Both the position numbers and the translations under genes were made by a program. 64,000 nucleotides of DNA. Source: Pelagibius sp. Its GTDB lineage: Bacteria > Pseudomonadota > Alphaproteobacteria > Kiloniellales > Kiloniellaceae. This document shows, one piece after another, positions 1 to 64,000 of this stretch. Numbering within the stretch: the stretch's first letter is position 1; each line of letters begins with the position of its first letter. The notes under the pieces are model-generated. The model was not told where the DNA came from. It saw nothing but the letters and a program-made list of their open reading frames with translations, and did not search any database. The DNA is taken from NCBI RefSeq assembly GCF_028281305.1, contig NZ_JANQKD010000015.1, positions 88,154-152,153 on the forward strand. The letters run 5' to 3'.

Positions 1-1100
<1,100 letters not shown>

Positions 1101-1379
1101 GGCGCGCTCCCGAGAGGCAGAGAGGCTGAGGATTCCGGTCCTCACCGAGGCATCTGGAGCCGTTGCAGGCGAAACACGGTCGCACAACGCCCAAGCGACT
1201 AACTCAACCTAGTTGAGGAATGTGCCGTTCATACCCGATTGGGACCCCGCTTGCCAATGGCCGATTTCCGCGCTGCACAAGAAAACCTGGCCGCAGGGCC
1301 GTTGATGCAGCGCGGGTCTGGCCCCATGTCATGCAGCAACAGGCTTTCGCGCGAGCACACAACATAACAGGAGGCAGGC

Positions 1380-2540
1380 ATGCGGCGGATCAAGGCAGCA
1401 ACGCTTCGGTGGGACGAACTGGCCCTGGTTTCGGCCGGCCTCCTGGCCCTCACGGCAGTAGCGGCGGTCCCAGCTCAGTCCGCCGAGATGACCGAGCAGT
1501 CGGAGCAGGCGGACTTCAAGGTCGTCCCGCTGACCGAGGGTCTGGACCATCCCTGGGGCCTCGCCTTCCTGCCCGATGGCGGCATGCTGATCACCGAGCG
1601 CAGCGGCGACCTGCGCCTCTTCAAGTACGGCAGGCTGGAATCCGGCCCCGTTGCCGGCGTGCCCGAAGTGGCCGCGCGCGGCCAGGGCGGCCTGCTGGAT
1701 GTCGCGGTCCACCCGGATTTCGCGGAAAACGGCCTCATCTACCTCTCCTACGCCGGCCCCGGGGAGGGCGGTGCCAGCACCGAAGTCGCGCGCGGGCGGC
1801 TCGACGGCATGGCCCTGCAGGATGTCGAGGTGATTTTCCGCGCCACGCCCAAGTCCGGCGGCACCGGCCACTTCGGCTCGCGCCTGGTCTTCGACCGTGA
1901 CGGCAAGCTGTTCATCAGCCTCGGCGACCGCCGCCAGATCCGGGAATCCCAGAACCTCGAGAATCATATCGGCACCGTCATCCGCCTGAACGACGACGGC
2001 AGCGTGCCGGAGGACAACCCCTTCCTCAGCCAGGCGGGTGCGCTCCCGGAGATTTTCTCCTACGGCCACCGCAACGTGCAGGGCATGACCCTGCACCCTG
2101 AGAGCGGCGAGATCTGGTCCCATGAGCACGGGCCGCGCGGTGGCGACGAACTGAACCTCGTGAAGGCCGGCGCCAACTACGGCTGGCCGGTGATCACCTA
2201 CGGCATCGACTACAGCGGCGCCATCATCACCGACAAGACCGAAGCGCCGGGCATGGAGCAGCCGGTCGTCTACTGGGACCCCTCCATCGCCCCCAGCGGC
2301 ATGGCCTTTTACGACGGCGACAAGTTCCCGCAGTGGCAGGGCGACCTCTTCATCGGCGCCCTGGCGCACCTGCACCTGCGACGCCTGGAAATGGAAGGCG
2401 GCCAGGTGGTCGGCCAGGAAAGCCTGCTGACCGGGCTGAACGAGCGCATCCGCGACGTCCGCAACGGTCCGGACGGCTACCTCTATGTCCTGACCGACAG
2501 CTCCAACGGACAACTGCTGCGCCTGGAGCCGGCAAGCTGA
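1380..2540 (+). CDS. PQQ-dependent periplasmic aldose sugar dehydrogenase (YliI/Asd type)
   Basis: Probable soluble quinoprotein that oxidises aldose sugars to lactones in the periplasm. The 386-residue protein has an N-terminal signal region (hydrophobic LALVSAGLLALTAVAAV followed by PAQSAE). It then shows the six-bladed beta-propeller repeats of the GSDH/sorbosone dehydrogenase family: LDHPWGLAFLPDGGMLITER, the HFGSRLVFDRDGKLFISLGDR blade, YGHRNVQGMTLHP, WSHEHGPRGGDELN and GANYGWPVITYG. The His in the HFGSRL segment and the HEHGPRGGDE segment fit the catalytic and PQQ-contact regions of the family. ATG at 1380 is preceded by AGGAGG. It stands alone, divergent from zwf, so a link to hexose oxidation upstream of Zwf is possible but inferred. 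Substrate is not determinable from sequence. Confidence 0.88.
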   Translation: MRRIKAATLRWDELALVSAGLLALTAVAAVPAQSAEMTEQSEQADFKVVPLTEGLDHPWGLAFLPDGGMLITERSGDLRLFKYGRLESGPVAGVPEVAARGQGGLLDVAVHPDFAENGLIYLSYAGPGEGGASTEVARGRLDGMALQDVEVIFRATPKSGGTGHFGSRLVFDRDGKLFISLGDRRQIRESQNLENHIGTVIRLNDDGSVPEDNPFLSQAGALPEIFSYGHRNVQGMTLHPESGEIWSHEHGPRGGDELNLVKAGANYGWPVITYGIDYSGAIITDKTEAPGMEQPVVYWDPSIAPSGMAFYDGDKFPQWQGDLFIGALAHLHLRRLEMEGGQVVGQESLLTGLNERIRDVRNGPDGYLYVLTDSSNGQLLRLEPAS

Positions 2541-2571
2541 AGAGCGGTCGACCGTAATCCGGCGACAACGA

Positions 2572-2606
2572 GGGCGCTGCGCGGACGCCGCAGCGTCCCT
2601 TTCCCT
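2572..2606 (+). terminator. Probable intrinsic terminator after the aldose dehydrogenase
   Basis: A ten-pair stem GGGCGCTGCG/CGCAGCGTCC (one G-U) with a 7-base loop is followed by CTTTCCCTC. It lies between two convergent genes, 32 bases after the dehydrogenase stop. The T-tract is short and interrupted, so efficiency is uncertain. Confidence 0.5.
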
Positions 2607-2630
2607 CTGCGTCCGTGCACCAAGGCCGCG

Positions 2631-3650
2631 CTACGCGAAGGCTGCCAGCACCGCGGCCAGGTTTCGGCCGAGCACCGGCGACAGGTAACCGCCCTCCTGC
2701 ACCAGCACAGTGGGCAGGCCGAGGCCGTCGATGGCGGCGCCGATGCGGGCAAAGCCGTCGGTGGTGATAGCCAGCCCGCCGAAGGGGTCGTCCTCCGACG
2801 CATCGAGCCCGAGCGCGACGACAAGGTAGGAGGGGGCGAAACCGTGCAAGGCCTCGGCCGCGACCTCCAACGCGGTCAGGAAACCCTCGTCGCCGGTGCC
2901 GAGCGCCAAAGGCAGGTTCAGGTTGGCGCCCTCGCCCTCCCCCGAGCCGCGCTCCCCCGCATAGCCCCAGAAAAAAGGGTAGAACTGCGCCGGGTCGGCA
3001 TGAACGGAAATGGTCATCACGTCGCCGCGCTGCCAGAAGATGCCCTGCGTGCCGTTGCCGTGATGCAGGTCGACGTCGAGCACCGCCACCCGCTTGCTGT
3101 GCCGGCTGAGGTACTGCGCGGCGACGGCCGAGTTGTTGACAAAGCAGAAACCGCCGGCCATGTCGGCATAGGCATGATGACCCGGCGGGCGGCAGAGGGC
3201 ATAGGCAGCCCGCTCGCCGGACAACACGGCATCGGCCGCGGTCAGGGCGACATCGGCGGCGCTGAGCGCGGCGGCGTAGGTCTCCGGCCCCAGGGGGCAG
3301 GCGGTGTCGGCCATGTGCCAGCCGGCCCGTCCGATAATGGAGTCCGGATAGCCGCCGGCCTCATGCCGGTTCGGGTGCACGTTGGAGATGATCTCCGCCG
3401 AGGCATCGCCCAAGGCGGCCCAAGCGGCCGGCGCCTCTTCGAGAAAGCGCAGATACTCGGCGGTGTGCACCGCGCGCACCGGATCGAGGCCGAAGCGCCG
3501 CGGCGGGCGCAGCTTGTGGCCGGCCTGTTCCAGGCCCTCCCGAAGCTGGTCGGCCCGCGCCGGTACCTCCGTACTGTTGCGCAGCTGGCCGCGCACCAGG
3601 AAGAATTGCGGATGATGATCCGCGTGCCGCGGATCGTAAAAAGCCTTCAT
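2631..3650 (-). CDS. Histone deacetylase family amidohydrolase (acetylpolyamine amidohydrolase-like)
   Basis: Zinc-dependent deacetylase of the arginase/deacetylase fold; bacterial members remove acetyl groups from acetylpolyamines or acetyl-lysine. Visible motifs: CRPPGHHAYADMAGGFCFVNN (catalytic His pair), DVDLHHGNGTQGIFW (zinc Asp/His), LGLDASEDDPFGGL (second zinc Asp) and a C-terminal QEGGYLS (Gly-Gly-Tyr), so the active site looks intact. The ORF track starts at 3737, but the ATG at 3650 is better: it begins MKAFYDPRHADHHP, the normal start of this family, and has a G-rich ribosome site a few bases upstream. That gives 339 residues, a typical length. It is divergent from the GNAT gene with about 130 bases between them. 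Specific substrate unknown. Confidence 0.9.
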   Translation of the reverse strand: MKAFYDPRHADHHPQFFLVRGQLRNSTEVPARADQLREGLEQAGHKLRPPRRFGLDPVRAVHTAEYLRFLEEAPAAWAALGDASAEIISNVHPNRHEAGGYPDSIIGRAGWHMADTACPLGPETYAAALSAADVALTAADAVLSGERAAYALCRPPGHHAYADMAGGFCFVNNSAVAAQYLSRHSKRVAVLDVDLHHGNGTQGIFWQRGDVMTISVHADPAQFYPFFWGYAGERGSGEGEGANLNLPLALGTGDEGFLTALEVAAEALHGFAPSYLVVALGLDASEDDPFGGLAITTDGFARIGAAIDGLGLPTVLVQEGGYLSPVLGRNLAAVLAAFA

Positions 3651-3780
3651 CGACAGCCCCCCAAAGTCCTCCCCCGGGCGATTCCCCTGATATGATTGCG
3701 CCCGGACCGTAGAGACAGTGGTGGGAGCGCTTGGCAAGCGTCAAGCCGAAACCGCCCGGGCAAACGCAAGGGACGCCGCC

Positions 3781-4629
3781 ATGGCAGCATCTTTGGAGAT
3801 CCGGCCGATCAGCCGGCAGGAGTTCGAAACCGCGGTTTCCTGGGCGCGGGCGGAAGGCTGGAACCCGGGGCTCGCCGACGGCGATTGCTTCTATGCCTGC
3901 GATCCCGCGGGCTATCTGATGGCCTTCGAGGACGGCCAGCCCCTCGCCTCCATCTCGGTCGTCGCCTACGGCGAGGCCTTCGGCTTCCTGGGATTCTACA
4001 TCTGCCGCCCGGAGCGTCGCGGGGAAGGCATCGGCTACCGGCTCTGGCAGGCCGGCCTCGCACGCCTGGGAGAGCGGACCATCGGGCTCGACGGCGTGGT
4101 CGACCAGCAGGAGAACTACCGCAAGGAAGGCTTCGTTCTGGAGCATCGCAACGTGCGCTATGGGGGCCGGGTCGACTGCGCAGCCCCGGAAGACCCGCGC
4201 CTGCGGACCATCGGGCCCGAAGAGGTCGAGGCCATCATGACCTACGACCAACCCTTCTTCCCGGCACCGCGCGCGGACTTCCTGAGGAACTGGCTTCAGC
4301 GCAGTGATGTGCGCTTCGGTTCGGTTCTGGTCGAGGACGGCGCGGTGCGCGGCTACGGCGTGCTGCGCCGTTGCCACGAGGGCTTCAAGGTCGGGCCGCT
4401 CTTTGCCGACGACCGGGAACGCGCGGACCTGCTGTTTCGCAGCCTGGCAGCGGAGACCAAGGGAGAACCCGTTTTTCTCGACCCGCCTCAACCCAATGGC
4501 GCGGCGGTTCGCCTGGCCGAAAGCTACAGCATGACGCCGGTCTTCGAGACCGCCCGGATGTACCGCGGCCCCGCCCCCAAGCTGCCGCTGGAGCGCACCT
4601 TCGGAATCACGACCTTCGAGCTCGGCTGA
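3781..4629 (+). CDS. GNAT family N-acetyltransferase with second acyltransferase-like domain
   Basis: Predicted cytoplasmic acetyl-CoA-dependent acetyltransferase of 282 residues. The N-terminal GNAT domain shows FYICRPERRGEGIGYRLWQAGL, where RRGEGIG is the acetyl-CoA pyrophosphate-binding loop, followed by the YRKEGF element. The C-terminal half (from about residue 150) resembles the second domain common in two-domain GNAT proteins of the YitH type. The ATG at 3781 is preferred over the track start at 3718: AAGGGA precedes it and the alignment with GNAT proteins begins there (IRPISRQEFETAV). Its last 23 bases overlap the convergent TPR-like gene. Substrate unknown. Confidence 0.82.
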   Translation: MAASLEIRPISRQEFETAVSWARAEGWNPGLADGDCFYACDPAGYLMAFEDGQPLASISVVAYGEAFGFLGFYICRPERRGEGIGYRLWQAGLARLGERTIGLDGVVDQQENYRKEGFVLEHRNVRYGGRVDCAAPEDPRLRTIGPEEVEAIMTYDQPFFPAPRADFLRNWLQRSDVRFGSVLVEDGAVRGYGVLRRCHEGFKVGPLFADDRERADLLFRSLAAETKGEPVFLDPPQPNGAAVRLAESYSMTPVFETARMYRGPAPKLPLERTFGITTFELG

Positions 4630-5035
4630 GGGGGAAGCGGACAACGCGGCCTTCGAGGCGTTTTTCCAGCGCACGGTCCTCCAGCGACGGACTGGCCGCC
4701 AGAGCGCGGGCGTAGATCTCCGCCGCCTCGTCCACCCGCCCGAGATCCAGCAGAAGGCGGGCCCGCAGCAGGGCGGCTTCCGGCGTCTCGGTCCCGAAAA
4801 CCCAGTCGAGCGCGGCCTCGGAACAGCCTTCGTCCAACAGGAATTCGGCCACGAAGACCCGGTCCTCCAGCTTTTCGACCTGTTCGGGGGAAAGCGGCTC
4901 CAGGCTGGCGAGGGCCAGCTCGACCTCGCCAAGATCCGCGGCCGCCCGCACCAGGATCAGGCGCAGAGCCGGGTCCTCCGGAGTATCCTGGAGCGCCGTC
5001 TGCAAAGCCTTCAGTGTAGCGTGATCCCCGGACAT
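4607..5035 (-). CDS. Small TPR-like helical repeat protein
   Basis: 142 residues with an alpha-helical, tetratricopeptide-like pattern: PALRLILVRAAADLGEVELALASLEPL, then VFVAEFLLDEGCSEAALDWVF, then ALLRARLLLDLGRVDEAAEIYARALAASP, which is a good TPR consensus. No catalytic domain is present. In my recollection this kind of region occurs as the N-terminal part of some larger bacterial AAA-type proteins, so this could be a stand-alone version or a truncated remnant; I cannot decide. No signal peptide or membrane segment. It overlaps the GNAT gene tail-to-tail and lies 31 bases downstream of the AraC regulator on the same strand. Confidence 0.65.
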   Translation of the reverse strand: MSGDHATLKALQTALQDTPEDPALRLILVRAAADLGEVELALASLEPLSPEQVEKLEDRVFVAEFLLDEGCSEAALDWVFGTETPEAALLRARLLLDLGRVDEAAEIYARALAASPSLEDRALEKRLEGRVVRFPLSRARRS

Positions 5036-5065
5036 CCTGCCGCCGGCCCCTTCCGGGCCGCCTCG

Positions 5066-5914
5066 CTAGTGGGATACGGCGTTGACGAGCTGCCCGGGCG
5101 TGATGCCGTAGACCCGCTTGAAGTGGCGGGTCAGGGCCGACTGGTCATAGAACCCGGTCATCGCCGCGGTGTCGGCAATGCCGGCGCCCTCCGACAACAG
5201 ACGCCGGGCTTCCTGCAGGCGCAACTGGGTCAGATAGACATGGGGCGGCAGCCCCATTTCCTTCTTGAAACTGCGCACCAGATGAAAGGCGCTCATCTCC
5301 GCCACGACTGCCAACTGTTCCAGCTTCACCGAGTCGCCATAGTTGGCGCGCAGGAACTCCACGACGCGCCCGATCCGGCTGCGCTCGTCGGCGAGCCGCT
5401 GCTCCTGCGCAGAGGGACTGCCGTGGCGCCGGTAAAGCGTGGCCATGGCATCGAGCAGGCCGGACTCGCGCTCCAGCACCGAGGCCTCTCCCTCCGAGGC
5501 AGCATGGACGCGGCGGAAAGCGGCGAAGAGGTTGCGGTCCTGCAGTTTGTTGGTGAGGAAGGCCGGAAACCTGCCCGGCGCGAGTTCCAGATCCGCGCCG
5601 ACACGGTCCAGAGCCTGGCGGTTCAGATAGAAGGCCCGGTACCGCCAGCGATCGCTGCGCCCCATACGCCCCGCATGCGGCTCACCCGGATTGAACACCA
5701 GCAGCGTTCCCTCCTCCGCCTGATCCGACACGCCACGGCTGTCGAAGACGGCGCCGCCCCGCTCGGTCGCCGCGATGACGAGTTCATCGTGCACATGGGG
5801 GGTGAACTCGTGGCTGGTGAAGTCGGCCTGCATCAGCAGCATGCCGGGAACCGCTGCATCGCCCCAGAGGCGGCAACGGTTGGCGTCTGTCCTGCGTGTC
5901 CTTGTCCGTGCCAT
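5066..5914 (-). CDS. AraC family transcriptional regulator
   Basis: 282-residue DNA-binding regulator. The N-terminal cupin-like effector domain (about residues 25-150) includes HVHDELVIAATERGGAVFDSRG and NPGEPHAG, typical of AraC_binding proteins. The C-terminal double helix-turn-helix (about 180-280) shows LAVVAEMSAFHLVRSFKKEMGLPPHVYLTQLRLQEARRLL and DTAAMTGFYDQSALTRHFKRVYGITPGQL, the full AraC signature. No ligand can be read from the sequence. It is followed by the TPR-like gene and preceded by the AlaX-SDR pair on the same strand, 23 bases from the SDR stop, so it may be co-transcribed with them. Confidence 0.9.
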   Translation of the reverse strand: MARTRTRRTDANRCRLWGDAAVPGMLLMQADFTSHEFTPHVHDELVIAATERGGAVFDSRGVSDQAEEGTLLVFNPGEPHAGRMGRSDRWRYRAFYLNRQALDRVGADLELAPGRFPAFLTNKLQDRNLFAAFRRVHAASEGEASVLERESGLLDAMATLYRRHGSPSAQEQRLADERSRIGRVVEFLRANYGDSVKLEQLAVVAEMSAFHLVRSFKKEMGLPPHVYLTQLRLQEARRLLSEGAGIADTAAMTGFYDQSALTRHFKRVYGITPGQLVNAVSH

Positions 5915-5937
5915 GACTTCCCTACTGTGCCCCTTCG

Positions 5938-6687
5938 CTAGGCGGAAAGAAAGCCGCCATCAACGCAGAGATTGTGGCCGCAGACGAAGGCCGCCTGCCC
6001 GGACGCCAGCCACAGCACCGCCTCGGCCACCTCCTCAGGCCGGCCCAGACGCCCGGCCGGCAGCCCCGCCGCCACCGTCGCCCGGTCGCCGACGCCGGCC
6101 GCCAGCATCATCGGCGTCTCGACCCGCCCGGGCGAGACCGCGTTGATGCGGATGCCCTCACCGGCATACTCCATGGCCGCCGAGCGCGTGAGCGAAAGCA
6201 CCGCCGCCTTGGAGGCACTGTAGAGCGCCAGCCCCGGGTTCGGGTTGCGCAGACCGCTGACCGAGGCGTTGTTGACGATGACGCCGCCGCCCGCGGCCAG
6301 CATGATGCGGATTTCCGCCTGCATGGCCAGAAAGACGGCACGCAGGTTAGTGTCGAAAACGGTGTCGTAGGTCTCCGCCGGCTGATCCGCCAGCAGGGCG
6401 CGGCGCTCCTGAAAACCAGCATTGTTGAAGGCAATGTCGAGTCCGCCAAGATGGTCGGCAGCCGAGTCCACGAGAGCCGTCACCGCCGCGGCTTCGCTCA
6501 GGTCCGCGGCCAGAAAGGTCAGCGCTCCCTCGGCAGCGGCGACGACCTCCGCCCCCCGCGCGGCATCGCGGCCAGAGATCAGCACTGCCGCGCCGGCCCG
6601 CGCAAAGGCCAGCGCCGTCGCCCGGCCGATGCCGGAGGTGGCACCGGTGACCAGCACCCGCTTTCCCGAGAATGACCCAGCGGTCAT
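5938..6687 (-). CDS. Short-chain dehydrogenase/reductase
   Basis: NAD(P)-dependent oxidoreductase of 249 residues, the classical SDR length. Rossmann motif VTGATSGIGRATALAFARAG, structural NNAG, catalytic Ser-Tyr-Lys set in VNNASVSGLRNPNPGLALYSASKAAV, and the C-terminal CGHNLCVDGGF. Its ATG overlaps the stop of alaX by four bases (ATGA), which implies translational coupling. Substrate cannot be inferred; the pairing with an editing hydrolase is not a known pathway. Confidence 0.9.
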   Translation of the reverse strand: MTAGSFSGKRVLVTGATSGIGRATALAFARAGAAVLISGRDAARGAEVVAAAEGALTFLAADLSEAAAVTALVDSAADHLGGLDIAFNNAGFQERRALLADQPAETYDTVFDTNLRAVFLAMQAEIRIMLAAGGGVIVNNASVSGLRNPNPGLALYSASKAAVLSLTRSAAMEYAGEGIRINAVSPGRVETPMMLAAGVGDRATVAAGLPAGRLGRPEEVAEAVLWLASGQAAFVCGHNLCVDGGFLSA

Positions 6688-7418
6688 AGATCGGCGAGGC
6701 CGAGCTTGACGCGGCGGTTGTGTCGCCCCTTGTTCTCGACCTTCAGGATGCGCAGTGGCCGGGACTCACCGGTCGAAGACAGATGGGTCCCACCACAGGC
6801 CTGGCGGTCAAGCCCGGCAATCTCGACGATGCGCACCGTGCCATCCGGCTGGGCGGGGGGTGTCACCGCCTTGGAGCGCAAGGTGCCCGGCTCCTGCGCC
6901 GCCTGGGCCATCGGCAGGGAGAAGGTGTTCACCGGCAGGTCCTGGGCGATGATGTCGTTGATGGTCGCCTCCATTTCCCGCAGGCGCTGATTGTCGGCGC
7001 CGGGCAGGTCGAGATCGATGCGCGCCGTGCCGCCCCCGCTGACGGGGTCGCCCGTCATGTTTGCGCCGGTGACCAGGGCACCGTCGAAGGCCTGAAACGC
7101 CAGGGCGTTGACGATGTGAAGCCCGGTGTGGAGTTGCTGCATCAGAAACCGGAAGTCGGGATCGACCCGCAGTTCCACCGGCCCGCTGATCTCGACCGAT
7201 TCCGCCAAGAGGTGCCAGAGCCGGCTGCCCTGCTGTTCGACGCCGGTGATGGCCGTCTCTCCGCCCTTCCAGGCGAGCGTTCCGCGGTCGGTCGGCTGCC
7301 CGCCGCCACCGGGGTAGAGGGCGGATCGGCTGAGCACGACCGCTCCTGGGCGGCTGTCCACCACCTCGGCCTCATGGGTCAGGAGATCGGGCGCCTCGTG
7401 GCAGAGGTAAGCTGCCAT
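6684..7418 (-). CDS. alaX: Alanyl-tRNA editing protein AlaX
   Basis: Free-standing trans-editing hydrolase related to the AlaRS editing domain; deacylates mischarged tRNA(Ala), typically Ser- or Gly-tRNA(Ala). The 244-residue protein has the threonyl/alanyl-tRNA synthetase second additional domain features: YPGGGGQPTDRG near residue 40, the zinc motif HTGLH (HxxxH) and the second zinc motif CGGTHLSSTGE. No aminoacylation domain is present, as expected for AlaX. First gene of a coupled pair with the SDR. Upstream (7419-7694) lies an intergenic repeat region. Confidence 0.9.
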   Translation of the reverse strand: MAAYLCHEAPDLLTHEAEVVDSRPGAVVLSRSALYPGGGGQPTDRGTLAWKGGETAITGVEQQGSRLWHLLAESVEISGPVELRVDPDFRFLMQQLHTGLHIVNALAFQAFDGALVTGANMTGDPVSGGGTARIDLDLPGADNQRLREMEATINDIIAQDLPVNTFSLPMAQAAQEPGTLRSKAVTPPAQPDGTVRIVEIAGLDRQACGGTHLSSTGESRPLRILKVENKGRHNRRVKLGLADL

Positions 7419-7461
7419 ATGTTCTTCCTAAGGTGTTGCTGAGCACGACTATGCAGCAGCA

Positions 7462-7541
7462 CACCATGGAGGTCCGCGGCGATCTTGGCGAATCTTGCCG
7501 TCCCGATAAATGAGGCCGGCCTGCACAAGGCCTCCATGGTG
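7462..7541. repeat. Perfect 11-bp inverted repeat flanking 58 bases
   Basis: CACCATGGAGG at 7462-7472 and CCTCCATGGTG at 7531-7541 are exact reverse complements. The enclosed 58 bases code for nothing I recognise. It could be a remnant of a small mobile or palindromic element next to the repeat at 7558-7665. Confidence 0.45.
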
Positions 7542-7557
7542 GAGACCGTTGTCCCAA

Positions 7558-7665
7558 CCATGCTTCGAGACGGGCCCGTCGGCCCTCCTCAGCATGAGGC
7601 CTGACCCAATGTCGGACGCTGACCTCATCCTGAGGTGCGCAGCGCAGCGAAGCCCCGAAGGATGC
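7558..7665. repeat. Palindromic intergenic repeat, alphaproteobacterial type
   Basis: The segment begins CCATGCTTCGAGACGGGCCC and ends CCCCGAAGGATGC. It contains two near-identical 13-base palindromes, CCTCAGCATGAGG (7588-7600) and CCTCATCCTGAGG (7623-7635). From memory, this CCATGCTTCGAGAC...CCTCATCCTGAGG arrangement is a frequently dispersed intergenic palindromic element in alphaproteobacteria. It sits just downstream of the formate dehydrogenase operon and could also end or stabilise its transcript. Confidence 0.6.
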
Positions 7666-7694
7666 GCCGTGGGCCTCCGGCTGACCGCCCGCCG

Positions 7695-10478
7695 CTACTC
7701 CGCGGCGACGAAGGCCTCGATCTTCTCGACCCTGGCGGCGCAGAACTTGAACTCCGGAATCTTGCCGAAGGGGTCAAGCTGCGGATTGGTCAGCATGTTG
7801 GCCGCCGCCTCGTTGAAGCAGAAGGGGATGAAGACCATGCCCTCCGGCACGTCGCGGTCGGCACGCACGGTGAGCGCGATCTCGCCGCGCCGCGTGCTGA
7901 CCTTCACCGTATCGCCGGCGTTCAGCGCCATGGCCGAAAGCTGGCGCGGGTGCAGGCTGGCCACCGCCTCCGGCTCCAGGCTGTCGAGCACGCTGGCCCG
8001 GCGGGTCATGGCGCCGGTGTGCCAGTGCTCCAGCATTCGCCCGGTGGTCAGCACCAGGGGGTAGTCGGCGTCCGGCAGCTCGTCCGGCGGCACCAGCCCC
8101 GCCGGCACGATCTTGGCGCGGCCATCGCTGGTCGGGAACCCTTCGGCGAAGAGGATCTCGTTGCCGGGCTTGTCCGGCGCGTCCACCGGATAGGTGACCG
8201 CATCCTCGCGCACCAGCCGGTCCCAGGTGATGTTGGCCAGCGACGGCATGACCTCGGTCATCTCGGCGAAGACATCACTCGGGTGCGTGTAGGACCAGTC
8301 CAGCCCCAGGCGGGTTGCCAGTTCCTGGATCAGCTCCCAGTCCTGACGCGCTTCGCCCGGCGGCGCTGCGACCGGGCGGGCGACCTGGACCTCACGGTTG
8401 GTGTTGGTGAAGCTGCCCCACTTCTCGGCATGGGCCGAGGCCGGCAGGATGACGTCGGCGTGCCAGGCGGTCTCCGTCAGGAAGATGTCCTGCACCACCA
8501 GATGCTCCAGCTTGGCGAGGGCCTGGCGGGCATGGGCCTGGTCGGGATCCGACATCGCCGGGTTTTCGCCCATGATGTACATGCCCGTGATCTGATCGGC
8601 GATGATGGCATCGACGATTTCCACCACCGTCAGCCCGCGCTTGGGATCGAGCTTTGTGTCCCAGAACGCCTCGTACTCCTTGCGCACCTCCTCCAATTCC
8701 ACCGACCGATAGTCGGGGTAGACCATGGGGATGAGGCCGGCGTCGGAAGCACCCTGGACGTTGTTCTGGCCACGCAGGGGATGCAGGCCGGTGCCCGGGC
8801 GGCCGACATGGCCGGTGATCATGGTAAGCGCGATCAGGCAGCGGGAGTTGTCGGTGCCGTGGACGTGCTGGGAGATGCCCATGCCCCAGAAGATGATGGA
8901 GCGCTCGCTGCGGGCGTAGAGCCGCGCCACCTCGCGGATGGTCGCCGCGTCGATGCCGCAGACCTCTGCCATGGCCTCCGGCGAGAAGTCCTGCACCATG
9001 GTCTTCAGGTCTTCAAAGCCGCTGGTATGGGCCTGGATGTATTGCTGGTCGGTCAAGCCCTCCTCGATGATGGTGTGGATCATCGCGTTGAGGAGCGCCA
9101 CGTCCTGTCCGGGCTTGAACTGCAGATGCGTATGGGCGTAGCGGTCGATCTGCTGTTTGCGCGGGTCCATGACGATGATATTGGCACCGCGCCTGGCCGC
9201 GTTCTTCAGGAAGGTGGCGGCCACCGGATGGTTCTGCTCCGGCCGCGCCCCGATAATGATCATGCAGTCGCTGTCCTTGGCCGCCGTAAAGGGCGCGGTG
9301 ACGGCGCCGGAGCCGATGCCCTCCATCAGCGCCGCCACCGAAGAGGCGTGGCAGAGCCGGGTGCAGTGGTCGACGTTGTTGGTATGGAAGGCGGTGCGGA
9401 TCAGCTTCTGGAAGAGGTAGGCTTCCTCGTTGGAGCCCTTGGCCGAGCCGAAGCCGGCAAGGCCGGACGGGCCCTTCGCCTCATAGACCGTCTTCAAGCC
9501 GTCGGCGGCCCGGTCCAGGGCCTCCTCCCAGCTCGCCTCGCGGAAATGAGTCCAGGGGTTCGCCGGATCGACCTGATCGTCCCATTTCTTGGGCACGTCG
9601 TCGCGGCGGATCAGCGGCTTGGTCAGGCGGTGCGGGCTGTAGATGTAGTCCCAGCCGAAGCGGCCCTTCACACAGAGCCGGTTCTGGTTGGCCGGCCCGT
9701 CGCGCCCGTCGATGTAGAGAATCTTGTCGTCCTTCACGTGGACCTTGGTCTGGCAGCCCACCCCGCAGTAGGGGCAGAGCGTGTCCACCGAGCGGTCCTC
9801 GAAGTGGACCCGGGTCCCCTTCTCGTCCAGCAGGCTGGATTCCATCAGCGCGCCGGTGGGGCAGGCCTGAACGCACTCGCCGCAGGCCACACAGGTCGAC
9901 TCGCCCATGGCGTCGTCGAAGTCGAAGATCACCTTGGAGCCATGGCCGCGGTAGGCCATCCCGATGACGTCGTTGACCTGGACCTCACGGCAGGCGCGCA
10001 CACAGAGATTACAGTTGATGCAGGCGTCCAGATGCACCGCCATGGCCGGATGGCTGACATCGGGCGCCCAGGTCTCGCGGGCCGGAAAGCGGCTTTCGGT
10101 TACGTCCAGGTCGGCGGCCCAGTGCCAGAACTTGCTCTCCGGATCGTGGGAGGTCTCGCGCGCCGGCTGGTCGGCGACCAGCAGCTCGAAGACCATGGCC
10201 CGGGCCTTCTCCGCCCGTTCGCTGGCCGAAGTCACCACCATGCCGTCGCGCGGCTCGCGGATGCAGGAGGCTGCGAGGACCCGCTCGCCCTCGATCTCCA
10301 CCATGCAGGCGCGGCAGTTGCCGTCAGAGCGGTAGCCCGGCTCCGGGCTGTAGCAGAGGTGCGGCAGGCGCGTGCCGGCACGCTCCGCGGCCTGCCAGAT
10401 GGTCTCCCCGGGAAAGGCCTCGACCTCTCGTCCGTCGAGGGTGAATTGGATGGTCTGGCTCGCTTCCTGCAGGCTCAT
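7695..10478 (-). CDS. NAD-dependent formate dehydrogenase, molybdo/tungsto-pterin alpha subunit
   Basis: Catalytic subunit oxidising formate to CO2 in a cytoplasmic NAD-reducing complex (FdsA / Fdh1A type). Domain order over 927 residues: N-terminal [2Fe-2S] ferredoxin domain with CRACMVEIEG; two [4Fe-4S] clusters (CINCNLCVRAC, CVACGECVQACPTG); the Mo/W-bisMGD iron-sulfur domain (CPYCGVGCQTKVHV); the molybdopterin oxidoreductase core; and the C-terminal dinucleotide-binding domain (TTGRMLEHWHTGAMTRR). The metal ligand lies in HCTRLCHASSVA: a cysteine, not selenocysteine, followed by the conserved His. It overlaps the beta/gamma gene by four bases (ATGA). It likely disposes of formate released by the upstream oxalate genes. 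Confidence 0.94.
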   Translation of the reverse strand: MSLQEASQTIQFTLDGREVEAFPGETIWQAAERAGTRLPHLCYSPEPGYRSDGNCRACMVEIEGERVLAASCIREPRDGMVVTSASERAEKARAMVFELLVADQPARETSHDPESKFWHWAADLDVTESRFPARETWAPDVSHPAMAVHLDACINCNLCVRACREVQVNDVIGMAYRGHGSKVIFDFDDAMGESTCVACGECVQACPTGALMESSLLDEKGTRVHFEDRSVDTLCPYCGVGCQTKVHVKDDKILYIDGRDGPANQNRLCVKGRFGWDYIYSPHRLTKPLIRRDDVPKKWDDQVDPANPWTHFREASWEEALDRAADGLKTVYEAKGPSGLAGFGSAKGSNEEAYLFQKLIRTAFHTNNVDHCTRLCHASSVAALMEGIGSGAVTAPFTAAKDSDCMIIIGARPEQNHPVAATFLKNAARRGANIIVMDPRKQQIDRYAHTHLQFKPGQDVALLNAMIHTIIEEGLTDQQYIQAHTSGFEDLKTMVQDFSPEAMAEVCGIDAATIREVARLYARSERSIIFWGMGISQHVHGTDNSRCLIALTMITGHVGRPGTGLHPLRGQNNVQGASDAGLIPMVYPDYRSVELEEVRKEYEAFWDTKLDPKRGLTVVEIVDAIIADQITGMYIMGENPAMSDPDQAHARQALAKLEHLVVQDIFLTETAWHADVILPASAHAEKWGSFTNTNREVQVARPVAAPPGEARQDWELIQELATRLGLDWSYTHPSDVFAEMTEVMPSLANITWDRLVREDAVTYPVDAPDKPGNEILFAEGFPTSDGRAKIVPAGLVPPDELPDADYPLVLTTGRMLEHWHTGAMTRRASVLDSLEPEAVASLHPRQLSAMALNAGDTVKVSTRRGEIALTVRADRDVPEGMVFIPFCFNEAAANMLTNPQLDPFGKIPEFKFCAARVEKIEAFVAAE

Positions 10479-12178
10479 TTCAGTTCCTCCGGGAAATACT
10501 TGAGGACACAGGACAGAGGATTGGGCGCCGCCTGGCCGAGGCCGCAGATGGAGGCATCGCGCATCACCACTGCGAGTTCCTCAAGCAAGGGCACGTCCCA
10601 ACGCTCCTCGCGCATCAGCTTCACCGCCTTTTCGGTGCCGTTGCGGCAGGGCGTGCACTGACCGCAGGACTCGTCCTCGAAGAAGCGCATGAGGTTCAGC
10701 GCTGCTGCTTTCACATCGTCCTTGTCGGAGAGCACGACCACGGCATGGGAACCGACGAAGCAGCCGAATTTGTCCAGCGCCCCGAACTCTAGAGGCGCAT
10801 CACCCATAGAGGCCGGCAGGATGCCGCCGGACGCACCGCCCGGCAGGTAGGCATGGAAGGCATGCCCCTCCGCCATGCCGTCGCAGAACTCCTCGATCAA
10901 TTCCTGGACCGAGATCCCGGCGGGCGCCAGCTTCACGCCCGGCGACTTGACTCGGCCGGAAACGGAGTAGGAGCGCAGCCCCTTGCCGCCGTTGCGGCCA
11001 TGCCCGGCGAACCACTCGGCGCCCTTCTCCACGATGTCCCGCACCCAGTACACGGTCTCGACATTCTGGTTCAGGGTCGGCTTGCCGAAGAGCCCGACCT
11101 CGGCGATGTAGGGCGGGCGGTGGCGCGGCAGACCGCGCTTGCCTTCGATGGACTCGATCATCGCCGACTCTTCGCCGCAGATGTAGGCCCCGGCGCCGCG
11201 CCGCAGCTCGAGCGGGCAATGCTCGGTGAGACCCGCCGCGTCCAGCTTTGCCATCTCCCGCCGCAGGATCTCCAGCACCGCCGGATACTCGTCGCGCATG
11301 TAGATGTAGCAGCGCTCGCAGCCCACCGCCCAGGCGGCGATCAGGGCGCCCTCCAGGAAGCGGTGCGGATCGGTTTCCAGATAGTGCCGGTCCTTGAAGG
11401 TGCCGGGCTCGCCCTCGTCGCCGTTGATGGTCATCAGGCGCGGGCCGAGGTAGCCGCGCACGATCTCCCACTTCTTGCCGGTGGGAAAACCGGCGCCGCC
11501 GAGGCCGCGCAGACCGGCGTGGGACAGCGCTTCGACCAGCTCTTCCGGCGTCCGCTTGCCCGCCAGGCAGGCGCGCAGGAGGGCGTAGCCGCCTTCCGCG
11601 GTATAGCCGTCGTAATCCGTGTAGTCCGGGATGACGGGATGGTGGTCGTCCTGCACCGCCGCCGAGAGGTTCTCCAAGGTCGCGTGATCGATGTGACGGT
11701 GGCCGACCTCGGCCACCGGAGCGCAATGGCACCGTCCCATGCAAGGGGCCGGAACGACGCGCACCTGCTCACCCACTTCCTGGGGCAGCGCCTGCAGCAG
11801 GTCCTGGGCGCCCATCATCTCGCAGGTGATGGACTCGCAGACCCGGATCGTCAGCGGCGGCGGTGGCGCCTCGCCGTCCAGCACGATGTCGAAGTGGGCA
11901 TAGAAGGAAGCCACCTCGTAAACGGCCGCCATGGGCAGGTTCATCTCCTCCGCCAAAGCGCGCAGATGACGCGCCGAGAGATGACCGTGGGCGTCCTGGA
12001 TCAGGTGGAGGTGTTCGATCAGCAGGTCGGCCCGGCGCGGGCGCTCGCCCAGCAACGCCTGAACCTCGGCCAGCGCTTCGATGTCGAGCTGGCGACCTTT
12101 GGGCGTCAGGGGGGCTTTGCGCCGGCCCGAGCCCGGGTGTATCTGCCGCTCAAACGGGCGCGGCGTTCCCTCTGGCAT
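10475..12178 (-). CDS. Formate dehydrogenase fused gamma-beta subunit (NuoE-NuoF type)
   Basis: Diaphorase subunit passing electrons from the alpha subunit to NAD+. The first ~160 residues are a NuoE/FdsG-like thioredoxin-fold domain with a [2Fe-2S] cluster (RVCESITCEMMGAQ, APCMGRCHC). The rest is NuoF/FdsB-like: GLRGLGGAGFPTGKKWE (NADH/FMN site), NGDEGEPGTFKDRHYLETDPHR, GAGAYICGEESAMIESIEGKRG and the [4Fe-4S] motif DESCGQCTPCRNG. The 567-residue fusion with a ~930-residue alpha partner matches the two-subunit architecture of Methylorubrum Fdh1AB. That enzyme carries tungsten, but the metal cannot be read from sequence. ATG at 12178 has GGAGG upstream. A 267-base gap separates it from the SucD-like gene, so it may have its own promoter. 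Confidence 0.93.
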   Translation of the reverse strand: MPEGTPRPFERQIHPGSGRRKAPLTPKGRQLDIEALAEVQALLGERPRRADLLIEHLHLIQDAHGHLSARHLRALAEEMNLPMAAVYEVASFYAHFDIVLDGEAPPPPLTIRVCESITCEMMGAQDLLQALPQEVGEQVRVVPAPCMGRCHCAPVAEVGHRHIDHATLENLSAAVQDDHHPVIPDYTDYDGYTAEGGYALLRACLAGKRTPEELVEALSHAGLRGLGGAGFPTGKKWEIVRGYLGPRLMTINGDEGEPGTFKDRHYLETDPHRFLEGALIAAWAVGCERCYIYMRDEYPAVLEILRREMAKLDAAGLTEHCPLELRRGAGAYICGEESAMIESIEGKRGLPRHRPPYIAEVGLFGKPTLNQNVETVYWVRDIVEKGAEWFAGHGRNGGKGLRSYSVSGRVKSPGVKLAPAGISVQELIEEFCDGMAEGHAFHAYLPGGASGGILPASMGDAPLEFGALDKFGCFVGSHAVVVLSDKDDVKAAALNLMRFFEDESCGQCTPCRNGTEKAVKLMREERWDVPLLEELAVVMRDASICGLGQAAPNPLSCVLKYFPEELK

Positions 12179-12295
12179 CGATCTGCCTCCGAACCAATAA
12201 ATAAGCCGCCGTTGCCCTGGGCTCGGCGACCCTTGTTTTAGGTGGCTTCGTGCTCCCCGACGGCCGGGAGGGCAGCCAAGGACCAGAATAGATCG

Positions 12296-12321
12296 GATTC
12301 CAGCGTTTTCTAAACGGAATC
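12296..12321. promoter_or_regulatory. Inverted repeat upstream of the formate dehydrogenase genes
   Basis: GATTCC (12296-12301) and GGAATC (12316-12321) flank 14 AT-richer bases in the 267-base gap before the formate dehydrogenase operon. Possible operator or dispersed repeat; weak evidence only. Confidence 0.25.
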
Positions 12322-12445
12322 AACCTGCTTAGAGCGGCTAAAAGTTGACCAGAACCGACCTTTTCCGCGACGAAACTGCGGAGAAGCGACGCGCAACCGC
12401 GCGACTGTTCGAACCAGAGCTGATGGCGCTCTCCTGGCCGCGCCA

Positions 12446-13324
12446 TCAGGCCGCCTTCAGGGCCTGGCGGACCGTCTGTCCGATCTCCGCGACGGACTCG
12501 GCCACAGTCACACCGGCGCCGCGCAGGGACTCGATCTTCTCCGCCGCGCCGCCCTGGCCGAAGACGTTCACCGTCCCCGCATGACCCATGCGCCGCTCGG
12601 TCGGTGCGGCGAGGCCGGCCACGTAGGCCACAACCGGCTTGGGCACCCGCTGGGAGCGGAGAAAGGCCGCCGCCTCCTCTTCTTCGCTGCCGCCGATCTC
12701 TCCCAGCAGAACGACACAATCGGTGTCCGGGTCGCGGAAGAAGAGCTCCAGGCAGTCGACGAAGCCCAGGCCATGGACGGGATCGCCGCCGATGCCGACG
12801 GAAGTCGACTGGCCGAGACGCTGGGCCGAGACCTGCTCCACCACTTCCGAGGTGAGCGAGGCGGAACGCGAGACGATGCCCACCCGCCCGGGCCGTTCCA
12901 GATGCGCCGGCATGACGCCGATCTTACAGCGCCCCGGATTGAGGATGCCCTGCGAGTTGGGGCCGATGAGCCGGCTGGCGGAGCCTTCGAGACGGCGCTT
13001 CACCCGCACCATGTCGAGCACCGGAATACGCTCGGTCACGCAGACGATCAGCGGCAGTTCGGCATCGATGGCCTCAATGATCGCCTCGGCGGCCGAGGCC
13101 GGCGGCACAAAGACCGCAGAGGCAGTGGCGCCGGTGGCCGCGACCGCATCGGCCACGCGGTCGAAGACCGGCAGACCGAGGTGGCGGCTGCCCCCCTTGC
13201 CGGGCACAACGCCGCCCACCACCTGGGTCCCGTAGGCGATCGCCCGTTCCATGTGGTAGCTGGCCTGACGGCCGGTGAAGCCCTGGCAAATGACCTTGGT
13301 GGCGCTGTCGACGAGAATGGCCAT
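12446..13324 (-). CDS. Succinyl-CoA synthetase alpha-like subunit of an ADP-forming acyl-CoA ligase
   Basis: CoA-binding/phospho-His subunit of the SucD/MtkB family, 292 residues. Seen: [42 protein letters not shown], the CITEG-like [49 protein letters not shown] and the phosphorylated His in [16 protein letters not shown]. Divergent positions: [11 protein letters not shown] where SucD has GPNCPG, and [11 protein letters not shown] where SucD has SRSGTLTYE. These suggest an acyl substrate other than succinate. Start: the SucC-like stop and this ATG overlap as TGATG with GGGAGG upstream; the track's GTG three bases earlier is less likely. Context (oxalate, formate, TTT transporter) suggests oxalyl-, formyl- or another small-acid-CoA ligase; malate-CoA ligase is the main alternative. 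Confidence 0.82.
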
Positions 13325-14499
13325 CACGCCGCCTCCCGGCCCGCGGCCTCAACGGCCGAAGCCACCGCTGCACCGATGGAACTCGCCGGCGTGAAGGCAA
13401 CGCCCTGGGCCATCAGAGTCTTGCGGGCCAGTTCGCCGTTGGTCCCAGCGGCCCTGACGATGAGCGGCACACGCAGCCCCTCCGACCTGCAGGCCGCGGC
13501 AATTCCCTCCGCCACCGTGTCACAGCGCAGAATGCCGCCGCCGTAAACGTTCACCAGGATGGCGTCGATGTCCTGGTTGCGCAGCAGCAGACGGAAGCCT
13601 TCGGCCACCTGGTCGCGGCTGGCCTCCGGCCGGATGTCCATGAAGTCTGCCGGCGCGCCGCCCCGCTGTTTCAGCAGGTCCAGGGTCGCCAGCGCCAGGC
13701 CGGCGCCGTTCACCATGACGCCGATGTTGCCGTCGAGGTGGACGTAGTTCAGGGCGAAACGCTGGGCTTCCAGCTCCGTCGGATCCAGTTCCTCAACGTC
13801 GCGCAGGGCCGCCAGATCCTTGTGGCGGAAGAGTGCGTTGTCGTCGAGGACCATCTTGACATCGAGCGCGGTCAGGCTGCCTTCGTGAGTCAGTGCCAGC
13901 GGGTTGATCTCGATAAGGCTGGCATCCAGTTCCAGAAACGCCTTGTAGAGGGCCGCCATGATCTCCACCGCCTGGGATGCGGCCCGGCCTTCAAGGCCCA
14001 GATCCGCGGCCAGGCCGGCAGCGGCCTGCAGGTCGAAACCGTGATCGCCGTCGACCGCCAGGTGCCGCAGCGACCCCGGCTCCGCCTGGGCGCGCTGTTC
14101 GATGTCGCTGCCGCCTGTGCGCGAGGCCAGAAAGGCCACCCGCCCCTGGCTGCGGTCGATGAGGATCGCGAGGTAGAGTTCGCGCGCGGCGCCCACCGCC
14201 TGCTCGATGTAGACCGAGCGCACCAGCTTGCCGCTTGGGCCGGTCTGCGGCGTTACCAGACGCTTGCCGAGGAGCTCACTCGCCGCAGTCGCTGCGGCCT
14301 CTGTACCGGACACCAGGCGAACGCCGCCGGCATCGTGCCGGAGCCCGGCATGGATCTGGGCCTTGACCGCCCAACTCGACCCGCCGAGCGACTTGGCCGC
14401 CGCCGCCGCGGCGTCGGCCCGGGAGACCAGACTGCCGGCCGGGCTTGGAACGCCGTAGCGCCCAAGGATCTCTTTTGCCTGATGTTCGTGAAGGTTCAT
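13324..14499 (-). CDS. Succinyl-CoA synthetase beta-like subunit of an ADP-forming acyl-CoA ligase
   Basis: ATP-grasp subunit of the SucC/MtkA family, 391 residues (family 385-395). Seen: MNLHEHQAKEILGRYGVPSP, VKAQIHAGLRHDAGGVRL (nucleotide-binding region; SucC usually reads GGRGKAGGV), LGKRLVTPQTGPSGK (as in MtkA rather than SucC), LIEINPLALT, LDVKMVLDDNALFRHKDL, VNGAGLALATLDLLKQRGG and LVNVYGGGILRCDTVAEGI. The usual DVGGGA segment is replaced by DIRPEASRDQ, a clear departure from both SucC and MtkA. It pairs with the SucD-like gene by a one-base stop/start overlap. A FadR-type palindrome lies about 93 bases upstream of the start. No TCA-cycle genes surround it, so it is a specialised paralogue. 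Confidence 0.82.
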   Translation of the reverse strand: MNLHEHQAKEILGRYGVPSPAGSLVSRADAAAAAAKSLGGSSWAVKAQIHAGLRHDAGGVRLVSGTEAAATAASELLGKRLVTPQTGPSGKLVRSVYIEQAVGAARELYLAILIDRSQGRVAFLASRTGGSDIEQRAQAEPGSLRHLAVDGDHGFDLQAAAGLAADLGLEGRAASQAVEIMAALYKAFLELDASLIEINPLALTHEGSLTALDVKMVLDDNALFRHKDLAALRDVEELDPTELEAQRFALNYVHLDGNIGVMVNGAGLALATLDLLKQRGGAPADFMDIRPEASRDQVAEGFRLLLRNQDIDAILVNVYGGGILRCDTVAEGIAAACRSEGLRVPLIVRAAGTNGELARKTLMAQGVAFTPASSIGAAVASAVEAAGREAA

Positions 14500-14591
14500 G
14501 GTCCGCCCGCCCTATCCGATTTATCTTTGGATAATAACGCTGTAAGCAAAGTCTCTTAGCTTACGCGCCAAGCATCTCATTTTCTGGCATA

Positions 14592-14601
14592 TGGTATACC
14601 A
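14592..14601. promoter_or_regulatory. Putative GntR/FadR-type operator upstream of the sucC-like gene
   Basis: Perfect palindrome TGGTATACCA, matching the TNGTNNACNA pattern of FadR-subfamily GntR operators. It lies in the 187-base gap between tctA and the sucC-like start. The same core occurs upstream of tctC (18081) and of gntR (26215). Confidence 0.62.
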
Positions 14602-14686
14602 GAAGCCCGGCAACGGCAATCCCTTTCTCCCCCGCCCGCCTTTGCTTGACGGGCCTTCGGGAACCGTTCAGCCGAGCCAGCCGCCC

Positions 14687-16201
14687 TCAGGTTCCAGCTG
14701 CCTGGGGCCGTTTGGACAAAATGCGGCGAATGATCGGCACCATCACCAGCGCGAAGGCGCAGAAGAAGATGGTCGCCGACAAGGGACGTTCCAGGAAGGT
14801 CATCGGATCGCCCTGCGACGACAGCAGCGACTGACGCAGCGACCGCTCGGCAAGGCCGCCCAGGACGATGGCCAGCACGGCCGGCGCCACCGGGTAGTCC
14901 AGCTTGCGCAGGATGTAACCGCAGACCCCGAAGAGCACCATCAGCCAGACGTCGTGCAGCGACGAATTCGGCGAGTAGCCGCCGACCAGGCAGAGCACGA
15001 AGATAATCGGCGCCAGAATGGTGAAAGGCATGACCAGAACCCGCACAAAGAGCGGGATGAACGCAATGTTGATGATCACCGTGAAGAGATTGGCCATGTA
15101 CATCGAGCCGATCAGCCCCCAGACGAAGTCCGGATGCTCCACGAACAGCAGCGGGCCGGGCCGCAGCCCCCAGATGATCATGCCGCCCAGAAGGATCGCG
15201 GTGGTGGGCGAACCGGGGATGCCGAGGGTCAGCATCGGCAGCATGGACCCGGTGGAAGCGGCGTTGTTGGCCGACTCGGGTGCTGCCACACCGACCACAT
15301 TGCCCTTGCCGAACGACTCCGGGTCTTTCGAGAAGGTCTTGGACAAGCCATAGGCCATCAGCGAAGCCGGTGTGGCGCCGGCTGCGGGCAGGATGCCGAC
15401 GAAGTAGCCGAGCACGCCGCTGAACACCGTCTGCGTGAGGTAGTTTTTGACCTTCTTCATGTTCTCGACGACGGAACGGAAGGACGACTTCACATAGTGC
15501 ACCTGCATCTTTCCGCCGGACTGTTCCATGGTCCAGAGGATCTCGCCGATGCCGTAGATACCGATCGCCAGCACCAGGAAGCTGACGCCGCGCAGGAAAC
15601 CGTCGATGTCGAAGAACACCAGACGCGGATTGCCCGAAATGATGTCGTAGCCGACCGCCGCCAGCACCAGCCCGATGAAGATCGAGAACATGGTCTTCGG
15701 AATGTCGTCGCCGCCCAGACCGATGAAGGTGGCGAAGGCCAGCACCATGAGGGCGAACTCTTCCTGGGGCCCGAAGGACAGTGCGAAATTGGCCAGCGGC
15801 GGTGCCGCGATGGTGAACAGCACGGCGGCGATCGTGCCGCCGATGAAGGACGCGAGGGCGGCAGCCATCAGCGCCTGATCGCCACGGCCCGTCATGGCCA
15901 GTGGCCGGCCGTCGAAGACGGTGGCGACAGCGGTCGAGGCCCCTGGTATCCCCAGCGTGATCGACGAAACGGCACCGCCGTACATGGCCCCGTAGTAGAT
16001 CGCCGCCAGGAAGATGATCGCCGCGTTCGGCGGCACGAGGAACGTGATCGGCAGCAGGATCGCAACGCCGTTGACCGACCCGAGGCCGGGCATCGCGCCG
16101 ACGAACAGCCCGATGATGCAGCCGATCACCATCATCATGAGGTTGACCGGTTGAATGGCTTCGAGCAGCCCGCCAAGGAGAGGATCGATGATGGTTTCCA
16201 T
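14687..16201 (-). CDS. tctA: Tripartite tricarboxylate transporter, large membrane subunit TctA
   Basis: Twelve-helix-class integral membrane subunit of a secondary, binding-protein-dependent carboxylate importer; 504 residues, the usual length. Family signatures: IGLFVGAMPGLGSVNGVAILLPITF near the N-terminus and GVAAPESANNAASTGSMLPMLTLGIPGSPTTAILLGGMIIWGLRPGP in the middle. It follows tctC and tctB on the same strand. The neighbourhood makes oxalate or another small carboxylate the likely solute, but TctA itself does not reveal it. Confidence 0.93.
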   Translation of the reverse strand: METIIDPLLGGLLEAIQPVNLMMMVIGCIIGLFVGAMPGLGSVNGVAILLPITFLVPPNAAIIFLAAIYYGAMYGGAVSSITLGIPGASTAVATVFDGRPLAMTGRGDQALMAAALASFIGGTIAAVLFTIAAPPLANFALSFGPQEEFALMVLAFATFIGLGGDDIPKTMFSIFIGLVLAAVGYDIISGNPRLVFFDIDGFLRGVSFLVLAIGIYGIGEILWTMEQSGGKMQVHYVKSSFRSVVENMKKVKNYLTQTVFSGVLGYFVGILPAAGATPASLMAYGLSKTFSKDPESFGKGNVVGVAAPESANNAASTGSMLPMLTLGIPGSPTTAILLGGMIIWGLRPGPLLFVEHPDFVWGLIGSMYMANLFTVIINIAFIPLFVRVLVMPFTILAPIIFVLCLVGGYSPNSSLHDVWLMVLFGVCGYILRKLDYPVAPAVLAIVLGGLAERSLRQSLLSSQGDPMTFLERPLSATIFFCAFALVMVPIIRRILSKRPQAAGT

Positions 16202-16290
16202 GTCCGTCTACCGCCTGCTTTGCCTGTTGCCTGGTTTCACGCCGCGGCCCCGGACGGGCCACGTCCCGGCGTGCCGTATGGTTTTCGGGA

Positions 16291-16794
16291 TCAGTAGATG
16301 AGATCGTAGATCGGATAGAACGCCGGCTCAGTGATGCCCTTGGGCAGCGGTGTCGTCAGTGCCCATTCGAACAGCAGGAACATCGCCACCGGTGCCGCCA
16401 CCGCCAGGGCGAGCGTGACGAACCAGGAATGCCGGCCAAGGAATCGCACGAAGGCGATCATGAACAGGAAGACCGCGGCGTACATGCCGATGAGATGGGT
16501 GCCGGCCAGCAGCAGCAGCAACCCGACCACCACCGGACCGACGATGGCCAGGGTGTCGGCGCTCATGAAGATCTCTTTGGAGCGAGACTGCGGCGTCACG
16601 CGGCGGAACCAGCGCAGGATGGTCCACAGCGAAGTGACCAGCATGCCGACGGACAGCCAGAAGGGCCAGGCGCCACCGCCCGGTCCCGCCCCCGCGACCC
16701 AGCCGATGTTGAGCTCTGTGCTCTTCCACATCAGACCGAGGGACAAGAGCGCGAGGATCACCGCAACCAACAACTCGGCAGTACGGACCGTCAT
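16291..16794 (-). CDS. tctB: Tripartite tricarboxylate transporter, small membrane subunit TctB
   Basis: 167-residue membrane protein with four predicted helices (for example TAELLVAVILALLSLGLMW, WPFWLSVGMLVTSLWTIL, TLAIVGPVVVGLLLLLAGTHLIG and LALAVAAPVAMFLLFEWALTTPLPKG). The layout and the closing LPKG motif are typical of TctB. It lies between tctC and tctA, the standard C-B-A order. A strong hairpin in the 139-base tctC-tctB gap probably sets a lower level for the membrane subunits than for the binding protein. Confidence 0.88.
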   Translation of the reverse strand: MTVRTAELLVAVILALLSLGLMWKSTELNIGWVAGAGPGGGAWPFWLSVGMLVTSLWTILRWFRRVTPQSRSKEIFMSADTLAIVGPVVVGLLLLLAGTHLIGMYAAVFLFMIAFVRFLGRHSWFVTLALAVAAPVAMFLLFEWALTTPLPKGITEPAFYPIYDLIY

Positions 16795-16887
16795 ACCGGC
16801 GCCTCCCTGACAACGCGCAGCTTCAGCGGATGAATCTATGCTTTTTTATGATTCCGGAGTCGGCCAGGCGGCCGTGACCAAGGCGGC

Positions 16888-16926
16888 GGGGTTAGGGGGG
16901 CGCTCCGAACGTCACCCCCCTGCCCC
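16888..16926 (-). other. Intercistronic stem-loop between tctC and tctB
   Basis: On the minus strand GGGG-C-AGGGGGG pairs with CCCCCCT-AA-CCCC across a 14-base loop. The hairpin lies just after the tctC stop with no T-tract, so mRNA stabilisation or partial termination is more likely than full termination. Confidence 0.6.
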
Positions 16927-16933
16927 ATAACGG

Positions 16934-17935
16934 TTACTCGCCGGTGATCGCTTCAGCACCGACCTTTTCGATCAGAGCCTGGTGACGCGCCAGTTGCTGA
17001 TCGTGGAAGGCGGCCAGATCGGCGCCGGCAACCCAGCTCTCGCACATCAGGCCTTCTTCCTTGCAGTAGCTCTGCCACTGCTCGGAATTGAAGACTTTCT
17101 CGAACAGGCTGATGTACCACTCCTGGGCTTCGCTCGACATGCCCGGAGGCGCGTTGAAGGAGCGCTGCATGAAGTAGACGATGTCATGCCCCAGCTCCTT
17201 GCTGGTCGGCACGTCCGGGAAAGCCCCCAGCCGCTCGTCGGTAAACTGGACCAAAGGACGGCTCTGGCCGGCACGGTAGAACTGCATCTGCTCCGATGGA
17301 TTGTTCACCGTCGAGGCAATGTGCTTGCCGATCAGGTTCTTGGCAACAGTGCCCCCGCCCGGGAAGGGAATGTAGGTGATGTTGTCGATGCCGAACTCGG
17401 CCTGGAGCATGGCGAAGAGGATGGAGTCCTCCTGCCCCTTGCCGGTGCCGCCGACGTTCCAGTTGTCCGCCGCCTTGACCGTTTGGACCCAGTTGTCCAG
17501 CGAATCGATACCGCTGTCCGAGGTGACCCAAAGCTGGAACGTATCCAGCGCCATAAGACCGATCGGCGTGAACTTGGTCACGTCGACGCCCAGGCCCTGG
17601 TTGATGATCGGTGTGGTGTAGTAGCTGTTGAGCGTCACCAAGACGGTGTGATCGTCGCCGGCCTTGTCCTGCAGGTAGCGCAGAGCCTCGGCGCCCGAGC
17701 CACCCGGCTTGTTGATCGGGATGAAAGGTCTCGGGGACAGGTCGTTCTGGTCGATGATGCCCTGGATCAGCCGCGCCAGCTGGTCGGCACCGCCACCGGT
17801 GCCTGCCATGATGATCATCTCGACGGGCTTCCTGGGCTCCCACGCCTGGGCTTCGGAGATCGTTGCACCTGACACTGCGACGCCCATTGTCAAAGCCAGC
17901 ACGCCGCCAGCTAGAATTCCTCTGGTAACTCTCAT
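16934..17935 (-). CDS. tctC: Tripartite tricarboxylate transporter substrate-binding protein TctC
   Basis: Periplasmic Bug-family receptor, 333 residues. A cleavable signal peptide is visible (GILAGGVLALTMGVAVSGATISEAQA). The mature part starts WEPRKPVEMIIMAGTGGGADQLARLIQ, the ligand-loop region of Bug proteins, followed by NKPGGSGAEALRYLQDKAGDD, TPIGLMALDTFQLWV and WNVGGTGKGQEDSILFAMLQ. It is the first gene of tctCBA, with a 538-base upstream region holding a FadR-type operator. The ligand is unknown; in this cluster oxalate or a related C2 acid is the best inference. Confidence 0.92.
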   Translation of the reverse strand: MRVTRGILAGGVLALTMGVAVSGATISEAQAWEPRKPVEMIIMAGTGGGADQLARLIQGIIDQNDLSPRPFIPINKPGGSGAEALRYLQDKAGDDHTVLVTLNSYYTTPIINQGLGVDVTKFTPIGLMALDTFQLWVTSDSGIDSLDNWVQTVKAADNWNVGGTGKGQEDSILFAMLQAEFGIDNITYIPFPGGGTVAKNLIGKHIASTVNNPSEQMQFYRAGQSRPLVQFTDERLGAFPDVPTSKELGHDIVYFMQRSFNAPPGMSSEAQEWYISLFEKVFNSEQWQSYCKEEGLMCESWVAGADLAAFHDQQLARHQALIEKVGAEAITGE

Positions 17936-18080
17936 GTTTGATTACCTCCCGGTATTCTTGTCGGACAGGCCGCCAGGGTATTCCCCATTAGGTTGAAAAC
18001 CCAGCAATAAATGTCGTTGAGCCTTATCCTTTTTTTAATCTTCACAAATCACCGCTCTTGCAGCGCAAACACATGGTGTG

Positions 18081-18090
18081 TGGTATACAA
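18081..18090. promoter_or_regulatory. Putative GntR/FadR-type operator upstream of tctC
   Basis: TGGTATACAA fits TNGTNNACNA, one base from the perfect palindrome at 14592. It lies about 146 bases before the tctC start. AATACC follows immediately, giving a second weak half-site. Confidence 0.6.
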
Positions 18091-18123
18091 AATACCGCGG
18101 GTTAGGCGTCAGGTCCACTGTTC

Positions 18124-18240
18124 TCATCGCTGCAATAAAGTTTCAGTGGAATTGCTGCAGCGCAATATTGACGAATGCGTCAGCAATCGCTGTGCAAAGT
18201 CTCTTCTTTTCAAAACATTACCAATAGATGTCTTGTTCAT
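18124..18240 (-). CDS. 38-residue small ORF with a strong Shine-Dalgarno site
   Basis: Minus-strand ATG at 18240 is preceded by TTAGGAGGTGAAGCA, the best ribosome site in this region, and opens a 38-codon frame (MNKTSIGNVLKRRDFAQRLL...). The KRRDF segment resembles the start of a twin-arginine signal, but no hydrophobic stretch follows. It could be a regulatory leader peptide ahead of tctC or the 5' remnant of a decayed exported-protein gene. Not in the ORF track because of its length. Function unknown. Confidence 0.35.
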   Translation of the reverse strand: MNKTSIGNVLKRRDFAQRLLTHSSILRCSNSTETLLQR

Positions 18241-18473
18241 TGCTTCACCTCCTAATTTCGACTACCCGGCCTTCCTCGAATGACTTTCCCAAGCAAAGCG
18301 GGATGCTAGGCCCTTTGGGAGATCGGCATCAAGCGTGACGCTGCCGGCCAGCGGGATGCCGCCGAAGCCCTGCCAAAACTATACTGCTGGTTGATAAGAC
18401 TGCGCCGGCTCTTACAACTTAAAGGTGAAGCACAGCACAGCGATGGGCGTAAGCGGATGCTGCGAAAGCCCGG

Positions 18474-19334
18474 TCAATGCATAAACAGAATGGGCAGATC
18501 TGTGTGGTCGACAACGTACTGGGTCACCCCGCCGAGGATCAACTCGCGCTGCCGGCTCTGTCCATAGGCGCCCATCAGCAGGCAGTCGCAGCCAAGTCGG
18601 CGCGCCGAATCGAGCAGCGTCTGGGCAACCGCCGCGGACTTGGCGGTGAACCGCTCGCAAGCGGACGTCACGCCGTGCGTGTCGAGATAGATCTTTGCTT
18701 CCTCGACCGCGACCGGAAGCTTCGAGTCTTCGGGCGCCAGCAAGGTGACCGCCTCGGCCTCTCTCAGAATCGGCAGGGCCGTGGTCATCGCACGTGCCGC
18801 CTCCCCGCTGCCGTTCCAGGCAATGGCCACCCGCGCGCCCAGGGATTCGACGGGACGCGGGGGGCACATGAGGACCAGCTTGCCGGATTCGAGCAGCGCC
18901 GCCTGCAGGGTGTTGAGCCCGAGATTCCGGTCCCGGTCCGGCTGGGCGACCGCGATGAGGTCGGCCAACCGGCCGCGCCGGCCGATGATGTTCGCCTGCT
19001 TGCCGGTCGCCTCGCGCCAGGTGGCCGAGACGCGGTCCGCCGGCCAGGGAAAGCCATCGACTTCCGCAATGTCCCGCCTGGAGCAGTAGTCGTCGAACAG
19101 CTTACGGATCTGGCCTTCCTCCTCATCCGCCAGGGCCGTGGCCGACGTCGTGATGGTCTTCATCAGGCTGGCTGGAATCGGTACGCCGTAGGGGATCATG
19201 TCTTGTGGCTTGGGGCGGCAGTGCAGCACTTCCAGATGAGCGACATGACGCTTGGCCAAAGCCCAGGCATGATCCAGTACTCCCTCGCCCAGGCCATCGC
19301 CACGCACCGGCACCAGGATTGTTCGGACAGTCAT
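18474..19334 (-). CDS. Tandem universal stress protein (UspA, two domains)
   Basis: 286-residue cytoplasmic protein with two UspA folds. Domain 1 starts MTVRTILVPVRGDGLGEGVLDHAWALA. Domain 2 (about 160-286) reads ARVAIAWNGSGEAARAMTTALPIL and ends LGCDCLLMGAYGQSRQRELILGGVTQYVVDHTDLPILFMH, where GAYGQSRxRE-GGVT corresponds to the ATP-binding G-2x-G-9x-G(S/T) region. ATG at 19334 is preferred over the track's 19388 because GGGAGAGG lies just upstream and the fold begins there. It sits 138 bases after ftfL, between the formyl-transfer genes and the transporter; its role in the cluster is unclear. Confidence 0.85.
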   Translation of the reverse strand: MTVRTILVPVRGDGLGEGVLDHAWALAKRHVAHLEVLHCRPKPQDMIPYGVPIPASLMKTITTSATALADEEEGQIRKLFDDYCSRRDIAEVDGFPWPADRVSATWREATGKQANIIGRRGRLADLIAVAQPDRDRNLGLNTLQAALLESGKLVLMCPPRPVESLGARVAIAWNGSGEAARAMTTALPILREAEAVTLLAPEDSKLPVAVEEAKIYLDTHGVTSACERFTAKSAAVAQTLLDSARRLGCDCLLMGAYGQSRQRELILGGVTQYVVDHTDLPILFMH

Positions 19335-19472
19335 TTCGCACCTCTCCCTGCCAGCAGGTCCCGGGGGCTCACACATCCGCCGAGACATTTAACACCGACA
19401 GTGAGCGGTCTTAACGACTTCTGCCCGCCGACGGCGCGAACTGCAAAGCTCCTTGGCTCTTTCTAACAGGCC

Positions 19473-21146
19473 CTAGAACAGACCTTGAATCAATCCCGCC
19501 TTGTCGAGCGCAATGCTGTTGGCAGCAGGCACCCGCGGCAGGCCCGGCATAGTCATGATTTCGCCGCAGATGACGACGATGAAGCCGGCGCCGGCGGACA
19601 GGCGAACCTCGCGGATCGGCACCGCATGGCCGCTGGGCGCGCCGCGCAGGTTCGGGTCGGTCGAGAAGCTGTACTGGGTCTTGGCCATGCAGACCGGCAG
19701 ATCGCCGTAGCCCGCATCCTCCCACTGCTTCAACTGATCGCGGATCTTCTTGTCGGCGATGGCCTCCTCGGCGCCGTAGATCTCATTGGCGATGGTATTG
19801 ATCTTCTGGAACAGGGGCATGCCGTCTTCGTAAAGCGGCTTGAAGGCGGCCTTGCCGCCGTCGAGCAGGCCGACCACCTTGTTCGCCAGCTCCTCGGTGC
19901 CTTCCGAGCCCTTGCCCCAGTGTTCGCAGACCACCGCGTCGACGCCGAGCGTCTGGGTGAACGCCTGGATCGCCGCCAGTTCGGCCTCGCTGTCCTTCAC
20001 GAAGCGGTTGATGGCCACCACAGCGGGCACACCGAACTTGGCCACGTTGGCAATGTGCCGGCCGAGGTTCTCCAACCCCTTCTTCACCGCTTCGACGTTC
20101 TCGTCGCCGAGGGCGTCCTTGGCGACGCCGCCGTGCATCTTCAGCGCCCGCACGGTGGCGACGATGACAACCGCTTCCGGATTGAGCCCGGCCTTACGGC
20201 ACTTGATGTCGAAGAACTTCTCGGCGCCAAGGTCGGCGCCGAAGCCGGCCTCGGTCACCACATAATCGGCCAGCTTGAGGGCCGACTTGGTGGCCGAGAC
20301 CGAGTTGCAGCCATGGGCGATGTTGGCGAAAGGACCGCCATGGATGAAGGCCGGGTTGTTCTCCAGCGTCTGCACCAGGTTGGGCATCAGCGCATCCTTC
20401 AGCAGAACGGTCATCGGGCCTTCGGCTTTCAGATCGCGCGCATAGATCGGCTTGCGGTCGCGGGTGTAGGCAACCACGATGTTGCCCAGGCGCGTCTGCA
20501 GATCCTCCAGTCCGTCGGCCAGGCAGAAGATCGCCATGACCTCCGAGGCCACGGTGATGTCGAAGCCGGTCTGGCGCGGAAAGCCGTTGGCGACCCCGCC
20601 GAGCGACGTCACTGTGTCGCGCAGCGCCCGGTCGTTCATGTCCAGCACTCGGCGCCAGGAGACCCGGCGCTCGTCGATGCCCAGCTCATTGCCCCAGTAG
20701 ATGTGGTTGTCGATCAGCGCCGAGAGCAGATTGTGCGCGGAGGTGATGGCGTGAAAGTCGCCGGTGAAATGGAGGTTGATGTCCTCCATCGGGACCACCT
20801 GGGCGTAGCCGCCGCCGGCTGCCCCGCCCTTCATGCCAAAGCAGGGTCCCAGCGAAGGCTCGCGCAGGCAGATCATGGCCTTCTTGCCGATCCGGTTGAG
20901 ACCGTCGCCCAGACCCACGGTGGTGGTGGTTTTGCCCTCGCCGGCCGGCGTCGGCGAGATCGCGGTCACCAGGATCAGCCGCCCGTCCCCCTTGGACTTC
21001 AGGGACTCCAGATAGTCGAAGCTGACCTTCGCCTTGCTGGGACCGTACTGCATCAGAGCGTCGGCGGGCATGTCGAGCTTGGCACCGATCTCGGTGATCG
21101 GCTTCATACTGGCTTCGCGGGCAATTTCGATATCGGACTTGGCCAT
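19473..21146 (-). CDS. fhs: Formate--tetrahydrofolate ligase
   Basis: Also named ftfL. ATP-dependent activation of formate to 10-formyl-THF, the entry of formate into one-carbon assimilation. 557 residues, full length. Seen: the P-loop [67 protein letters not shown] (highly diagnostic), [25 protein letters not shown], and [20 protein letters not shown]. In this cluster it directs part of the formate derived from oxalate to biosynthesis, while the formate dehydrogenase oxidises the rest. It lies 93 bases downstream of the formyl-THF-hydrolase-like gene. Confidence 0.97.
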
Positions 21147-21239
21147 CGTTTTTTCTGCCTGATTTCAATTGATTGCTGTCTGTAACGGTTCCCCGCGCCG
21201 CGCCAAGACGGGCCGGGGCAAGGCGCTGGATAGTGTTGG

Positions 21240-22154
21240 CTAGGTCCCGAGCTTGGCGCCGACGCTGAGGCCGGCCTTGGCCGCATAGTCCCCGGCGGAG
21301 ATCTTCTTGTCGTCGTGCGGGCGCACCCGATCGACACGGATGGCGCCGCCGCCGGCGGCCACTGTGAAGCTGCCGTCCTCGGCGGCGATAACGCTGCCCG
21401 GATCGCCCGCACCTTCGACCTTGCCGGAGTCGAAGATCTTCACCTCGTTGCCGTTGAAGGTGGTCCAGGCGCCCGGTTGGGGGTTGGTCCCGCGTATCAG
21501 GTTGTAGACCTCGTCCACCGGCTTCGACCAGTCGATCTGGGCGTCCGCCTTGCGGCACCAGCTCTCGTAGGTCTTCTTGCTGTGATCCTGAGGGATCGAC
21601 GGTGCCTTGCCGTCGCGCACCAGATCGACAGCCTCGACCATGGCGTCCACACCCATGGGGAAGAGCTGGTTGAAGTAGAGCGTGCCCAGCGTGTCGTCGG
21701 GACCGATCTCGACCGTCTTCTGCAGCAGCACCGGGCCCTCGTCGAGCCCTTCGTCGGGCCAGAAGATCGTCAGGCCGGTTTCCTTGCGGCCCATGATGAT
21801 CGGCCAGTTGATCGAGCTTGGGCCGCGGTGCAAAGGCAGCAGCGAGGGGTGGTACTGGATCGTGCCCTTCTCCGGAACGTCGAGCACCGGCTGGGGCACG
21901 AAAAGCGTCACATAGGCCATGACGCAGAGGTCCGGCGCGAAGGAGCGCATCAGTTCCTCGGCCTCCGGCGTCTTCCAGGACGCGGGCTGGTGCAGCGGCA
22001 GGCCCTTCTCCAGGGCGAACTCCTTCAGGGGATCGGTCGGCCGCCCCTCCTTATCGGGGGCGCAGAACACCCCAACCACATTCTCCCCACGCTCCAGAAG
22101 CTTCTCGAGCACGGCCTTGCCAAAGGCCTGCTGGCCATGGACGACAATCCGCAT
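21240..22154 (-). CDS. Stand-alone formyl-THF hydrolase/formyltransferase domain protein
   Basis: 304 residues, formyltransferase fold (Fmt/PurU/ALDH1L1-N family). It most resembles the N-terminal hydrolase domain of 10-formyl-THF dehydrogenase: MRIVVHGQQAFGKAVLEKL, VVGVFCAPDKEGRPTDPL, IQYHPSLLPLHRGPSSINWPIIMG, IFWPDEGLDEGPVLLQK, and a C-terminal Fmt_C-like part (NLIRGTNPQPGAWTTFNGNEVKIF). Catalytic His102 and Asp138 are spaced 36 apart, as in the ALDH1L1 domain. Position H-2 is Gln100, where Fmt and PurU have Asn and ALDH1L1 has Ile. No aldehyde dehydrogenase or carrier domain follows. Between frc and ftfL, it could move formyl groups between THF and CoA, or simply hydrolyse 10-formyl-THF. 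It is not the housekeeping Fmt by context. Confidence 0.8.
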   Translation of the reverse strand: MRIVVHGQQAFGKAVLEKLLERGENVVGVFCAPDKEGRPTDPLKEFALEKGLPLHQPASWKTPEAEELMRSFAPDLCVMAYVTLFVPQPVLDVPEKGTIQYHPSLLPLHRGPSSINWPIIMGRKETGLTIFWPDEGLDEGPVLLQKTVEIGPDDTLGTLYFNQLFPMGVDAMVEAVDLVRDGKAPSIPQDHSKKTYESWCRKADAQIDWSKPVDEVYNLIRGTNPQPGAWTTFNGNEVKIFDSGKVEGAGDPGSVIAAEDGSFTVAAGGGAIRVDRVRPHDDKKISAGDYAAKAGLSVGAKLGT

Positions 22155-22255
22155 GCCTGCCTGTTTCCCCCGTGTATTGGCCGTGCCTCAGAAAGGACGG
22201 TGTGATCAACGACGATTCCCGCCGGATCGGCTGATCCGGCGGCGACACTCTTCGG

Positions 22256-23533
22256 TCATTCAGCGGCGGCCTGCTCCGGCAGATCGCCCAGGGCCCCGCT
22301 GGCCCAGGTCTCCTGGATCTCGTCCTCGGAAAGCCCAAGGACCTGGCTCAGGATCTCGTTGGTGTGCTCGCCCAGCAGCGGCGAGCGGGTCACCTCGGCA
22401 GGCGAGTCCGACAGTTTGACGGGATTGCCCACAGTCAGGTACTTGCCGCGCTCCGGGTGGTCGACCTCGACGATGGTGCCGGTTTCCCGAAGGCTCGGCT
22501 CCTCCGCCAGCTCCTGCATCGAGAGGATCGGCCCGCAGGGAATGTTCAGCGGGTTGCAGGCCTCCATGACCTCGAACTTGGTCTTGGTCTTGGTCCAACC
22601 CTCGATGGTGTCGAAGATCTGCGGGATCTTGTCGAGCCGGGCCTCCGGCTTCGCATAGCCCGGGTCTTCCTTCCACTCCGGCTTGCCGATCAGATCGCAG
22701 ATGTTGCCCCAGACGGCGGCCTGGGTGATGAAGTAGACATAGGCGTTGGGGTCGGTCTCCCAGCCCTTGCACTTGACGATCCAGCCGGGCTGACCGCCGC
22801 CGGAATCGTTGCCGGCCCGCGGCGTCGCTTCGCCGAAGGGAATGCCCTGGCCGAACTGGCTGTATTCCTTCAGAGGCCCATGCTGGAGGCGCTGCTGATC
22901 GCGCAGCTTCACCCGGCAGAGGTTCAACACCCCGTCCTGCATGGCGGCCAGCACACGCTGACCCTTGCCCGACGTCTCGCGATGGAACAGCGCCGTGACG
23001 ATGCCCAGAGCCAGGTGGAGGCCGGTGCCGGAATCGCCGATCTGCGCGCCGGTCACGGTCGGCGGCCCGTCCAGGAAGCCGGTGGTCGAAGCGGCGCCGC
23101 CGGTGCATTGGGCAACGTTCTCGTAGACCTTGCAGTCCTCGTAAGGCCCGGGGCCGAAGCCCTTGACGGAGGCGTAGATCATCCGCGGATTGATCTTCTG
23201 CACCTGCTCCCAGCCGAAGCCCATGCGGTCCAGCGCACCGGGGGCGAAGTTCTCCACCAGCACATCGCAGGACTGTACCAGCTTGGTCAGAACCTCCTTG
23301 CCCTTCTCGCTCTTGGTGTTGAGCGTGATGGAGCGCTTGTTGTGGTTCAGCATGGTGAAGTAGAGGCTGTCGACGTCCGGGATGTCGCGCAACTGGCCGC
23401 GGGTGGCATCCCCCACACCAGGCCGTTCCACCTTGATGACGTCGGCGCCGAACCAGGCCAGAAGCTGGGTGCAGGTCGGCCCGGACTGAACATGGGTGAA
23501 GTCCAGGATGCGTACGCCTTCGAGAGCTTTCAT
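22256..23533 (-). CDS. frc: Formyl-CoA:oxalate CoA-transferase
   Basis: Class III CoA-transferase exchanging CoA between formyl-CoA and oxalate, giving oxalyl-CoA and formate; cytoplasmic. 425 residues, matching Frc of oxalotrophs. Seen: [33 protein letters not shown], the catalytic Asp in [17 protein letters not shown], the glycine loop [14 protein letters not shown] (the GGGQ loop specific to Frc), and [16 protein letters not shown] at 23533 has AGGAG upstream. It lies 42 bases after oxc, so the two are very likely co-transcribed and form the core oxalate degradation cycle. Confidence 0.95.
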
Positions 23534-23575
23534 ACCGTGCTCCTGTATTCTGAAGTTTGACTCGTTGGAGCTGGG

Positions 23576-25321
23576 CTACTTCTTGGCAACCACGCTCTGC
23601 GGATTGAGATTGCCGATGCGGCCGCTTTCCGTGCCTGCCGCTTCGTCGATGACCGCGTTCACCAGGGCCGGCCGGCCGGAGTCCATGGCCTCGTTGACCG
23701 CGCGGCGCAGTTCATCGGGCGAGGTCGCGTAGTACCCGGCGCCGCCGAAGGCCTCCATCATCTTGTCGTAGCGCGCATCCTTGACGAAGACAGTGGTCGC
23801 CGCGTCCGCGCCGCCGGTCGGGTTGACGTCGGTCCCGCGATAGATGCCGCCATTGTTGAAGACCACCACGCAGATGGGCAGGTTGTAGCGGCAGATCGTC
23901 TCGATCTCCATGCCCGAGAAGCCGAAGGCGCTGTCGCCCTCGCCGGCCAGCACCGGCAGCCCGGTCTCAACCGCCGCCGCGATGGCCTGGCCCATGCCGA
24001 TGCCCATGACGCCCCAGGTTCCGACGTCCAGGCGCTTGCGGGGCTTGTACATGTCGATGATGCTGCGCGCGAAATCGAGGGTATTGGCCCCTTCGTTCAC
24101 GAGAACGGCGTCCGGCCGCTCGGCGATGATGGTCCGCAGCACGCCCAGGGCGCCGTGAAAGTCCATCGGCACGTTGTTGTTCTGCAGCCGCGGCGCCATG
24201 CGCTCGATGTTGGCGTCCTTCTTCGCCCTGACGGCCTCGGTCCAGTCGGCGGGCGGCGGGGTCCAGCCATCGCCCATCGCCTCAAGCAGGGCGGAGACGC
24301 AGGAGCCGATGTCGCCCACCAGCGGCGCGGCGATCTCGACGTTGCTGTCCATCTCCTTCGGCTCGATGTCGATCTGGACGAACTTCTTCGGCGCGTTCCC
24401 CCAGGTCTTGCCCTTGCCGTGGGAGAGCAGCCAGTTGAGCCGCGCACCGATCATCAGGACGACATCGGCCTCCTTCAGCACCAGGGAGCGGGCCGGGCCG
24501 GCCGACTGGGGATGGGTGTCGGGCAGCAGGCCCTTGGCCATGCTCATCGGCAGATAGGGAAAGCCGCTTTTCTCGACCAGGGCGCGGATCTCTTCGTCGG
24601 CCTGGGCGTAGGCAGCCCCCTTGCCAAGGACGATCAGGGGCCGCTTGGCGCCCTTCAGCACCTCCAGCGCCCGCGCGACGGCCTCCGGCGCCGGCAACTG
24701 GCGCGGCGCGGCGTCGACGACCTTCACGAGGGACTGTTGACCGGCTTCCGCGTTCATGACCTGACCCAGCAGATTGGCCGGCAGGTCAAGATAGACACCG
24801 CCGGGCCGCCCGGACACCGCCGAGCGGATGGCCCGGGCAATGCCGATACCGATGTCCTCGGCATGCAGCACGCGGTAGGCCGCCTTGCAGAGCGGCTTGG
24901 CAATGGCGAGCTGATCCATCTCCTCGTAGTCTCCCTGCTGCAGGTCGACGATCTCCCGCTCGGAAGACCCGCTGATGAGGATCATGGGGAAGCAGTTGGT
25001 GGTGGCGTGGGCCAGGGCCGTCAGGCCGTTGAGAAAGCCCGGCGCGGAGACCGTCAGGCAGACCCCGGGCTTCTTGGTCAGAAAGCCGGCGATGGCAGCG
25101 GCGTAGCCGGCATGCTGCTCGTGGCGGAACGACAGGACCCGCATGCCCTCGGCCTGCATGTAGCGGCCAAGGTCCGTGATCGGGATGCCCGGGACGTTAT
25201 AGATGGTGTTGATGCCGTTGAGCTTCAGCGCGTCGATGACGAGGTGAAAACCGTCGGTCAGGGCCTCTGACTCGGCGGCTTGTTCCACGGTGGCATCAAG
25301 GCTCTGTACGGATGCTGACAT
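23576..25321 (-). CDS. oxc: Oxalyl-CoA decarboxylase
   Basis: Thiamine-diphosphate enzyme converting oxalyl-CoA to formyl-CoA and CO2. 581 residues with three TPP-enzyme domains: the N-terminal domain with catalytic Glu in [37 protein letters not shown]; the central domain ([30 protein letters not shown]); and the C-terminal ThDP site [37 protein letters not shown] (GDS...NN). NNGGIYRG and the length match Oxc rather than acetolactate synthase. GGGAG precedes the ATG. It is the first enzyme gene after gntR. Confidence 0.95.
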
Positions 25322-25419
25322 CTTTGATTGCTCCCAAAAAAGAACGCTTCGCCTTGGCGACTTGGTTTCTGTATGGACCTTGTTCGGCTCCGCCCCTGTG
25401 ACGCGACGACTGCCTTACC

Positions 25420-25467
25420 CAGTCGAGGGCTCACTCAGTCGAGGCCTCATTCAATCGAGATAATCGA
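25420..25467. repeat. Three degenerate 16-bp tandem repeats at the gntR 3' end
   Basis: CAGTCGAGGGCTCACT, CAGTCGAGGCCTCATT and CAATCGAGATAATCGA follow each other without gaps. The last copy carries the gntR stop codon region. Possibly replication slippage or binding sites in the gntR-oxc gap. Confidence 0.5.
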
Positions 25468-26140
25468 CGTGCGCCTCGATGTGCGCCGCCAGATTCAAAG
25501 TGTGTTCGCGCACTAGGCGCTCCGCGAGTTCAGTATCGCGGGCTTCCAGCGCCTCGATAATGTGCAGATGGTCGATGATCGACCGCTTGGCCCGGTCCTG
25601 TTCCGAAATCGTCCGGGCCCGGATACCCTTCATGTGAATGAACAGGCGATCGGCGGTTTCCTTCAACAGAGCGCAGCCGCTGAGCTCCAGGATCGACTGA
25701 TGAAACTCGATGTTGCGGTCCGAGTACTCGTCGATGTGCGCCTGGACCTGCCCGTTCTCGAAAGAGGTGAAAAGCTTGCGCAAGGAGGCGATGCCCTCGT
25801 CGGAGGCATTCTGGGTGATCAGCCGGGCGGCCATGCTTTCCAGCGCCGCCCAGACCGTGATCATCTCCAGGATCTCCTTGCGCGACTTGCGGACGATAAA
25901 GACGCCGCGGCGCGGAATGACGGTAACCAGCCCTTCCTGCTCCAGGCGCGCCAGAGCTTCACGGATCGGCGTACGGCTGATGCCGAGCTGCTCGGAGAGC
26001 TGCCGCTCGTCCAGCTTCAACTGGGCGTCGTCGGCATAGATGTTCATGGAGGTTATGCCGTCACGCAGCGTCTCGTAGATGTGCTCCTTCAAGCTGAAGG
26101 TCGTCTCGATCGGCTTGACTTCGAGCTTGTTCGGCAGCAT
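25451..26140 (-). CDS. GntR family regulator, FadR subfamily (FCD domain)
   Basis: 229-residue repressor-type regulator. The N-terminal winged helix has LDERQLSEQLGISRTPIREALARLEQEGLVTVIPRRGVFIV, the GntR signature. The C-terminal all-helical FCD domain includes DRNIEFHQSILELSGC and a His-rich end (HLHIIEALEARD...REHTLNLAAHIEAH) that fits the metal/ligand-binding site. The track begins at a TTG at 26224, but that start overlaps the operator; ATG 26140 (MLPNKLEVKPIETTF) gives the normal family length, although its ribosome site is weak. It heads the oxc-frc array and has a candidate autoregulatory operator about 75 bases upstream. Likely effector: oxalate, oxalyl-CoA or formyl-CoA (inference). 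Confidence 0.88.
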   Translation of the reverse strand: MLPNKLEVKPIETTFSLKEHIYETLRDGITSMNIYADDAQLKLDERQLSEQLGISRTPIREALARLEQEGLVTVIPRRGVFIVRKSRKEILEMITVWAALESMAARLITQNASDEGIASLRKLFTSFENGQVQAHIDEYSDRNIEFHQSILELSGCALLKETADRLFIHMKGIRARTISEQDRAKRSIIDHLHIIEALEARDTELAERLVREHTLNLAAHIEAHVDYLD

Positions 26141-26214
26141 CGGCGGGGTCGGTCCGTTCCGTCGTGGCAAGGGCCAGACGCTGCAGCGGGCTTTGGCGCT
26201 CGGCGTCTGGTTCT

Positions 26215-26224
26215 TGGTATACAA
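26215..26224. promoter_or_regulatory. Putative GntR/FadR-type autoregulatory operator
   Basis: TGGTATACAA, identical to the core upstream of tctC, lies 75 bases before the preferred gntR start. This is consistent with autoregulation. Confidence 0.6.
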
Positions 26225-26338
26225 TAGCCCACAAACCAGCCGCCGACAATATCATTCCCGCCCCGTTCCGGGGACAAAAGCGTTATGAATTCCTAACAGG
26301 AAATCTTGGAAATACCCCGCATATCATTGATCTCAATA

Positions 26339-27343
26339 TCACAAACCCCAGCGCAGTGCAGGGGTGTGCACCGGTGCATCCCAGAGCCTGCGCAGTTCGT
26401 CATCCAACAGAGTGACCGTCAGCGAACAGCCGGCCATTTCCAGGGAGGTGACGTAATTCCCAACCAGGCTGCGGGAAATGGTGACGCCGCGGCGTGCGAG
26501 CAGCTGCTCCGCTGCGTTGAACATCAGATAGAGTTCCATGAGCGGCGTGCCGCCGAAGCCGTTCAGCAGGACAAAGGCCTCGCCGCTGGCCTCACCACCG
26601 TGGGCCCGATCGCCGAAGTCCGAGAGAATGGCGGTCACCATCTCCTCGGCGATCTCGTTGGCCGAAGCCAACGCCACACGGCGGCGACCGGGTTCCCCGT
26701 GAATGCCGACGCCCAGTTCCATCTCGTTTTCGCCGAGATCGAAGGTCGGCGTACCCGCGGCCGGCACGGTACAGCTCGTCAAGGCGACACCCATGGAGCG
26801 GGTGGCGGCGTTGGCACGGTCGCCCAGCGCTTTCAGGGCAGCGAGGTCACGCCCCTCCTCCGCGGCGGCCCCCACGACCTTCTCCACGAACAGCGTCCCC
26901 GCAACACCGCGCCGGCCCGTCGAGAAGGTGGAAGTCTCCACCGCAACGTCATCGTTGGTCAGCACCGTCATGATCTCGCCGGCAGCCATCTCCGCCGCCA
27001 TCTCGAAGTTCATGACGTCGCCTTCGTAGTTCTTGACGATGAAAAGCGTTCCGGCCCCGCCGTCGACCGCCTCCGCCGCCGCCAGCATCTGGTCGGGCGT
27101 GGGCGAGGTGAAGACCTGGCCCGGACAAGCCGCGTCCAGCATGCCGTGGCCGACAAAGCCGCCATGCAGCGGCTCGTGGCCCGAGCCGCCGCCGGAGATC
27201 AGGGCCACCTTGCCGGCCTTCGGCTGGATGCGGCGCACGAACTTGTGCTCTTCCCCCAGGGCGAGAAGGTCGCTGTGGGCCGAGACGAAACCGTCCAGGC
27301 TTTCGGTGAGCACCGTCTCGGTGGCGTTGATCAGCTTCTTCAT
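26339..27343 (-). CDS. dhaK: PTS-type dihydroxyacetone kinase, substrate-binding subunit DhaK
   Basis: Binds dihydroxyacetone covalently and, with DhaL, phosphorylates it to DHAP. 334 residues: MKKLINATETVLTESLDGFVSAH, VALISGGGSGHEPLHGGFVGHGMLDAACPGQVFTSPTPDQM, VKNYEGDVMNF, VVGAAAEEGRDLAALKALGDRAN, and the substrate-binding His in MELGVGIHGEPGRRR. ATG 27343 has a GGAGAGAGGA ribosome site and is preferred over the track's 27460. It is the last gene of the transporter-dha operon, separated from dhaL-dhaM by HPr, EI and a small HTH gene. DhaK-family enzymes also act on C4 ketoses, so the true substrate may be erythrulose-like. Confidence 0.93.
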   Translation of the reverse strand: MKKLINATETVLTESLDGFVSAHSDLLALGEEHKFVRRIQPKAGKVALISGGGSGHEPLHGGFVGHGMLDAACPGQVFTSPTPDQMLAAAEAVDGGAGTLFIVKNYEGDVMNFEMAAEMAAGEIMTVLTNDDVAVETSTFSTGRRGVAGTLFVEKVVGAAAEEGRDLAALKALGDRANAATRSMGVALTSCTVPAAGTPTFDLGENEMELGVGIHGEPGRRRVALASANEIAEEMVTAILSDFGDRAHGGEASGEAFVLLNGFGGTPLMELYLMFNAAEQLLARRGVTISRSLVGNYVTSLEMAGCSLTVTLLDDELRRLWDAPVHTPALRWGL

Positions 27344-27371
27344 GACGTCCTCTCTCCTCTGCCTTGCGCCC

Positions 27372-27797
27372 TCAGGGCTGTCGCCCCTGTTCGAACAAGC
27401 GCGCGACTTTTTGAACGAACTCCTCGATGACGCGTTCCAACTCGCGATTGCGCGCCTCATCCCCCAGATCCGGCAGGTGAATGCGATGCTCGCGCAGTTT
27501 TGGCGCGTCCTTCACCAGCTTCAGGCGGGCCGGATGCGCCAGGCCATAGCTCTTCAGAAAACTGCGTCGCTGCTCGACCGAGAAGTGGCAGATCTCGAAA
27601 ATCGTCTCCAGATGGCGCGCGGGGATCGGCACTGAGTAGGCCGGGTTGGAGATCTGCGAGATGAAACTGCGGTTCTTGCCGAGCGCCGTGGCGAGGCGCT
27701 GGCGGGTGCCGGAGGGGCGCTTGTCGAGCACGCCCTGCAGCACCGCCTTGTAGGCGGCGACGGCATCGGCCGAGGCGACGGCAGGGGACCTAGCCAT
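27372..27797 (-). CDS. Small helix-turn-helix protein in the dha operon
   Basis: 141 residues. A helix-turn-helix-like core is visible: RQRLATALGKNRSFISQISNPAYSVPIPARHLETIFEICHFS, reminiscent of Xre/Cro proteins. The C-terminal half is helical and charged (SFLKSYGLAHPARLKLVKDAP ... RELERVIEEFVQKVARLFEQG). The start at 27797 overlaps the EI stop by eight bases, implying coupling; the track's longer version (27968) reads antisense-like residues. Possibly an operon-specific regulator, since DhaKLM operons are often controlled by the kinase itself; function not established. Confidence 0.7.
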   Translation of the reverse strand: MARSPAVASADAVAAYKAVLQGVLDKRPSGTRQRLATALGKNRSFISQISNPAYSVPIPARHLETIFEICHFSVEQRRSFLKSYGLAHPARLKLVKDAPKLREHRIHLPDLGDEARNRELERVIEEFVQKVARLFEQGRQP

Positions 27798-29433
27798 GCG
27801 CGTCGCCCAGCGCGATGCCGGCGATGGCCGCCTTGGTGCGCCCCAGGGCCAGCGGCGCGACAGAGAGGCTGCGCAATCCGCAGCCCAGCAGCGCCGGAAT
27901 CCGGGACGGCTCGCCGCCGGCATCGCCGCAGAGGCTGACCTCGATACCGAGGGCCCGCGCGCTGCCAACCAGCCACGTGATCAGCTTCAGCATCGCCGGA
28001 TGGGAGACGTCGTTGAGCGGCGCCACGGCAGCGATATCGCGCCCCGCAGCAGTCACGTACTGCGTCAGGTCGTTGGAGCCGATGGAGAAGAAGTCCGCCT
28101 CGGCAAAGAGCTCCGGCGCGATGGCCGCCGCCGGCACTTCGACCATCATGCCCATCGGCGCCGCCGCGCAAGCCGTGCCCTCGTCCTGCAGTTCCTTCAG
28201 CGCCTGATCAAAGAGACGCCGTGCCGCGTGCAGTTCTTCCGGACGGGTCACCATCGGCAGCATGATCTTGAGACTGCCGTGCGGCGCGGCGCGGGCCAGC
28301 GCGCGGAGCTGAACCCGGAATATCTCCGGGTGCGCCAGCGACAACCGCAGTCCCCGCACGCCCAGGAAGGGATTGGACTCCTCGGCCATCGTCAGACCAG
28401 CAATCGGCTTGTCCCCACCGGCGTCCAGTGTACGGATGACCACCGGCCTTCCTTCGGCCCATTCGAGCATCCGCCGATAGGCGCGGTACTGCTTTTCCTC
28501 ATCCGGCAGCCCGCCGGCGCGGTGGAATAGGAACTCGCTGCGTACCAGCCCGATCCCGTCGCAGTCGTTGGGATCGAGCGCGTCCAGTTCCGCCGGATCG
28601 GCGACGTTGATCATGACGGCAACCGGCGTTCCGTCGCGTGTCACCGCCGGCTTGCCGCGAAATGCAGCCTCTTCGGCCTGCACCCGCCTTGCTGCCGCCT
28701 GCCGGTCGGCAAAGGCGGCACGCTCGGCGCTGCTGGGATCGACGATCAGCAGGCCGCTTTCGCCGTCCAGCAGGGCCTCTCCCCCATCGGGCAGCTCGGC
28801 ATCGCCAAGCCCGACCACCATGGGCACGCCGCGGGCCCGCGCCAGCATGGCCACGTGACTGGAGGGGCTGCCCTGACGCAGCGCAAGCCCGCCGCCGCGG
28901 GTCCAGTCCGTTTCCAGAAAGCGGCTGGGCGTCAGGTCGCGGCCCGTCAGCACCTTGCCGGCCAGGTCCTGAGCCGGCAGCGCACGGCCGCTGAGATGCC
29001 GCAGCACACGGTCCTTCAGGTCCGAGAGGTCGCTTGCGCGGGCGCGGAAGTATTCGTCGTCGGCCGCTTCATAGTCGGCAATCTGGGTGTCCAAAGCGGC
29101 GCGCCAGGCGATCGCCGCGTTTTTGCCGTCCGCCAGGGCCGCAAGGGCCGGATCGATCAGCGCATCGTCCTCCAGCACGGCGACCTGGAACTCGATGATT
29201 CCGGCGGTCTCTGCGTCGAGATCGGCAAGAAGCGCCGCAAGCTCGGCCACGGCCTCGCTCATGGCCGCCCGCAGCCGACCGGCTTCCGCTTCCGGGTCGA
29301 GGCCTGCCGGCGATGCGGGCGCTTCGTTCGGAACCGCTTCGTCCTCCAGGACGATAAGCGGGCCGACTGCCAGACCCGGCGCCGCCGGGGTGCCCTGAAA
29401 CAGGAGCCCGTTGCGATCAGGCGTTGGCGGCAT
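27790..29433 (-). CDS. ptsI: PTS enzyme I (phosphoenolpyruvate-protein phosphotransferase) of the dha system
   Basis: Transfers phosphate from PEP to HPr. About 547 residues. Seen: N-terminal GLLFQGTPAAPGLAVGPLIVL; the phospho-His in RQGSPSSHVAMLARARGVPMVVG; GIGLVRSEFLFHRAG; RTLDAGGDKP; NPFLGVRGLRLSL; the PEP site FFSIGSNDLTQYVTAAGRD; and the catalytic Cys in SLCGDAGGEP. Start uncertain: 29433 overlaps HPr by 17 bases, and 29448 and 29466 are alternatives. Its position between HPr and dhaK indicates a dedicated phosphate chain for DhaM rather than sugar PTS transport; no EIIBC gene is in the window. Confidence 0.9.
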   Translation of the reverse strand: MPPTPDRNGLLFQGTPAAPGLAVGPLIVLEDEAVPNEAPASPAGLDPEAEAGRLRAAMSEAVAELAALLADLDAETAGIIEFQVAVLEDDALIDPALAALADGKNAAIAWRAALDTQIADYEAADDEYFRARASDLSDLKDRVLRHLSGRALPAQDLAGKVLTGRDLTPSRFLETDWTRGGGLALRQGSPSSHVAMLARARGVPMVVGLGDAELPDGGEALLDGESGLLIVDPSSAERAAFADRQAAARRVQAEEAAFRGKPAVTRDGTPVAVMINVADPAELDALDPNDCDGIGLVRSEFLFHRAGGLPDEEKQYRAYRRMLEWAEGRPVVIRTLDAGGDKPIAGLTMAEESNPFLGVRGLRLSLAHPEIFRVQLRALARAAPHGSLKIMLPMVTRPEELHAARRLFDQALKELQDEGTACAAAPMGMMVEVPAAAIAPELFAEADFFSIGSNDLTQYVTAAGRDIAAVAPLNDVSHPAMLKLITWLVGSARALGIEVSLCGDAGGEPSRIPALLGCGLRSLSVAPLALGRTKAAIAGIALGDAHG

Positions 29434-29740
29434 CCGCCTGACCTTCATCGAAGTCGCGCTCAACAAGTGCCGTCAGCGCCGAGACCGCATCGCCGGCGTC
29501 ATCGCCTTCGGCGCGAAAGAACAGCACCGTGTCCTTGGGCGCCTTGGCGGCCATGACCCGGACGATGCTTTTCGCATCGATCCAGGGACCGTCCTCCGAG
29601 ACCGCCAGTTCGATGTGCGCGGTAAAGGTCTTGGCAAGCTTGGTAAGCTTCACCGAAGGTCTTGCGTGGAGGCCGACCGCATGGGTCATGAGGACTGAAG
29701 CTTCTTCCATTTCTTCCGCCGTACTCGATAAAGTCGTCAT
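29417..29740 (-). CDS. ptsH: HPr phosphocarrier protein
   Basis: Small phosphocarrier between EI and DhaM, 107 residues as annotated. The active-site His is in THAVGLHARPSVKLTKLAKTF, with the regulatory-Ser region read as AKSIVRVMAAKAPKDTVLFF. The first ~10 residues are extra compared with most HPr proteins. An internal ATG at 29710 with GGCGGAA upstream would give the more usual ~97 residues. It lies 26 bases after dhaM. In E. coli the HPr- and EI-like parts are fused to DhaM; here all three are separate genes. Confidence 0.9.
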   Translation of the reverse strand: MTTLSSTAEEMEEASVLMTHAVGLHARPSVKLTKLAKTFTAHIELAVSEDGPWIDAKSIVRVMAAKAPKDTVLFFRAEGDDAGDAVSALTALVERDFDEGQADAANA

Positions 29741-29766
29741 AAGGTCGTCGTTCTCGATACCGGCAG

Positions 29767-30162
29767 TCAGGCCGGCGACAGTTCCTCGGCCGTGCGGCGA
29801 ACCACCTCCAGCGGCGCACCGCCGGAAGCTTCCGTCGCTGCAATCACCGCGCCTTCGACGATCGGCGCGTTGCAGATTGCAATGCGCCCGCGCCGCTCGT
29901 CGGGCTGCATTTCCACCGCCATTTCGCTGTTGGTTTCCGCCCCGCCCAGATCGACGAGAATGGCAACGCCGGCGTTGGTCCAGGCCTGATCAATCGCCCC
30001 CAGGATAGTCTCGACCGAGGTGCCGAGGCCGCCATCCGGGTCGCCCCCGCACCACGCCAGCGGGACCTCGTCGCCGACCATCTGGCGCACCATGTCCGCG
30101 GTGCCGCGGGCGACCTCCGGCGAATGGGAGACGATGACGATTCCAACCTTGTCCTCGCTCAT
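29767..30162 (-). CDS. dhaM: DhaM, EIIA(Man)-like phosphoryl donor for DHA kinase
   Basis: 131 residues. Accepts phosphate from HPr and rephosphorylates DhaL-bound ADP. Active-site His in GIVIVSHSPEVARGTADMVRQM, then LAWCGGDPDGGLGTSVETI, VLVDLGGAETNSEMAVE (read as ILVDLGGAETNSE) and a hydrophobic core ending PIVEGAVIAATEASGG. It contains only the EIIA domain, shorter than E. coli DhaM. ATGA overlap with dhaL. Confidence 0.93.
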   Translation of the reverse strand: MSEDKVGIVIVSHSPEVARGTADMVRQMVGDEVPLAWCGGDPDGGLGTSVETILGAIDQAWTNAGVAILVDLGGAETNSEMAVEMQPDERRGRIAICNAPIVEGAVIAATEASGGAPLEVVRRTAEELSPA

Positions 30163-30773
30163 TTCGCCGAGGCCTCCAGGGCCTTGCTGACGGTATCGAT
30201 CATAAGTGCCGAGGACCGGGCGCCTGGGTCCATGTGGCCGATCGAGCGCTCCCCCAGAAAGGAGGCGCGGCCGCGTTCGGCGCGCATCGGAATGGTTGCC
30301 TTAGCCGCTTCAGCCACCGCAGCGCAGAGCCCCGGCGACGCCTTGGGCTCGGCCTTCAGCGTCTCCAGGGCCGGGGCCAGGACATCCAGCATGGTCTTCT
30401 GGCCGGGGTGCGACTTGCCCCGGGCCATCACCGCTTCCAGCGCTTCTTCGAAGGCTGCCAGGGTATCGGCGGTGGCCGGTGTTTCCGGCAGGCTCTTGCC
30501 CAGGGTCATGAAGAAAGTGCCGTACAAGGGTCCCGAAGCACCGCCCACCTTCATCACCAGCGCCATGCCGATGCTCTTCAGGGCCTCAGGCAGGGACTTT
30601 TCCGCCAGGCTATCGAGATCGGCCAGCACCGCCTCGGCGCCGCGCTTCATGTTCACGCCGTGGTCGCCGTCCCCGATCGCCTGATCGAGCGCGGTCAGTT
30701 CCTCCGCGTGGTCTATCACCGCCTGCGCCACGGTCTCGATCAGGCGGCGCCGGCTTTCGCCATCCTCTAGCAT
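30159..30773 (-). CDS. dhaL: DhaL, ADP-binding subunit of dihydroxyacetone kinase
   Basis: 204 residues, all-helical barrel that holds ADP as a permanent cofactor. Seen: ELTALDQAIGDGDHGVNMKRG (Mg-ADP Asp residues), GGASGPLYGTFFMTLGKSLPE, HPGQKTMLDVLAPA and RGRASFLGERSIGHMDPGARSS, all diagnostic of DhaL. It begins 13 bases after the ABC ATPase stop, so the transporter and kinase are almost surely on one transcript, which links the imported solute to this kinase. Confidence 0.95.
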   Translation of the reverse strand: MLEDGESRRRLIETVAQAVIDHAEELTALDQAIGDGDHGVNMKRGAEAVLADLDSLAEKSLPEALKSIGMALVMKVGGASGPLYGTFFMTLGKSLPETPATADTLAAFEEALEAVMARGKSHPGQKTMLDVLAPALETLKAEPKASPGLCAAVAEAAKATIPMRAERGRASFLGERSIGHMDPGARSSALMIDTVSKALEASAK

Positions 30774-30786
30774 GCTATCCTCACTC

Positions 30787-31803
30787 TCATGCCCTCACGC
30801 GCGCACCGGCGCTGTCAAAATACAGCGGGTTGATCAGTTCGAGGGTCACCTGGTCATCCACCTCCAGCGGCGAGTCCGGTTCCACCAGGGTGGTGATTTT
30901 GCGTTCGCCCACCGTGACGTGCAGGTGGTTCTGGTCCCCCAGGTGCTCGATCCACTGCACCCTGCCCTGGGCGCTGCCGGTGTCGGCCTTGCGGATGCGA
31001 ATGTGCTCCGTGCGCGCGCCGATCGTCGCCGCTGCCGCGGGCAGGCTGCCGGCCGGAAGCAGATCGCGCGGAATCAGATTGATTGCCGGCTGGCCGAGGC
31101 GCGTCGCGACATAGACGTTGTCCGGTTCCTCGTAGATCGTCCTGGGCGCGCCGACCTGGATAAGCCGCCCGTGGTCGATAACGCCGATGCGATTCGCCAT
31201 GGTCATGGCTTCGATCTGGTCGTGGGTCACATAGAGCAGGGTCGCGCCCAGTTCCTTCTGGATGCGCTTCAGTTCCACACGCATCTCGGCGCGCAGCTTG
31301 GCATCCAGGGAGGACAGGGGCTCATCCATCAGATAGATCTGCGGTGCGCGCACCAGCGCCCGGCCGATGGCGACACGCTGCATCTCGCCGCCCGAAAGCT
31401 GGGTCGCCTTGTTGGCCAGCTTGCCGGGTATGCGCAGCATCTCGGCGATCTCGGTGACCCGCTGGCGAATCTGCTCCTCCGGCACCCGGCGGACCGGCGA
31501 GCGCAGAGGAAAGGCAAGGTTGTCGTAGACGGTCAGATGCGGATAGAGCGAGTACTGCTGAAAGACGAAGCTGACGTCGCGCACGGTCGGCGGCGCCCCG
31601 GTGACGTCCTGCCCGCCGATATGGATGCTGCCCTCATCGGCCTTCTCGAGGCCGGCCACCAGCCGCAGGGTCGTGGTCTTGCCGGCACCGGTCGGGCCCA
31701 GCAGCACCACGAACTCGCCGTCGGCGACGGTCAGGTCCATCCCTTCGACGGCGGTCAGGTCTCCGAAGCGCTTGGTGACGCCCTGCAGTTGGACCTCAGC
31801 CAT
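30787..31803 (-). CDS. ABC transporter ATP-binding protein (GlpS/GlpT-like, second of pair)
   Basis: Cytoplasmic ATPase of a carbohydrate-type importer, 338 residues. Walker A GPTGAGKTTTLRLVAGL, Q-loop FVFQQYSLYPHLTV, signature QLSGGEMQRVAIGRALV, Walker B IYLMDEPLSSLDA, H-loop TLLYVTHDQIEAMTMA, then a C-terminal TOBE/OB regulatory domain. The internal ATG 31803 (MAEVQLQGVTKRFG) is chosen; it overlaps the preceding ATPase gene by eight bases. With its partner it would form a heterodimeric ATPase, as in the Rhizobium glpSTPQUV glycerol system. Confidence 0.92.
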   Translation of the reverse strand: MAEVQLQGVTKRFGDLTAVEGMDLTVADGEFVVLLGPTGAGKTTTLRLVAGLEKADEGSIHIGGQDVTGAPPTVRDVSFVFQQYSLYPHLTVYDNLAFPLRSPVRRVPEEQIRQRVTEIAEMLRIPGKLANKATQLSGGEMQRVAIGRALVRAPQIYLMDEPLSSLDAKLRAEMRVELKRIQKELGATLLYVTHDQIEAMTMANRIGVIDHGRLIQVGAPRTIYEEPDNVYVATRLGQPAINLIPRDLLPAGSLPAAAATIGARTEHIRIRKADTGSAQGRVQWIEHLGDQNHLHVTVGERKITTLVEPDSPLEVDDQVTLELINPLYFDSAGARVRA

Positions 31804-32905
31804 GGGCCGCTCCCCCGGGCGCTGCATTGTGGAGCGCCGTCCGCAGGGCCCGCCCGCTCTCGGTCTCGAAAAGCGACAGCCGCTCCGAGAGGAAGGTCAG
31901 CCCCACCGTCTCGCCGGCGCTGACACGGGTGTCGGCCCGCAGGCGCGCCTTCACCCTGCCCTGGGCCGTTTCCACGGTGACGATCTGGTTGGTACCAAGG
32001 TATTCGGTTTCGAAGACCTTGCCCCGCAGCGCAGCCCCGTCGTCGAAGCGGATGTGCTCCGGCCGCACGCCCAGAGCGTACTCCGCCTCGCCGTGATCCT
32101 GGCGCAGCGCCGGCACGGCCACCTGCGCGCCGTTCACCGCTACGCTCGTCGCACCCTTCTGAAGGACGCCCCCAAAGGCCAGAAAGTTCATCGGCGGCGA
32201 GCCGATGAAATCGGCAACGAACATGCTGGCCGGGCGGTCATAGATCTCCTGCGGCGGGCCGAGCTGCTCGATGTACCCCTGGTTCATCACCGCGATCTTG
32301 TCGGCCATGGACATCGCTTCGAGCTGATCGTGGGTGACATAAACCGTGGTCGCGTCAATGCGGTCGTGCAAGGAGCGCAGTTCCTCGCACATCAGGTCGC
32401 GAAACTCGGCATCCAGGGTGCCCAGCGGCTCGTCCATCAGAAAAGCTTTCGGCCGCCGCACAATGGCCCGGCCCAGCGCCACCCGCTGCCGGTCGCCCCC
32501 GGCCAGGCCGGAGACCGATTTGCTCAGCAGATGGTCGATGCGCAGGAGCCGCGCGGTCTCTTCCACGCGCTCGCGGATTTCGCTCCGCGGACGGCCGATA
32601 CACTTCAGCGGAAAGCCGATGTTCTGGCGCACGTTCATATGCGGATAGAGTGCAAAGAGCTGGAACACGAAGGCGATATCGCGCTCTGAGGCACGGTTGA
32701 AAGTCACATCCTCACTGTCCAGCCGGATGACACCGGAAGTCGGCAGCTCGAGCCCGGCGATCATACGCAGGGTCGTGGTCTTGCCGCAGCCCGAAGGCCC
32801 CAGCATGACGAAGAAGTCTCCGTCCTCGATGGTGAAGGAGGAGTCGGCGACGGCGACGAAGTCGTCGAAGGTCTTGCGCAGGCTTTCCACCCGAATCTCG
32901 GCCAT
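31796..32905 (-). CDS. ABC transporter ATP-binding protein with altered signature (first of pair)
   Basis: 369 residues. Walker A GPSGCGKTTTLRMIAGL, Q-loop FVFQLFALYPHMNV, Walker B AFLMDEPLGTLDA and H-loop TVYVTHDQLEAMSMADK are intact, but the ABC signature reads SGLAGGDRQRVALGRA instead of LSGGQ. The partner ATPase keeps LSGGE, so one composite ATP site may be degenerate, as in some heterodimeric ABC proteins. C-terminal TOBE-like domain present. It lies 10 bases after the small membrane protein gene. Confidence 0.92.
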   Translation of the reverse strand: MAEIRVESLRKTFDDFVAVADSSFTIEDGDFFVMLGPSGCGKTTTLRMIAGLELPTSGVIRLDSEDVTFNRASERDIAFVFQLFALYPHMNVRQNIGFPLKCIGRPRSEIRERVEETARLLRIDHLLSKSVSGLAGGDRQRVALGRAIVRRPKAFLMDEPLGTLDAEFRDLMCEELRSLHDRIDATTVYVTHDQLEAMSMADKIAVMNQGYIEQLGPPQEIYDRPASMFVADFIGSPPMNFLAFGGVLQKGATSVAVNGAQVAVPALRQDHGEAEYALGVRPEHIRFDDGAALRGKVFETEYLGTNQIVTVETAQGRVKARLRADTRVSAGETVGLTFLSERLSLFETESGRALRTALHNAAPGGAAHG

Positions 32906-32915
32906 AGCGCTCTCG

Positions 32916-33143
32916 CTACTCCTTGAAGTGGCTGACGATGATGAACATCACCGTGCCGGTCAGAATGGTGACGAAGGAGTAAGTGAAGAGCTCGAGGTAG
33001 AAGGGCTGCATGAGCATGAATGTGCCCACGGCAATGATGACGGTCGCCAGGTTCTCCCAGGGTCCCCGGCGCAACTGTAGGAAGCGGGTGAGCAGACTCT
33101 GGCTCTCGCTGTCTTTGCGGTGATCGATGTCCTGGCGGCTCAT
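32916..33143 (-). CDS. Small two-helix membrane protein (GlpU-like)
   Basis: 75 residues with two predicted membrane helices: NLATVIIAVGTFMLMQPFYLELF and SFVTILTGTVMFIIVSHF. The N-terminus is charged and cytosolic-looking. It starts by a four-base overlap with the upstream permease stop. A small unknown protein (GlpU) is found at the corresponding place in glycerol ABC operons of rhizobia, so this is probably its counterpart; its role in transport is not known to me. Confidence 0.75.
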   Translation of the reverse strand: MSRQDIDHRKDSESQSLLTRFLQLRRGPWENLATVIIAVGTFMLMQPFYLELFTYSFVTILTGTVMFIIVSHFKE

Positions 33144-34090
33144 TTCCTGACCGCTCCGAAGGTGATGCCGCGCAGCAGGTGTTTCCTGAGCACGATGGTG
33201 AAAACCACGATGGGAATGAGGAAGAGGGTCGCGCCCGCCGCCACCGCCGGCCAGTCGAGCCCACCCTCCCCGATAATCGTCGGAATGAAGGGCGGCGCCG
33301 TCTGGGCTGTGCCGGAGGTCAGCAGCAGGGCAAAGGCATACTCGTTCCAGGCAAAGATCAGGCAGAAGATCGCGGTGGCGGCGATGCCGGTCGCTGCCTG
33401 CGGCAGCACGACCTTCACGAAGGCCTGCAGGCGCGTGTAGCCGTCGATCAGGGCCGCCTCTTCATACTCGCGCGGGATCTCGTCGATGAAGCCCTTCAGC
33501 AGCCAGACCGCCAGCGACACGTTGACTGCCGTGTAGAGCAGGATCATGCCCAGATGCGTGTCGGAGAGCCCGAGAGTGCGGTACATCAGGAAGATCGGGA
33601 TCGCCACCGCGATGGGCGGCATCATCCGCGTACTGAGGATGAAGAACATGAGGTCGTCCTTCAGCGGCACCTTGAAGCGCGAGAAGGCATAGGCCGCCAG
33701 GGTGCCGAGGAAGACCGAAAGGAATGTCGAGCCGAAGCCGATGATGACCGAGTTCAGGAAGCGCTCGCCGAACTTCGACGGCCCTGCGATCACCATGTTG
33801 CGGTCGCGCACGAGACGTTCCACCCAGTTCTCCGGCGGCGGCAGCGAGGCCATGTACTCCGGCGTCTGGCGGGTGCGCGTGGTGAAGAGGTTCACGTAGC
33901 CTTCCAGCGAAGGCTCGAAGATCACCTTCGGCGGATAGGAGATCGAGTCCGGCGGCGTTTTGAAACTGGTCATCAGGATCCAGACCAGCGGCAGGATGGT
34001 GATCAGGGCGTAGAGGATCACCACGCCGCCGGCCAGATGCCGCGTCCAGGGCTTCGACTCCACGACGGAATGTGCGCTGGCGGCACTCAT
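33140..34090 (-). CDS. Carbohydrate ABC transporter permease (GlpQ-like, MalG type)
   Basis: 316 residues with about six helices. The permease EAA loop is seen in DEIPREYEEAALIDGYTRLQAFVKVVLPQAATGIAATAIF. A periplasmic insertion between helices 1 and 2 (SFKTPPDSISYPPKVIFEPSLEGYVNLF) is typical of MalG-type subunits. ATG 34090 overlaps the partner permease stop as ATGA; the track's 34372 start is an artefact of reading into the upstream gene. Confidence 0.92.
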   Translation of the reverse strand: MSAASAHSVVESKPWTRHLAGGVVILYALITILPLVWILMTSFKTPPDSISYPPKVIFEPSLEGYVNLFTTRTRQTPEYMASLPPPENWVERLVRDRNMVIAGPSKFGERFLNSVIIGFGSTFLSVFLGTLAAYAFSRFKVPLKDDLMFFILSTRMMPPIAVAIPIFLMYRTLGLSDTHLGMILLYTAVNVSLAVWLLKGFIDEIPREYEEAALIDGYTRLQAFVKVVLPQAATGIAATAIFCLIFAWNEYAFALLLTSGTAQTAPPFIPTIIGEGGLDWPAVAAGATLFLIPIVVFTIVLRKHLLRGITFGAVRK

Positions 34091-35049
34091 CGCTGCTTCA
34101 CCTTGTTGAGAGCCTTGACGTAGATGTTGGCGACGCCGAAGACCGTGACGAAAAGGATGATCGCAAAAGCCGAAGAGTAGCCGGTGCGCCACTTCTCGAA
34201 GGCCTCGCGTTTCAGATTGATGGAGGCGAGCTCGGTCACCGAGCCGGGACCGCCGGAGGTGAGCTCCACCACCAGGTCGAACATCTTGAAGTTCTCGATC
34301 ACCCGGAACAGCACCGCCAGCATCAGGAAGGGCAGCACCATGGGCACGGTGATCGACCAGAACTGGCGCCACTTCGAGGCGCGGTCAACCTCGGCCGCTT
34401 CGTAGATATAGTCGGGGATCGACCGCAGGCCGGCCAGGCAGATCAGCATCACATAGGGCGTCCACATCCAGGTATCGACGATGACGATGGCCCAGGGCGC
34501 GAGGTTCACGTCGCCGATCATTTGGAAGGAGGAGGGCTCGATCCCGGCGAAGAAGGCGACGATGTAATTGAACAGGCCGATCTGCGGCTGATAGAGGAAC
34601 GTCCAGAAGTTCCCGACCACCGCCGGCGACAGCATCATCGGCAGCAGGATCAGGGTGGTCCAGAAGGAATGACCGCGGAACTGCTTGTTGATCAGCCAGG
34701 CCAGCCCGAAGCCGATGATCACCTGGAAGAACATGGTCCAGCCGACAAAGTGGGCGGTGACCTGCAGGGTGTGCCAGATGTCGGTGTCGGTCAGAACCCG
34801 CTCATAGTTCCGGAGCCCGATCCACTCGACTTCGCGATTGAGGCGGTTGGCCCTGTAGTTGGTGAAGGAGAGGTAGACCGTCCAGATCAGCGGAAAGATG
34901 TTGATCGCAAGCAGCAGGATGATGGTCGGGGTGACGAACAGCCAGGCGATCGCGCGGTCCGAGAGGCCACGGATCTGCCGCGCCATCGCCGGAGGCGTCG
35001 CCGCCGCGGCGGACTTGGCGATGCGCTGTGCCGTCGAGCTGTCGTCCAT
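34087..35049 (-). CDS. Carbohydrate ABC transporter permease (GlpP-like, MalF type)
   Basis: 320 residues with six helices, starting with AIAWLFVTPTIILLLAINIFPLIWTVYLSFTNY. The EAA loop is seen in LRSIPDYIYEAAEVDRASKWRQFWSITVPMVLPFLMLAV. SGGPGSVTEL before the last helix is typical of MalF-type sugar permeases. It forms a heterodimer with the next gene. It follows the binding protein after a 111-base gap containing a strong hairpin. Confidence 0.92.
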   Translation of the reverse strand: MDDSSTAQRIAKSAAAATPPAMARQIRGLSDRAIAWLFVTPTIILLLAINIFPLIWTVYLSFTNYRANRLNREVEWIGLRNYERVLTDTDIWHTLQVTAHFVGWTMFFQVIIGFGLAWLINKQFRGHSFWTTLILLPMMLSPAVVGNFWTFLYQPQIGLFNYIVAFFAGIEPSSFQMIGDVNLAPWAIVIVDTWMWTPYVMLICLAGLRSIPDYIYEAAEVDRASKWRQFWSITVPMVLPFLMLAVLFRVIENFKMFDLVVELTSGGPGSVTELASINLKREAFEKWRTGYSSAFAIILFVTVFGVANIYVKALNKVKQR

Positions 35050-35107
35050 GGGAGCGTCGTTCCAAATGCGGGCCCAGATGCCGGCCGGATAAGAAAGGAC
35101 CAGGGTC

Positions 35108-35140
35108 CCGTCCCCGGCGCCCTTGAGACGCCGGAGACGG
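35108..35140 (-). other. Intercistronic stem-loop after the binding-protein gene
   Basis: CCGTC-CCGGCG pairs with CGCCGG-GACGG (one bulge each side) around a 9-base loop, directly downstream of the solute-binding-protein stop. There is no T-tract. Likely 3' mRNA stabiliser setting binding-protein excess. Confidence 0.6.
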
Positions 35141-35160
35141 AAGTGCCCCGATCGCTGTGC

Positions 35161-36492
35161 CTAGAGCTTGCCTTCGTCTTCGAAGGTCTCGGTCCAGTCC
35201 TCGATCAGCTTGTCGAGGGCCTCCTGGGCCGTGCCCTGATCGGCAACCACGTAGTCATGCAGGCGCTTCTGCATGGCCAGCAGCAGCTCGGCATAGGTCG
35301 GTTCCTGCCAGAAGTCCTGAACGCCGTCCATGGCCAGCAGGAAGTCGGCCGCGAAGGGCTGGCTTTGCTTGAAAGACGGGTCGTTCAGCACGGCAACGTG
35401 GCAGGAATAGCCGCCCAGCGACCACCACTTCTTCTGCACGTCCGGCTGGGCGAACCACTTGATGTACTCCAGCGCCTGCTCCTTCTTGTCGGAATAGGAG
35501 ACGACGGAGATGCCCTGGCCGCCGAGGGTCGAGGCCTCGATCTTCTGGCCCGGGTTGACGAAGAAACCGATGTTGTCACCGCCGACCTTTTCGTCCTTGT
35601 GAAGGCCGGGGAAGAACGCGAACCAGTTCATCGCCATGGCCACCTGGCCGGACTTGAAAGCGTCGAGGCTCTCCTGCATGTAGCTGTCGGTGTAGCCCGG
35701 CGGCGTGCAGCACTCGTAGAGGTCCTTGTAGAACTCCAGCGCCGCAACCGCATCGGCGGAATTGACCGCACCCTCCATGTCGTAGCTGCCGGGCGTGTTC
35801 TCGTACTTGAAGCCCCAGGCGTAGAGCGCGCCGGTGGCACCCATGGTGATGCCCTCCGAGCCGCGCTCGGTGAAGATCGCCGCGCCGTAGCGCTTCTGGC
35901 CGTCGATCTCGCGGCCCTGGAAGAACTCGGCAAGGTCCTTCAGTTCCATCTGGGTGGTGGGCGGTGCCAGATCGCGGCCGTACTTCTCCTTGAAAGCCGC
36001 CTGCAGGTCCGGCCGGGAGAACCAGTCCTTCCGGTAGAACCAGGCGTTGGCATCCCCCATCGCCGGCAGGGCGTAGTAGTTGGGCGAGCCCTTGGGCCAG
36101 GTGGAATAGGCGTAGACGGTCGCCGGCGCGAAGTCATCCATCGAGATGCCGGCTTCTTCGAAGAAATCGTTCAGCTTTACGTAGTGGCCGTTTTCCGCAC
36201 CGCCGCCGATCCACTGGCTGTCGCCGATCAGCAGGTCGCAGAGCTTACCGCCCGAGTTCAACTCGTTGAGCATGCGGTCGGCGAAGTTTGGCCAGGGCAC
36301 GAACTCGAACTTCATGCCGATGCCCGATTGCGCGGTGAAGTCCTTGGACAGCTCCACAAGCGCGTTCGCCGGATCCCAGGCCGCCCAGCACAGCGTCAAA
36401 TCGCCAGACTGCGCTTTTGCCTCCTCCGCCGGCCCGGCAAAAGCAAGCGCGGCGGCTGAGACCGCGGTCGCCAAAGCAAGAACCTTCTTCAT
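35161..36492 (-). CDS. ABC transporter solute-binding protein (GlpV-like)
   Basis: Periplasmic receptor of the extracellular solute-binding family 1, 443 residues. Signal peptide VLALATAVSAAALAFAGPAEEAKAQ, then DLTLCWAAWDPANALVELSKDFTAQSGIGMKFEFVPWPNFADRM, DLLIGDSQWIGGGAENGHYVKLNDFFEE and LEYIKWFAQPDVQKKWWSLGG. Homology class suggests a polyol or small carbohydrate ligand (glycerol in rhizobial GlpV). Because the operon ends in a ketose kinase and lacks glycerol kinase, a ketotriose or ketotetrose is worth considering. Its 246-base upstream region holds a GTTTAGT/ACTAAAC inverted repeat. Confidence 0.9.
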   Translation of the reverse strand: MKKVLALATAVSAAALAFAGPAEEAKAQSGDLTLCWAAWDPANALVELSKDFTAQSGIGMKFEFVPWPNFADRMLNELNSGGKLCDLLIGDSQWIGGGAENGHYVKLNDFFEEAGISMDDFAPATVYAYSTWPKGSPNYYALPAMGDANAWFYRKDWFSRPDLQAAFKEKYGRDLAPPTTQMELKDLAEFFQGREIDGQKRYGAAIFTERGSEGITMGATGALYAWGFKYENTPGSYDMEGAVNSADAVAALEFYKDLYECCTPPGYTDSYMQESLDAFKSGQVAMAMNWFAFFPGLHKDEKVGGDNIGFFVNPGQKIEASTLGGQGISVVSYSDKKEQALEYIKWFAQPDVQKKWWSLGGYSCHVAVLNDPSFKQSQPFAADFLLAMDGVQDFWQEPTYAELLLAMQKRLHDYVVADQGTAQEALDKLIEDWTETFEDEGKL

Positions 36493-36669
36493 CGTTATTC
36501 CTCCCTAGGGTTTGGGGGCGCGTTGTCCGGCAAACCCGCCGCCGCGCCATTCAGGCACCACGCGGGTGCACTGAATTCCGTTGTTTTTGTTGTCGTCTGA
36601 GAAGGCTGGCGTGGCTCTTCTACTCCCTGCCGAAGGCCTTGTGGTCTCCGGTCATTGTTTATTAATTTG

Positions 36670-36695
36670 GTTTAGTAAATCTCACTTCACTAAAC
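36670..36695. promoter_or_regulatory. Inverted repeat upstream of the GlpV-like gene
   Basis: GTTTAGT (36670-36676) and ACTAAAC (36689-36695) flank 12 bases in an AT-rich stretch, 178 bases before the binding-protein start. Candidate operator for a regulator of the transporter-dha operon. Confidence 0.35.
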
Positions 36696-36738
36696 ATCGC
36701 AAGGTCTTTCTTCACGCGTCCGGCGACGTAACCCAATC

Positions 36739-37911
36739 TCAGGGCTTCACCCAGACCGCACCCTTCGCACTGGATTTCACCGCCGCCTCGACAAAGGCAA
36801 CCCCCTCAAGACCGTCGGCCACAGTCGGAAAGATGACCGCCGGGTCGGGCTTGCCGCCGCTGCGCGCGGCATAGAGCGCCGCGGCGACCTCCGTGTAGAC
36901 GTTGGCGAAGCCTTCCAGGTAGCCCTCCGGATGGCCGGGCGGCACCCGCGTCAACCGCCCTGCCGCCGCATCGGCGCCGTTGCCGGCGCGCGTCAGAAGG
37001 CGGCGTGGCGCACCATAGGGCGCGTGCCAGAGTTCGTTGGGGCTTTCCTGGCTCCATTCCAATCCGCCCTTGTCGCCGTAGACGCGCAGCCGGAGAGCAT
37101 TCTCATTTCCCGGCGCCACCTGGCTGGCCCAGAGCATGCCCCGGGCGCCGCCCTTGTAGCGCAGCAGGATGGCGGCGTTGTCGTCGACCTTGCGGCCCTT
37201 CACGAAGGTGGAAAGATCGGCACAGAGCGAGTCGATCTTCAGGCCGGAGACAAAGCCGGCCAGATGATAGGCATGGGTGCCGATATCGCCGATGCAGCCG
37301 CCGGCGCCGGACTGTTTGGGGTCGGTGCGCCATTTGGCCTGCTTGTGGCCCTCGGCCTCCAGGCGCTCGGTCAGCCAGTCCTGCGGGTATTCGGCCTGCA
37401 CCACCCGGAGGGTTCCCAGCTCCCCCGCCGCCACCATGGCGCGGGCCTGGCGGATCATGGGATAGCCCGAGTAGTTGTAGGTGACGGCGAAGAGGCACTT
37501 GCTCTTCTTCGTCAAGGTCACGAGATCCTTCGCCTGCTTCACCGTGGTGGTCAGCGGTTTGTCGCAGATCACGTGGATGCCCGCCTTCAGGAAGGCCTTG
37601 GCGACCGGCGCGTGCATGTGGTTGGGCGTGACGATGGCCACCGCCTCGATACCATCCGGCCGCTTGGCCTCCCTGGCCGCCATCTCCTCATAGGAGCCGT
37701 AGGCACGGTCCCTGGCGATGCCCAGGTCCAGCGCCGACGCGACAGCGCGCTTCTTCTGGGATGACAGCGCCCCGGCCACCAGATCGTAGTGGTCGTCCAT
37801 CCGCGCGCAGAGGCGATGCACGGCGCCAATGAAGGCCCCCTGCCCGCCGCCGACCATACCCAGGCGGATCCGCCCGCCGCTGCGCGCATCGCCGCGCCCT
37901 TCGATTGCCAT
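36739..37911 (-). CDS. Gfo/Idh/MocA family NAD(P)-dependent oxidoreductase
   Basis: 390 residues. N-terminal Rossmann domain IRLGMVGGGQGAFIGAVHRLCA, VAIVTPNHMHAPVAKAFLKAGIHVICDKPLTTT (the usual EKP reads DKP), and the catalytic region GGCIGDIGTHAYHLAGFVSGL with Asp/His. The C-terminal domain reads GYLEGFANVYTEVAAALYAARSGG. Family members oxidise or reduce sugars, cyclitols or keto-glycosides; the exact substrate is unknown. It overlaps functionally with the adjacent TIM-barrel gene (12 bases apart), a recurrent pairing in sugar catabolic operons. Confidence 0.88.
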   Translation of the reverse strand: MAIEGRGDARSGGRIRLGMVGGGQGAFIGAVHRLCARMDDHYDLVAGALSSQKKRAVASALDLGIARDRAYGSYEEMAAREAKRPDGIEAVAIVTPNHMHAPVAKAFLKAGIHVICDKPLTTTVKQAKDLVTLTKKSKCLFAVTYNYSGYPMIRQARAMVAAGELGTLRVVQAEYPQDWLTERLEAEGHKQAKWRTDPKQSGAGGCIGDIGTHAYHLAGFVSGLKIDSLCADLSTFVKGRKVDDNAAILLRYKGGARGMLWASQVAPGNENALRLRVYGDKGGLEWSQESPNELWHAPYGAPRRLLTRAGNGADAAAGRLTRVPPGHPEGYLEGFANVYTEVAAALYAARSGGKPDPAVIFPTVADGLEGVAFVEAAVKSSAKGAVWVKP

Positions 37912-37923
37912 GTCGTCTCCCCC

Positions 37924-38979
37924 TTACGCGATGCCGAGCATGCGCCGGTTGGCACCCTCGTCGCTGCCGGCGTCGGCGAAGTCGTCGAAGGCCTTCTCGG
38001 TGACACGGATGATGTGATCGCGGATGAAGGTGGCGCCCTCGCGCGCACCGTCCTCCGGGTGCTTCAGGCAGCACTCCCACTCCAGCACCGCCCAACCGTC
38101 GAAGCCGTAGCCCGTCAGCTTGGAGAAGATGCCGACGAAATCGACCTGGCCGTCGCCGAGGGAGCGGAAGCGCCCGGCCCGGTTCACCCAGGACTGGTAA
38201 CCGCCATAGACACCCTGGCGGCCGGTCGGGTTCAGCTCCGCGTCCTTCACGTGAAAGATCTTGATGCGGTCGTGGTAGATGTCGATGTGCTCCAGATAGT
38301 CCAACGCCTGCAGGACGTAGTGGCTGGGATCGTAGAGCATGTTGCAGCGCGGGTGGTTGCCGAGCCGTTCCAGGAACATTTCGAAGGTGACACCGTCGTG
38401 CAGGTCCTCGCCCGGGTGGATCTCGTAGCAGAGGTCACAGCCGGCGGCATCGAAGGCATCCATGATCGGCCGCCAGCGCTTGGCCAGCTCGTCGAAGGCG
38501 GTCTCGACAAGCCCGGGCGGGCGTTGCGGCCAGGGATAGATGTAAGGCCAGGCCAGCGCTCCGGAAAAGGTGACATGGGCGGTGAGCCCCAGGTTCTCCG
38601 AGGCCTTGGCCGCGCGCATGAGCTGGTCGACGGCCCACTCCTGGCGCGCCTGGGGGTTGCCGCGCACCTCGGGCGCCGCGAACCCGTCGAAGGCATCGTC
38701 ATAGGCCGGATGCACCGCCACAAGCTGGCCCTGCAGGTGGGTGGAAAGCTCCGTCAGTTCCAGACCGTGGCTGGCGAGAACGCCCTTCACCTCGTCACAG
38801 TAGTCCTTGCTTTCGGAGGCCTTCTTGAGATCGAAGAGGCGCCCGTCCCAGCTCGGCATCTGCACGCCCTTGTAGCCGAGCGCCGAGGCCCAGCCCGCAA
38901 TGGACTCCAGCGAATTGAAGGGGGCTTCGTCACCGGCGAACTGAGCCAGAAAGATCGCCGGGCCCTTGATCGTCTTCAT
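37924..38979 (-). CDS. Sugar isomerase/epimerase-like TIM-barrel protein (AP endonuclease 2 family)
   Basis: 351 residues. Xylose-isomerase-like TIM barrel with metal residues in LCYEIHPGEDLHDG (Glu, His), NMLYDPSHYVLQ (Asp, His), IKIFHVKDAELNPTGRQG (His, Asp) and WAVLEWECC (Glu). Predicted divalent-metal isomerase, epimerase or keto-sugar processing enzyme. Transcribed just before the Gfo/Idh/MocA gene and after LacI. The two enzymes together suggest catabolism of a modified sugar or polyol taken up by the downstream ABC system. Confidence 0.85.
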   Translation of the reverse strand: MKTIKGPAIFLAQFAGDEAPFNSLESIAGWASALGYKGVQMPSWDGRLFDLKKASESKDYCDEVKGVLASHGLELTELSTHLQGQLVAVHPAYDDAFDGFAAPEVRGNPQARQEWAVDQLMRAAKASENLGLTAHVTFSGALAWPYIYPWPQRPPGLVETAFDELAKRWRPIMDAFDAAGCDLCYEIHPGEDLHDGVTFEMFLERLGNHPRCNMLYDPSHYVLQALDYLEHIDIYHDRIKIFHVKDAELNPTGRQGVYGGYQSWVNRAGRFRSLGDGQVDFVGIFSKLTGYGFDGWAVLEWECCLKHPEDGAREGATFIRDHIIRVTEKAFDDFADAGSDEGANRRMLGIA

Positions 38980-39041
38980 CAGGCATCTCCTCTCGTAGCG
39001 CCGACTTCTGATGACACCGGCGCAGCGCCGGCGGTCGGTCG

Positions 39042-40067
39042 TTATGGAATGTTATCGCGCAGGAACACATCGATGCGGATGCGCTCCTGATCGGCCACGA
39101 TGGGCGTCTCCTCGCAGGCGGACAGCAGCACCCGCGCGGCGCTCCGCGCCTCATGCCCCGGGTCCTGGTTGACCACCGCATCGATGGCGCCGCGCACAAG
39201 CTGCTTGCGGGTAAAGGGCGTCAGGTCGTGGGCAATGAAGACCACCTCTCCCAAGCGCCCGGTCGCCTCCAGAGCCGCGACGATCCCGCGGTTGCCGGCA
39301 CCCACGTTGTAGATGCCCACCAGATCGGGGGTCTCCTCCAGCAGCGCGGTGGTCACGGCTTCCACCTTCTCGAAGTCGTCGCGGCCTTCGCGCACCGGAA
39401 GCACTTCAAGATCGGGGAACTCGCGTGCCATGATCTGCTCGAAGCCGAACTGCCGCTCCACATGGTCGCGCAAAGCAAGGGACCCGGCGATCAGCCCGAC
39501 CTTACCGCGCCGCGGTCCGACGAAGCGGCCCAGCAGCATGGCCGCGGTGCGGCCGGCCGCCGTGTTGTCGATGCCCACGTAGTGCACCCGCTTGGCACCC
39601 GGCGCGTCGGAGACCAGGGTGACGACCTTGACCCCCGTATCAGACAAACCGTTGATGGCTTCGCGCACCGCCGGGTGATCCAGGGCCACCACCGCGACAC
39701 CGTCAAAGTCATCGCCGAGCGCCTCCAGTTCCTCCGCCAGAGCCAGGCCGTCGAAGACGTCGACCGTGCGCACGGCGATCCGTACCCGCTCCGCCGTCAG
39801 GCGCTCGGCGGTCCGCTCCACCTCGCCCTGGAGGGTCTGCATGAAGGTGTTGGTGCCGGTCGGCAGGATGAAGCAGAAACGGTAGTCGCGCGCCCGCGCC
39901 AGTCGCGCCGCCAGCCGGTCGGGCTGATAGGCGAGCTTGTCGGCGGCCGCCTCGACCCGTTTCACGGTTTCGGATCGCACGCCGCTTCTGCGGTTGAGAA
40001 CACGGTCGACGGTCGCGACGCTGACGCCCGCCTCCCGGGCCACGTCTTGGATTGTTATCCGCGCCAC
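39042..40067 (-). CDS. LacI family transcriptional regulator
   Basis: 341 residues. The N-terminal helix-turn-helix ITIQDVAREAGVSVATVDRVLNRRSGVRSETVKRVEAAADKLAYQPD is followed by a periplasmic-binding-protein-like effector domain (FCFILPTGTNTFMQTLQGEVERTAERL ... VHYVGIDNTAAGRTAAMLLGRF). I use the GTG at 40067: GGGAGGAAG lies about 10 bases upstream and the HTH begins at residue 4. The track's ATG at 40127 adds an unrelated extension. The AgaR/RbsR-like D-RVLNRR variant is common in polyol regulators. It probably controls the downstream sugar genes. Confidence 0.9.
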   Translation of the reverse strand: MARITIQDVAREAGVSVATVDRVLNRRSGVRSETVKRVEAAADKLAYQPDRLAARLARARDYRFCFILPTGTNTFMQTLQGEVERTAERLTAERVRIAVRTVDVFDGLALAEELEALGDDFDGVAVVALDHPAVREAINGLSDTGVKVVTLVSDAPGAKRVHYVGIDNTAAGRTAAMLLGRFVGPRRGKVGLIAGSLALRDHVERQFGFEQIMAREFPDLEVLPVREGRDDFEKVEAVTTALLEETPDLVGIYNVGAGNRGIVAALEATGRLGEVVFIAHDLTPFTRKQLVRGAIDAVVNQDPGHEARSAARVLLSACEETPIVADQERIRIDVFLRDNIP

Positions 40068-40183
40068 GGGATCACTTCCTCCCTGAGGCGCGAACCATGG
40101 CACGGCGCTTTGATGGGCGCAACTCAAATCATGAGGCTTTGCCTTCTAAGCCCGTGGAAAGCCGCAGAAATCGCCGCGGGACT

Positions 40184-41554
40184 CTAGGCGCGCTCGAAGC
40201 CGCGGCGGCGTTCCCAGTCCGTCACCCGGCGGTCGTATTCGAGCTGCTCCCACTCCGCCGTGTGGACATAGTGGTCGATCACTGGGTCGCCGAAGGCCGC
40301 GCGCAGCATCTTCGACTTGGCCAGGGCCCGCGTCGCCGCGCGCAGGGTCTTGGGCACCTCGCGCAAACGCTTGCCGTAGTAGGCATCACCGACGAAGGCG
40401 TCCTCCAGATCGAGCTTTTCCTCGATCCCCGCCAGGCCGGCTGCCAGCAGGGCGGCGAAGGCCAGGTAGGGGTTGAGGTCCGCCCCGCCGACGCGGCATT
40501 CGATACGCACGGCCTTGGTGTCTTCCCCGCAAAGCCGGAAGCCGGCGGTGCGGTTGTCGCGGCTCCAGACCGCCTTGGTCGGGGCGAAGGTCCCGACCTG
40601 AAAGCGCTTGTAGGAGTTGATATAGGGCGCCAGGAAGTAGGTGATATCGTCGGCGTACTTCAACTGCCCGGCCAGGAACTGGCGCATCAGCTTGGACATG
40701 CCGAGCGCGCCCTTCGGGTCGCGGAACAAGGGCTTCTTGCCGGTCTTGTCCCAGAGCGAGGCGTGGATGTGGCAGGAGTTCCCGGCCAGCTCGTAGTCCC
40801 ACTTGGCCATGAAGGTGACGGCCTTGCCCTTGGCGTAGGCGATCTCCTTGATCCCGTTCTTCAGGATCGTGTGGCGGTCGGCCATCTCCAGCGCGCTGGT
40901 GTAGCGCACGTTGATCTCCTCCTGGCCCGGCCCCCACTCGCCCTTGGAGTTCTCAACCGGAATGCCCGCGCCCTGCAGGCCGTTGCGGATGGCCCGCATC
41001 ACCTCCTCCTCCTTGGAGGTCTGGAAGATGTGGTAGTCCTCGATGTAGTAGCCGGCGGTCTTCAGGTCGTTGTAGTGCTTCTGGTGCGCGCTCTCGTAGG
41101 TCTCGTCGAAAAGGTAGAACTCCAACTCGGACGCCAGGAAAGCCGTGTAGCCCTTGGAGGCGAGGCGCCCCTCCATCGCCTTCAGGAGGGCACGCGGCGA
41201 ATGGGGGATGTCGTCGTGGTGGTGATGATCCTGGACATCGCAGAGCACCAGCGCGGTGCCTTCCAGCCAGGGCGTCACGCGCAGCGTCGAGAGATCGGGC
41301 TTCAGCACAAAGTCGCCGTAGCCCTGGGCCCAGTTGGCCGCCTCGTATCCCGGCACCGGTTCCATGTCCAGGTCATTGGCCAGCAGGTAGTTGCAGGCAT
41401 GGGTTTCGTCCTGCGCGGACTCCAGGAAGAACTGCGCATGGAAGCGCTTGCCGACCAGGCGTCCCTGCATGTCGACCATGCAGACCAGGACCGTGTCGAT
41501 CGCGCCCTGGACGACCGCTTCCTTAAGTTGCGCGAGGGTAAGATTGCCTGGCAT
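40184..41554 (-). CDS. Glutamine synthetase-like ligase (gamma-glutamylpolyamine synthetase type)
   Basis: 456 residues, GS-like (class I fold). Seen: VDMQGRLVGKRFHAQFFLE, ASELEFYLFDETY (metal Glu), KGEWGPGQEEINVRYTSALEMADRHTILKNGIKEIA, the ATP region NSCHIHASLWD, and RIECRVGGADLNPYLAFAALLAAGL. The ordinary GlnA adenylylation-site end is absent. PuuA-like enzymes ligate glutamate to putrescine or other amines. It stands alone on the minus strand with a 20-base palindrome in its leader. Polyamine-type genes elsewhere in the window (57-64 kb) are consistent but not adjacent. Confidence 0.85.
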   Translation of the reverse strand: MPGNLTLAQLKEAVVQGAIDTVLVCMVDMQGRLVGKRFHAQFFLESAQDETHACNYLLANDLDMEPVPGYEAANWAQGYGDFVLKPDLSTLRVTPWLEGTALVLCDVQDHHHHDDIPHSPRALLKAMEGRLASKGYTAFLASELEFYLFDETYESAHQKHYNDLKTAGYYIEDYHIFQTSKEEEVMRAIRNGLQGAGIPVENSKGEWGPGQEEINVRYTSALEMADRHTILKNGIKEIAYAKGKAVTFMAKWDYELAGNSCHIHASLWDKTGKKPLFRDPKGALGMSKLMRQFLAGQLKYADDITYFLAPYINSYKRFQVGTFAPTKAVWSRDNRTAGFRLCGEDTKAVRIECRVGGADLNPYLAFAALLAAGLAGIEEKLDLEDAFVGDAYYGKRLREVPKTLRAATRALAKSKMLRAAFGDPVIDHYVHTAEWEQLEYDRRVTDWERRRGFERA

Positions 41555-41582
41555 GGCCGGACCTCCGGAGATGACTGGAAAC

Positions 41583-41602
41583 GCCGGAGAGGACTCTCCG
41601 GC
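41583..41602 (-). promoter_or_regulatory. Palindrome in the leader of the GS-like gene
   Basis: GCCGGAGAG-GA-CTCTCCGGC is a perfect 9-bp inverted repeat 28 bases upstream of the GS-like start. It could be an operator or a stable 5' hairpin next to the ribosome site. Confidence 0.4.
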
Positions 41603-41732
41603 AGAGGGAATCGCTTGGGACGGCGAGCATAGAGCCTGACGCGGTCCCAGGTCGAGGCTTCAGGCTACCGGACGCAGCCGTACGGGCTTCGACGGCCGGA
41701 GTCTGATTGTACATGCGGGCCCTGGCCGCATA

Positions 41733-43379
41733 ATGGACCGGACGATGGACAGCATGACGGCAGACATCCTGCTCGCCATCGGCGGCGTCGGGCTCTTTCT
41801 CCTCGGGATGGTGGTGCTGACCGAGGGGCTTCGGCATCTGGCCGGCGATGCCCTGCGCAGCCTGCTGGCGCGCTTCACCCGAACGCCCCTGCGCGGTGTC
41901 GCCGCCGGGGCGCTGACCACCGCCGTCATTCAGTCCTCCAGCGCCACCACGGTCACCGCCGTCGGTTTCGTCGGCGCCGGTCTGCTCACCTTTCCGCAGG
42001 GGCTGGGCATCGTTCTCGGCGCCAACGTCGGCACCACCGTCACCGGCTGGATCGTCGCCATCCTCGGCTTCAAGCTGAACCTCGGCACGGTGGTCCTGCC
42101 GCTGGTGCTGCTGGGGGTGCTGCTCCGGCTCTTTGCAACAGCGCCCTGGCGCCACGTCGGCTGGGCCCTGGCGGGTTTCTCTCTGCTGTTCGTCGGCATC
42201 GAGGCCATGCAGCAGGGCATGGCCCCCTTCGAGGGCGTCGTGACGCCGGGAGACTTTCCCGACGACACGCTTCTCGGCCGCTTGCAGCTTGTCCTGATCG
42301 GCATCGCCATCACCCTGGTCACCCAGTCCTCCAGCGCCGGCGTGGCGGCTGCCCTGGTGGCGCTGGGGACCGGCGCAATCTCCTTCCCCCAGGCCGCGGC
42401 CCTGGTGATCGGCATGGATGTCGGAACGACCTTCACCGCGGTGCTGGCGACCGTCGGCGGCTCGACAGCGATGCGCCAGACCGGCTACGCCCACGTGCTC
42501 TACAACGTTCTGACCGCCACCATCGCCTTCTGCCTGCTGGGGCCCTTCGCCGCCGCCGTTGCGCCCTGGCTGGCGACGGACAGCAGCGGCGATGCCCAGC
42601 TCGCCCTCGTCGCCTTCCACACCACGTTCAACTGTCTGGGCGTTGCGCTGGTGACACCCTTTGCCGGCCCTTTCTCGCGGCTGATTGTGCGTCTGGTCCC
42701 AGAGCGCGGACCGCCCCTGCTGCGCCGCCTCGACAACCGCCTGCTGCGCGATCCGGCCGCGGCCGTCGACGCGGCGGTGGCCACCATCGGTGATATCGCC
42801 GCCGAGCTCACCACCATCCTCACAAGGCAGCTCGACCCCAGCACTGCGCAGCAGCTTCAGGAAGACCGCCTCGCCGCAGTCGACCAGGCGCTCGCCGCGA
42901 CCCGCGACTTCGTCGAGAAAATCCGCACCGAGCCCAGCAACGAGGCGGCACACCGGCGCCACCTCGCCACCATGCACGCGCTTGATCATCTGATCCGCTT
43001 GGCCCAGCGCTGCGACCAGCAGGCCCGCATCGAGATCCTGCAGACCGAGCCGCGCCTGCGGCGCCTGGCGGCCCTGCTGCGCGGCGCCGCCACCGCCATC
43101 GGCCGGGACGACGAGCCCAGCGTCACGGAGGAACGCTTCAACAGGCTGCGCAGACTGCTGCGCGAACAGCGCTCGCGCTACCGCGAGCGCATGGTCGAAG
43201 CCGCTGCCGCCCAAGAGATCGGCGCCAAGACCACGCTGCGCCGCCTCGACAGTGTCCGATGGCTGCACCGCGTCGCCTATCATCTCTGGCGCACTCTGCA
43301 CCATCAGGGTCTCGCCCATCAGGCCGCTCCGCCACAGCCCGCCGCGCCGGAATCGGCCATCGAGCTGGAGAACGAGTGA
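41733..43379 (+). CDS. Na/Pi cotransporter family protein with PhoU-like C-terminal domain
   Basis: Sodium-dependent phosphate transporter of the NptA/YjbB family, 548 residues. The membrane part (about 1-310) carries the duplicated QSSS motifs: TTAVIQSSSATTVTAVGFVGAGL and LVTQSSSAGVAAALVALGTG. The C-terminal ~220 residues are soluble, helical and PhoU-like (LTRQLDPSTAQQLQEDRLAAVDQALAATRDFVEKIR). Start unclear: 41733, 41745 and 41754 are in-frame ATGs and none has a strong ribosome site. It is divergent from the GS-like gene. Confidence 0.9.
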   Translation: MDRTMDSMTADILLAIGGVGLFLLGMVVLTEGLRHLAGDALRSLLARFTRTPLRGVAAGALTTAVIQSSSATTVTAVGFVGAGLLTFPQGLGIVLGANVGTTVTGWIVAILGFKLNLGTVVLPLVLLGVLLRLFATAPWRHVGWALAGFSLLFVGIEAMQQGMAPFEGVVTPGDFPDDTLLGRLQLVLIGIAITLVTQSSSAGVAAALVALGTGAISFPQAAALVIGMDVGTTFTAVLATVGGSTAMRQTGYAHVLYNVLTATIAFCLLGPFAAAVAPWLATDSSGDAQLALVAFHTTFNCLGVALVTPFAGPFSRLIVRLVPERGPPLLRRLDNRLLRDPAAAVDAAVATIGDIAAELTTILTRQLDPSTAQQLQEDRLAAVDQALAATRDFVEKIRTEPSNEAAHRRHLATMHALDHLIRLAQRCDQQARIEILQTEPRLRRLAALLRGAATAIGRDDEPSVTEERFNRLRRLLREQRSRYRERMVEAAAAQEIGAKTTLRRLDSVRWLHRVAYHLWRTLHHQGLAHQAAPPQPAAPESAIELENE

Positions 43380-43408
43380 CGCATGGCAGACATGGGTGGA
43401 AAGCGTGC

Positions 43409-44920
43409 CTAGACCCCGTCATGCAGGCGGTGGTTGACCGGCGTCAGCCCCTGACGTGCCTCGTCATAGAGCGTGAAGAGCCGGCTGTAGACTGCATGCC
43501 GCCCGGGGTCCGGGACGTTCTCTTGCGCAATCCGCACGCAGGCCGCCACCGCCTCCTCTGGCGTGGCGAAGATGCCGGCGCCGATGGCGGCCACCAGCGC
43601 CGCGCCGAAAGAGGCATCGCCGTTGCCCGGCACTTTCACCGTCAGGCCGGTCACGTCGGCGATGATCTGGCGCCAGGTGGCGCTGCGCGCGCCGCCGCCC
43701 AGCAGCCGCATGTCCCCGAAGGTCGCCCCCGAGAGCGTCTTGGCCGCCAGCAGCACATCGTTCAGGGCGAAGGCGATCCCCTCGTAGCAGGCCCGGGCGA
43801 AATGGGCCCGGCGGTGCCCCAGGGTCAGGCCGATGAAATCGCCGCGCAGCTTCGGGTCCCAATGGGGCGCGCGTTCGCCCATCAGGTAGGGGTGGAAGAT
43901 CAGGCCGTCGCTGCCCGGCGCGACCCCGGCGGCCATGCGGTCCATCTCCCCAAAGGCGTCCTCTTTCGGAAGCTCGGAGAAGAAGGTATCGCGCACCCAG
44001 CGGTGTGCCGTGGCACAGGCGTTGATGCCGGAGGCCATGTACCAGCGCTCCGGCATGATGTGCGGGTAGCAGGAGACCGGCGGATGGACCTCGGGGTTTG
44101 CGGTCGTCAGGAACACCACACCTGCCGTCGCCAGCTTGATCGCCCCCTGGCCGGGCGCGATGGCGCCGGCGCCGTAAAGCTCCACCGTAGTGTCGTTGGA
44201 GCCAACCACAACGGGCGTTCCGGGTTTCAGGCCCGTGGCGGCAGCGGCATCGGCGGTGACAGTCCCGGCGACCTCCCAGGGTTGGCGCAGCGGCGGCAGG
44301 CTTTCCATCGGCCAGCCGATAAGGCCGCAGATCTCCTCCGACCAGCCGCGGCTCCCGACATCGGACATCAGGGCGCCCAGAGCATCGGAGTAGTCCGAGG
44401 TCCAGTCCCCGGTCAGCCGGCTGCGCAGCCAGTCCTTTGAGATGTAGAGGCGCGCCGTGCGGGCGACGACCTCCGGCTCGTGCTTCTGCAGCCAGGCAAG
44501 CTGGCAGAGGGTCCAGGTCGGATTGGCGCGGTTGAGCCCCTTTTCGATGATCAGGTCGCCCGCGCGGGCGTGCAGTTCGGCGGCCTCCTCGGCGCTGCGC
44601 TGATCGTTCCAGAGAATGGCCGGCCGCAGCACCCGTCCGGCGGCGTCTTCCAGCACGGCGATGTGCGCCCCGCCGGAAAGACCGACGGCGGCGATCTGCC
44701 CGGTGTCGATAGCCGCCTGCTCCAGCGCCCGGGGCACGGCGTTGCAGAGTGCCGACCACCAGCCCGCCGGGTCCTGCTCGGACCAGCCGGGCTGCGGGCT
44801 GTTGGTGACGATCGGGTCGGCGGCCTCGGCCAGGGTGGCGCCGGTTTCGTCGATCAGCGTCGCTTTCAGGCTTCCGGCGCCGAGATCGATGCCCAGCGTG
44901 ACCCGCTTGGCCGCCGTCAT
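43409..44920 (-). CDS. xylB: Xylulokinase (FGGY family)
   Basis: Phosphorylates xylulose (or a related ketose) with ATP. 503 residues: TLGIDLGAGSLKATLIDETG (phosphate 1), PGWSEQDPAGWW, AVGLSGGAHIAVLEDAAGRVLRPAILWNDQRSAEEAAEL (typical XylB), VVVGSNDTTVELYGAGAI and MRLLGGGARSATWRQIIADVTG. Coupled by a four-base overlap to the SDR, which may produce the ketose from a polyol (arabinitol or xylitol). No transporter adjoins the pair. Confidence 0.88.
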   Translation of the reverse strand: MTAAKRVTLGIDLGAGSLKATLIDETGATLAEAADPIVTNSPQPGWSEQDPAGWWSALCNAVPRALEQAAIDTGQIAAVGLSGGAHIAVLEDAAGRVLRPAILWNDQRSAEEAAELHARAGDLIIEKGLNRANPTWTLCQLAWLQKHEPEVVARTARLYISKDWLRSRLTGDWTSDYSDALGALMSDVGSRGWSEEICGLIGWPMESLPPLRQPWEVAGTVTADAAAATGLKPGTPVVVGSNDTTVELYGAGAIAPGQGAIKLATAGVVFLTTANPEVHPPVSCYPHIMPERWYMASGINACATAHRWVRDTFFSELPKEDAFGEMDRMAAGVAPGSDGLIFHPYLMGERAPHWDPKLRGDFIGLTLGHRRAHFARACYEGIAFALNDVLLAAKTLSGATFGDMRLLGGGARSATWRQIIADVTGLTVKVPGNGDASFGAALVAAIGAGIFATPEEAVAACVRIAQENVPDPGRHAVYSRLFTLYDEARQGLTPVNHRLHDGV

Positions 44921-45723
44921 GCGCCGTCCTCAGGTGTGACGTAGGCGGCGGAAATGCCCCCGTCCACCAGCCAGCCGGCTCCGGTCACATAGCTCGCCGC
45001 CTCTGAGCAGAGGAAACAGGCTACCGAGGCCACCTCGCCCGCCTCACCGAAGCGGCCGAGCGGCATGTGGACCCGCCGCCGCTCCAGCTTCTCCGGCGTA
45101 TCGAAGAGTTCCGCCGTCAACGGCGTGCCGATCGGCCCCGGCAGCAGCGCGTTGGCACGAATGCCCTGGCGGCCGTACTGCACCGCGATCTCGCGCGTCA
45201 TCGCCATCACCCCGCCCTTGGAGGCGGTGTAGGCAAGCTGGGGGACCGCCGAGCCCATGACCGCCACCAGCGAGGACATGTTGAGAATGGCGCCGCCGCC
45301 GGCCCGCCGCAGGGCCGGAATGCCGAAGCGGCAGCCGTGGAAGACGCCTGTCAGGTTGATGGCGATGGTGCGGTCCCAGATGGCAAGATCCGTGTCCTCG
45401 GGCCCGCGGTCCTCCGACAGCATGATCCCGGCGTTGTTAAAGAGCGTGTCGACGCGGCCGAGCCCGGCCTCAGCCGCTGCGATCATTTCCGCAACGGACT
45501 CGCCCTCGGCGACGTCGACCTCCAGGGCCAGGGCCTTGCCGCCGGCCGCCGTGATCGCCTCCGCCGTCTGCTCTGCCGCCGCGAGATTCAGATCGGCGGC
45601 CGCCACCGCCGCCCCCTCCCGGGCGAACAGCAGCGCCGCCTCGCGACCGATCCCGGCGCCGGCGCCGGTGATGACCGCGTGGCGCCCGGCCAGTTGCTGA
45701 CCGGCCGTCTGCTGATGCGTCAT
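44917..45723 (-). CDS. Short-chain dehydrogenase, probable polyol dehydrogenase
   Basis: 268 residues. Rossmann motif VITGAGAGIGREAALLFAREGA, NNAGIM, catalytic Ser and Tyr-x-x-x-Lys in LNMSSLVAVMGSAVPQLAYTASKGGV, and the ending VTGAGWLVDGGISAAYVTPEDGA, typical of glucose/ribitol dehydrogenase-like SDRs. The ATG at 45723 has GGGGGAAAG upstream; the track's 45816 is too early. First gene of a pair with xylB, which suggests oxidation of a sugar alcohol to a ketopentose. Confidence 0.87.
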   Translation of the reverse strand: MTHQQTAGQQLAGRHAVITGAGAGIGREAALLFAREGAAVAAADLNLAAAEQTAEAITAAGGKALALEVDVAEGESVAEMIAAAEAGLGRVDTLFNNAGIMLSEDRGPEDTDLAIWDRTIAINLTGVFHGCRFGIPALRRAGGGAILNMSSLVAVMGSAVPQLAYTASKGGVMAMTREIAVQYGRQGIRANALLPGPIGTPLTAELFDTPEKLERRRVHMPLGRFGEAGEVASVACFLCSEAASYVTGAGWLVDGGISAAYVTPEDGA

Positions 45724-45801
45724 GCTTTCCCCCTGCGGGCTGATCCTCGTAAGGTCCCGGATCAGAAGGTAGCTTGCGTGACTTGGCAACTGCAACATAA
45801 T

Positions 45802-45817
45802 GTTGGTAAGTACCAAC
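45802..45817. promoter_or_regulatory. Perfect 16-base palindromic operator candidate
   Basis: GTTGGTA-AG-TACCAAC in the 156-base divergent gap between the SDR and the GS-like gene, positioned to affect both promoters. Resembles GntR-type operators (TTGGT...ACCAA). Confidence 0.55.
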
Positions 45818-45879
45818 TCAACACGGTAGCACAGGGGCTGCCGCCAACACCGCGGAACGGGGACACGAGGAGGCAGGAC

Positions 45880-47208
45880 ATGGCGGGGGATTCAGTAAAG
45901 GACATGATGGCGGCCTTGAAGAAGATGGGCGCGCGCTACGTCCGCTTCGAACTGCCGGACCTGCACGGCGTCAGCCGCACCAAGGTGATCCCGGTTTCAA
46001 AGGTCGAGGGTTATGCCCGCAAGGGTCTGAACTTCTATGGCGGCACCATCGGCCTCGACTCCGCATCGGCGGTGATCGGCGGCTGCGGCGTTCACGAGGA
46101 AGTCAGCTACCGCGACCAGCAGCTGATCCCCGATCCCGCGACCCTGCGCCCCGTGCCCTGGCTGGAGGGAACCGCCAAGGTGATCTGCGATGCGCGCTGG
46201 GGACCGGGCGAGCCTATCGCCGCCACCCCGCGCACGGTGCTCGCCAGCCTGCTGAACCAGGCGCACAAGATGGGCTACGACGTCATGTTCGGCCTGGAGT
46301 TCGAGTTCTATCTGCTTGACGCGGAGACCAAGCAGCCGCTCTTCGGCGGCGTGCACATCTTCAACGCGACGCGCAATCAGTACGTACCCTTCCTGGACAC
46401 GCTGCTCGACACGCTGCAGGCCGCCGGCATCGACGTCATCACCCACAACTGCGAGTACTCGCCCTCGCAGTACGAGACCAATTTCGGCCCCGGCATCGGC
46501 CTGGACGGCGCGGACACCGGCTTCACCTTCAAGAACGCCATCAAGGAGCTGGCGCACCGCAACGGCTATCTCGCCACCTTTATGTCGAAGCCGGCAACGG
46601 ACATGGCCGGCTGCGGCTGCCACGTGCACGTCAGCCTGGTGAACCGCAAGAACGGCAAGAACGCCTTTTATACGAAGGGCGCGAAGGAGGGGCTCAACCC
46701 CCTGATCCGCCAGTTCTCCGCCGGCATCCTCACCCACGCAAAGGCCCTGCAGCCGCTGATCGGGCCGACGCCCAACTGCTACCACCGCCTGAAGCCCCAC
46801 ACCTTCGCCCCCTCCAACATCTCCTGGGGCGTGGAGGACCGCACGGCCATGGTGCGCATCAAGCACGCCGGCGGAGAGGACTGCCATGTCGAGATGCGCG
46901 CCGCCTCCGGCCTCTCCAACCCTTATCTGGCCGCGGCGGGCGTGCTGGCCGCCGGCCTTCTGGGCATCAAGGCCAAAGGCGACCTGCCCACACCCTCCAA
47001 GGGTCCTTCGGAGGACGATCCAAAGCACGAGAAACTGGCCGGCAGCCTGGAAGACGCCCTTGCCGCGTTGAAGAAGGACAAGGCCATGCAGGACATGCTG
47101 GGCAAGGACTTCATGAAGCTCTTCGTCACCGTCAAGGAGGCCGAACTGGCCCGCTTCCGCAGCCACGTCACCGACTGGGAGCGCAACGAGTACCTGGAGC
47201 TCTACTAG
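45880..47208 (+). CDS. Glutamine synthetase-like ligase (GlnT/type III-like)
   Basis: 442 residues. Seen: ARYVRFELPDLHGVSRTKVIPV, VMFGLEFEFYLLD (metal Glu), NCEYSPSQYETNFGP, the ATP-binding GCGCHVHVSLVNRKNG, TPNCYHRLKPHTFAPSNISWGVEDRTAMVR and CHVEMRAASGLSNPYLAAAGVLAAGLLG. It is closer to the GlnT/gamma-glutamylmethylamide synthetase-like group than to housekeeping GlnA. The ATG at 45880 is preceded by GAGGAGGCAGG; the track's long ORF (45067) reads antisense through the SDR. Probable amine gamma-glutamylation; amine unknown. Confidence 0.87.
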   Translation: MAGDSVKDMMAALKKMGARYVRFELPDLHGVSRTKVIPVSKVEGYARKGLNFYGGTIGLDSASAVIGGCGVHEEVSYRDQQLIPDPATLRPVPWLEGTAKVICDARWGPGEPIAATPRTVLASLLNQAHKMGYDVMFGLEFEFYLLDAETKQPLFGGVHIFNATRNQYVPFLDTLLDTLQAAGIDVITHNCEYSPSQYETNFGPGIGLDGADTGFTFKNAIKELAHRNGYLATFMSKPATDMAGCGCHVHVSLVNRKNGKNAFYTKGAKEGLNPLIRQFSAGILTHAKALQPLIGPTPNCYHRLKPHTFAPSNISWGVEDRTAMVRIKHAGGEDCHVEMRAASGLSNPYLAAAGVLAAGLLGIKAKGDLPTPSKGPSEDDPKHEKLAGSLEDALAALKKDKAMQDMLGKDFMKLFVTVKEAELARFRSHVTDWERNEYLELY

Positions 47209-47347
47209 GAAAAGAGGTCTGTTTGAGAGCGATCTCTGGACGCTATTCAGAGATTCCAGGCGATAGCTTCCAGGCGATGAGGATTTCTTAACCACTGACC
47301 GCTGTAATCGACCGCAGGTAGAGATTCGGATTGCAACGGGGCTTGAG

Positions 47348-47761
47348 ATGTCAACCCAGAGCGGCTGCCCGCTTCATGTGCTGATCATCGACGACCAGAA
47401 GACCATGCGGTCGATCATCAAGGGTATGCTGCGGACCATCGGCATCACCTCCATTACCGCCAAGCCCAGCGGCGAGGAGGCGTTGGACTATCTTATCGAC
47501 GGAAACAGCCGCTTTCCCGATGTCATCATCAGCGACCTTCACATGGAGAATATGGACGGGATCGAGTTCTGTAACACCGTGCGCCGTAACAAGGAACTCA
47601 AGAACAAGGGCGTGCCGATCCTGATCCTCACCGGCGATACGGAGCCGCTTCTCCACGAGGTCTCCAAGCAGGTCGGCGCCCTGACGGTCCTCACAAAACC
47701 GATCACCGCCGAGGCTTTGAAAGTCCAGATCGAGGAGGCCGTGGGCTACTCCTTCGCCTGA
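47348..47761 (+). CDS. Stand-alone CheY-like response regulator
   Basis: 137 residues, receiver domain only. Acidic pair in VLIIDDQKTMRSIIKGML, phospho-acceptor Asp in DVIISDLHMENMDGIEF, conserved Thr in ILILTGD and Lys in VLTKPITAEAL. No output domain. Single-domain receivers act in chemotaxis or phosphorelays. No histidine kinase gene is nearby, so the partner is unknown. It lies 157 bases before the cysteine-rich gene on the same strand, with no evidence of co-transcription beyond proximity. Confidence 0.92.
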   Translation: MSTQSGCPLHVLIIDDQKTMRSIIKGMLRTIGITSITAKPSGEEALDYLIDGNSRFPDVIISDLHMENMDGIEFCNTVRRNKELKNKGVPILILTGDTEPLLHEVSKQVGALTVLTKPITAEALKVQIEEAVGYSFA

Positions 47762-47918
47762 ACTGTGCAACGCGGCGCTTCCAAACGCCGCTTGGTGAAC
47801 GCCAAACCTTTGGTTGTGTCACGCGAAAGCGGCACCTCTCGAGTTAACATAAACGAAACGTCTGCCGCTCAGACTGGCCGCAGTTCGAGATCAACATCGA
47901 ACAGCGACAGCAATCGCC

Positions 47919-48503
47919 ATGAAGATCGACCAGAAGACGACCAGTCCGGCGCAGCGCACACGCGCCCGCCAGGACCTTTCCAGCCTTCTGCGCAGCCGCG
48001 TGGATGCGCCGCCGCCCTGTGCGGCCAACTGTCCGGATGCCTTCGGACCCCGCTGTTCGCGGAGTTGCCCGGAGGTTCCGCGCAGGCTGTCCTCCGACCC
48101 CGAGGGCCATCCGCTGGACCCGCTCATCGCACCGCTGGTCTACGAAGTCCGGCGCCTGAAAGTGTTTCAGCCCTGCTGGTCCTGCGAGGGTCACAACGGC
48201 CCGGACGGATCGCTCTGGAAGGTGCCCCGGGTCTGGTTCTACTGCGACAGCATGACCCATGTCCGCGCGCTGGCGGGCGCCATCCGGCAGATGGAGTTGG
48301 ACCGGCGCCTCCACGCAAGCTGGCAGGTGGTGCTTGTCTCGCTGGATCAGAAGAGCCCGGACTGCTGCTTCTCCCTCGAGCCGGCAGGCCTGGCGCCGAC
48401 GGTCAGCCTGCAGGAACTGCAGGCCGACGTGACGGTCATCGCCGCCAGCCTCCACGATCTCGTGGTGCAGATCGCTGACGATCTGAAGTGGAGGGTCGGG
48501 TAG
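47919..48503 (+). CDS. Cysteine-rich protein of unknown function
   Basis: 194 residues, not recognised. The N-terminal part is Arg-rich, followed by clustered cysteines CAANCPDAFGPRCSRSC and, about 50 residues later, CWSCEGH, then a WFYCDSM and DCCFSL segment. The spacing could bind zinc or an iron-sulfur cluster. The remainder looks like an alpha/beta domain with RLHASWQVVLVSLDQ. No signal peptide or membrane helix. The stop codon is directly followed by the GTG of the oxygenase-like gene, so the two are almost certainly one operon and may act together. Confidence 0.7.
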   Translation: MKIDQKTTSPAQRTRARQDLSSLLRSRVDAPPPCAANCPDAFGPRCSRSCPEVPRRLSSDPEGHPLDPLIAPLVYEVRRLKVFQPCWSCEGHNGPDGSLWKVPRVWFYCDSMTHVRALAGAIRQMELDRRLHASWQVVLVSLDQKSPDCCFSLEPAGLAPTVSLQELQADVTVIAASLHDLVVQIADDLKWRVG

Positions 48504-49226
48504 GTGTCTTTCGGGCTGAACCCGGCGCTGCTGCGGCGCCTGCTGGAGAATCCGGCTGTGCCTTCGGCCGGCCAGTTGGGCAGGGTCGGCTTCCAGGCGA
48601 GCATCCTGATCCCGGACTATCGCCGAAGTCTGCTTAGCCACTACGGCCGGAACAGCGACAGCGGCCTGCCACCCCTGCCCTTTCGCCATTTCGGTCTGCT
48701 CCTGGACTTCGAGAGCCCTGTCGAACTGGCGCTTCACGACCAGGCACGCACCCTGGACGCGGAGCTGCGCTCCCTGGTGCAGGCTTTCGGCCCGGTGCTG
48801 CTCCGTAACGTCGTTCTGCAGGGGGAAGACAGGCGCGCCGAACAGCGCAACGTGTTCTCCAGCCTGCAGTTCCACATCGACCGCGGCCCCATGCAGCCGG
48901 ACCATTACACGCTGTTCTGGCGCGATCCCGGGGACGCCCAGCAGCGGAGCCCGCGCAGTTCCTCCACTCTGGTCATGGCCAACACGGCAGCCTTTCTGCA
49001 GGCCGAGCGGGAAGGACAGGGCGGTGACTTCAAGCCGGCCTATCGACTGCTTGAAAATGAATCCGTCGACAGCATGAAGAACAGGACCCTGATCGAGATC
49101 CCCTGGCGCGCGCCGGAGGGAACCGGCGAGGTGGCGATCCTGGACAACACCACGGTCCTTCATGCCAGCTATTACGTTCACCCGGAGCTGCGCGGCTACC
49201 CGATTTCGGTGCGCTACCTGATCTGA
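48504..49226 (+). CDS. Putative Fe(II)/2-oxoglutarate-type oxygenase (TauD-like)
   Basis: 240 residues starting at a GTG immediately after the preceding stop. A plausible facial triad is visible: HxD in LQFHIDRGPMQPDHYTLFWRDPGD and a distal His in VAILDNTTVLHASYYVHPELRGYPISVRYLI, followed by an Arg that could bind 2-oxoglutarate. The DNTTVLHA segment recalls TauD-like proteins. Overall similarity to a named family is not obvious, so the call rests on these motifs. It is paired with the cysteine-rich protein; the substrate could be that protein or a small molecule. Confidence 0.6.
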   Translation: MSFGLNPALLRRLLENPAVPSAGQLGRVGFQASILIPDYRRSLLSHYGRNSDSGLPPLPFRHFGLLLDFESPVELALHDQARTLDAELRSLVQAFGPVLLRNVVLQGEDRRAEQRNVFSSLQFHIDRGPMQPDHYTLFWRDPGDAQQRSPRSSSTLVMANTAAFLQAEREGQGGDFKPAYRLLENESVDSMKNRTLIEIPWRAPEGTGEVAILDNTTVLHASYYVHPELRGYPISVRYLI

Positions 49227-49247
49227 CAGCGGCTTTGCCGTCCAGCC

Positions 49248-50120
49248 TCAGTCTGCAAGCGTCGGATCCAGACGGTCGCGCAGCCAGTCGCCGATGAGGC
49301 TGACCGAGAGCGTGGCGATGAAGGTGACGGCCCCCGGCAGCACCGCCATCCACCAGGCGGTCAGGAGGTAGTTGCGGCCGTCGCCCAGCATCTGCCCAAG
49401 GCTGGTGAGCGGCGGCTGCACCCCGAGCCCGAGAAAGCTCAGCGAGGTTTCCAGCAGGATGGTCTGCGGAAAGTTCAGCGTGAACTGGACAATCAGAACA
49501 GCGGCAATGTTGGGCAGCACGTGGCGCAGGTAGAGCCGCCACTCGGAAGCACCGAAGGCATAGATCGCCTGGGCGTATCCCCGCGCCCGCACCGAGAGAG
49601 CCGCACCGCGGGCCAGCCGCGCATAGACCTCCCAGCCGTTGATGCCGATCACCAGCACGAAGAGCGTCAGGTTGTTGCCGAAAAACGCAAGCACCGCCAG
49701 GGCCAGAATCATGAACGGCAGGGAGGCCTGCACATCGACCATCATCATGATGGTCTCGCCCGTCCAGCCGCGCAGGCTCGCCGCCAGGAGGCCCAGGAAG
49801 GTCCCCAGGATGGCGCCAATGATGGTGCCCAGAAAGGCGATCGAAAGACTGAAACGGATGGCGTAGAGCAGCCGGCTGAGCAGATCGCGCCCAAGCTGGT
49901 CGGTGCCCAGAACATGGTCCCAACTGCCGCCCAGGAACACCGGCGCCGCCAGCCGGTTCAGCAAAGCCTGGTCGCGATAGCCGTAGGGCGCCAGCAGGTC
50001 GGCAAACACGGCAATCAGCACCAGCAGACCGATCGCGGCAAAGGACACGAGCACCAGAACCGGCGGGCGTTTCCAGCGCCGCTGCGCGATGACGGCCGGG
50101 GCTGCGTTCGCCTGGCTCAT
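49248..50120 (-). CDS. Peptide-type ABC transporter permease (OppC/DppC family)
   Basis: 290 residues, six helices. N-terminal OppC_N-like segment (LLNRLAAPVFLGGSWDHVLGTDQLGRDLLSRLLYAIRFSLSIAF) where GTDQLGRDLLSR is the DppC hallmark; EAA-type loop RGYAQAIYAFGASEWRLYLRHVLPNIAAVLIVQ. Overlaps OppB by four bases. Last gene of the operon. Confidence 0.93.
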   Translation of the reverse strand: MSQANAAPAVIAQRRWKRPPVLVLVSFAAIGLLVLIAVFADLLAPYGYRDQALLNRLAAPVFLGGSWDHVLGTDQLGRDLLSRLLYAIRFSLSIAFLGTIIGAILGTFLGLLAASLRGWTGETIMMMVDVQASLPFMILALAVLAFFGNNLTLFVLVIGINGWEVYARLARGAALSVRARGYAQAIYAFGASEWRLYLRHVLPNIAAVLIVQFTLNFPQTILLETSLSFLGLGVQPPLTSLGQMLGDGRNYLLTAWWMAVLPGAVTFIATLSVSLIGDWLRDRLDPTLAD

Positions 50121-51064
50121 CGGCCTGCACGCCGCCTTGTATCGCTGGCCTCGGCCACCCGTGGATCGAGGAAGCCGTAGAGGAAATCGACGAGCAGGTT
50201 GGCCAGCACCATGGTGAAGGCCGTCAGCACCAGAATGGCCTGAACCACAGCCAGATCGCGCGACGTGACCGCCCCCACCAACATCCGGCCCATCCCGGGC
50301 CAGGCGAAGACGGTTTCGACAATAATGGAGCCGGCGACGATATCGCCGAGGCGAAAGCCGAGAATCGTCACAACGGGAATTGCGGCATTGGGCAGGATAT
50401 GGCGTGCGAGACGCTGCAGCTCCGGCACCCCCTTGGCCTTGGCCGCCCGCACATAGGGCTGGTTCAGGACCTCCAAGACCGATGAGCGCATGAAGCGGGC
50501 GATGGTTGCCGCCAGGTGGGTGCCCAGGGTCACCGTCGGCAGCACCAGATGCGCCCAGGTGCCGCTGCCTGAGCTGGGCAGCAGGCGATAGACCATGGCG
50601 AAGACAAGAATGAGCACGATGCCGAAGAAAAAGTTCGGGATCGAATAGCCGAAGACGGCGACGCTCATGATGGCGCGATCGAGCCAGCTGTTGCGGTGAA
50701 GGGCCGCCAGGGTGCCGAGGATGCCGCCCACCACGAGGGCGAAGACCAGCGCCGCAAAGCCAAGCTGCAGGGTGGCGGGAATGGCCTCCAGGACCAGGTC
50801 GAGAGCAGGCGTCTCGTCCGAGAGGGAGATGCCGAAGTCACCCCGGGCGAGCGAGCCCAGATAGTTGAGGTACTGCTCCCAGACCGGTTTGTCGAAGCCG
50901 TACTTCTGCTCGTAGTAGCGCTGCACCTCCAGCGGCGCATCGTCGCCGGCCAGGATCTCCACCGGATCGCCTGTGAGCGAGAGGATCACAAAGGCGAAGC
51001 TGGCGACGATCCAGATGGTGATGAAGGCCCGGACGAGCTTGATCAGGACGACGCTGAGGGTCAT
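50117..51064 (-). CDS. Peptide-type ABC transporter permease (OppB/DppB family)
   Basis: 315 residues, six helices: LVRAFITIWIVASFAFVILSLTGDPVEIL (OppB N-terminus), YGFDKPVWEQYLNYLGSLARGDFGIS, and the EAA loop YVRAAKAKGVPELQRLARHILPNAAIPVVTILG. The ATG at 51064 overlaps the phosphodiesterase stop (ATGA) and is used instead of the track's 51628. Forms the membrane channel with OppC. Confidence 0.93.
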   Translation of the reverse strand: MTLSVVLIKLVRAFITIWIVASFAFVILSLTGDPVEILAGDDAPLEVQRYYEQKYGFDKPVWEQYLNYLGSLARGDFGISLSDETPALDLVLEAIPATLQLGFAALVFALVVGGILGTLAALHRNSWLDRAIMSVAVFGYSIPNFFFGIVLILVFAMVYRLLPSSGSGTWAHLVLPTVTLGTHLAATIARFMRSSVLEVLNQPYVRAAKAKGVPELQRLARHILPNAAIPVVTILGFRLGDIVAGSIIVETVFAWPGMGRMLVGAVTSRDLAVVQAILVLTAFTMVLANLLVDFLYGFLDPRVAEASDTRRRAGR

Positions 51065-52590
51065 GAAACGCACCGGGCCGCCTTGCCCTCGATCCTCTGA
51101 GCCTCCGCCTCCTGGACATAGACATGCTGCCCCAGGCGGCGCCGGCGCAGCGCATCCCGGCCAGCGGCGTGCACCACCTCGAAAAACTCGTCCTCCGGCT
51201 CTGCAAGTGCGGTGGTGCCGTGACCGGCCAGGCCCTCGCTCAGAACCCGGCCGGACATGAACGGTGGCGGCGCGATGCCCAGCAGCGACAGCACCGTGGG
51301 CGCAATGTCGACCACCCCGCAGGGCAGAGCGCTGACCACGCCGTTCCTGAAGGCACTGCCGCCGGCTCCCAGCACGCTGCGCATCTCGTAGCTGCTGAGG
51401 CCGCCATGGGTGCTGCCGCCCTCTTTCAGCTCGGAGCCCACAAAGCGGCCGCTGCCGGGAACGCCGCGCGGTCCGGCCTCGTCGCCGACAGCCAGGGTGT
51501 AGAAGAGCTCTGGCGAGCGCACATGGTCGTTGAGTAGCAGGGCCCTGTTCAGGGTGCCGGCGATAAGCCCATGTGGGTCCTGCAGGCCGTCGGGACCGCT
51601 CGGACCCTGCGTGAAGATCGCCCCGCACCAGGGCTGCTCGCGCAGGAACTGCACAAGGTCCAGGAGCTGGGTGTTGTCGGCGGCCGGCACCGCGCGCACC
51701 GCGCCGACCTGCAGCGGCGCCCCCAGCAAGCCCCTTTGCGGACCGCTGGCCGGATCCAGGTCGAAGCCGGCCTCACGCAGTTCCCGGCCTGCTTCGACGC
51801 GGCCGACCGCGTTGATGTGTCCGTGGTCGGAGGCGACCAGGATCTGGATGTCGCGCCCGCGGGCCGGGTCCCGGGCCCAGTCGACAAGCCGCGCAAACTG
51901 CTGGTCCACTTCGCGCATCGCGGCCAGGGCTTCTTCCGAACCCAGGCCGCGGTAGTGGAAGGTGTAGTCCGGATCGCCGTACCACACGATCGCGACATCG
52001 GGATCGACCTCGGGCATGACATGGTCCAGAACGATGTCGGTCAGGCAGCGCGAGATTGCGATGGCCGGCATCTGCAAGTCCGGCAGCCCCCCGAGGTCGC
52101 GCATCACGCTGTCCGCAAAGGCCTTGGGGTGGGAAGATCCCCAGTCCCGCAGGCAGAGGCTGACCTGGCCATTCTCGGCGACGCGCGGGTTGAGGACACG
52201 CGTCGTGCCGCCGGAGGCCGAGGTCACGACGGCGAGACTCTTGCCGCCGGCGATCAGGCTCTCGGCAAGCCCGTCGACGGTGACGAAGCGCCCCTCGTAG
52301 GCCTGCATCGCCGCCTCGATGTGACTGACCTTTCCGGTATGGAAGACCGCATCGGCAAAGACCTTGGGGTCGTAGAACTGATTGGCGATCACGCCGGTCA
52401 TTCCCGGCACGCATCCGGAGCCGATGGCAGCGGCGTTGACCCGGGTCATCGAGGGAAAGACCGCGCGCGATTCCCTGTAGTCGACGTGCTCGCGCAGAAA
52501 CGCGTAAAGGTTCGGCGTGTAGGCCGCGGTAACGAAGTCGCGTCTCAGGCCGTCCAGGACGACGAGAATGACTTGGGGGTCAGATGGCAC
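51061..52590 (-). CDS. Alkaline-phosphatase-superfamily phosphodiesterase/nucleotide pyrophosphatase
   Basis: 509 residues. Two-metal hydrolase of the type I phosphodiesterase family: metal Asp in VILVVLDGLRRDF, nucleophile Thr in AVFPSMTRVNAAAIGSGCVPG, metal residues in WYGDPDYTFHYRG and LVASDHGHI, and a C-terminal His in GSTHGGLSSYE. GTG at 52590 is chosen because AGAGGA lies just upstream and the protein then begins VPSDPQVILVVLDG. The longer track ORF reads through the preceding gene's 3' end. No signal peptide, so it acts in the cytoplasm, probably on a phosphodiester or nucleotide-like solute imported by the surrounding ABC system. Overlaps oppB by four bases. Confidence 0.85.
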   Translation of the reverse strand: MPSDPQVILVVLDGLRRDFVTAAYTPNLYAFLREHVDYRESRAVFPSMTRVNAAAIGSGCVPGMTGVIANQFYDPKVFADAVFHTGKVSHIEAAMQAYEGRFVTVDGLAESLIAGGKSLAVVTSASGGTTRVLNPRVAENGQVSLCLRDWGSSHPKAFADSVMRDLGGLPDLQMPAIAISRCLTDIVLDHVMPEVDPDVAIVWYGDPDYTFHYRGLGSEEALAAMREVDQQFARLVDWARDPARGRDIQILVASDHGHINAVGRVEAGRELREAGFDLDPASGPQRGLLGAPLQVGAVRAVPAADNTQLLDLVQFLREQPWCGAIFTQGPSGPDGLQDPHGLIAGTLNRALLLNDHVRSPELFYTLAVGDEAGPRGVPGSGRFVGSELKEGGSTHGGLSSYEMRSVLGAGGSAFRNGVVSALPCGVVDIAPTVLSLLGIAPPPFMSGRVLSEGLAGHGTTALAEPEDEFFEVVHAAGRDALRRRRLGQHVYVQEAEAQRIEGKAARCVS

Positions 52591-52621
52591 CGGCTTGATC
52601 CTCTTCTTCAGCTCTTTCTGC

Positions 52622-53617
52622 TTATTCTTCGTTTGCTTGGCTCCGGGTGGTGTTTCGGGGTGCCACGAAGTGGCAGGCCGTGCGGTGAAGCGGCTGGGTT
52701 TGCGTGAGGGCCGGCGCAGCCGTCCGGCAGACCTCCTGCGCATAGGCACAGCGCGGATGGAAGGCGCAGCCCGGCGGCGCGTTCACCGGGCTGGGCGGCT
52801 CGCCCTGGAGCAGCGGCGCACGCGGCGCATCCGGGGCATCGGGGCGCGGGATGGCCGTCAGCAGTGCCTGCGTATAGGGGTGCCGCGGCCTGAGGAAGAT
52901 CTCCTCCTTGGGCCCCTCCTCGACGATACGCCCGAGGTACATGATGGCCACGCGCTGGCAGAGCTCCCAGACCGCGCCCAGATCGTGCGAGATGAAGAGA
53001 TAGGAAAGGCCCAGGTCCCGCCGCAAGCGGTCGAGCAGGCGCAGGATCTGGCGCTGGATGGGGGCGTCGAGGGAGGCCACCGGCTCGTCGCAAACGATGA
53101 CCTGCGGCTCCAGCGCCAGCGCGCGTGCGATCACGACGCGCTGCGCCTGACCCCCGGAAAGCTCATGCGGATAGCGCAGAGCCAGATCTTCCGGCAGTTC
53201 GACATCCCGCAGCAGCTGCCTCACCCGCTCCGCCCTGGTCTCGCGGGTTCCAAGCCGGTGGATCTCAAGCGGCTCGGCCACGGCTTCCGCGACCTTCAGG
53301 CGCGGGTCCAAGACGTCCAGGGGGTTCTGATAGATGGTCTGCACCCGCCGGGCATGGGTCCTGCGGTCGGCGGTCGGAGGTACGCCTTCGACCAGAACAG
53401 TGCCGCCGTCCGGCCTTTCCAGCCCCTGTACCAGCCGCCCGAGCGTGGACTTGCCGCAACCGCTTTCTCCGACCAGGCCCAGCGCCTCGCCCGGATCGAT
53501 GGCGAGAGATACGCCAGCGACGGCCTGCACCCTTGGCCTCTCCCGGCCGAGAAAGCCTGTCGCCGGCCCGGCAAAGCTGCGCCGCGCGTCTGTCAGCGTG
53601 ACGAGCCGCTGCGTCAT
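52622..53617 (-). CDS. Peptide-type ABC transporter ATPase (OppF/DppF family)
   Basis: 331 residues. Walker A GESGCGKSTLGRLVQGL, signature ELSGGQAQRVVIARALA, Walker B VIVCDEPVASLDAPIQ, H-loop YLFISHDLGAV, and the OppF C-terminal oligopeptide domain with a cysteine cluster (PGCAFHPRCAYAQEVCRT) that probably holds an iron-sulfur cluster. Overlaps OppD by four bases and is followed by the phosphodiesterase gene. Confidence 0.94.
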   Translation of the reverse strand: MTQRLVTLTDARRSFAGPATGFLGRERPRVQAVAGVSLAIDPGEALGLVGESGCGKSTLGRLVQGLERPDGGTVLVEGVPPTADRRTHARRVQTIYQNPLDVLDPRLKVAEAVAEPLEIHRLGTRETRAERVRQLLRDVELPEDLALRYPHELSGGQAQRVVIARALALEPQVIVCDEPVASLDAPIQRQILRLLDRLRRDLGLSYLFISHDLGAVWELCQRVAIMYLGRIVEEGPKEEIFLRPRHPYTQALLTAIPRPDAPDAPRAPLLQGEPPSPVNAPPGCAFHPRCAYAQEVCRTAAPALTQTQPLHRTACHFVAPRNTTRSQANEE

Positions 53618-54465
53618 GGCGAGCCCTGGCCGGGAGGTCGGAGATCTGCGTTCCCGAGATCAGGCGCCGTGAGCGCTTCGGGGATCGGCAGGCGCATGGC
53701 GTCGGCAACGATCTCCTGCGTTACCGGGTGACGGGGGTCGCGCAGGACGCTGGCCATGGCCCCCTCTTCCACGATCCGTCCCTGTGACATGACCGCCACT
53801 CTGTGTGCCAGCTCGGCGACGACACTCACATCGTGCGACACCAACAGGATTGCCGTGCCAAAGTGTTCCTGAAGGTCGCGCAGAAGGGACAGGATCTGCG
53901 CCTGGGTGGTGAGATCCAGGGCGGTGGTGGGTTCATCGGCGATCAGCAGGTCGGGACGCGCCGCCGTCGCCATGGCGATCATCACCCGCTGGCACATGCC
54001 GCCGGAAAGCTGATGGGGGTAGGCCCTGGACCGCAGAGCCGGATCCGGAATGCCGACAAGCCGCAGCAGTGCCTTTATCTCACCTGTAAGAGCAGGACCT
54101 GAGAGCCCACGGTGCAGCCGCAGGGTTTCGCCCAACTGCGCGCCAATGGTCATGACCGGATTGAGGGAGCGCACCGGATCCTGAAAGATCATCGCAATCC
54201 GCCGGCCACGGCAGGCCGCCATCGCGCCCTCGTCGAGCGCGAAGAGGTCCTGACCATCGAAGACCGCGGTGCCGGAAAGACGCTCGGCGGTTGGCGGCAA
54301 GAGATCGAGAATGGCGTGACAAGTCACCGACTTGCCGCTGCCGCTGGACCCAACGAGGCCCAGCGTGCGCCCCTTCTCGATGGTGAAGGAAACCGTGTCC
54401 ACAGCCCGGCCGGCGCGCAAGGCGCCGTCGAAACTGACCGCGAGATCGTTCACCGACAACAGCAT
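53614..54465 (-). CDS. Peptide-type ABC transporter ATPase (OppD/DppD family)
   Basis: 283 residues. Walker [20 protein letters not shown]-loop [22 protein letters not shown], signature [17 protein letters not shown], Walker [19 protein letters not shown]-loop [13 protein letters not shown]. It is shorter than typical OppD (~330) and lacks the C-terminal cysteine cluster that its partner has. Second gene of the operon, after the binding protein and a strong hairpin. Confidence 0.93.
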
Positions 54466-54497
54466 CGAGACGCTACCGGAAGCCCTGGCGAAACTGC

Positions 54498-54542
54498 GGC
54501 GGAGGTGATGCGGCGCCTTGGCGCCGCATCGCTGTCTCCGCC
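54498..54542 (-). other. Intercistronic double-stem hairpin after the family 5 binding-protein gene
   Basis: The inner stem GATGCGGCGCC...GGCGCCGCATC is perfect (11 bp arms, almost no loop). The outer arms GGCGGAG/CTCCGCC extend it. It lies 9 bases from the binding-protein stop codon on the downstream side, with no T-tract. Likely mRNA-protecting element. Confidence 0.65.
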
Positions 54543-54550
54543 AGCCTAGC

Positions 54551-56155
54551 CTATTGACCGAGGCTCAGCTTGAAGTTATCCGGGCCGAAATCCATGAAGT
54601 AGAGGCTGTAGGGCGTCCACTCCACGTCGTTGGCCATGATGAAGGTGACCAGGGGGTTGTAGAGCATGGTCATGGGCATCTCGTCCTCGAAGATGTCGAG
54701 CATGCGCTGAAACTTCGCCTTGCGCTCGCCCTGATCCTCGATACTGACGAGGGACGAAGCGATGTCGTTGAACTCGGAGGGCGGCGTGAAGAAGCCGTAC
54801 TTCTTCTGAATGCCGGCGTTCGGCCCCCAGTTGACGTTGATCGCCCCGGTCGGATCCGGCAGGCGGTAGGTGTTGGACCAGGCGTAGACCTGCGCACCTT
54901 CGGACCGTACCTGTTTGAAGCTCTCCACGAAGTTCAGCTCCGCGTTGATGCCGACCTGGCGCCACATCTCCTGAATGATCTGGGCAGCATCGCGGCCATT
55001 CAGATAGTAGCCGTCGATCAGGCGGAAGGAGATGGTGGAGCCGTCGTAGCCGCTGGCCTTGACCAGCTCGCGCGCCTTGTCCGGATCGTAGGTGTAGCCG
55101 GCACGCTCGGCGCTGTACATCGCGCCGAAGGAAGCGAGTTGATGGCCGTTGGGCGTGTAGTTCTCATCATTCCACAGCGCCTTCCGCAGCGCGTCGCGGT
55201 CGATCGCATAGCTCATCGCCTGGCGCAGGTTCTTGTCCGCGAGAACAGGGTCCGTCTGGTTGAAGACCAGCACGTGGGTGTTGTCCAGCGAGACGCTCGT
55301 TGACTTCACGTTGTCGTAGCCGGCAACGACCTCCATCTGATCGGGCGGAATGTCGACGGCCATCTTGTATTCGCCGCTGACGACACCGGCGATGCGCGCC
55401 GAGACCTCGGGAACCTCCTTGAACTCGATGGCGCTGACGGCTGGCTTGCCGCCCCAGTAGCCCTCGTGCGCTTCGAGGCGGATGAAGTCGTTTTTGCGGT
55501 AGCCGGTGGCCTTGAAGGGACCGGTGCCGACGGGCGCCCACTTCATTTCGTCGAAGGCGGCTTCCATCCACTCCGCGAAGGGAACACCGTCCTTCTGAAA
55601 AGCCATCCAGGGCTCGTCGCAGACGATAAAGGAGGTGTAGCTGGTCAGGCGCTCCTCGAGGATGAGGTCGGGTGCCTTGGTGACGAAGCGCACCGTCCTG
55701 TCGTCGACCTTCTCGACACTTTCCAGATGACTGAAGTAGTTGCGGCCGCGTGGATAGAACGACTGCCCGCCCCAAAGGCGTTCTTCACTGAAGGTGAAGA
55801 CCACGTCGTCGGCGTTGAAGGGCGAGCCGTCATGGCAGACGACCCCCTCGCGCAGCGTCACCTCCAGGGTGCGCGCATCCGGGCGCGACCAGCTTGTGGC
55901 CAATCCGGGCTCAAGCTTCACCCCGACCTCCGGGGCGTTGCGGAAGTCGCGCTTGATGAGCGTATCGTAGATCGAAAAGTAGACCCGCACGTCCACATTG
56001 CCGGTCTGCCGGCCGGGATCGAGGTTGCGTGCCAGCTTGTTCACGGCCACGGCGATTTCCGGCGCCGTAGACTGCGCCTGGGCGGAGGCCACCGCGGTGG
56101 TGGACGCCAAGGCCGCCAAAAGACCAAAGGTGAGACTCTTCGAGATGGGGGACAT
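54551..56155 (-). CDS. ABC transporter substrate-binding protein, family 5 (DppA/OppA type)
   Basis: Periplasmic receptor of 534 residues. Signal peptide SLTFGLLAALASTTAVASAQAQS; mature part NKLARNLDPGRQTGNVDVRVYFSIYDTLIKRDFRN, LEVTLREGVVCHDGSPFNADDVVFTF (SBP family 5 signature), GTGPFKATGYRKNDFIRLEAHEGYWGGKPAV and DKNLRQAMSYAIDRDALRKAL. ATG 56155 has AGGAG upstream and precedes the signal peptide; the track start at 56194 is less likely. The embedded phosphodiesterase suggests the ligand contains a phosphodiester or nucleotide-like group rather than being a plain peptide (inference). Confidence 0.92.
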   Translation of the reverse strand: MSPISKSLTFGLLAALASTTAVASAQAQSTAPEIAVAVNKLARNLDPGRQTGNVDVRVYFSIYDTLIKRDFRNAPEVGVKLEPGLATSWSRPDARTLEVTLREGVVCHDGSPFNADDVVFTFSEERLWGGQSFYPRGRNYFSHLESVEKVDDRTVRFVTKAPDLILEERLTSYTSFIVCDEPWMAFQKDGVPFAEWMEAAFDEMKWAPVGTGPFKATGYRKNDFIRLEAHEGYWGGKPAVSAIEFKEVPEVSARIAGVVSGEYKMAVDIPPDQMEVVAGYDNVKSTSVSLDNTHVLVFNQTDPVLADKNLRQAMSYAIDRDALRKALWNDENYTPNGHQLASFGAMYSAERAGYTYDPDKARELVKASGYDGSTISFRLIDGYYLNGRDAAQIIQEMWRQVGINAELNFVESFKQVRSEGAQVYAWSNTYRLPDPTGAINVNWGPNAGIQKKYGFFTPPSEFNDIASSLVSIEDQGERKAKFQRMLDIFEDEMPMTMLYNPLVTFIMANDVEWTPYSLYFMDFGPDNFKLSLGQ

Positions 56156-56202
56156 GTCGGAAGCTCCTGTTCCTCTCTCCAGGTGAAGCGACACCGCCGG
56201 CG

Positions 56203-57057
56203 TTATCGTGCGAACCGTTTCTTCAGTTCGTCGTAGCGCGCCAGGGCGGCCAGCGAGCGGCCGTCATCGGTGGCCGCCAATTCCAGGATGATCGCGTTGG
56301 TGATGGTCATGGGCACAACCAGCGACTGGGACTCGCCGGCAGCACCGCGCGGTGCGGAAATGTGAAGATCGGGTTTGGGATCGAGCCGCCCGCCGCCCAC
56401 GTCGGTGATGGCCAGCACCCGGGTGCCGATGTCCCGCGCTGTGGTCAGCAGTTCCTGCAGCCGCGCCGTGGGTTCGCGAAAGGCGAAGAGAACCAGCAGG
56501 TCCTCAGGGCCCAGGTTGATCAGAAGTTCGGCAGGCCCGGTGATGTGGGACCCGATGTCGATGACGGGGTAGCCGGAGCGCCGAAGCCGGCGGCTGACCA
56601 AGGACGACAGCGATGCGGCATGGCCGCGCCCGTAGACATAGAGCTGCCGCGCCTTTGCAATTTCCGTTGCCGCGGCGGCGATCTCGCCATCCGCCAAGGC
56701 CTCGCGCAGCCCGGCCAGCGCCGACATCTCGCTTTCGATGACAGCGGAAAGGCTGGAGCTCTCCTCGCTGCGGGCCAAACGGGCCATGACCCGCGCGGCC
56801 GGGCTGCGGAAATCGTCCTCGCCGGCCGTCAGGTTCTCGCGCAGAAAGGCGCGGAACTCCGGGTAACCCGGAAACCCCAACCGCTTCGCCAGGCGGACCG
56901 CCGCAGCCGGATGCACGTTGGCCCGATCCGAGATGTCCTTGCCGGTGTCCATGGCCGCGCGCAGCGGATCCTGCAGCAGGACATCCAGCAATCGGCTGTC
57001 GGCGGTCGTCAGCCGGCTGGCATGGGCAGCGATGAGCTTTTGAAGTTCTGCGGACAC
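56203..57057 (-). CDS. MurR/RpiR family transcriptional regulator
   Basis: 284 residues. N-terminal HTH_6 domain (DISDRANVHPAAAVRLAKRLGFPGYPEFRAFLREN) and C-terminal SIS domain (about 120-260) with LYVYGRGHAASLSSLVSRRLRRSGYPV, LLVLFAFREPTARLQELLTTARD and VLAITDVGG. RpiR regulators bind phosphorylated sugars through the SIS domain. GTG start at 57057 with GAGAGGGA upstream. Ends 47 bases before the binding protein start on the same strand, so it probably controls, and may be co-transcribed with, the ABC-phosphodiesterase operon. Confidence 0.9.
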   Translation of the reverse strand: MSAELQKLIAAHASRLTTADSRLLDVLLQDPLRAAMDTGKDISDRANVHPAAAVRLAKRLGFPGYPEFRAFLRENLTAGEDDFRSPAARVMARLARSEESSSLSAVIESEMSALAGLREALADGEIAAAATEIAKARQLYVYGRGHAASLSSLVSRRLRRSGYPVIDIGSHITGPAELLINLGPEDLLVLFAFREPTARLQELLTTARDIGTRVLAITDVGGGRLDPKPDLHISAPRGAAGESQSLVVPMTITNAIILELAATDDGRSLAALARYDELKKRFAR

Positions 57058-57255
57058 CTGATCCCTCTCCCGCGATCCCGATTAGACCAGCACTATTTCT
57101 GCAATTTAAATTGCAGGCCACACTTTTGTGAAATTTTGATGACAGTTGCCGCCGAGCGCACCCCTGGCGTTGCACCAGGGGTTTCGGCTCTACCCTGCGT
57201 GGCTGATCGGGCCAGGCAGGCTGAAAAGTCTCAGATATTGGAAGGGGTGGCGGGT

Positions 57256-57287
57256 GTCAGGCCACTGTCAGGCCACTGTCAGGCCAC
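57256..57287. repeat. Three tandem 11-bp repeats across the deoR stop codon
   Basis: GTCAGGCCACT occurs twice exactly, followed by GTCAGGCCAC. The first complete codon set from the DeoR side ends within the third copy, so the stop codon is part of the array. Consistent with slippage. Confidence 0.8.
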
Positions 57288-58157
57288 GACGGTGATGATT
57301 CCGGCGTTCCTGGCCGCCTCGGCCAGCTTTTCCGGCAGCGGCCGGTCCACCACGAGATCGGTCAGATCCGCCAGCGGCATGACGATCTCCAGCAGGCGCA
57401 CGTTGAACTTGGCGTTATCCATCATGAAGATGCGCCGTTCGGCCCGTTTGAACATCGCCCGCTTCACCCAGCAGGCGTTGGAGTCCACATCGGTGACGCC
57501 GCTCTCGGTGATCCCGCCGGCGGAGGTGAAGGCGACGTTGGCGTGGAAGCGGCCGAGAAAGTCGCAGGTGTCCTGACCGTAGACCCCCTTCTCGTGGGCC
57601 GAGTAAGCGCCGGGACAGAGGATCACGCGGGCGTTGGGCGAGACGCCCAGTTCCTCGGCAATCTCCAACCCATTGGTGATGACGGTCACCTCGATGCCCT
57701 CCGCCGCGATGCGCTGGGCCAGGTGATGGGTGGTCGCACCGGAATCGATCATGACCACATCGCCCGGTGCGATCGCCTGGATCGCGACTGCGGCGATGCG
57801 CTGGCGTTCTGCGACCATGGCGGTGTTGCGCTCGCGCACGCTGGGCTCCCGCCCCATCGGCGCCGCCGCGCCGCCGTAGGTGCGCTCCACCAGCCCGCGC
57901 GAGGACAGCGAGTCGATGTCGCGGCGGACCGTCTCGGTGGAAACCCCGAAGGCCTCGGCCAGATGCGAGATGCGCACCGTGGGGTTCGACTGCAGTTCGC
58001 CGATGATGCGCCGGTGGCGCTCGTCGCGGTCCAGGCGGTCGCTGTTCCGCACGCTTGCCTTGGCGCCCGGCTTTACGCTCTGCCGCGATACCAGCTTTGC
58101 GGGCGCAGTCTTATGCGGCGCCGGTTTGGACGGAGCGGTCTTGGCGGACCCGCTCAT
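57279..58157 (-). CDS. DeoR family transcriptional regulator
   Basis: 292 residues. An unusual Lys/Pro/Ala-rich N-terminal tail (KTAPSKPAPHKTAPAKLVSR, about 40 residues) precedes the HTH RDERHRRIIGELQSNPTVRISHLAEAFGVSTETVRRDIDSLSSRGLVERTYGGA. The DeoR sensor domain follows: MIDSGATTHHLAQRI, VITNGLEIAEELG, AFTSAGGITESGVTDVDSN, MDNAKFN. DeoR sensors respond to phosphorylated sugars or polyols. ATGA overlap with the TIM-barrel gene; the real start could be internal, after the tail, but no better ATG is visible. Confidence 0.9.
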   Translation of the reverse strand: MSGSAKTAPSKPAPHKTAPAKLVSRQSVKPGAKASVRNSDRLDRDERHRRIIGELQSNPTVRISHLAEAFGVSTETVRRDIDSLSSRGLVERTYGGAAAPMGREPSVRERNTAMVAERQRIAAVAIQAIAPGDVVMIDSGATTHHLAQRIAAEGIEVTVITNGLEIAEELGVSPNARVILCPGAYSAHEKGVYGQDTCDFLGRFHANVAFTSAGGITESGVTDVDSNACWVKRAMFKRAERRIFMMDNAKFNVRLLEIVMPLADLTDLVVDRPLPEKLAEAARNAGIITVVA

Positions 58158-58846
58158 ACAGCCGCTTCCAGGATGTCGCCAAGCTGTGAGGCCAGGGCGC
58201 CCTTGCGCGGCGAGAAAGACCCGTCAAAAGCCGCCGAGCCGATGGTGAAGGCGTTGGCGCCCGCCTCCGCCAACCTGCGGACACGGTCGGGCGAGTCGAC
58301 GCTGCCGGCTACCACGAGCTTGCCCTGCGTGCCGCGCCGCGCCGCCTGCACAAGGTCCAGCGGGTCGGCTTCCGTTGCCCGGTAGGCCAGCAGGTCGACG
58401 CCGGCACAGCCGAGCGATTCAAAGCGGCGGCAGTCCGCCTCCACGTCCGTCGCCGTCCCGCCGAGTTCGGTCGGATGGCCCACCGGACGGCCGGGAAACG
58501 GCAGATAGCCGATCCCGCTGCCTTCGAGGATCTTCAGAATGCCTGCAGCGTCGGTGCCGCCCATGACCCAGTCGACGCCGATCTGACGTGCCGCACGGGC
58601 CGAGTCCAGGCAGGCCTCCGGCGTCGTCGACACAACCTCCAGATAGCTGGTGGCCCCGGCTGCCTTGATGCGCCTGTTCAATTCCACCAGCGTCTCGAAG
58701 TTCACCCCGACGTCTTTGAAGCCCATGTGTTTCACGCCGGCCCCCGCAACGATGTCGAGCACGTCGAGGCAGTCCTCCACCGTCTGATCGGCGCGGGTGA
58801 ACATAAAGATGAAGTCAATCGCCGGTCGCGTGCTGGCTTGCGTCAT
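58154..58846 (-). CDS. TIM-barrel protein of unknown function (ribulose-phosphate-binding-like)
   Basis: 230 residues. Pattern of a small (beta/alpha)8 barrel: IDFIFMFTRADQTVEDCLDVLDIVAGAGVKHMGFKDVG, ATSYLEVVSTTPE, VDWVMGGTDAAGILKILEGSGIGYLPFPGRPVGHPTELGGT, LLAYRATEADPLDLVQAARRG and the phosphate-binding-like VAGSVDSPDRVRRLAEAGANAFTIGSAAFDGSF. It resembles HisA/TrpC/KDPG-aldolase-like barrels, but I cannot assign a reaction. It is transcribed with DeoR and divergent from the PotD-like importer, suggesting a catabolic role for a phosphorylated sugar or amino compound. Confidence 0.75.
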   Translation of the reverse strand: MTQASTRPAIDFIFMFTRADQTVEDCLDVLDIVAGAGVKHMGFKDVGVNFETLVELNRRIKAAGATSYLEVVSTTPEACLDSARAARQIGVDWVMGGTDAAGILKILEGSGIGYLPFPGRPVGHPTELGGTATDVEADCRRFESLGCAGVDLLAYRATEADPLDLVQAARRGTQGKLVVAGSVDSPDRVRRLAEAGANAFTIGSAAFDGSFSPRKGALASQLGDILEAAV

Positions 58847-58976
58847 TCAGGGCCTTCCCTCTTCGCAGTCCTTGAGCTGCTGGAAGCTGCAGGGGCGCTG
58901 TTCGGGCTTTGCGCCTTTCCGCCAAACGCCGTGCATCGGTTATGCCCCAAGTTCGTGGCGAGTACAACAAATCATG

Positions 58977-58989
58977 TTGGAATTACCAA
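58977..58989. promoter_or_regulatory. Short inverted repeat in the divergent TIM-barrel/PotD-like gap
   Basis: TTGG-AATTA-CCAA in the 294-base divergent region (58847-59140). The extended GTTGGAATTACCAAA resembles the GTTGGTAAGTACCAAC palindrome at 45802. Candidate operator only. Confidence 0.3.
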
Positions 58990-59140
58990 ATTCTGCGTGG
59001 TACTTTCATCACTGGAGGCTTGTTGGGACGCTGCCGAAGGGTGCCTCCGGCAGCAGAGTCCCTTACAGACCGGGTCCGTTTCGGACGGGCTCTCCTGGGG
59101 GACAATACGGGCACAAACAAGAAAAGCGGGGAGCGTGATC

Positions 59141-60283
59141 ATGCAGTTCGACCGTCGCAGTCTGTTGAGGTATTCCGCCGCTGCCGGGGCCCTCGGCCTC
59201 GCCGGCCCTCTCGCAGGTCCCGCCTTGGCGGCGCGCGAGAAGGAACTGAACATCCTTTGCTGGGAAGGCTATAACTCCGATGAGGTGCTGGACCCCTTCC
59301 GCCGCAGCACCTCGGCCGATGTCTCCGCCGAGAGCGGCACTTCCGACCCGGACATGATCAACAAGCTGCGCGCCGGCGAAGTGAACGTCTGGGACGTAAT
59401 CAACGTGAACCAGCCCTGGGCCCGCGACGAGATGTGGCCGGAGGGGCTGATCAAGCCGCTGCCGAAGGACCGCTTCGAGCCCTTCTTCGCCGACATGATG
59501 GCGCCCTTCAACGAAAACTATAAATGGTGCTACTCCGAAGACGGCGCCAACCTGCTGGGTATCATCCAGCGCTTCGGGCCCTTCAACTTTGTGGTCAACA
59601 CCGACAAGGTGAGCCGCGCGACGGCAGAGGACGAAGGCTTCAACCTGTTCAACGAAGCCTCCAACGCCGGGCGTTTCGGCATCCTCACCTACGACAACTG
59701 GAACATTTTCCACATGTGCATCGGCGCCGGGCTCGACCCCTTCGTCCCGCACAGCGAGGCCGAGATCGCCGCCTTCGAGAAGACGGCGCGGGCCTGGTTC
59801 AAGGGCGCGAAGCTCAAGACCGATGACCTGGTGGCCATGAACCTGGCGCTGATCAACGGCGAGATCGACTTCTACCTGACCGGCGGCACCTACACCGCCA
59901 GCCCGGCGCGCCTGGACGGTTCCACCAACATCCGCGGCATCACCCCCAAAAAGGGCCCCCTGGCCGGCGGCAAGGGCGGCATCACCTGGGTGGAGGTGAC
60001 TTCCGTGGTGAACAACCCGCAGGTCTCCCCCCTTGCCTATGACTTCCTGGAATACGTGCAGGCCCCGGAGGTCAGCCACGCGGTGGCCTTTGCCGAGGGC
60101 ACCTACAATCCGGTCACCCAGATGGGCAACAAAGAGGTCTTCGACCTGTTCTCCAGCGAGGAACTGGACGCCATCCAGTGGGACAGCCTGGAGGAGGAAC
60201 TCTCCAACACCGTCGACTATCAGATCAATCCGGACTACGAGGTGATGGATAAGATTTATAATGCCGCCAAGCGCGAGGCCTAG
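59141..60283 (+). CDS. ABC transporter substrate-binding protein (PotD/spermidine-putrescine type, Tat-exported)
   Basis: 380 residues. A twin-arginine signal MQFDRRSLLRYSAAAGALGLAGPLAGPALAA precedes a family 1/PotD-like receptor: KELNILCWEGYNSDEVLDPFRRSTSADVSAESGTSDPDMINKLRAGEVNVWDVINVN, YDNWNIFHMCIGAGLDPF and LAYDFLEYVQAPEVSHAVAFAEGTYNPVTQ. ATG 59141 has GGGGAG upstream; the track's 58475 start is spurious. Ligand may be a polyamine, but binding-site residues cannot be verified here. First gene of a five-gene operon. Confidence 0.9.
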   Translation: MQFDRRSLLRYSAAAGALGLAGPLAGPALAAREKELNILCWEGYNSDEVLDPFRRSTSADVSAESGTSDPDMINKLRAGEVNVWDVINVNQPWARDEMWPEGLIKPLPKDRFEPFFADMMAPFNENYKWCYSEDGANLLGIIQRFGPFNFVVNTDKVSRATAEDEGFNLFNEASNAGRFGILTYDNWNIFHMCIGAGLDPFVPHSEAEIAAFEKTARAWFKGAKLKTDDLVAMNLALINGEIDFYLTGGTYTASPARLDGSTNIRGITPKKGPLAGGKGGITWVEVTSVVNNPQVSPLAYDFLEYVQAPEVSHAVAFAEGTYNPVTQMGNKEVFDLFSSEELDAIQWDSLEEELSNTVDYQINPDYEVMDKIYNAAKREA

Positions 60284-60312
60284 TGGCGGGAAAGCCGCAC
60301 TAGGTCGGTTCT

Positions 60313-60356
60313 CCTCCGGTGGCCCAAAGGCCGCCGGAGGCTGGACCTTCCGGTCC
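60313..60356 (+). other. Two intercistronic hairpins between the PotD-like and PotA-like genes
   Basis: CCTCCGG-T-GGCC/GGCC-G-CCGGAGG with a 4-base loop (60313-60340), then GGACC-TTCC-GGTCC (60343-60356). Both lie in the 128-base gap after the binding-protein stop, without a T-tract. Confidence 0.65.
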
Positions 60357-60411
60357 GCAGCCGCCAGTGTGATCGGGCCGCCTTTCCAAAGGCCGACGAA
60401 AGGGCGTTAGT

Positions 60412-61488
60412 TTGGCCGACCCCATCCTCAGGCTGTCGCAGCTATCGAAGCGCTTCGGCCAGTTCGCAGCAGTCAAGGACATCGATCTCGCCATCGACGA
60501 GGGCGAGTTCTTCACCATCGTCGGGCCCTCCGGCTCCGGCAAGACAACGCTTATCCGCATGCTGGCCGGCCTGGAAGAGCCCAGCGGCGGAGAGATCCTG
60601 CTGCGCGGGCAGCGCATCAACGAGACGCCGGCCAACCGGCGCCCGACCTGCATGGTCTTCCAGTCTCTCGCCCTCTTTCCCCACCGCTCCGTCGGCCAGA
60701 ACATCGAGTTCCCCCTGAAAATGCGCGGCGTACCGCCGATGCAGCGCCGCGAACGCGCCGACGAACTGCTGCGTCTGCTGCGCCTGCCGGAGGACTACTA
60801 CGGCAAGCAGGTCAGCCAGTGTTCCGGCGGCGAGCGTCAGCGCATTGCCCTGGCGCGCGCACTGGCTTTCGATCCGGAGATCCTGTTCTTCGACGAACCG
60901 CTCTCGGCCATCGACTTCCGCCTGCGCAAGACGCTGGAGAAGGAACTGAAGGACCTCCACCGGGAGACCGGCAAGACCTTCATCTACATCACTCATAGCC
61001 TGGAAGAGGCCATGGTGATGTCGGACCGCATCGGCATCATGCGGGCCGGCGAACTGGTGCAGGTCGGTGCGCCGGACGAGATCTATTCCCGCCCCGCCAA
61101 CCGCTTCGTCTCGGAGTTCATGGGCGAGGTCAACGTTCTGGAGGTGAAGCCCAACGGCGCCGGGCTGCACTGCCCCGCCTTGGGCGCGACGCTGCAGGGT
61201 CCGGGCGGCCAGGGCGGCCCGGGCGACCAGGGCGACTTCGCCGGCGGCTATCTCGTGATCCGGCCCGAGTACCTGCGCTTCCTCGGTCCCGGCGAGACGG
61301 CCGAGAACCAGATTGAAGGCGTGCTCTACAACGAGTACGCCCTGGGCAGCCGCATCCAGTACCAGGTGCGGGTCGGCGAGGCCGTCTTCCTGGTGGAGAA
61401 GCTGCGCGAGCAGCGCTACGAGGGCCAGCTCGACGACCGGGTCGTGATCGGCTGGGAGGCACGCGACAGCGTGCTGGCGCCGGAATGA
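60412..61488 (+). CDS. ABC transporter ATP-binding protein (PotA type)
   Basis: 358 residues from a TTG start with AAAGGG upstream. Walker A GPSGSGKTTLIRMLAGL, Q-loop MVFQSLALFPHRSV, signature QCSGGERQRIALARALA (Cys in place of Leu at the first position), Walker B ILFFDEPLSAIDF, H-loop TFIYITHSLEEAMVMSDR, then a TOBE_2 C-terminal domain. The C-terminal domain holds a Gly-rich stretch (GPGGQGGPGDQGD) not usual in PotA. ATGA overlap with the first permease. Confidence 0.92.
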   Translation: MADPILRLSQLSKRFGQFAAVKDIDLAIDEGEFFTIVGPSGSGKTTLIRMLAGLEEPSGGEILLRGQRINETPANRRPTCMVFQSLALFPHRSVGQNIEFPLKMRGVPPMQRRERADELLRLLRLPEDYYGKQVSQCSGGERQRIALARALAFDPEILFFDEPLSAIDFRLRKTLEKELKDLHRETGKTFIYITHSLEEAMVMSDRIGIMRAGELVQVGAPDEIYSRPANRFVSEFMGEVNVLEVKPNGAGLHCPALGATLQGPGGQGGPGDQGDFAGGYLVIRPEYLRFLGPGETAENQIEGVLYNEYALGSRIQYQVRVGEAVFLVEKLREQRYEGQLDDRVVIGWEARDSVLAPE

Positions 61489-62399
61489 CCGCCGCCACCG
61501 AGAGCACCCTGAGCGACAGTACGAGACCCGCGCCGCGCCCGCAGCGGCGCCTGCGCAACCCCGGGCTACTGGCGGCGCTGCCGGTGCTGATCTTCCTGGC
61601 GCTGGCCTTCGCCGCACCCCTGCTGGCCGTGCTCGGCTACTCCTTCATGCCGGAAGGCACCTTCGATTTCACCTTTCCGCCGACCATCGAGAACTATCAC
61701 ACCGTCTTTTCCGGCAGCTACTATATCTCCTTCGTCAAATCGCTGGGGCTGGCGCTGGTCACGGTCGCCCTGCTGATGGTGATCTGCTGGCCCATCGCCT
61801 ACGGCATGGCCAAGATCTTCGGCCGCTGGGCCAACCTGATGACCCTGGCCATCGTGATTCCGCTTTTCGTTTCCGAGAACATCCGCCTCTTCGGCTGGGT
61901 GCTGTTTCTCATCAAGGGCGGCGTGCTGCTGGGCAGCCTGCAGACCTGGCTGGGCATCGAGGCTGAGAGCATTCTCTACGACGTGCCAGCCATCGTGCTG
62001 GGGCTGGTCTACGTCTACCTGCCCTTCACGCTGTTTCCCATGGTGCTCGGCATTTCCATGGTCTCCCGCGAGGTGACCGAGGCGGCTTTCGATATGGGTG
62101 CCTCGCGCTGGCAGGTGTTCCGCGAGGTGGAGCTGCCGCTGGCCATGCCGGGCATCCTCATTGGCGGTCTCCTGACCTTCATCCTCTCGCTCGGTTCGCT
62201 GGCGGAATCCAAGATCCTCGGCGGCCAGGCTGTCATCATGATCGCCGACGAGATCGAGACCGCCTTCACTTTCGGGCAGAACTGGCCGCTGGGCTCGGCA
62301 CTCTCGGTGCTGCTCATCCTCTTCTCCGGCACCCTGGTCATCACCCTGCTGAACTGGGTCGACCTCGACCGCATCCTGGGGCGCGGCCGCGATGACTGA
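61485..62399 (+). CDS. ABC transporter permease (PotB type)
   Basis: 304 residues with six helices. Starts RNPGLLAALPVLIFLALAFAAPLLAVLGYSFMPEGTFDFTF; EAA loop VSREVTEAAFDMGASRWQVFREVELPLAMPGILIGG; the PotB-like SENIRLFGWVLFLIKGGVLLGSLQTWLG segment. Overlaps the ATPase by four bases and the next permease by eight. Confidence 0.93.
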   Translation: MTAATESTLSDSTRPAPRPQRRLRNPGLLAALPVLIFLALAFAAPLLAVLGYSFMPEGTFDFTFPPTIENYHTVFSGSYYISFVKSLGLALVTVALLMVICWPIAYGMAKIFGRWANLMTLAIVIPLFVSENIRLFGWVLFLIKGGVLLGSLQTWLGIEAESILYDVPAIVLGLVYVYLPFTLFPMVLGISMVSREVTEAAFDMGASRWQVFREVELPLAMPGILIGGLLTFILSLGSLAESKILGGQAVIMIADEIETAFTFGQNWPLGSALSVLLILFSGTLVITLLNWVDLDRILGRGRDD

Positions 62400-63210
62400 G
62401 GCCCGAAAGAAACGCATCACCCATGGCCTGATGGCCGCCTGGTCGGGATCGATCATCGTCTTCCTCTACCTGCCGATCCTCTGCGTGGTACTCGCCTCCT
62501 TCTCCAGGCAACGCTACTTCCGCTTCCCGGTTCCGGCCTTCGATACCAAGTGGTACGACCGCGCCTTCTCGTCGCTGACGGTGCGCGACCTGGTTTCCAC
62601 CTCTCTCAGCATCGCGCTGCTGGTCGCCCTCATCTCGGTGATCCTGGCCTTCTTCGGCGCCCTGGCCTTCGCCCGCTTCGACTGGCGCGGCCGGCGGATC
62701 TATCAGCGCCTCGTGCTGCTGCCGATTTTCTTTCCCCAGGCCGTGCTCGGCCTGGCCCTGCTCATCTGGTTCTCGTCGGTCGGGATCATTCCCGACTGGC
62801 GGACGGCGGTGATCGCGCACCTCGTTTGGATCGTGCCGATCGTGACTCTTGTCATCTCTATCCAGGCTTATTCGTTCGACCCCGCCTTGGAGGAGGCCGC
62901 CTTCGATCTCGGTGCCACGCGCTGGCAGACCCTGAAGGAGGTCACGCTGCCGGTGCTCTGGCCGGGCGTTGTCTCCGGCGGGCTCTTCGCCTTCCTGCTG
63001 TCCTGGGGCAACTTCCCGCTGTCGCTCTTCACCACCGGCGCCGACCAGACCGTGCCGGAGTGGCTCTATGCCAAGATGGTCTCGGGCTACACGCCGCTGG
63101 TGCCGACCCTGGGCGCGCTCACCACCTCGGGCGCCGCGCTGGTGCTGATCCTCGGCTACGGCAGCTGGATGCTGCTGCGGCGCCGAAAGTCACAAAGGGC
63201 ATCGCCATGA
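62392..63210 (+). CDS. ABC transporter permease (PotC type)
   Basis: 272 residues with six helices: SGSIIVFLYLPILCVVLASFSRQRYFRFP, EAA loop YSFDPALEEAAFDLGATRWQTLKEVTLPVLWPGVVSGG, and the PotC-like FLLSWGNFPLSLFTTGADQTVPEWLYAKM. Forms the channel with the PotB-type subunit. The ATGA overlap with the oxygenase gene couples transport and metabolism. Confidence 0.93.
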   Translation: MTEARKKRITHGLMAAWSGSIIVFLYLPILCVVLASFSRQRYFRFPVPAFDTKWYDRAFSSLTVRDLVSTSLSIALLVALISVILAFFGALAFARFDWRGRRIYQRLVLLPIFFPQAVLGLALLIWFSSVGIIPDWRTAVIAHLVWIVPIVTLVISIQAYSFDPALEEAAFDLGATRWQTLKEVTLPVLWPGVVSGGLFAFLLSWGNFPLSLFTTGADQTVPEWLYAKMVSGYTPLVPTLGALTTSGAALVLILGYGSWMLLRRRKSQRASP

Positions 63211-64000
63211 CCATTCACCTCGACGAAAGCCTGCGCGGCGAACGGGTGCCGCTGGAGAAGATCCCGGTGATCGACTTCGGCCCCTTCCTGACCGGCGACC
63301 TCGCGGCGCGCCAGGCCGTCGCGCGGGAGATCGGCGCCGCCTGCCGCAACATCGGCTTCTTCTATCTGGCCAACCACGGCATTGCGCCGGATCTGGTGGC
63401 GCGCAGTTTCGCAGAGGCGAAGCGCTTCTTCGACCAACCGCTGGAAGCCAAGCTCGCCATCGACATCGAGCGCTCGCCCTGTCACCGCGGCTACTTCAAA
63501 CTGGGCGGCGAGAACCTGGACCCGGGCAAGCAGACCGAGGCCGGCGACCTGAAGGAAGGCGTCAAGATCGGCCGCGACCTCGCCCCCGACCATCCGCTGG
63601 TGCAGGCCGGGCTGCCGCTGCACGGCCCCAACCTCTGGCCCGACAACCTGCCGGGCTGGCAGGGGGCCATGCAGTCCTACTTCGATGCGCTGACCGGCCT
63701 GGGGCGGCAGATCATGCACGCCTTCGCCCTCTCCCTCGGCCTCGACGAGTGCCACTTCGACCGCGATCTCACCGACCCCATGGCGACCCTGGGGCCCCTG
63801 CACTACCCGCCGCAGCAAGGCGCCATCACCGAAAAGCAGATCGGCGCCGGCGCCCATACCGACTTCGGCTGCCTGACCATCCTGGCGCAGGACAGGAACG
63901 GCGGCCTGCAGGTGAAGAATGCCGCCGGCACCTGGATCGACGCGCCGCCCATTCCGGGCGCCTTCGTCATCAACATCGGCGACATGATGGCGCGCTGGAC
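63207..64000 (+). CDS. 2-oxoglutarate-Fe(II) oxygenase, isopenicillin N synthase family (3' end outside window)
   Basis: The first ~264 residues are present. Seen: KIPVIDFGPFL, ACRNIGFFYLANHGI, RGYFKLGGENLDP, GPLHYPPQ, the HxD iron motif GAGAHTDFGCLTILAQDRNGGLQVKN, and IPGAFVINIGDMMARW. The distal His-Arg should lie just past the window end. Such oxygenases hydroxylate or cyclise small molecules. The four-base overlap with the permease implies it acts on the imported solute or its product. It is truncated only by the window boundary. Confidence 0.9.
   Translation, partial: MTIHLDESLRGERVPLEKIPVIDFGPFLTGDLAARQAVAREIGAACRNIGFFYLANHGIAPDLVARSFAEAKRFFDQPLEAKLAIDIERSPCHRGYFKLGGENLDPGKQTEAGDLKEGVKIGRDLAPDHPLVQAGLPLHGPNLWPDNLPGWQGAMQSYFDALTGLGRQIMHAFALSLGLDECHFDRDLTDPMATLGPLHYPPQQGAITEKQIGAGAHTDFGCLTILAQDRNGGLQVKNAAGTWIDAPPIPGAFVINIGDMMARW

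Follow-up and report, generated by a model that had tools for sequence, protein, structure and literature searches.

A tctCBA transporter among oxalate catabolism genes as a candidate oxalate importer in an alphaproteobacterium

Introduction

How does oxalate enter the aerobic bacteria that feed on it? Oxalate uptake in these organisms is poorly known: the oxalate:formate antiporter OxlT had been found in no more than two aerobic strains of bacteria (PMC10192776), and it is the sole transporter counted in two genome surveys (PMC12927642 and PMC10192776). The question is raised here by a 64-kb stretch of DNA (hereafter the window) from an alphaproteobacterium whose near relatives include 'Rhodospirillales bacterium BBD 1991-14' and Pelagibius marinus; their TctC proteins are 99% and 87% identical, respectively, to that of the window. 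In this window, the genes tctCBA of a tripartite tricarboxylate transporter (TTT) are embedded among genes for oxalate and formate metabolism.

Results

Gene content of the oxalate block

The tctCBA genes belong to a co-oriented block spanning ~7.7-26.2 kb of the window. All genes of the block lie on the minus strand, in the order gntR, oxc, frc, fmt-like, fhs, usp, tctC, tctB, tctA, sucC-like, sucD-like and two formate dehydrogenase genes:

25451..26140, minus strand: gntR, FCD-type GntR regulator (Pfam GntR and FCD; inferred start at an internal ATG)
23576..25321, minus strand: oxc, oxalyl-CoA decarboxylase (TIGR03254, 1016.7 bits, cutoff 739)
22256..23533, minus strand: frc, formyl-CoA:oxalate CoA-transferase (TIGR03253, 723 bits, cutoff 504)
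21240..22154, minus strand: Fmt-like formyltransferase (Pfam Formyl_trans_N and Formyl_trans_C; under the fmt equivalog cutoff)
19473..21146, minus strand: fhs, formate-tetrahydrofolate ligase (PRK13505, 930 bits, cutoff 652)
18474..19388, minus strand: universal-stress-type protein (Pfam Usp; between fhs and tctC in many loci)
16934..17935, minus strand: tctC (Pfam TctC, PF03401, 85.6 bits, above cutoff; intact)
16291..16794, minus strand: tctB (Pfam TctB, PF07331, 55.8 bits, cutoff 29.1; intact)
14687..16201, minus strand: tctA (Pfam TctA, PF01970, 484.7 bits, cutoff 28.9; intact)
13324..14499, minus strand: sucC-like ATP-grasp CoA-ligase subunit beta (PRK00696, 443 bits, cutoff 370)
12446..13327, minus strand: sucD-like CoA-ligase subunit alpha (TIGR01019, 391 bits, cutoff 353)
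10475..12178, minus strand: diaphorase-type subunit of an NAD-reducing formate dehydrogenase (Pfam 2Fe-2S_thioredx, Complex1_51K and NADH_4Fe-4S)
7695..10478, minus strand: formate dehydrogenase alpha subunit (TIGR01591, 742 bits, cutoff 666)

Judged by their equivalog scores, both over cutoff, the identities of Oxc and Frc are unambiguous. The formyltransferase-like gene is a conserved partner of oxc and frc, lying beside frc in nearly all related loci, and its product might transfer formyl groups between formyl-CoA and folate. The diaphorase-type subunit was assigned to formate dehydrogenase because the gene of the alpha subunit is adjacent. The GntR/FCD protein is the probable regulator of the block, and the sucCD-like pair is a possible oxalate- or primer-CoA ligase. 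ATP-grasp CoA ligases recur beside oxc/frc, as the sucCD-like pair in the window (12446-14499) and as a fused ADP-forming ligase in another locus (L155:1156-3294).

TctC is a periplasmic solute-binding protein with a signal peptide and the candidate oxalate receptor. TctB and TctA are the small and large membrane subunits of the TTT transporter, and TctA would by its family be a cation symporter. A first-pass annotation of this DNA had called tctCBA the sole transporter, which is true of the co-oriented block; genes for ABC permeases and binding proteins are located at 33-56 kb of the window, outside the block.

Linkage of TctC with oxalate genes

A scan of ~85,000 species genomes for TctC yielded 54 relatives with 63-99% identity in Alpha- and Gammaproteobacteria. 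The conserved linkage to frc/oxc that the first-pass annotation had suggested looking for was found: oxc, an Oxc-like TPP enzyme or frc lies within ~10 kb of tctC in 40 of the 54 relatives (canonical oxc in 29, an Oxc-like TPP enzyme instead in 10 and frc alone in 1). In five relatives the contig edge was reached with fmt/fhs adjoining tctC, and in nine we detected neither these genes at a contig edge nor oxc, the Oxc-like TPP enzyme or frc near tctC. Four of these nine (L022, L061, L062 and L067) present an Oxc match elsewhere in the assembly, one of them a fragment; no Oxc over cutoff was found in the draft assemblies of the other five (L023, L028, L041, L058 and L059). One of these loci carries a tandem pair of tctCBA sets (L023:6845-13283), with TctC identities of 68% and 51%.

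We then turned to an even sample of 385 Alphaproteobacteria, in which TctC homologues were defined by E <= 1e-40. A homologue was present in 14 of 20 genomes with oxc versus 25 of the 365 others (Fisher p = 3e-11), and TctC homologue and oxc were found on one contig, ~4-16 kb apart, in nine cases. Seven other TctC loci of the genome that harbours the window were also examined, and none had frc or oxc nearby. Distant homologues (34-39% identity) are linked to oxalate genes in L142, L143, L145, L149 and L157, and oxalate genes do not adjoin them in L138-L141, L144, L146 and L147. Because the distant homologues are only partly linked, we restricted the oxalate assignment to the clade with an identity of roughly 43% or more.

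A shared GntR/FadR-type operator

The FadR-type site previously proposed before tctC is real: TTGTATACCA is located 146 bp 5' of the tctC ATG. The palindrome occurs three times in the 64 kb, versus 0.01 copies expected, and three copies were reached in none of 100 shuffles:

26215..26224, minus strand: operator TTGTATACCA before gntR-oxc-frc (site found upstream in 26 of 46 scored gntR loci)
18081..18090, minus strand: operator TTGTATACCA before tctC (site found upstream in 18 of 69 scored tctC loci)
14592..14601, minus strand: operator TGGTATACCA before sucC (site found upstream in 9 of 20 scored sucC loci)

The shared consensus is TKGTATACMA. The genes of the sucCD-like CoA ligase, which follow tctA immediately, have a copy to themselves, a point that the first-pass annotation did not consider. 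Of the 63 operator sites in the loci compared, 53 lie within the short upstream regions of gntR, tctC or sucC, a density of 1129 per Mb versus 6.6 per Mb elsewhere, and oxc, frc, fmt, fhs and usp have no site in front of them. We infer that the GntR/FCD regulator pairs with TKGTATACMA and thereby controls gntR-oxc-frc, tctCBA and sucCD. In a genome without Oxc over cutoff, three tandem operator copies precede tctC, with formate dehydrogenase genes adjoining (L129:9298-9459).

The sucCD-like genes, placed directly after tctA with their own operator copy, could also be read as the destination of the substrate. Under such a reading, tctCBA would import a dicarboxylate, of the C4 type (malate, succinate) or another, as substrate for the CoA ligase, and the proximity of oxc/frc would be coincidental or reflect the supply of a co-substrate. 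A TTT protein of Rhodopseudomonas, MatC, indeed binds malate (6hke). However, tctCBA keeps together with oxc/frc without adjacent sucCD in many loci (e.g., L018, L020, L025, L044 and L046), and sucCD is often separate and divergent from tctCBA yet retains the operator. A dicarboxylate destined for sucCD is, in our view, an improbable substrate.

Another transporter under the same operator was sought genome-wide. The rest of the genome contains only three further copies, none of them in front of a transporter: one precedes gcl-hyi, another a second gntR, and the third lies within a very long ORF. The copy before gcl-hyi (L176:4919-7679, contig C123 of the same genome), where gcl encodes glyoxylate carboligase, suggests that the regulon extends to glyoxylate assimilation.

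OxlT and other carriers

No OxlT-like antiporter is present in the block, as the first-pass annotation had stated. The OxlT profile TIGR04259 yielded no match over cutoff in the whole 94%-complete assembly (best score 58.6 bits, cutoff 335). Among 31 other genomes with a related TctC, OxlT over cutoff was not found in 29, and two carry both proteins. OxlT is present in 3 of the 19 other oxc-containing genomes of the even alphaproteobacterial sample.

It is conceivable that a different carrier, unrecognised and encoded elsewhere in the genome (MFS, TRAP or another type), brings in the oxalate, and that tctCBA handles an unrelated carboxylate. Other carrier types do occur, given that TRAP genes adjoin oxc in L152 and L153, and the assembly is just 94% complete. 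Against this, the assembly presents no OxlT over cutoff and the other operator copies are not associated with any transporter, and we consider an unrecognised carrier to be very improbable.

The TRAP genes of these two other Alphaproteobacteria are divergent from oxc-frc (L152:8452-11361 and L153:5655-8548), and in L153 the GntR operator sits between the TRAP genes and gntR. This system is another candidate oxalate importer. Like tctCBA, the TRAP system DctPQM is a binding-protein-dependent secondary importer adjoining oxc, but it belongs to another protein family and its role in oxalate uptake is equally putative.

Alternative catabolic modules beside tctCBA

In genomes without oxc, TctC homologues adjoin two other putative oxalyl-CoA modules. 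The first (module A) has the order tctCBA-gntR-TPP enzyme-frc-fmt-fhs. Its TPP enzyme is ~25% identical to Oxc, constitutes a separate family (62-73% identity to one reference member) and has no equivalents of the Oxc-specific residues Y120/E121 and S553/R555. This family is a candidate non-orthologous oxalyl-CoA decarboxylase. The TPP enzyme gene sits in the oxc position, between gntR/tctA and frc, in L136 (5010-6686), L122 (13496 onward), L026, L032, L034, L042, L045, L051, L052, L063, L065, L069, L121, L125, L126, L133, L142 and L143.

In the second (module B; L123, L124, L130 and L131), tctCBA lies beside a PRK05852-type AMP-forming CoA ligase and a PanE2-like reductase, a candidate route from oxalate to glyoxylate. 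We take AAE3 to be the closest characterised relative of the PRK05852-type ligases. In Methylobacterium extorquens, PanE2 acts as an oxalyl-CoA reductase. The plant AAE3 is an oxalyl-CoA synthetase (PMC7700444). If the AAE3 and PanE2 assignments hold, oxalate/oxalyl-CoA is the metabolite common to all three modules, and formyl-CoA, formate and glyoxylate would each be missing from at least one of them. On the TctC tree, a quick tree with long-branch warnings, the module label changes 29 times while the transporter stays constant; given the method and these warnings, the deep branching of the tree was left out of the argument. The presence of an AMP-forming ligase anywhere in the genome was tried as evidence in the unlinked cases and dropped. 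This ligase occurs in 92 of the 385 genomes anyway, and only its direct adjacency to tctCBA was therefore counted.

The modules also bear on the possibility that tctCBA imports a C2 precursor or relative (glyoxylate, glycolate, tartronate or mesoxalate) for intracellular conversion to oxalate or oxalyl-CoA. The operator before gcl-hyi suggests that the regulon touches glyoxylate, and TTT binding proteins can be promiscuous, as is Bug27 (PMC5812351). Yet no gene identified in the loci makes oxalate from glycolate or glyoxylate, all identified catabolic modules begin with free oxalate (frc/oxc, or synthetase plus reductase), and glyoxylate would be the product of the PanE2-type reductase, not its substrate. 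Import of such a precursor is the less likely reading, and oxalate itself the more probable substrate.

The TctC protein

The AlphaFold model of TctC (pLDDT 82) has TTT binding proteins as all of its nearest solved folds: 4x9t, Bug27, TBP, TphC, BugD, AdpC and MatC. The receptor loop PFxAGGxxD is near-universal in TTT binding proteins (PMC5812351). In TctC, residues 43-51 read MAGTGGGAD, which retains the G-G and D and replaces P, F and A. This loop is nearly invariant among 30 relatives, with A44, G45, G47-G49 and D51 strictly conserved. The loop suggests a mode of carboxylate binding unlike that of the PFxAGGxxD family, and the ligand cannot be read from it.

Discussion

Our results support the initial proposal that the TTT system is an oxalate importer, on genomic evidence of several kinds: the linkage, the three modules, the common operator and the near-general absence of OxlT. 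The tctCBA genes probably encode a binding-protein-dependent secondary importer for oxalate, with a putative ligand, direction and coupling ion. TctC would capture oxalate in the periplasm and TctBA would carry it inward with a cation, as is known for the TTT family. Inside the cell, Frc is expected to move CoA from formyl-CoA onto oxalate, and Oxc to decarboxylate oxalyl-CoA into formyl-CoA and CO2. The released formate would either undergo oxidation by the NAD-type formate dehydrogenase or be attached to folate by Fhs; these enzyme families are established and the flux through them is putative. The sucCD-like ligase may supply the first, priming CoA thioester, or it may itself activate oxalate.

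OxlT (MFS, TIGR04259) resembles this system in the role proposed here, the supply of oxalate to Frc/Oxc. It is an unrelated family, and it works by exchange, whereas the TctABC type performs binding-protein-dependent import. A one-way, high-affinity importer fits this aerobic oxalate user better than OxlT exchange because formate would be consumed inside rather than exported.

The transporter shares its three subunits and the order C-B-A with known TTT systems (TctABC of Salmonella; BugD, BugE and Bug27 of Bordetella; AdpC and MatC of Rhodopseudomonas; TphC), as well as the binding-protein fold, with query-based TM scores of 0.71-0.78 against every solved member. It differs in that its TctC is just 19-24% identical to any solved binding protein and its loop departs from the PFxAGGxxD signature. 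With good confidence in oxalate as the substrate, we view tctCBA as a new substrate branch of the known TTT family, not a new kind of system. The 2018 review of the family contains no occurrence of oxalate (PMC5812351), and our literature search, which covered few subscription journals, found no paper tying TTT to oxalate uptake.

The frc/oxc modules described for marine 'Group III' Alphaproteobacteria form a homogeneously marine Oxc group, which fits many hosts found here by habitat; that study differs in considering OxlT as the sole transporter (PMC10192776). We lean slightly toward a broader proposal, in which aerobic, largely marine proteobacteria generally take up oxalate with high affinity through a distinct TTT subfamily, which was kept while Oxc, the non-orthologous TPP decarboxylase and the synthetase-reductase pair were swapped behind it.

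If true, a TTT importer for oxalate would account for how oxalotrophs that have no OxlT take up their substrate, and would add a C2 dianion to the substrate range of the TTT family. Its genes would also mark genomes for low-level use of oxalate, in the sea as well as in marine hosts, and it would offer a binding protein for oxalate sensing.
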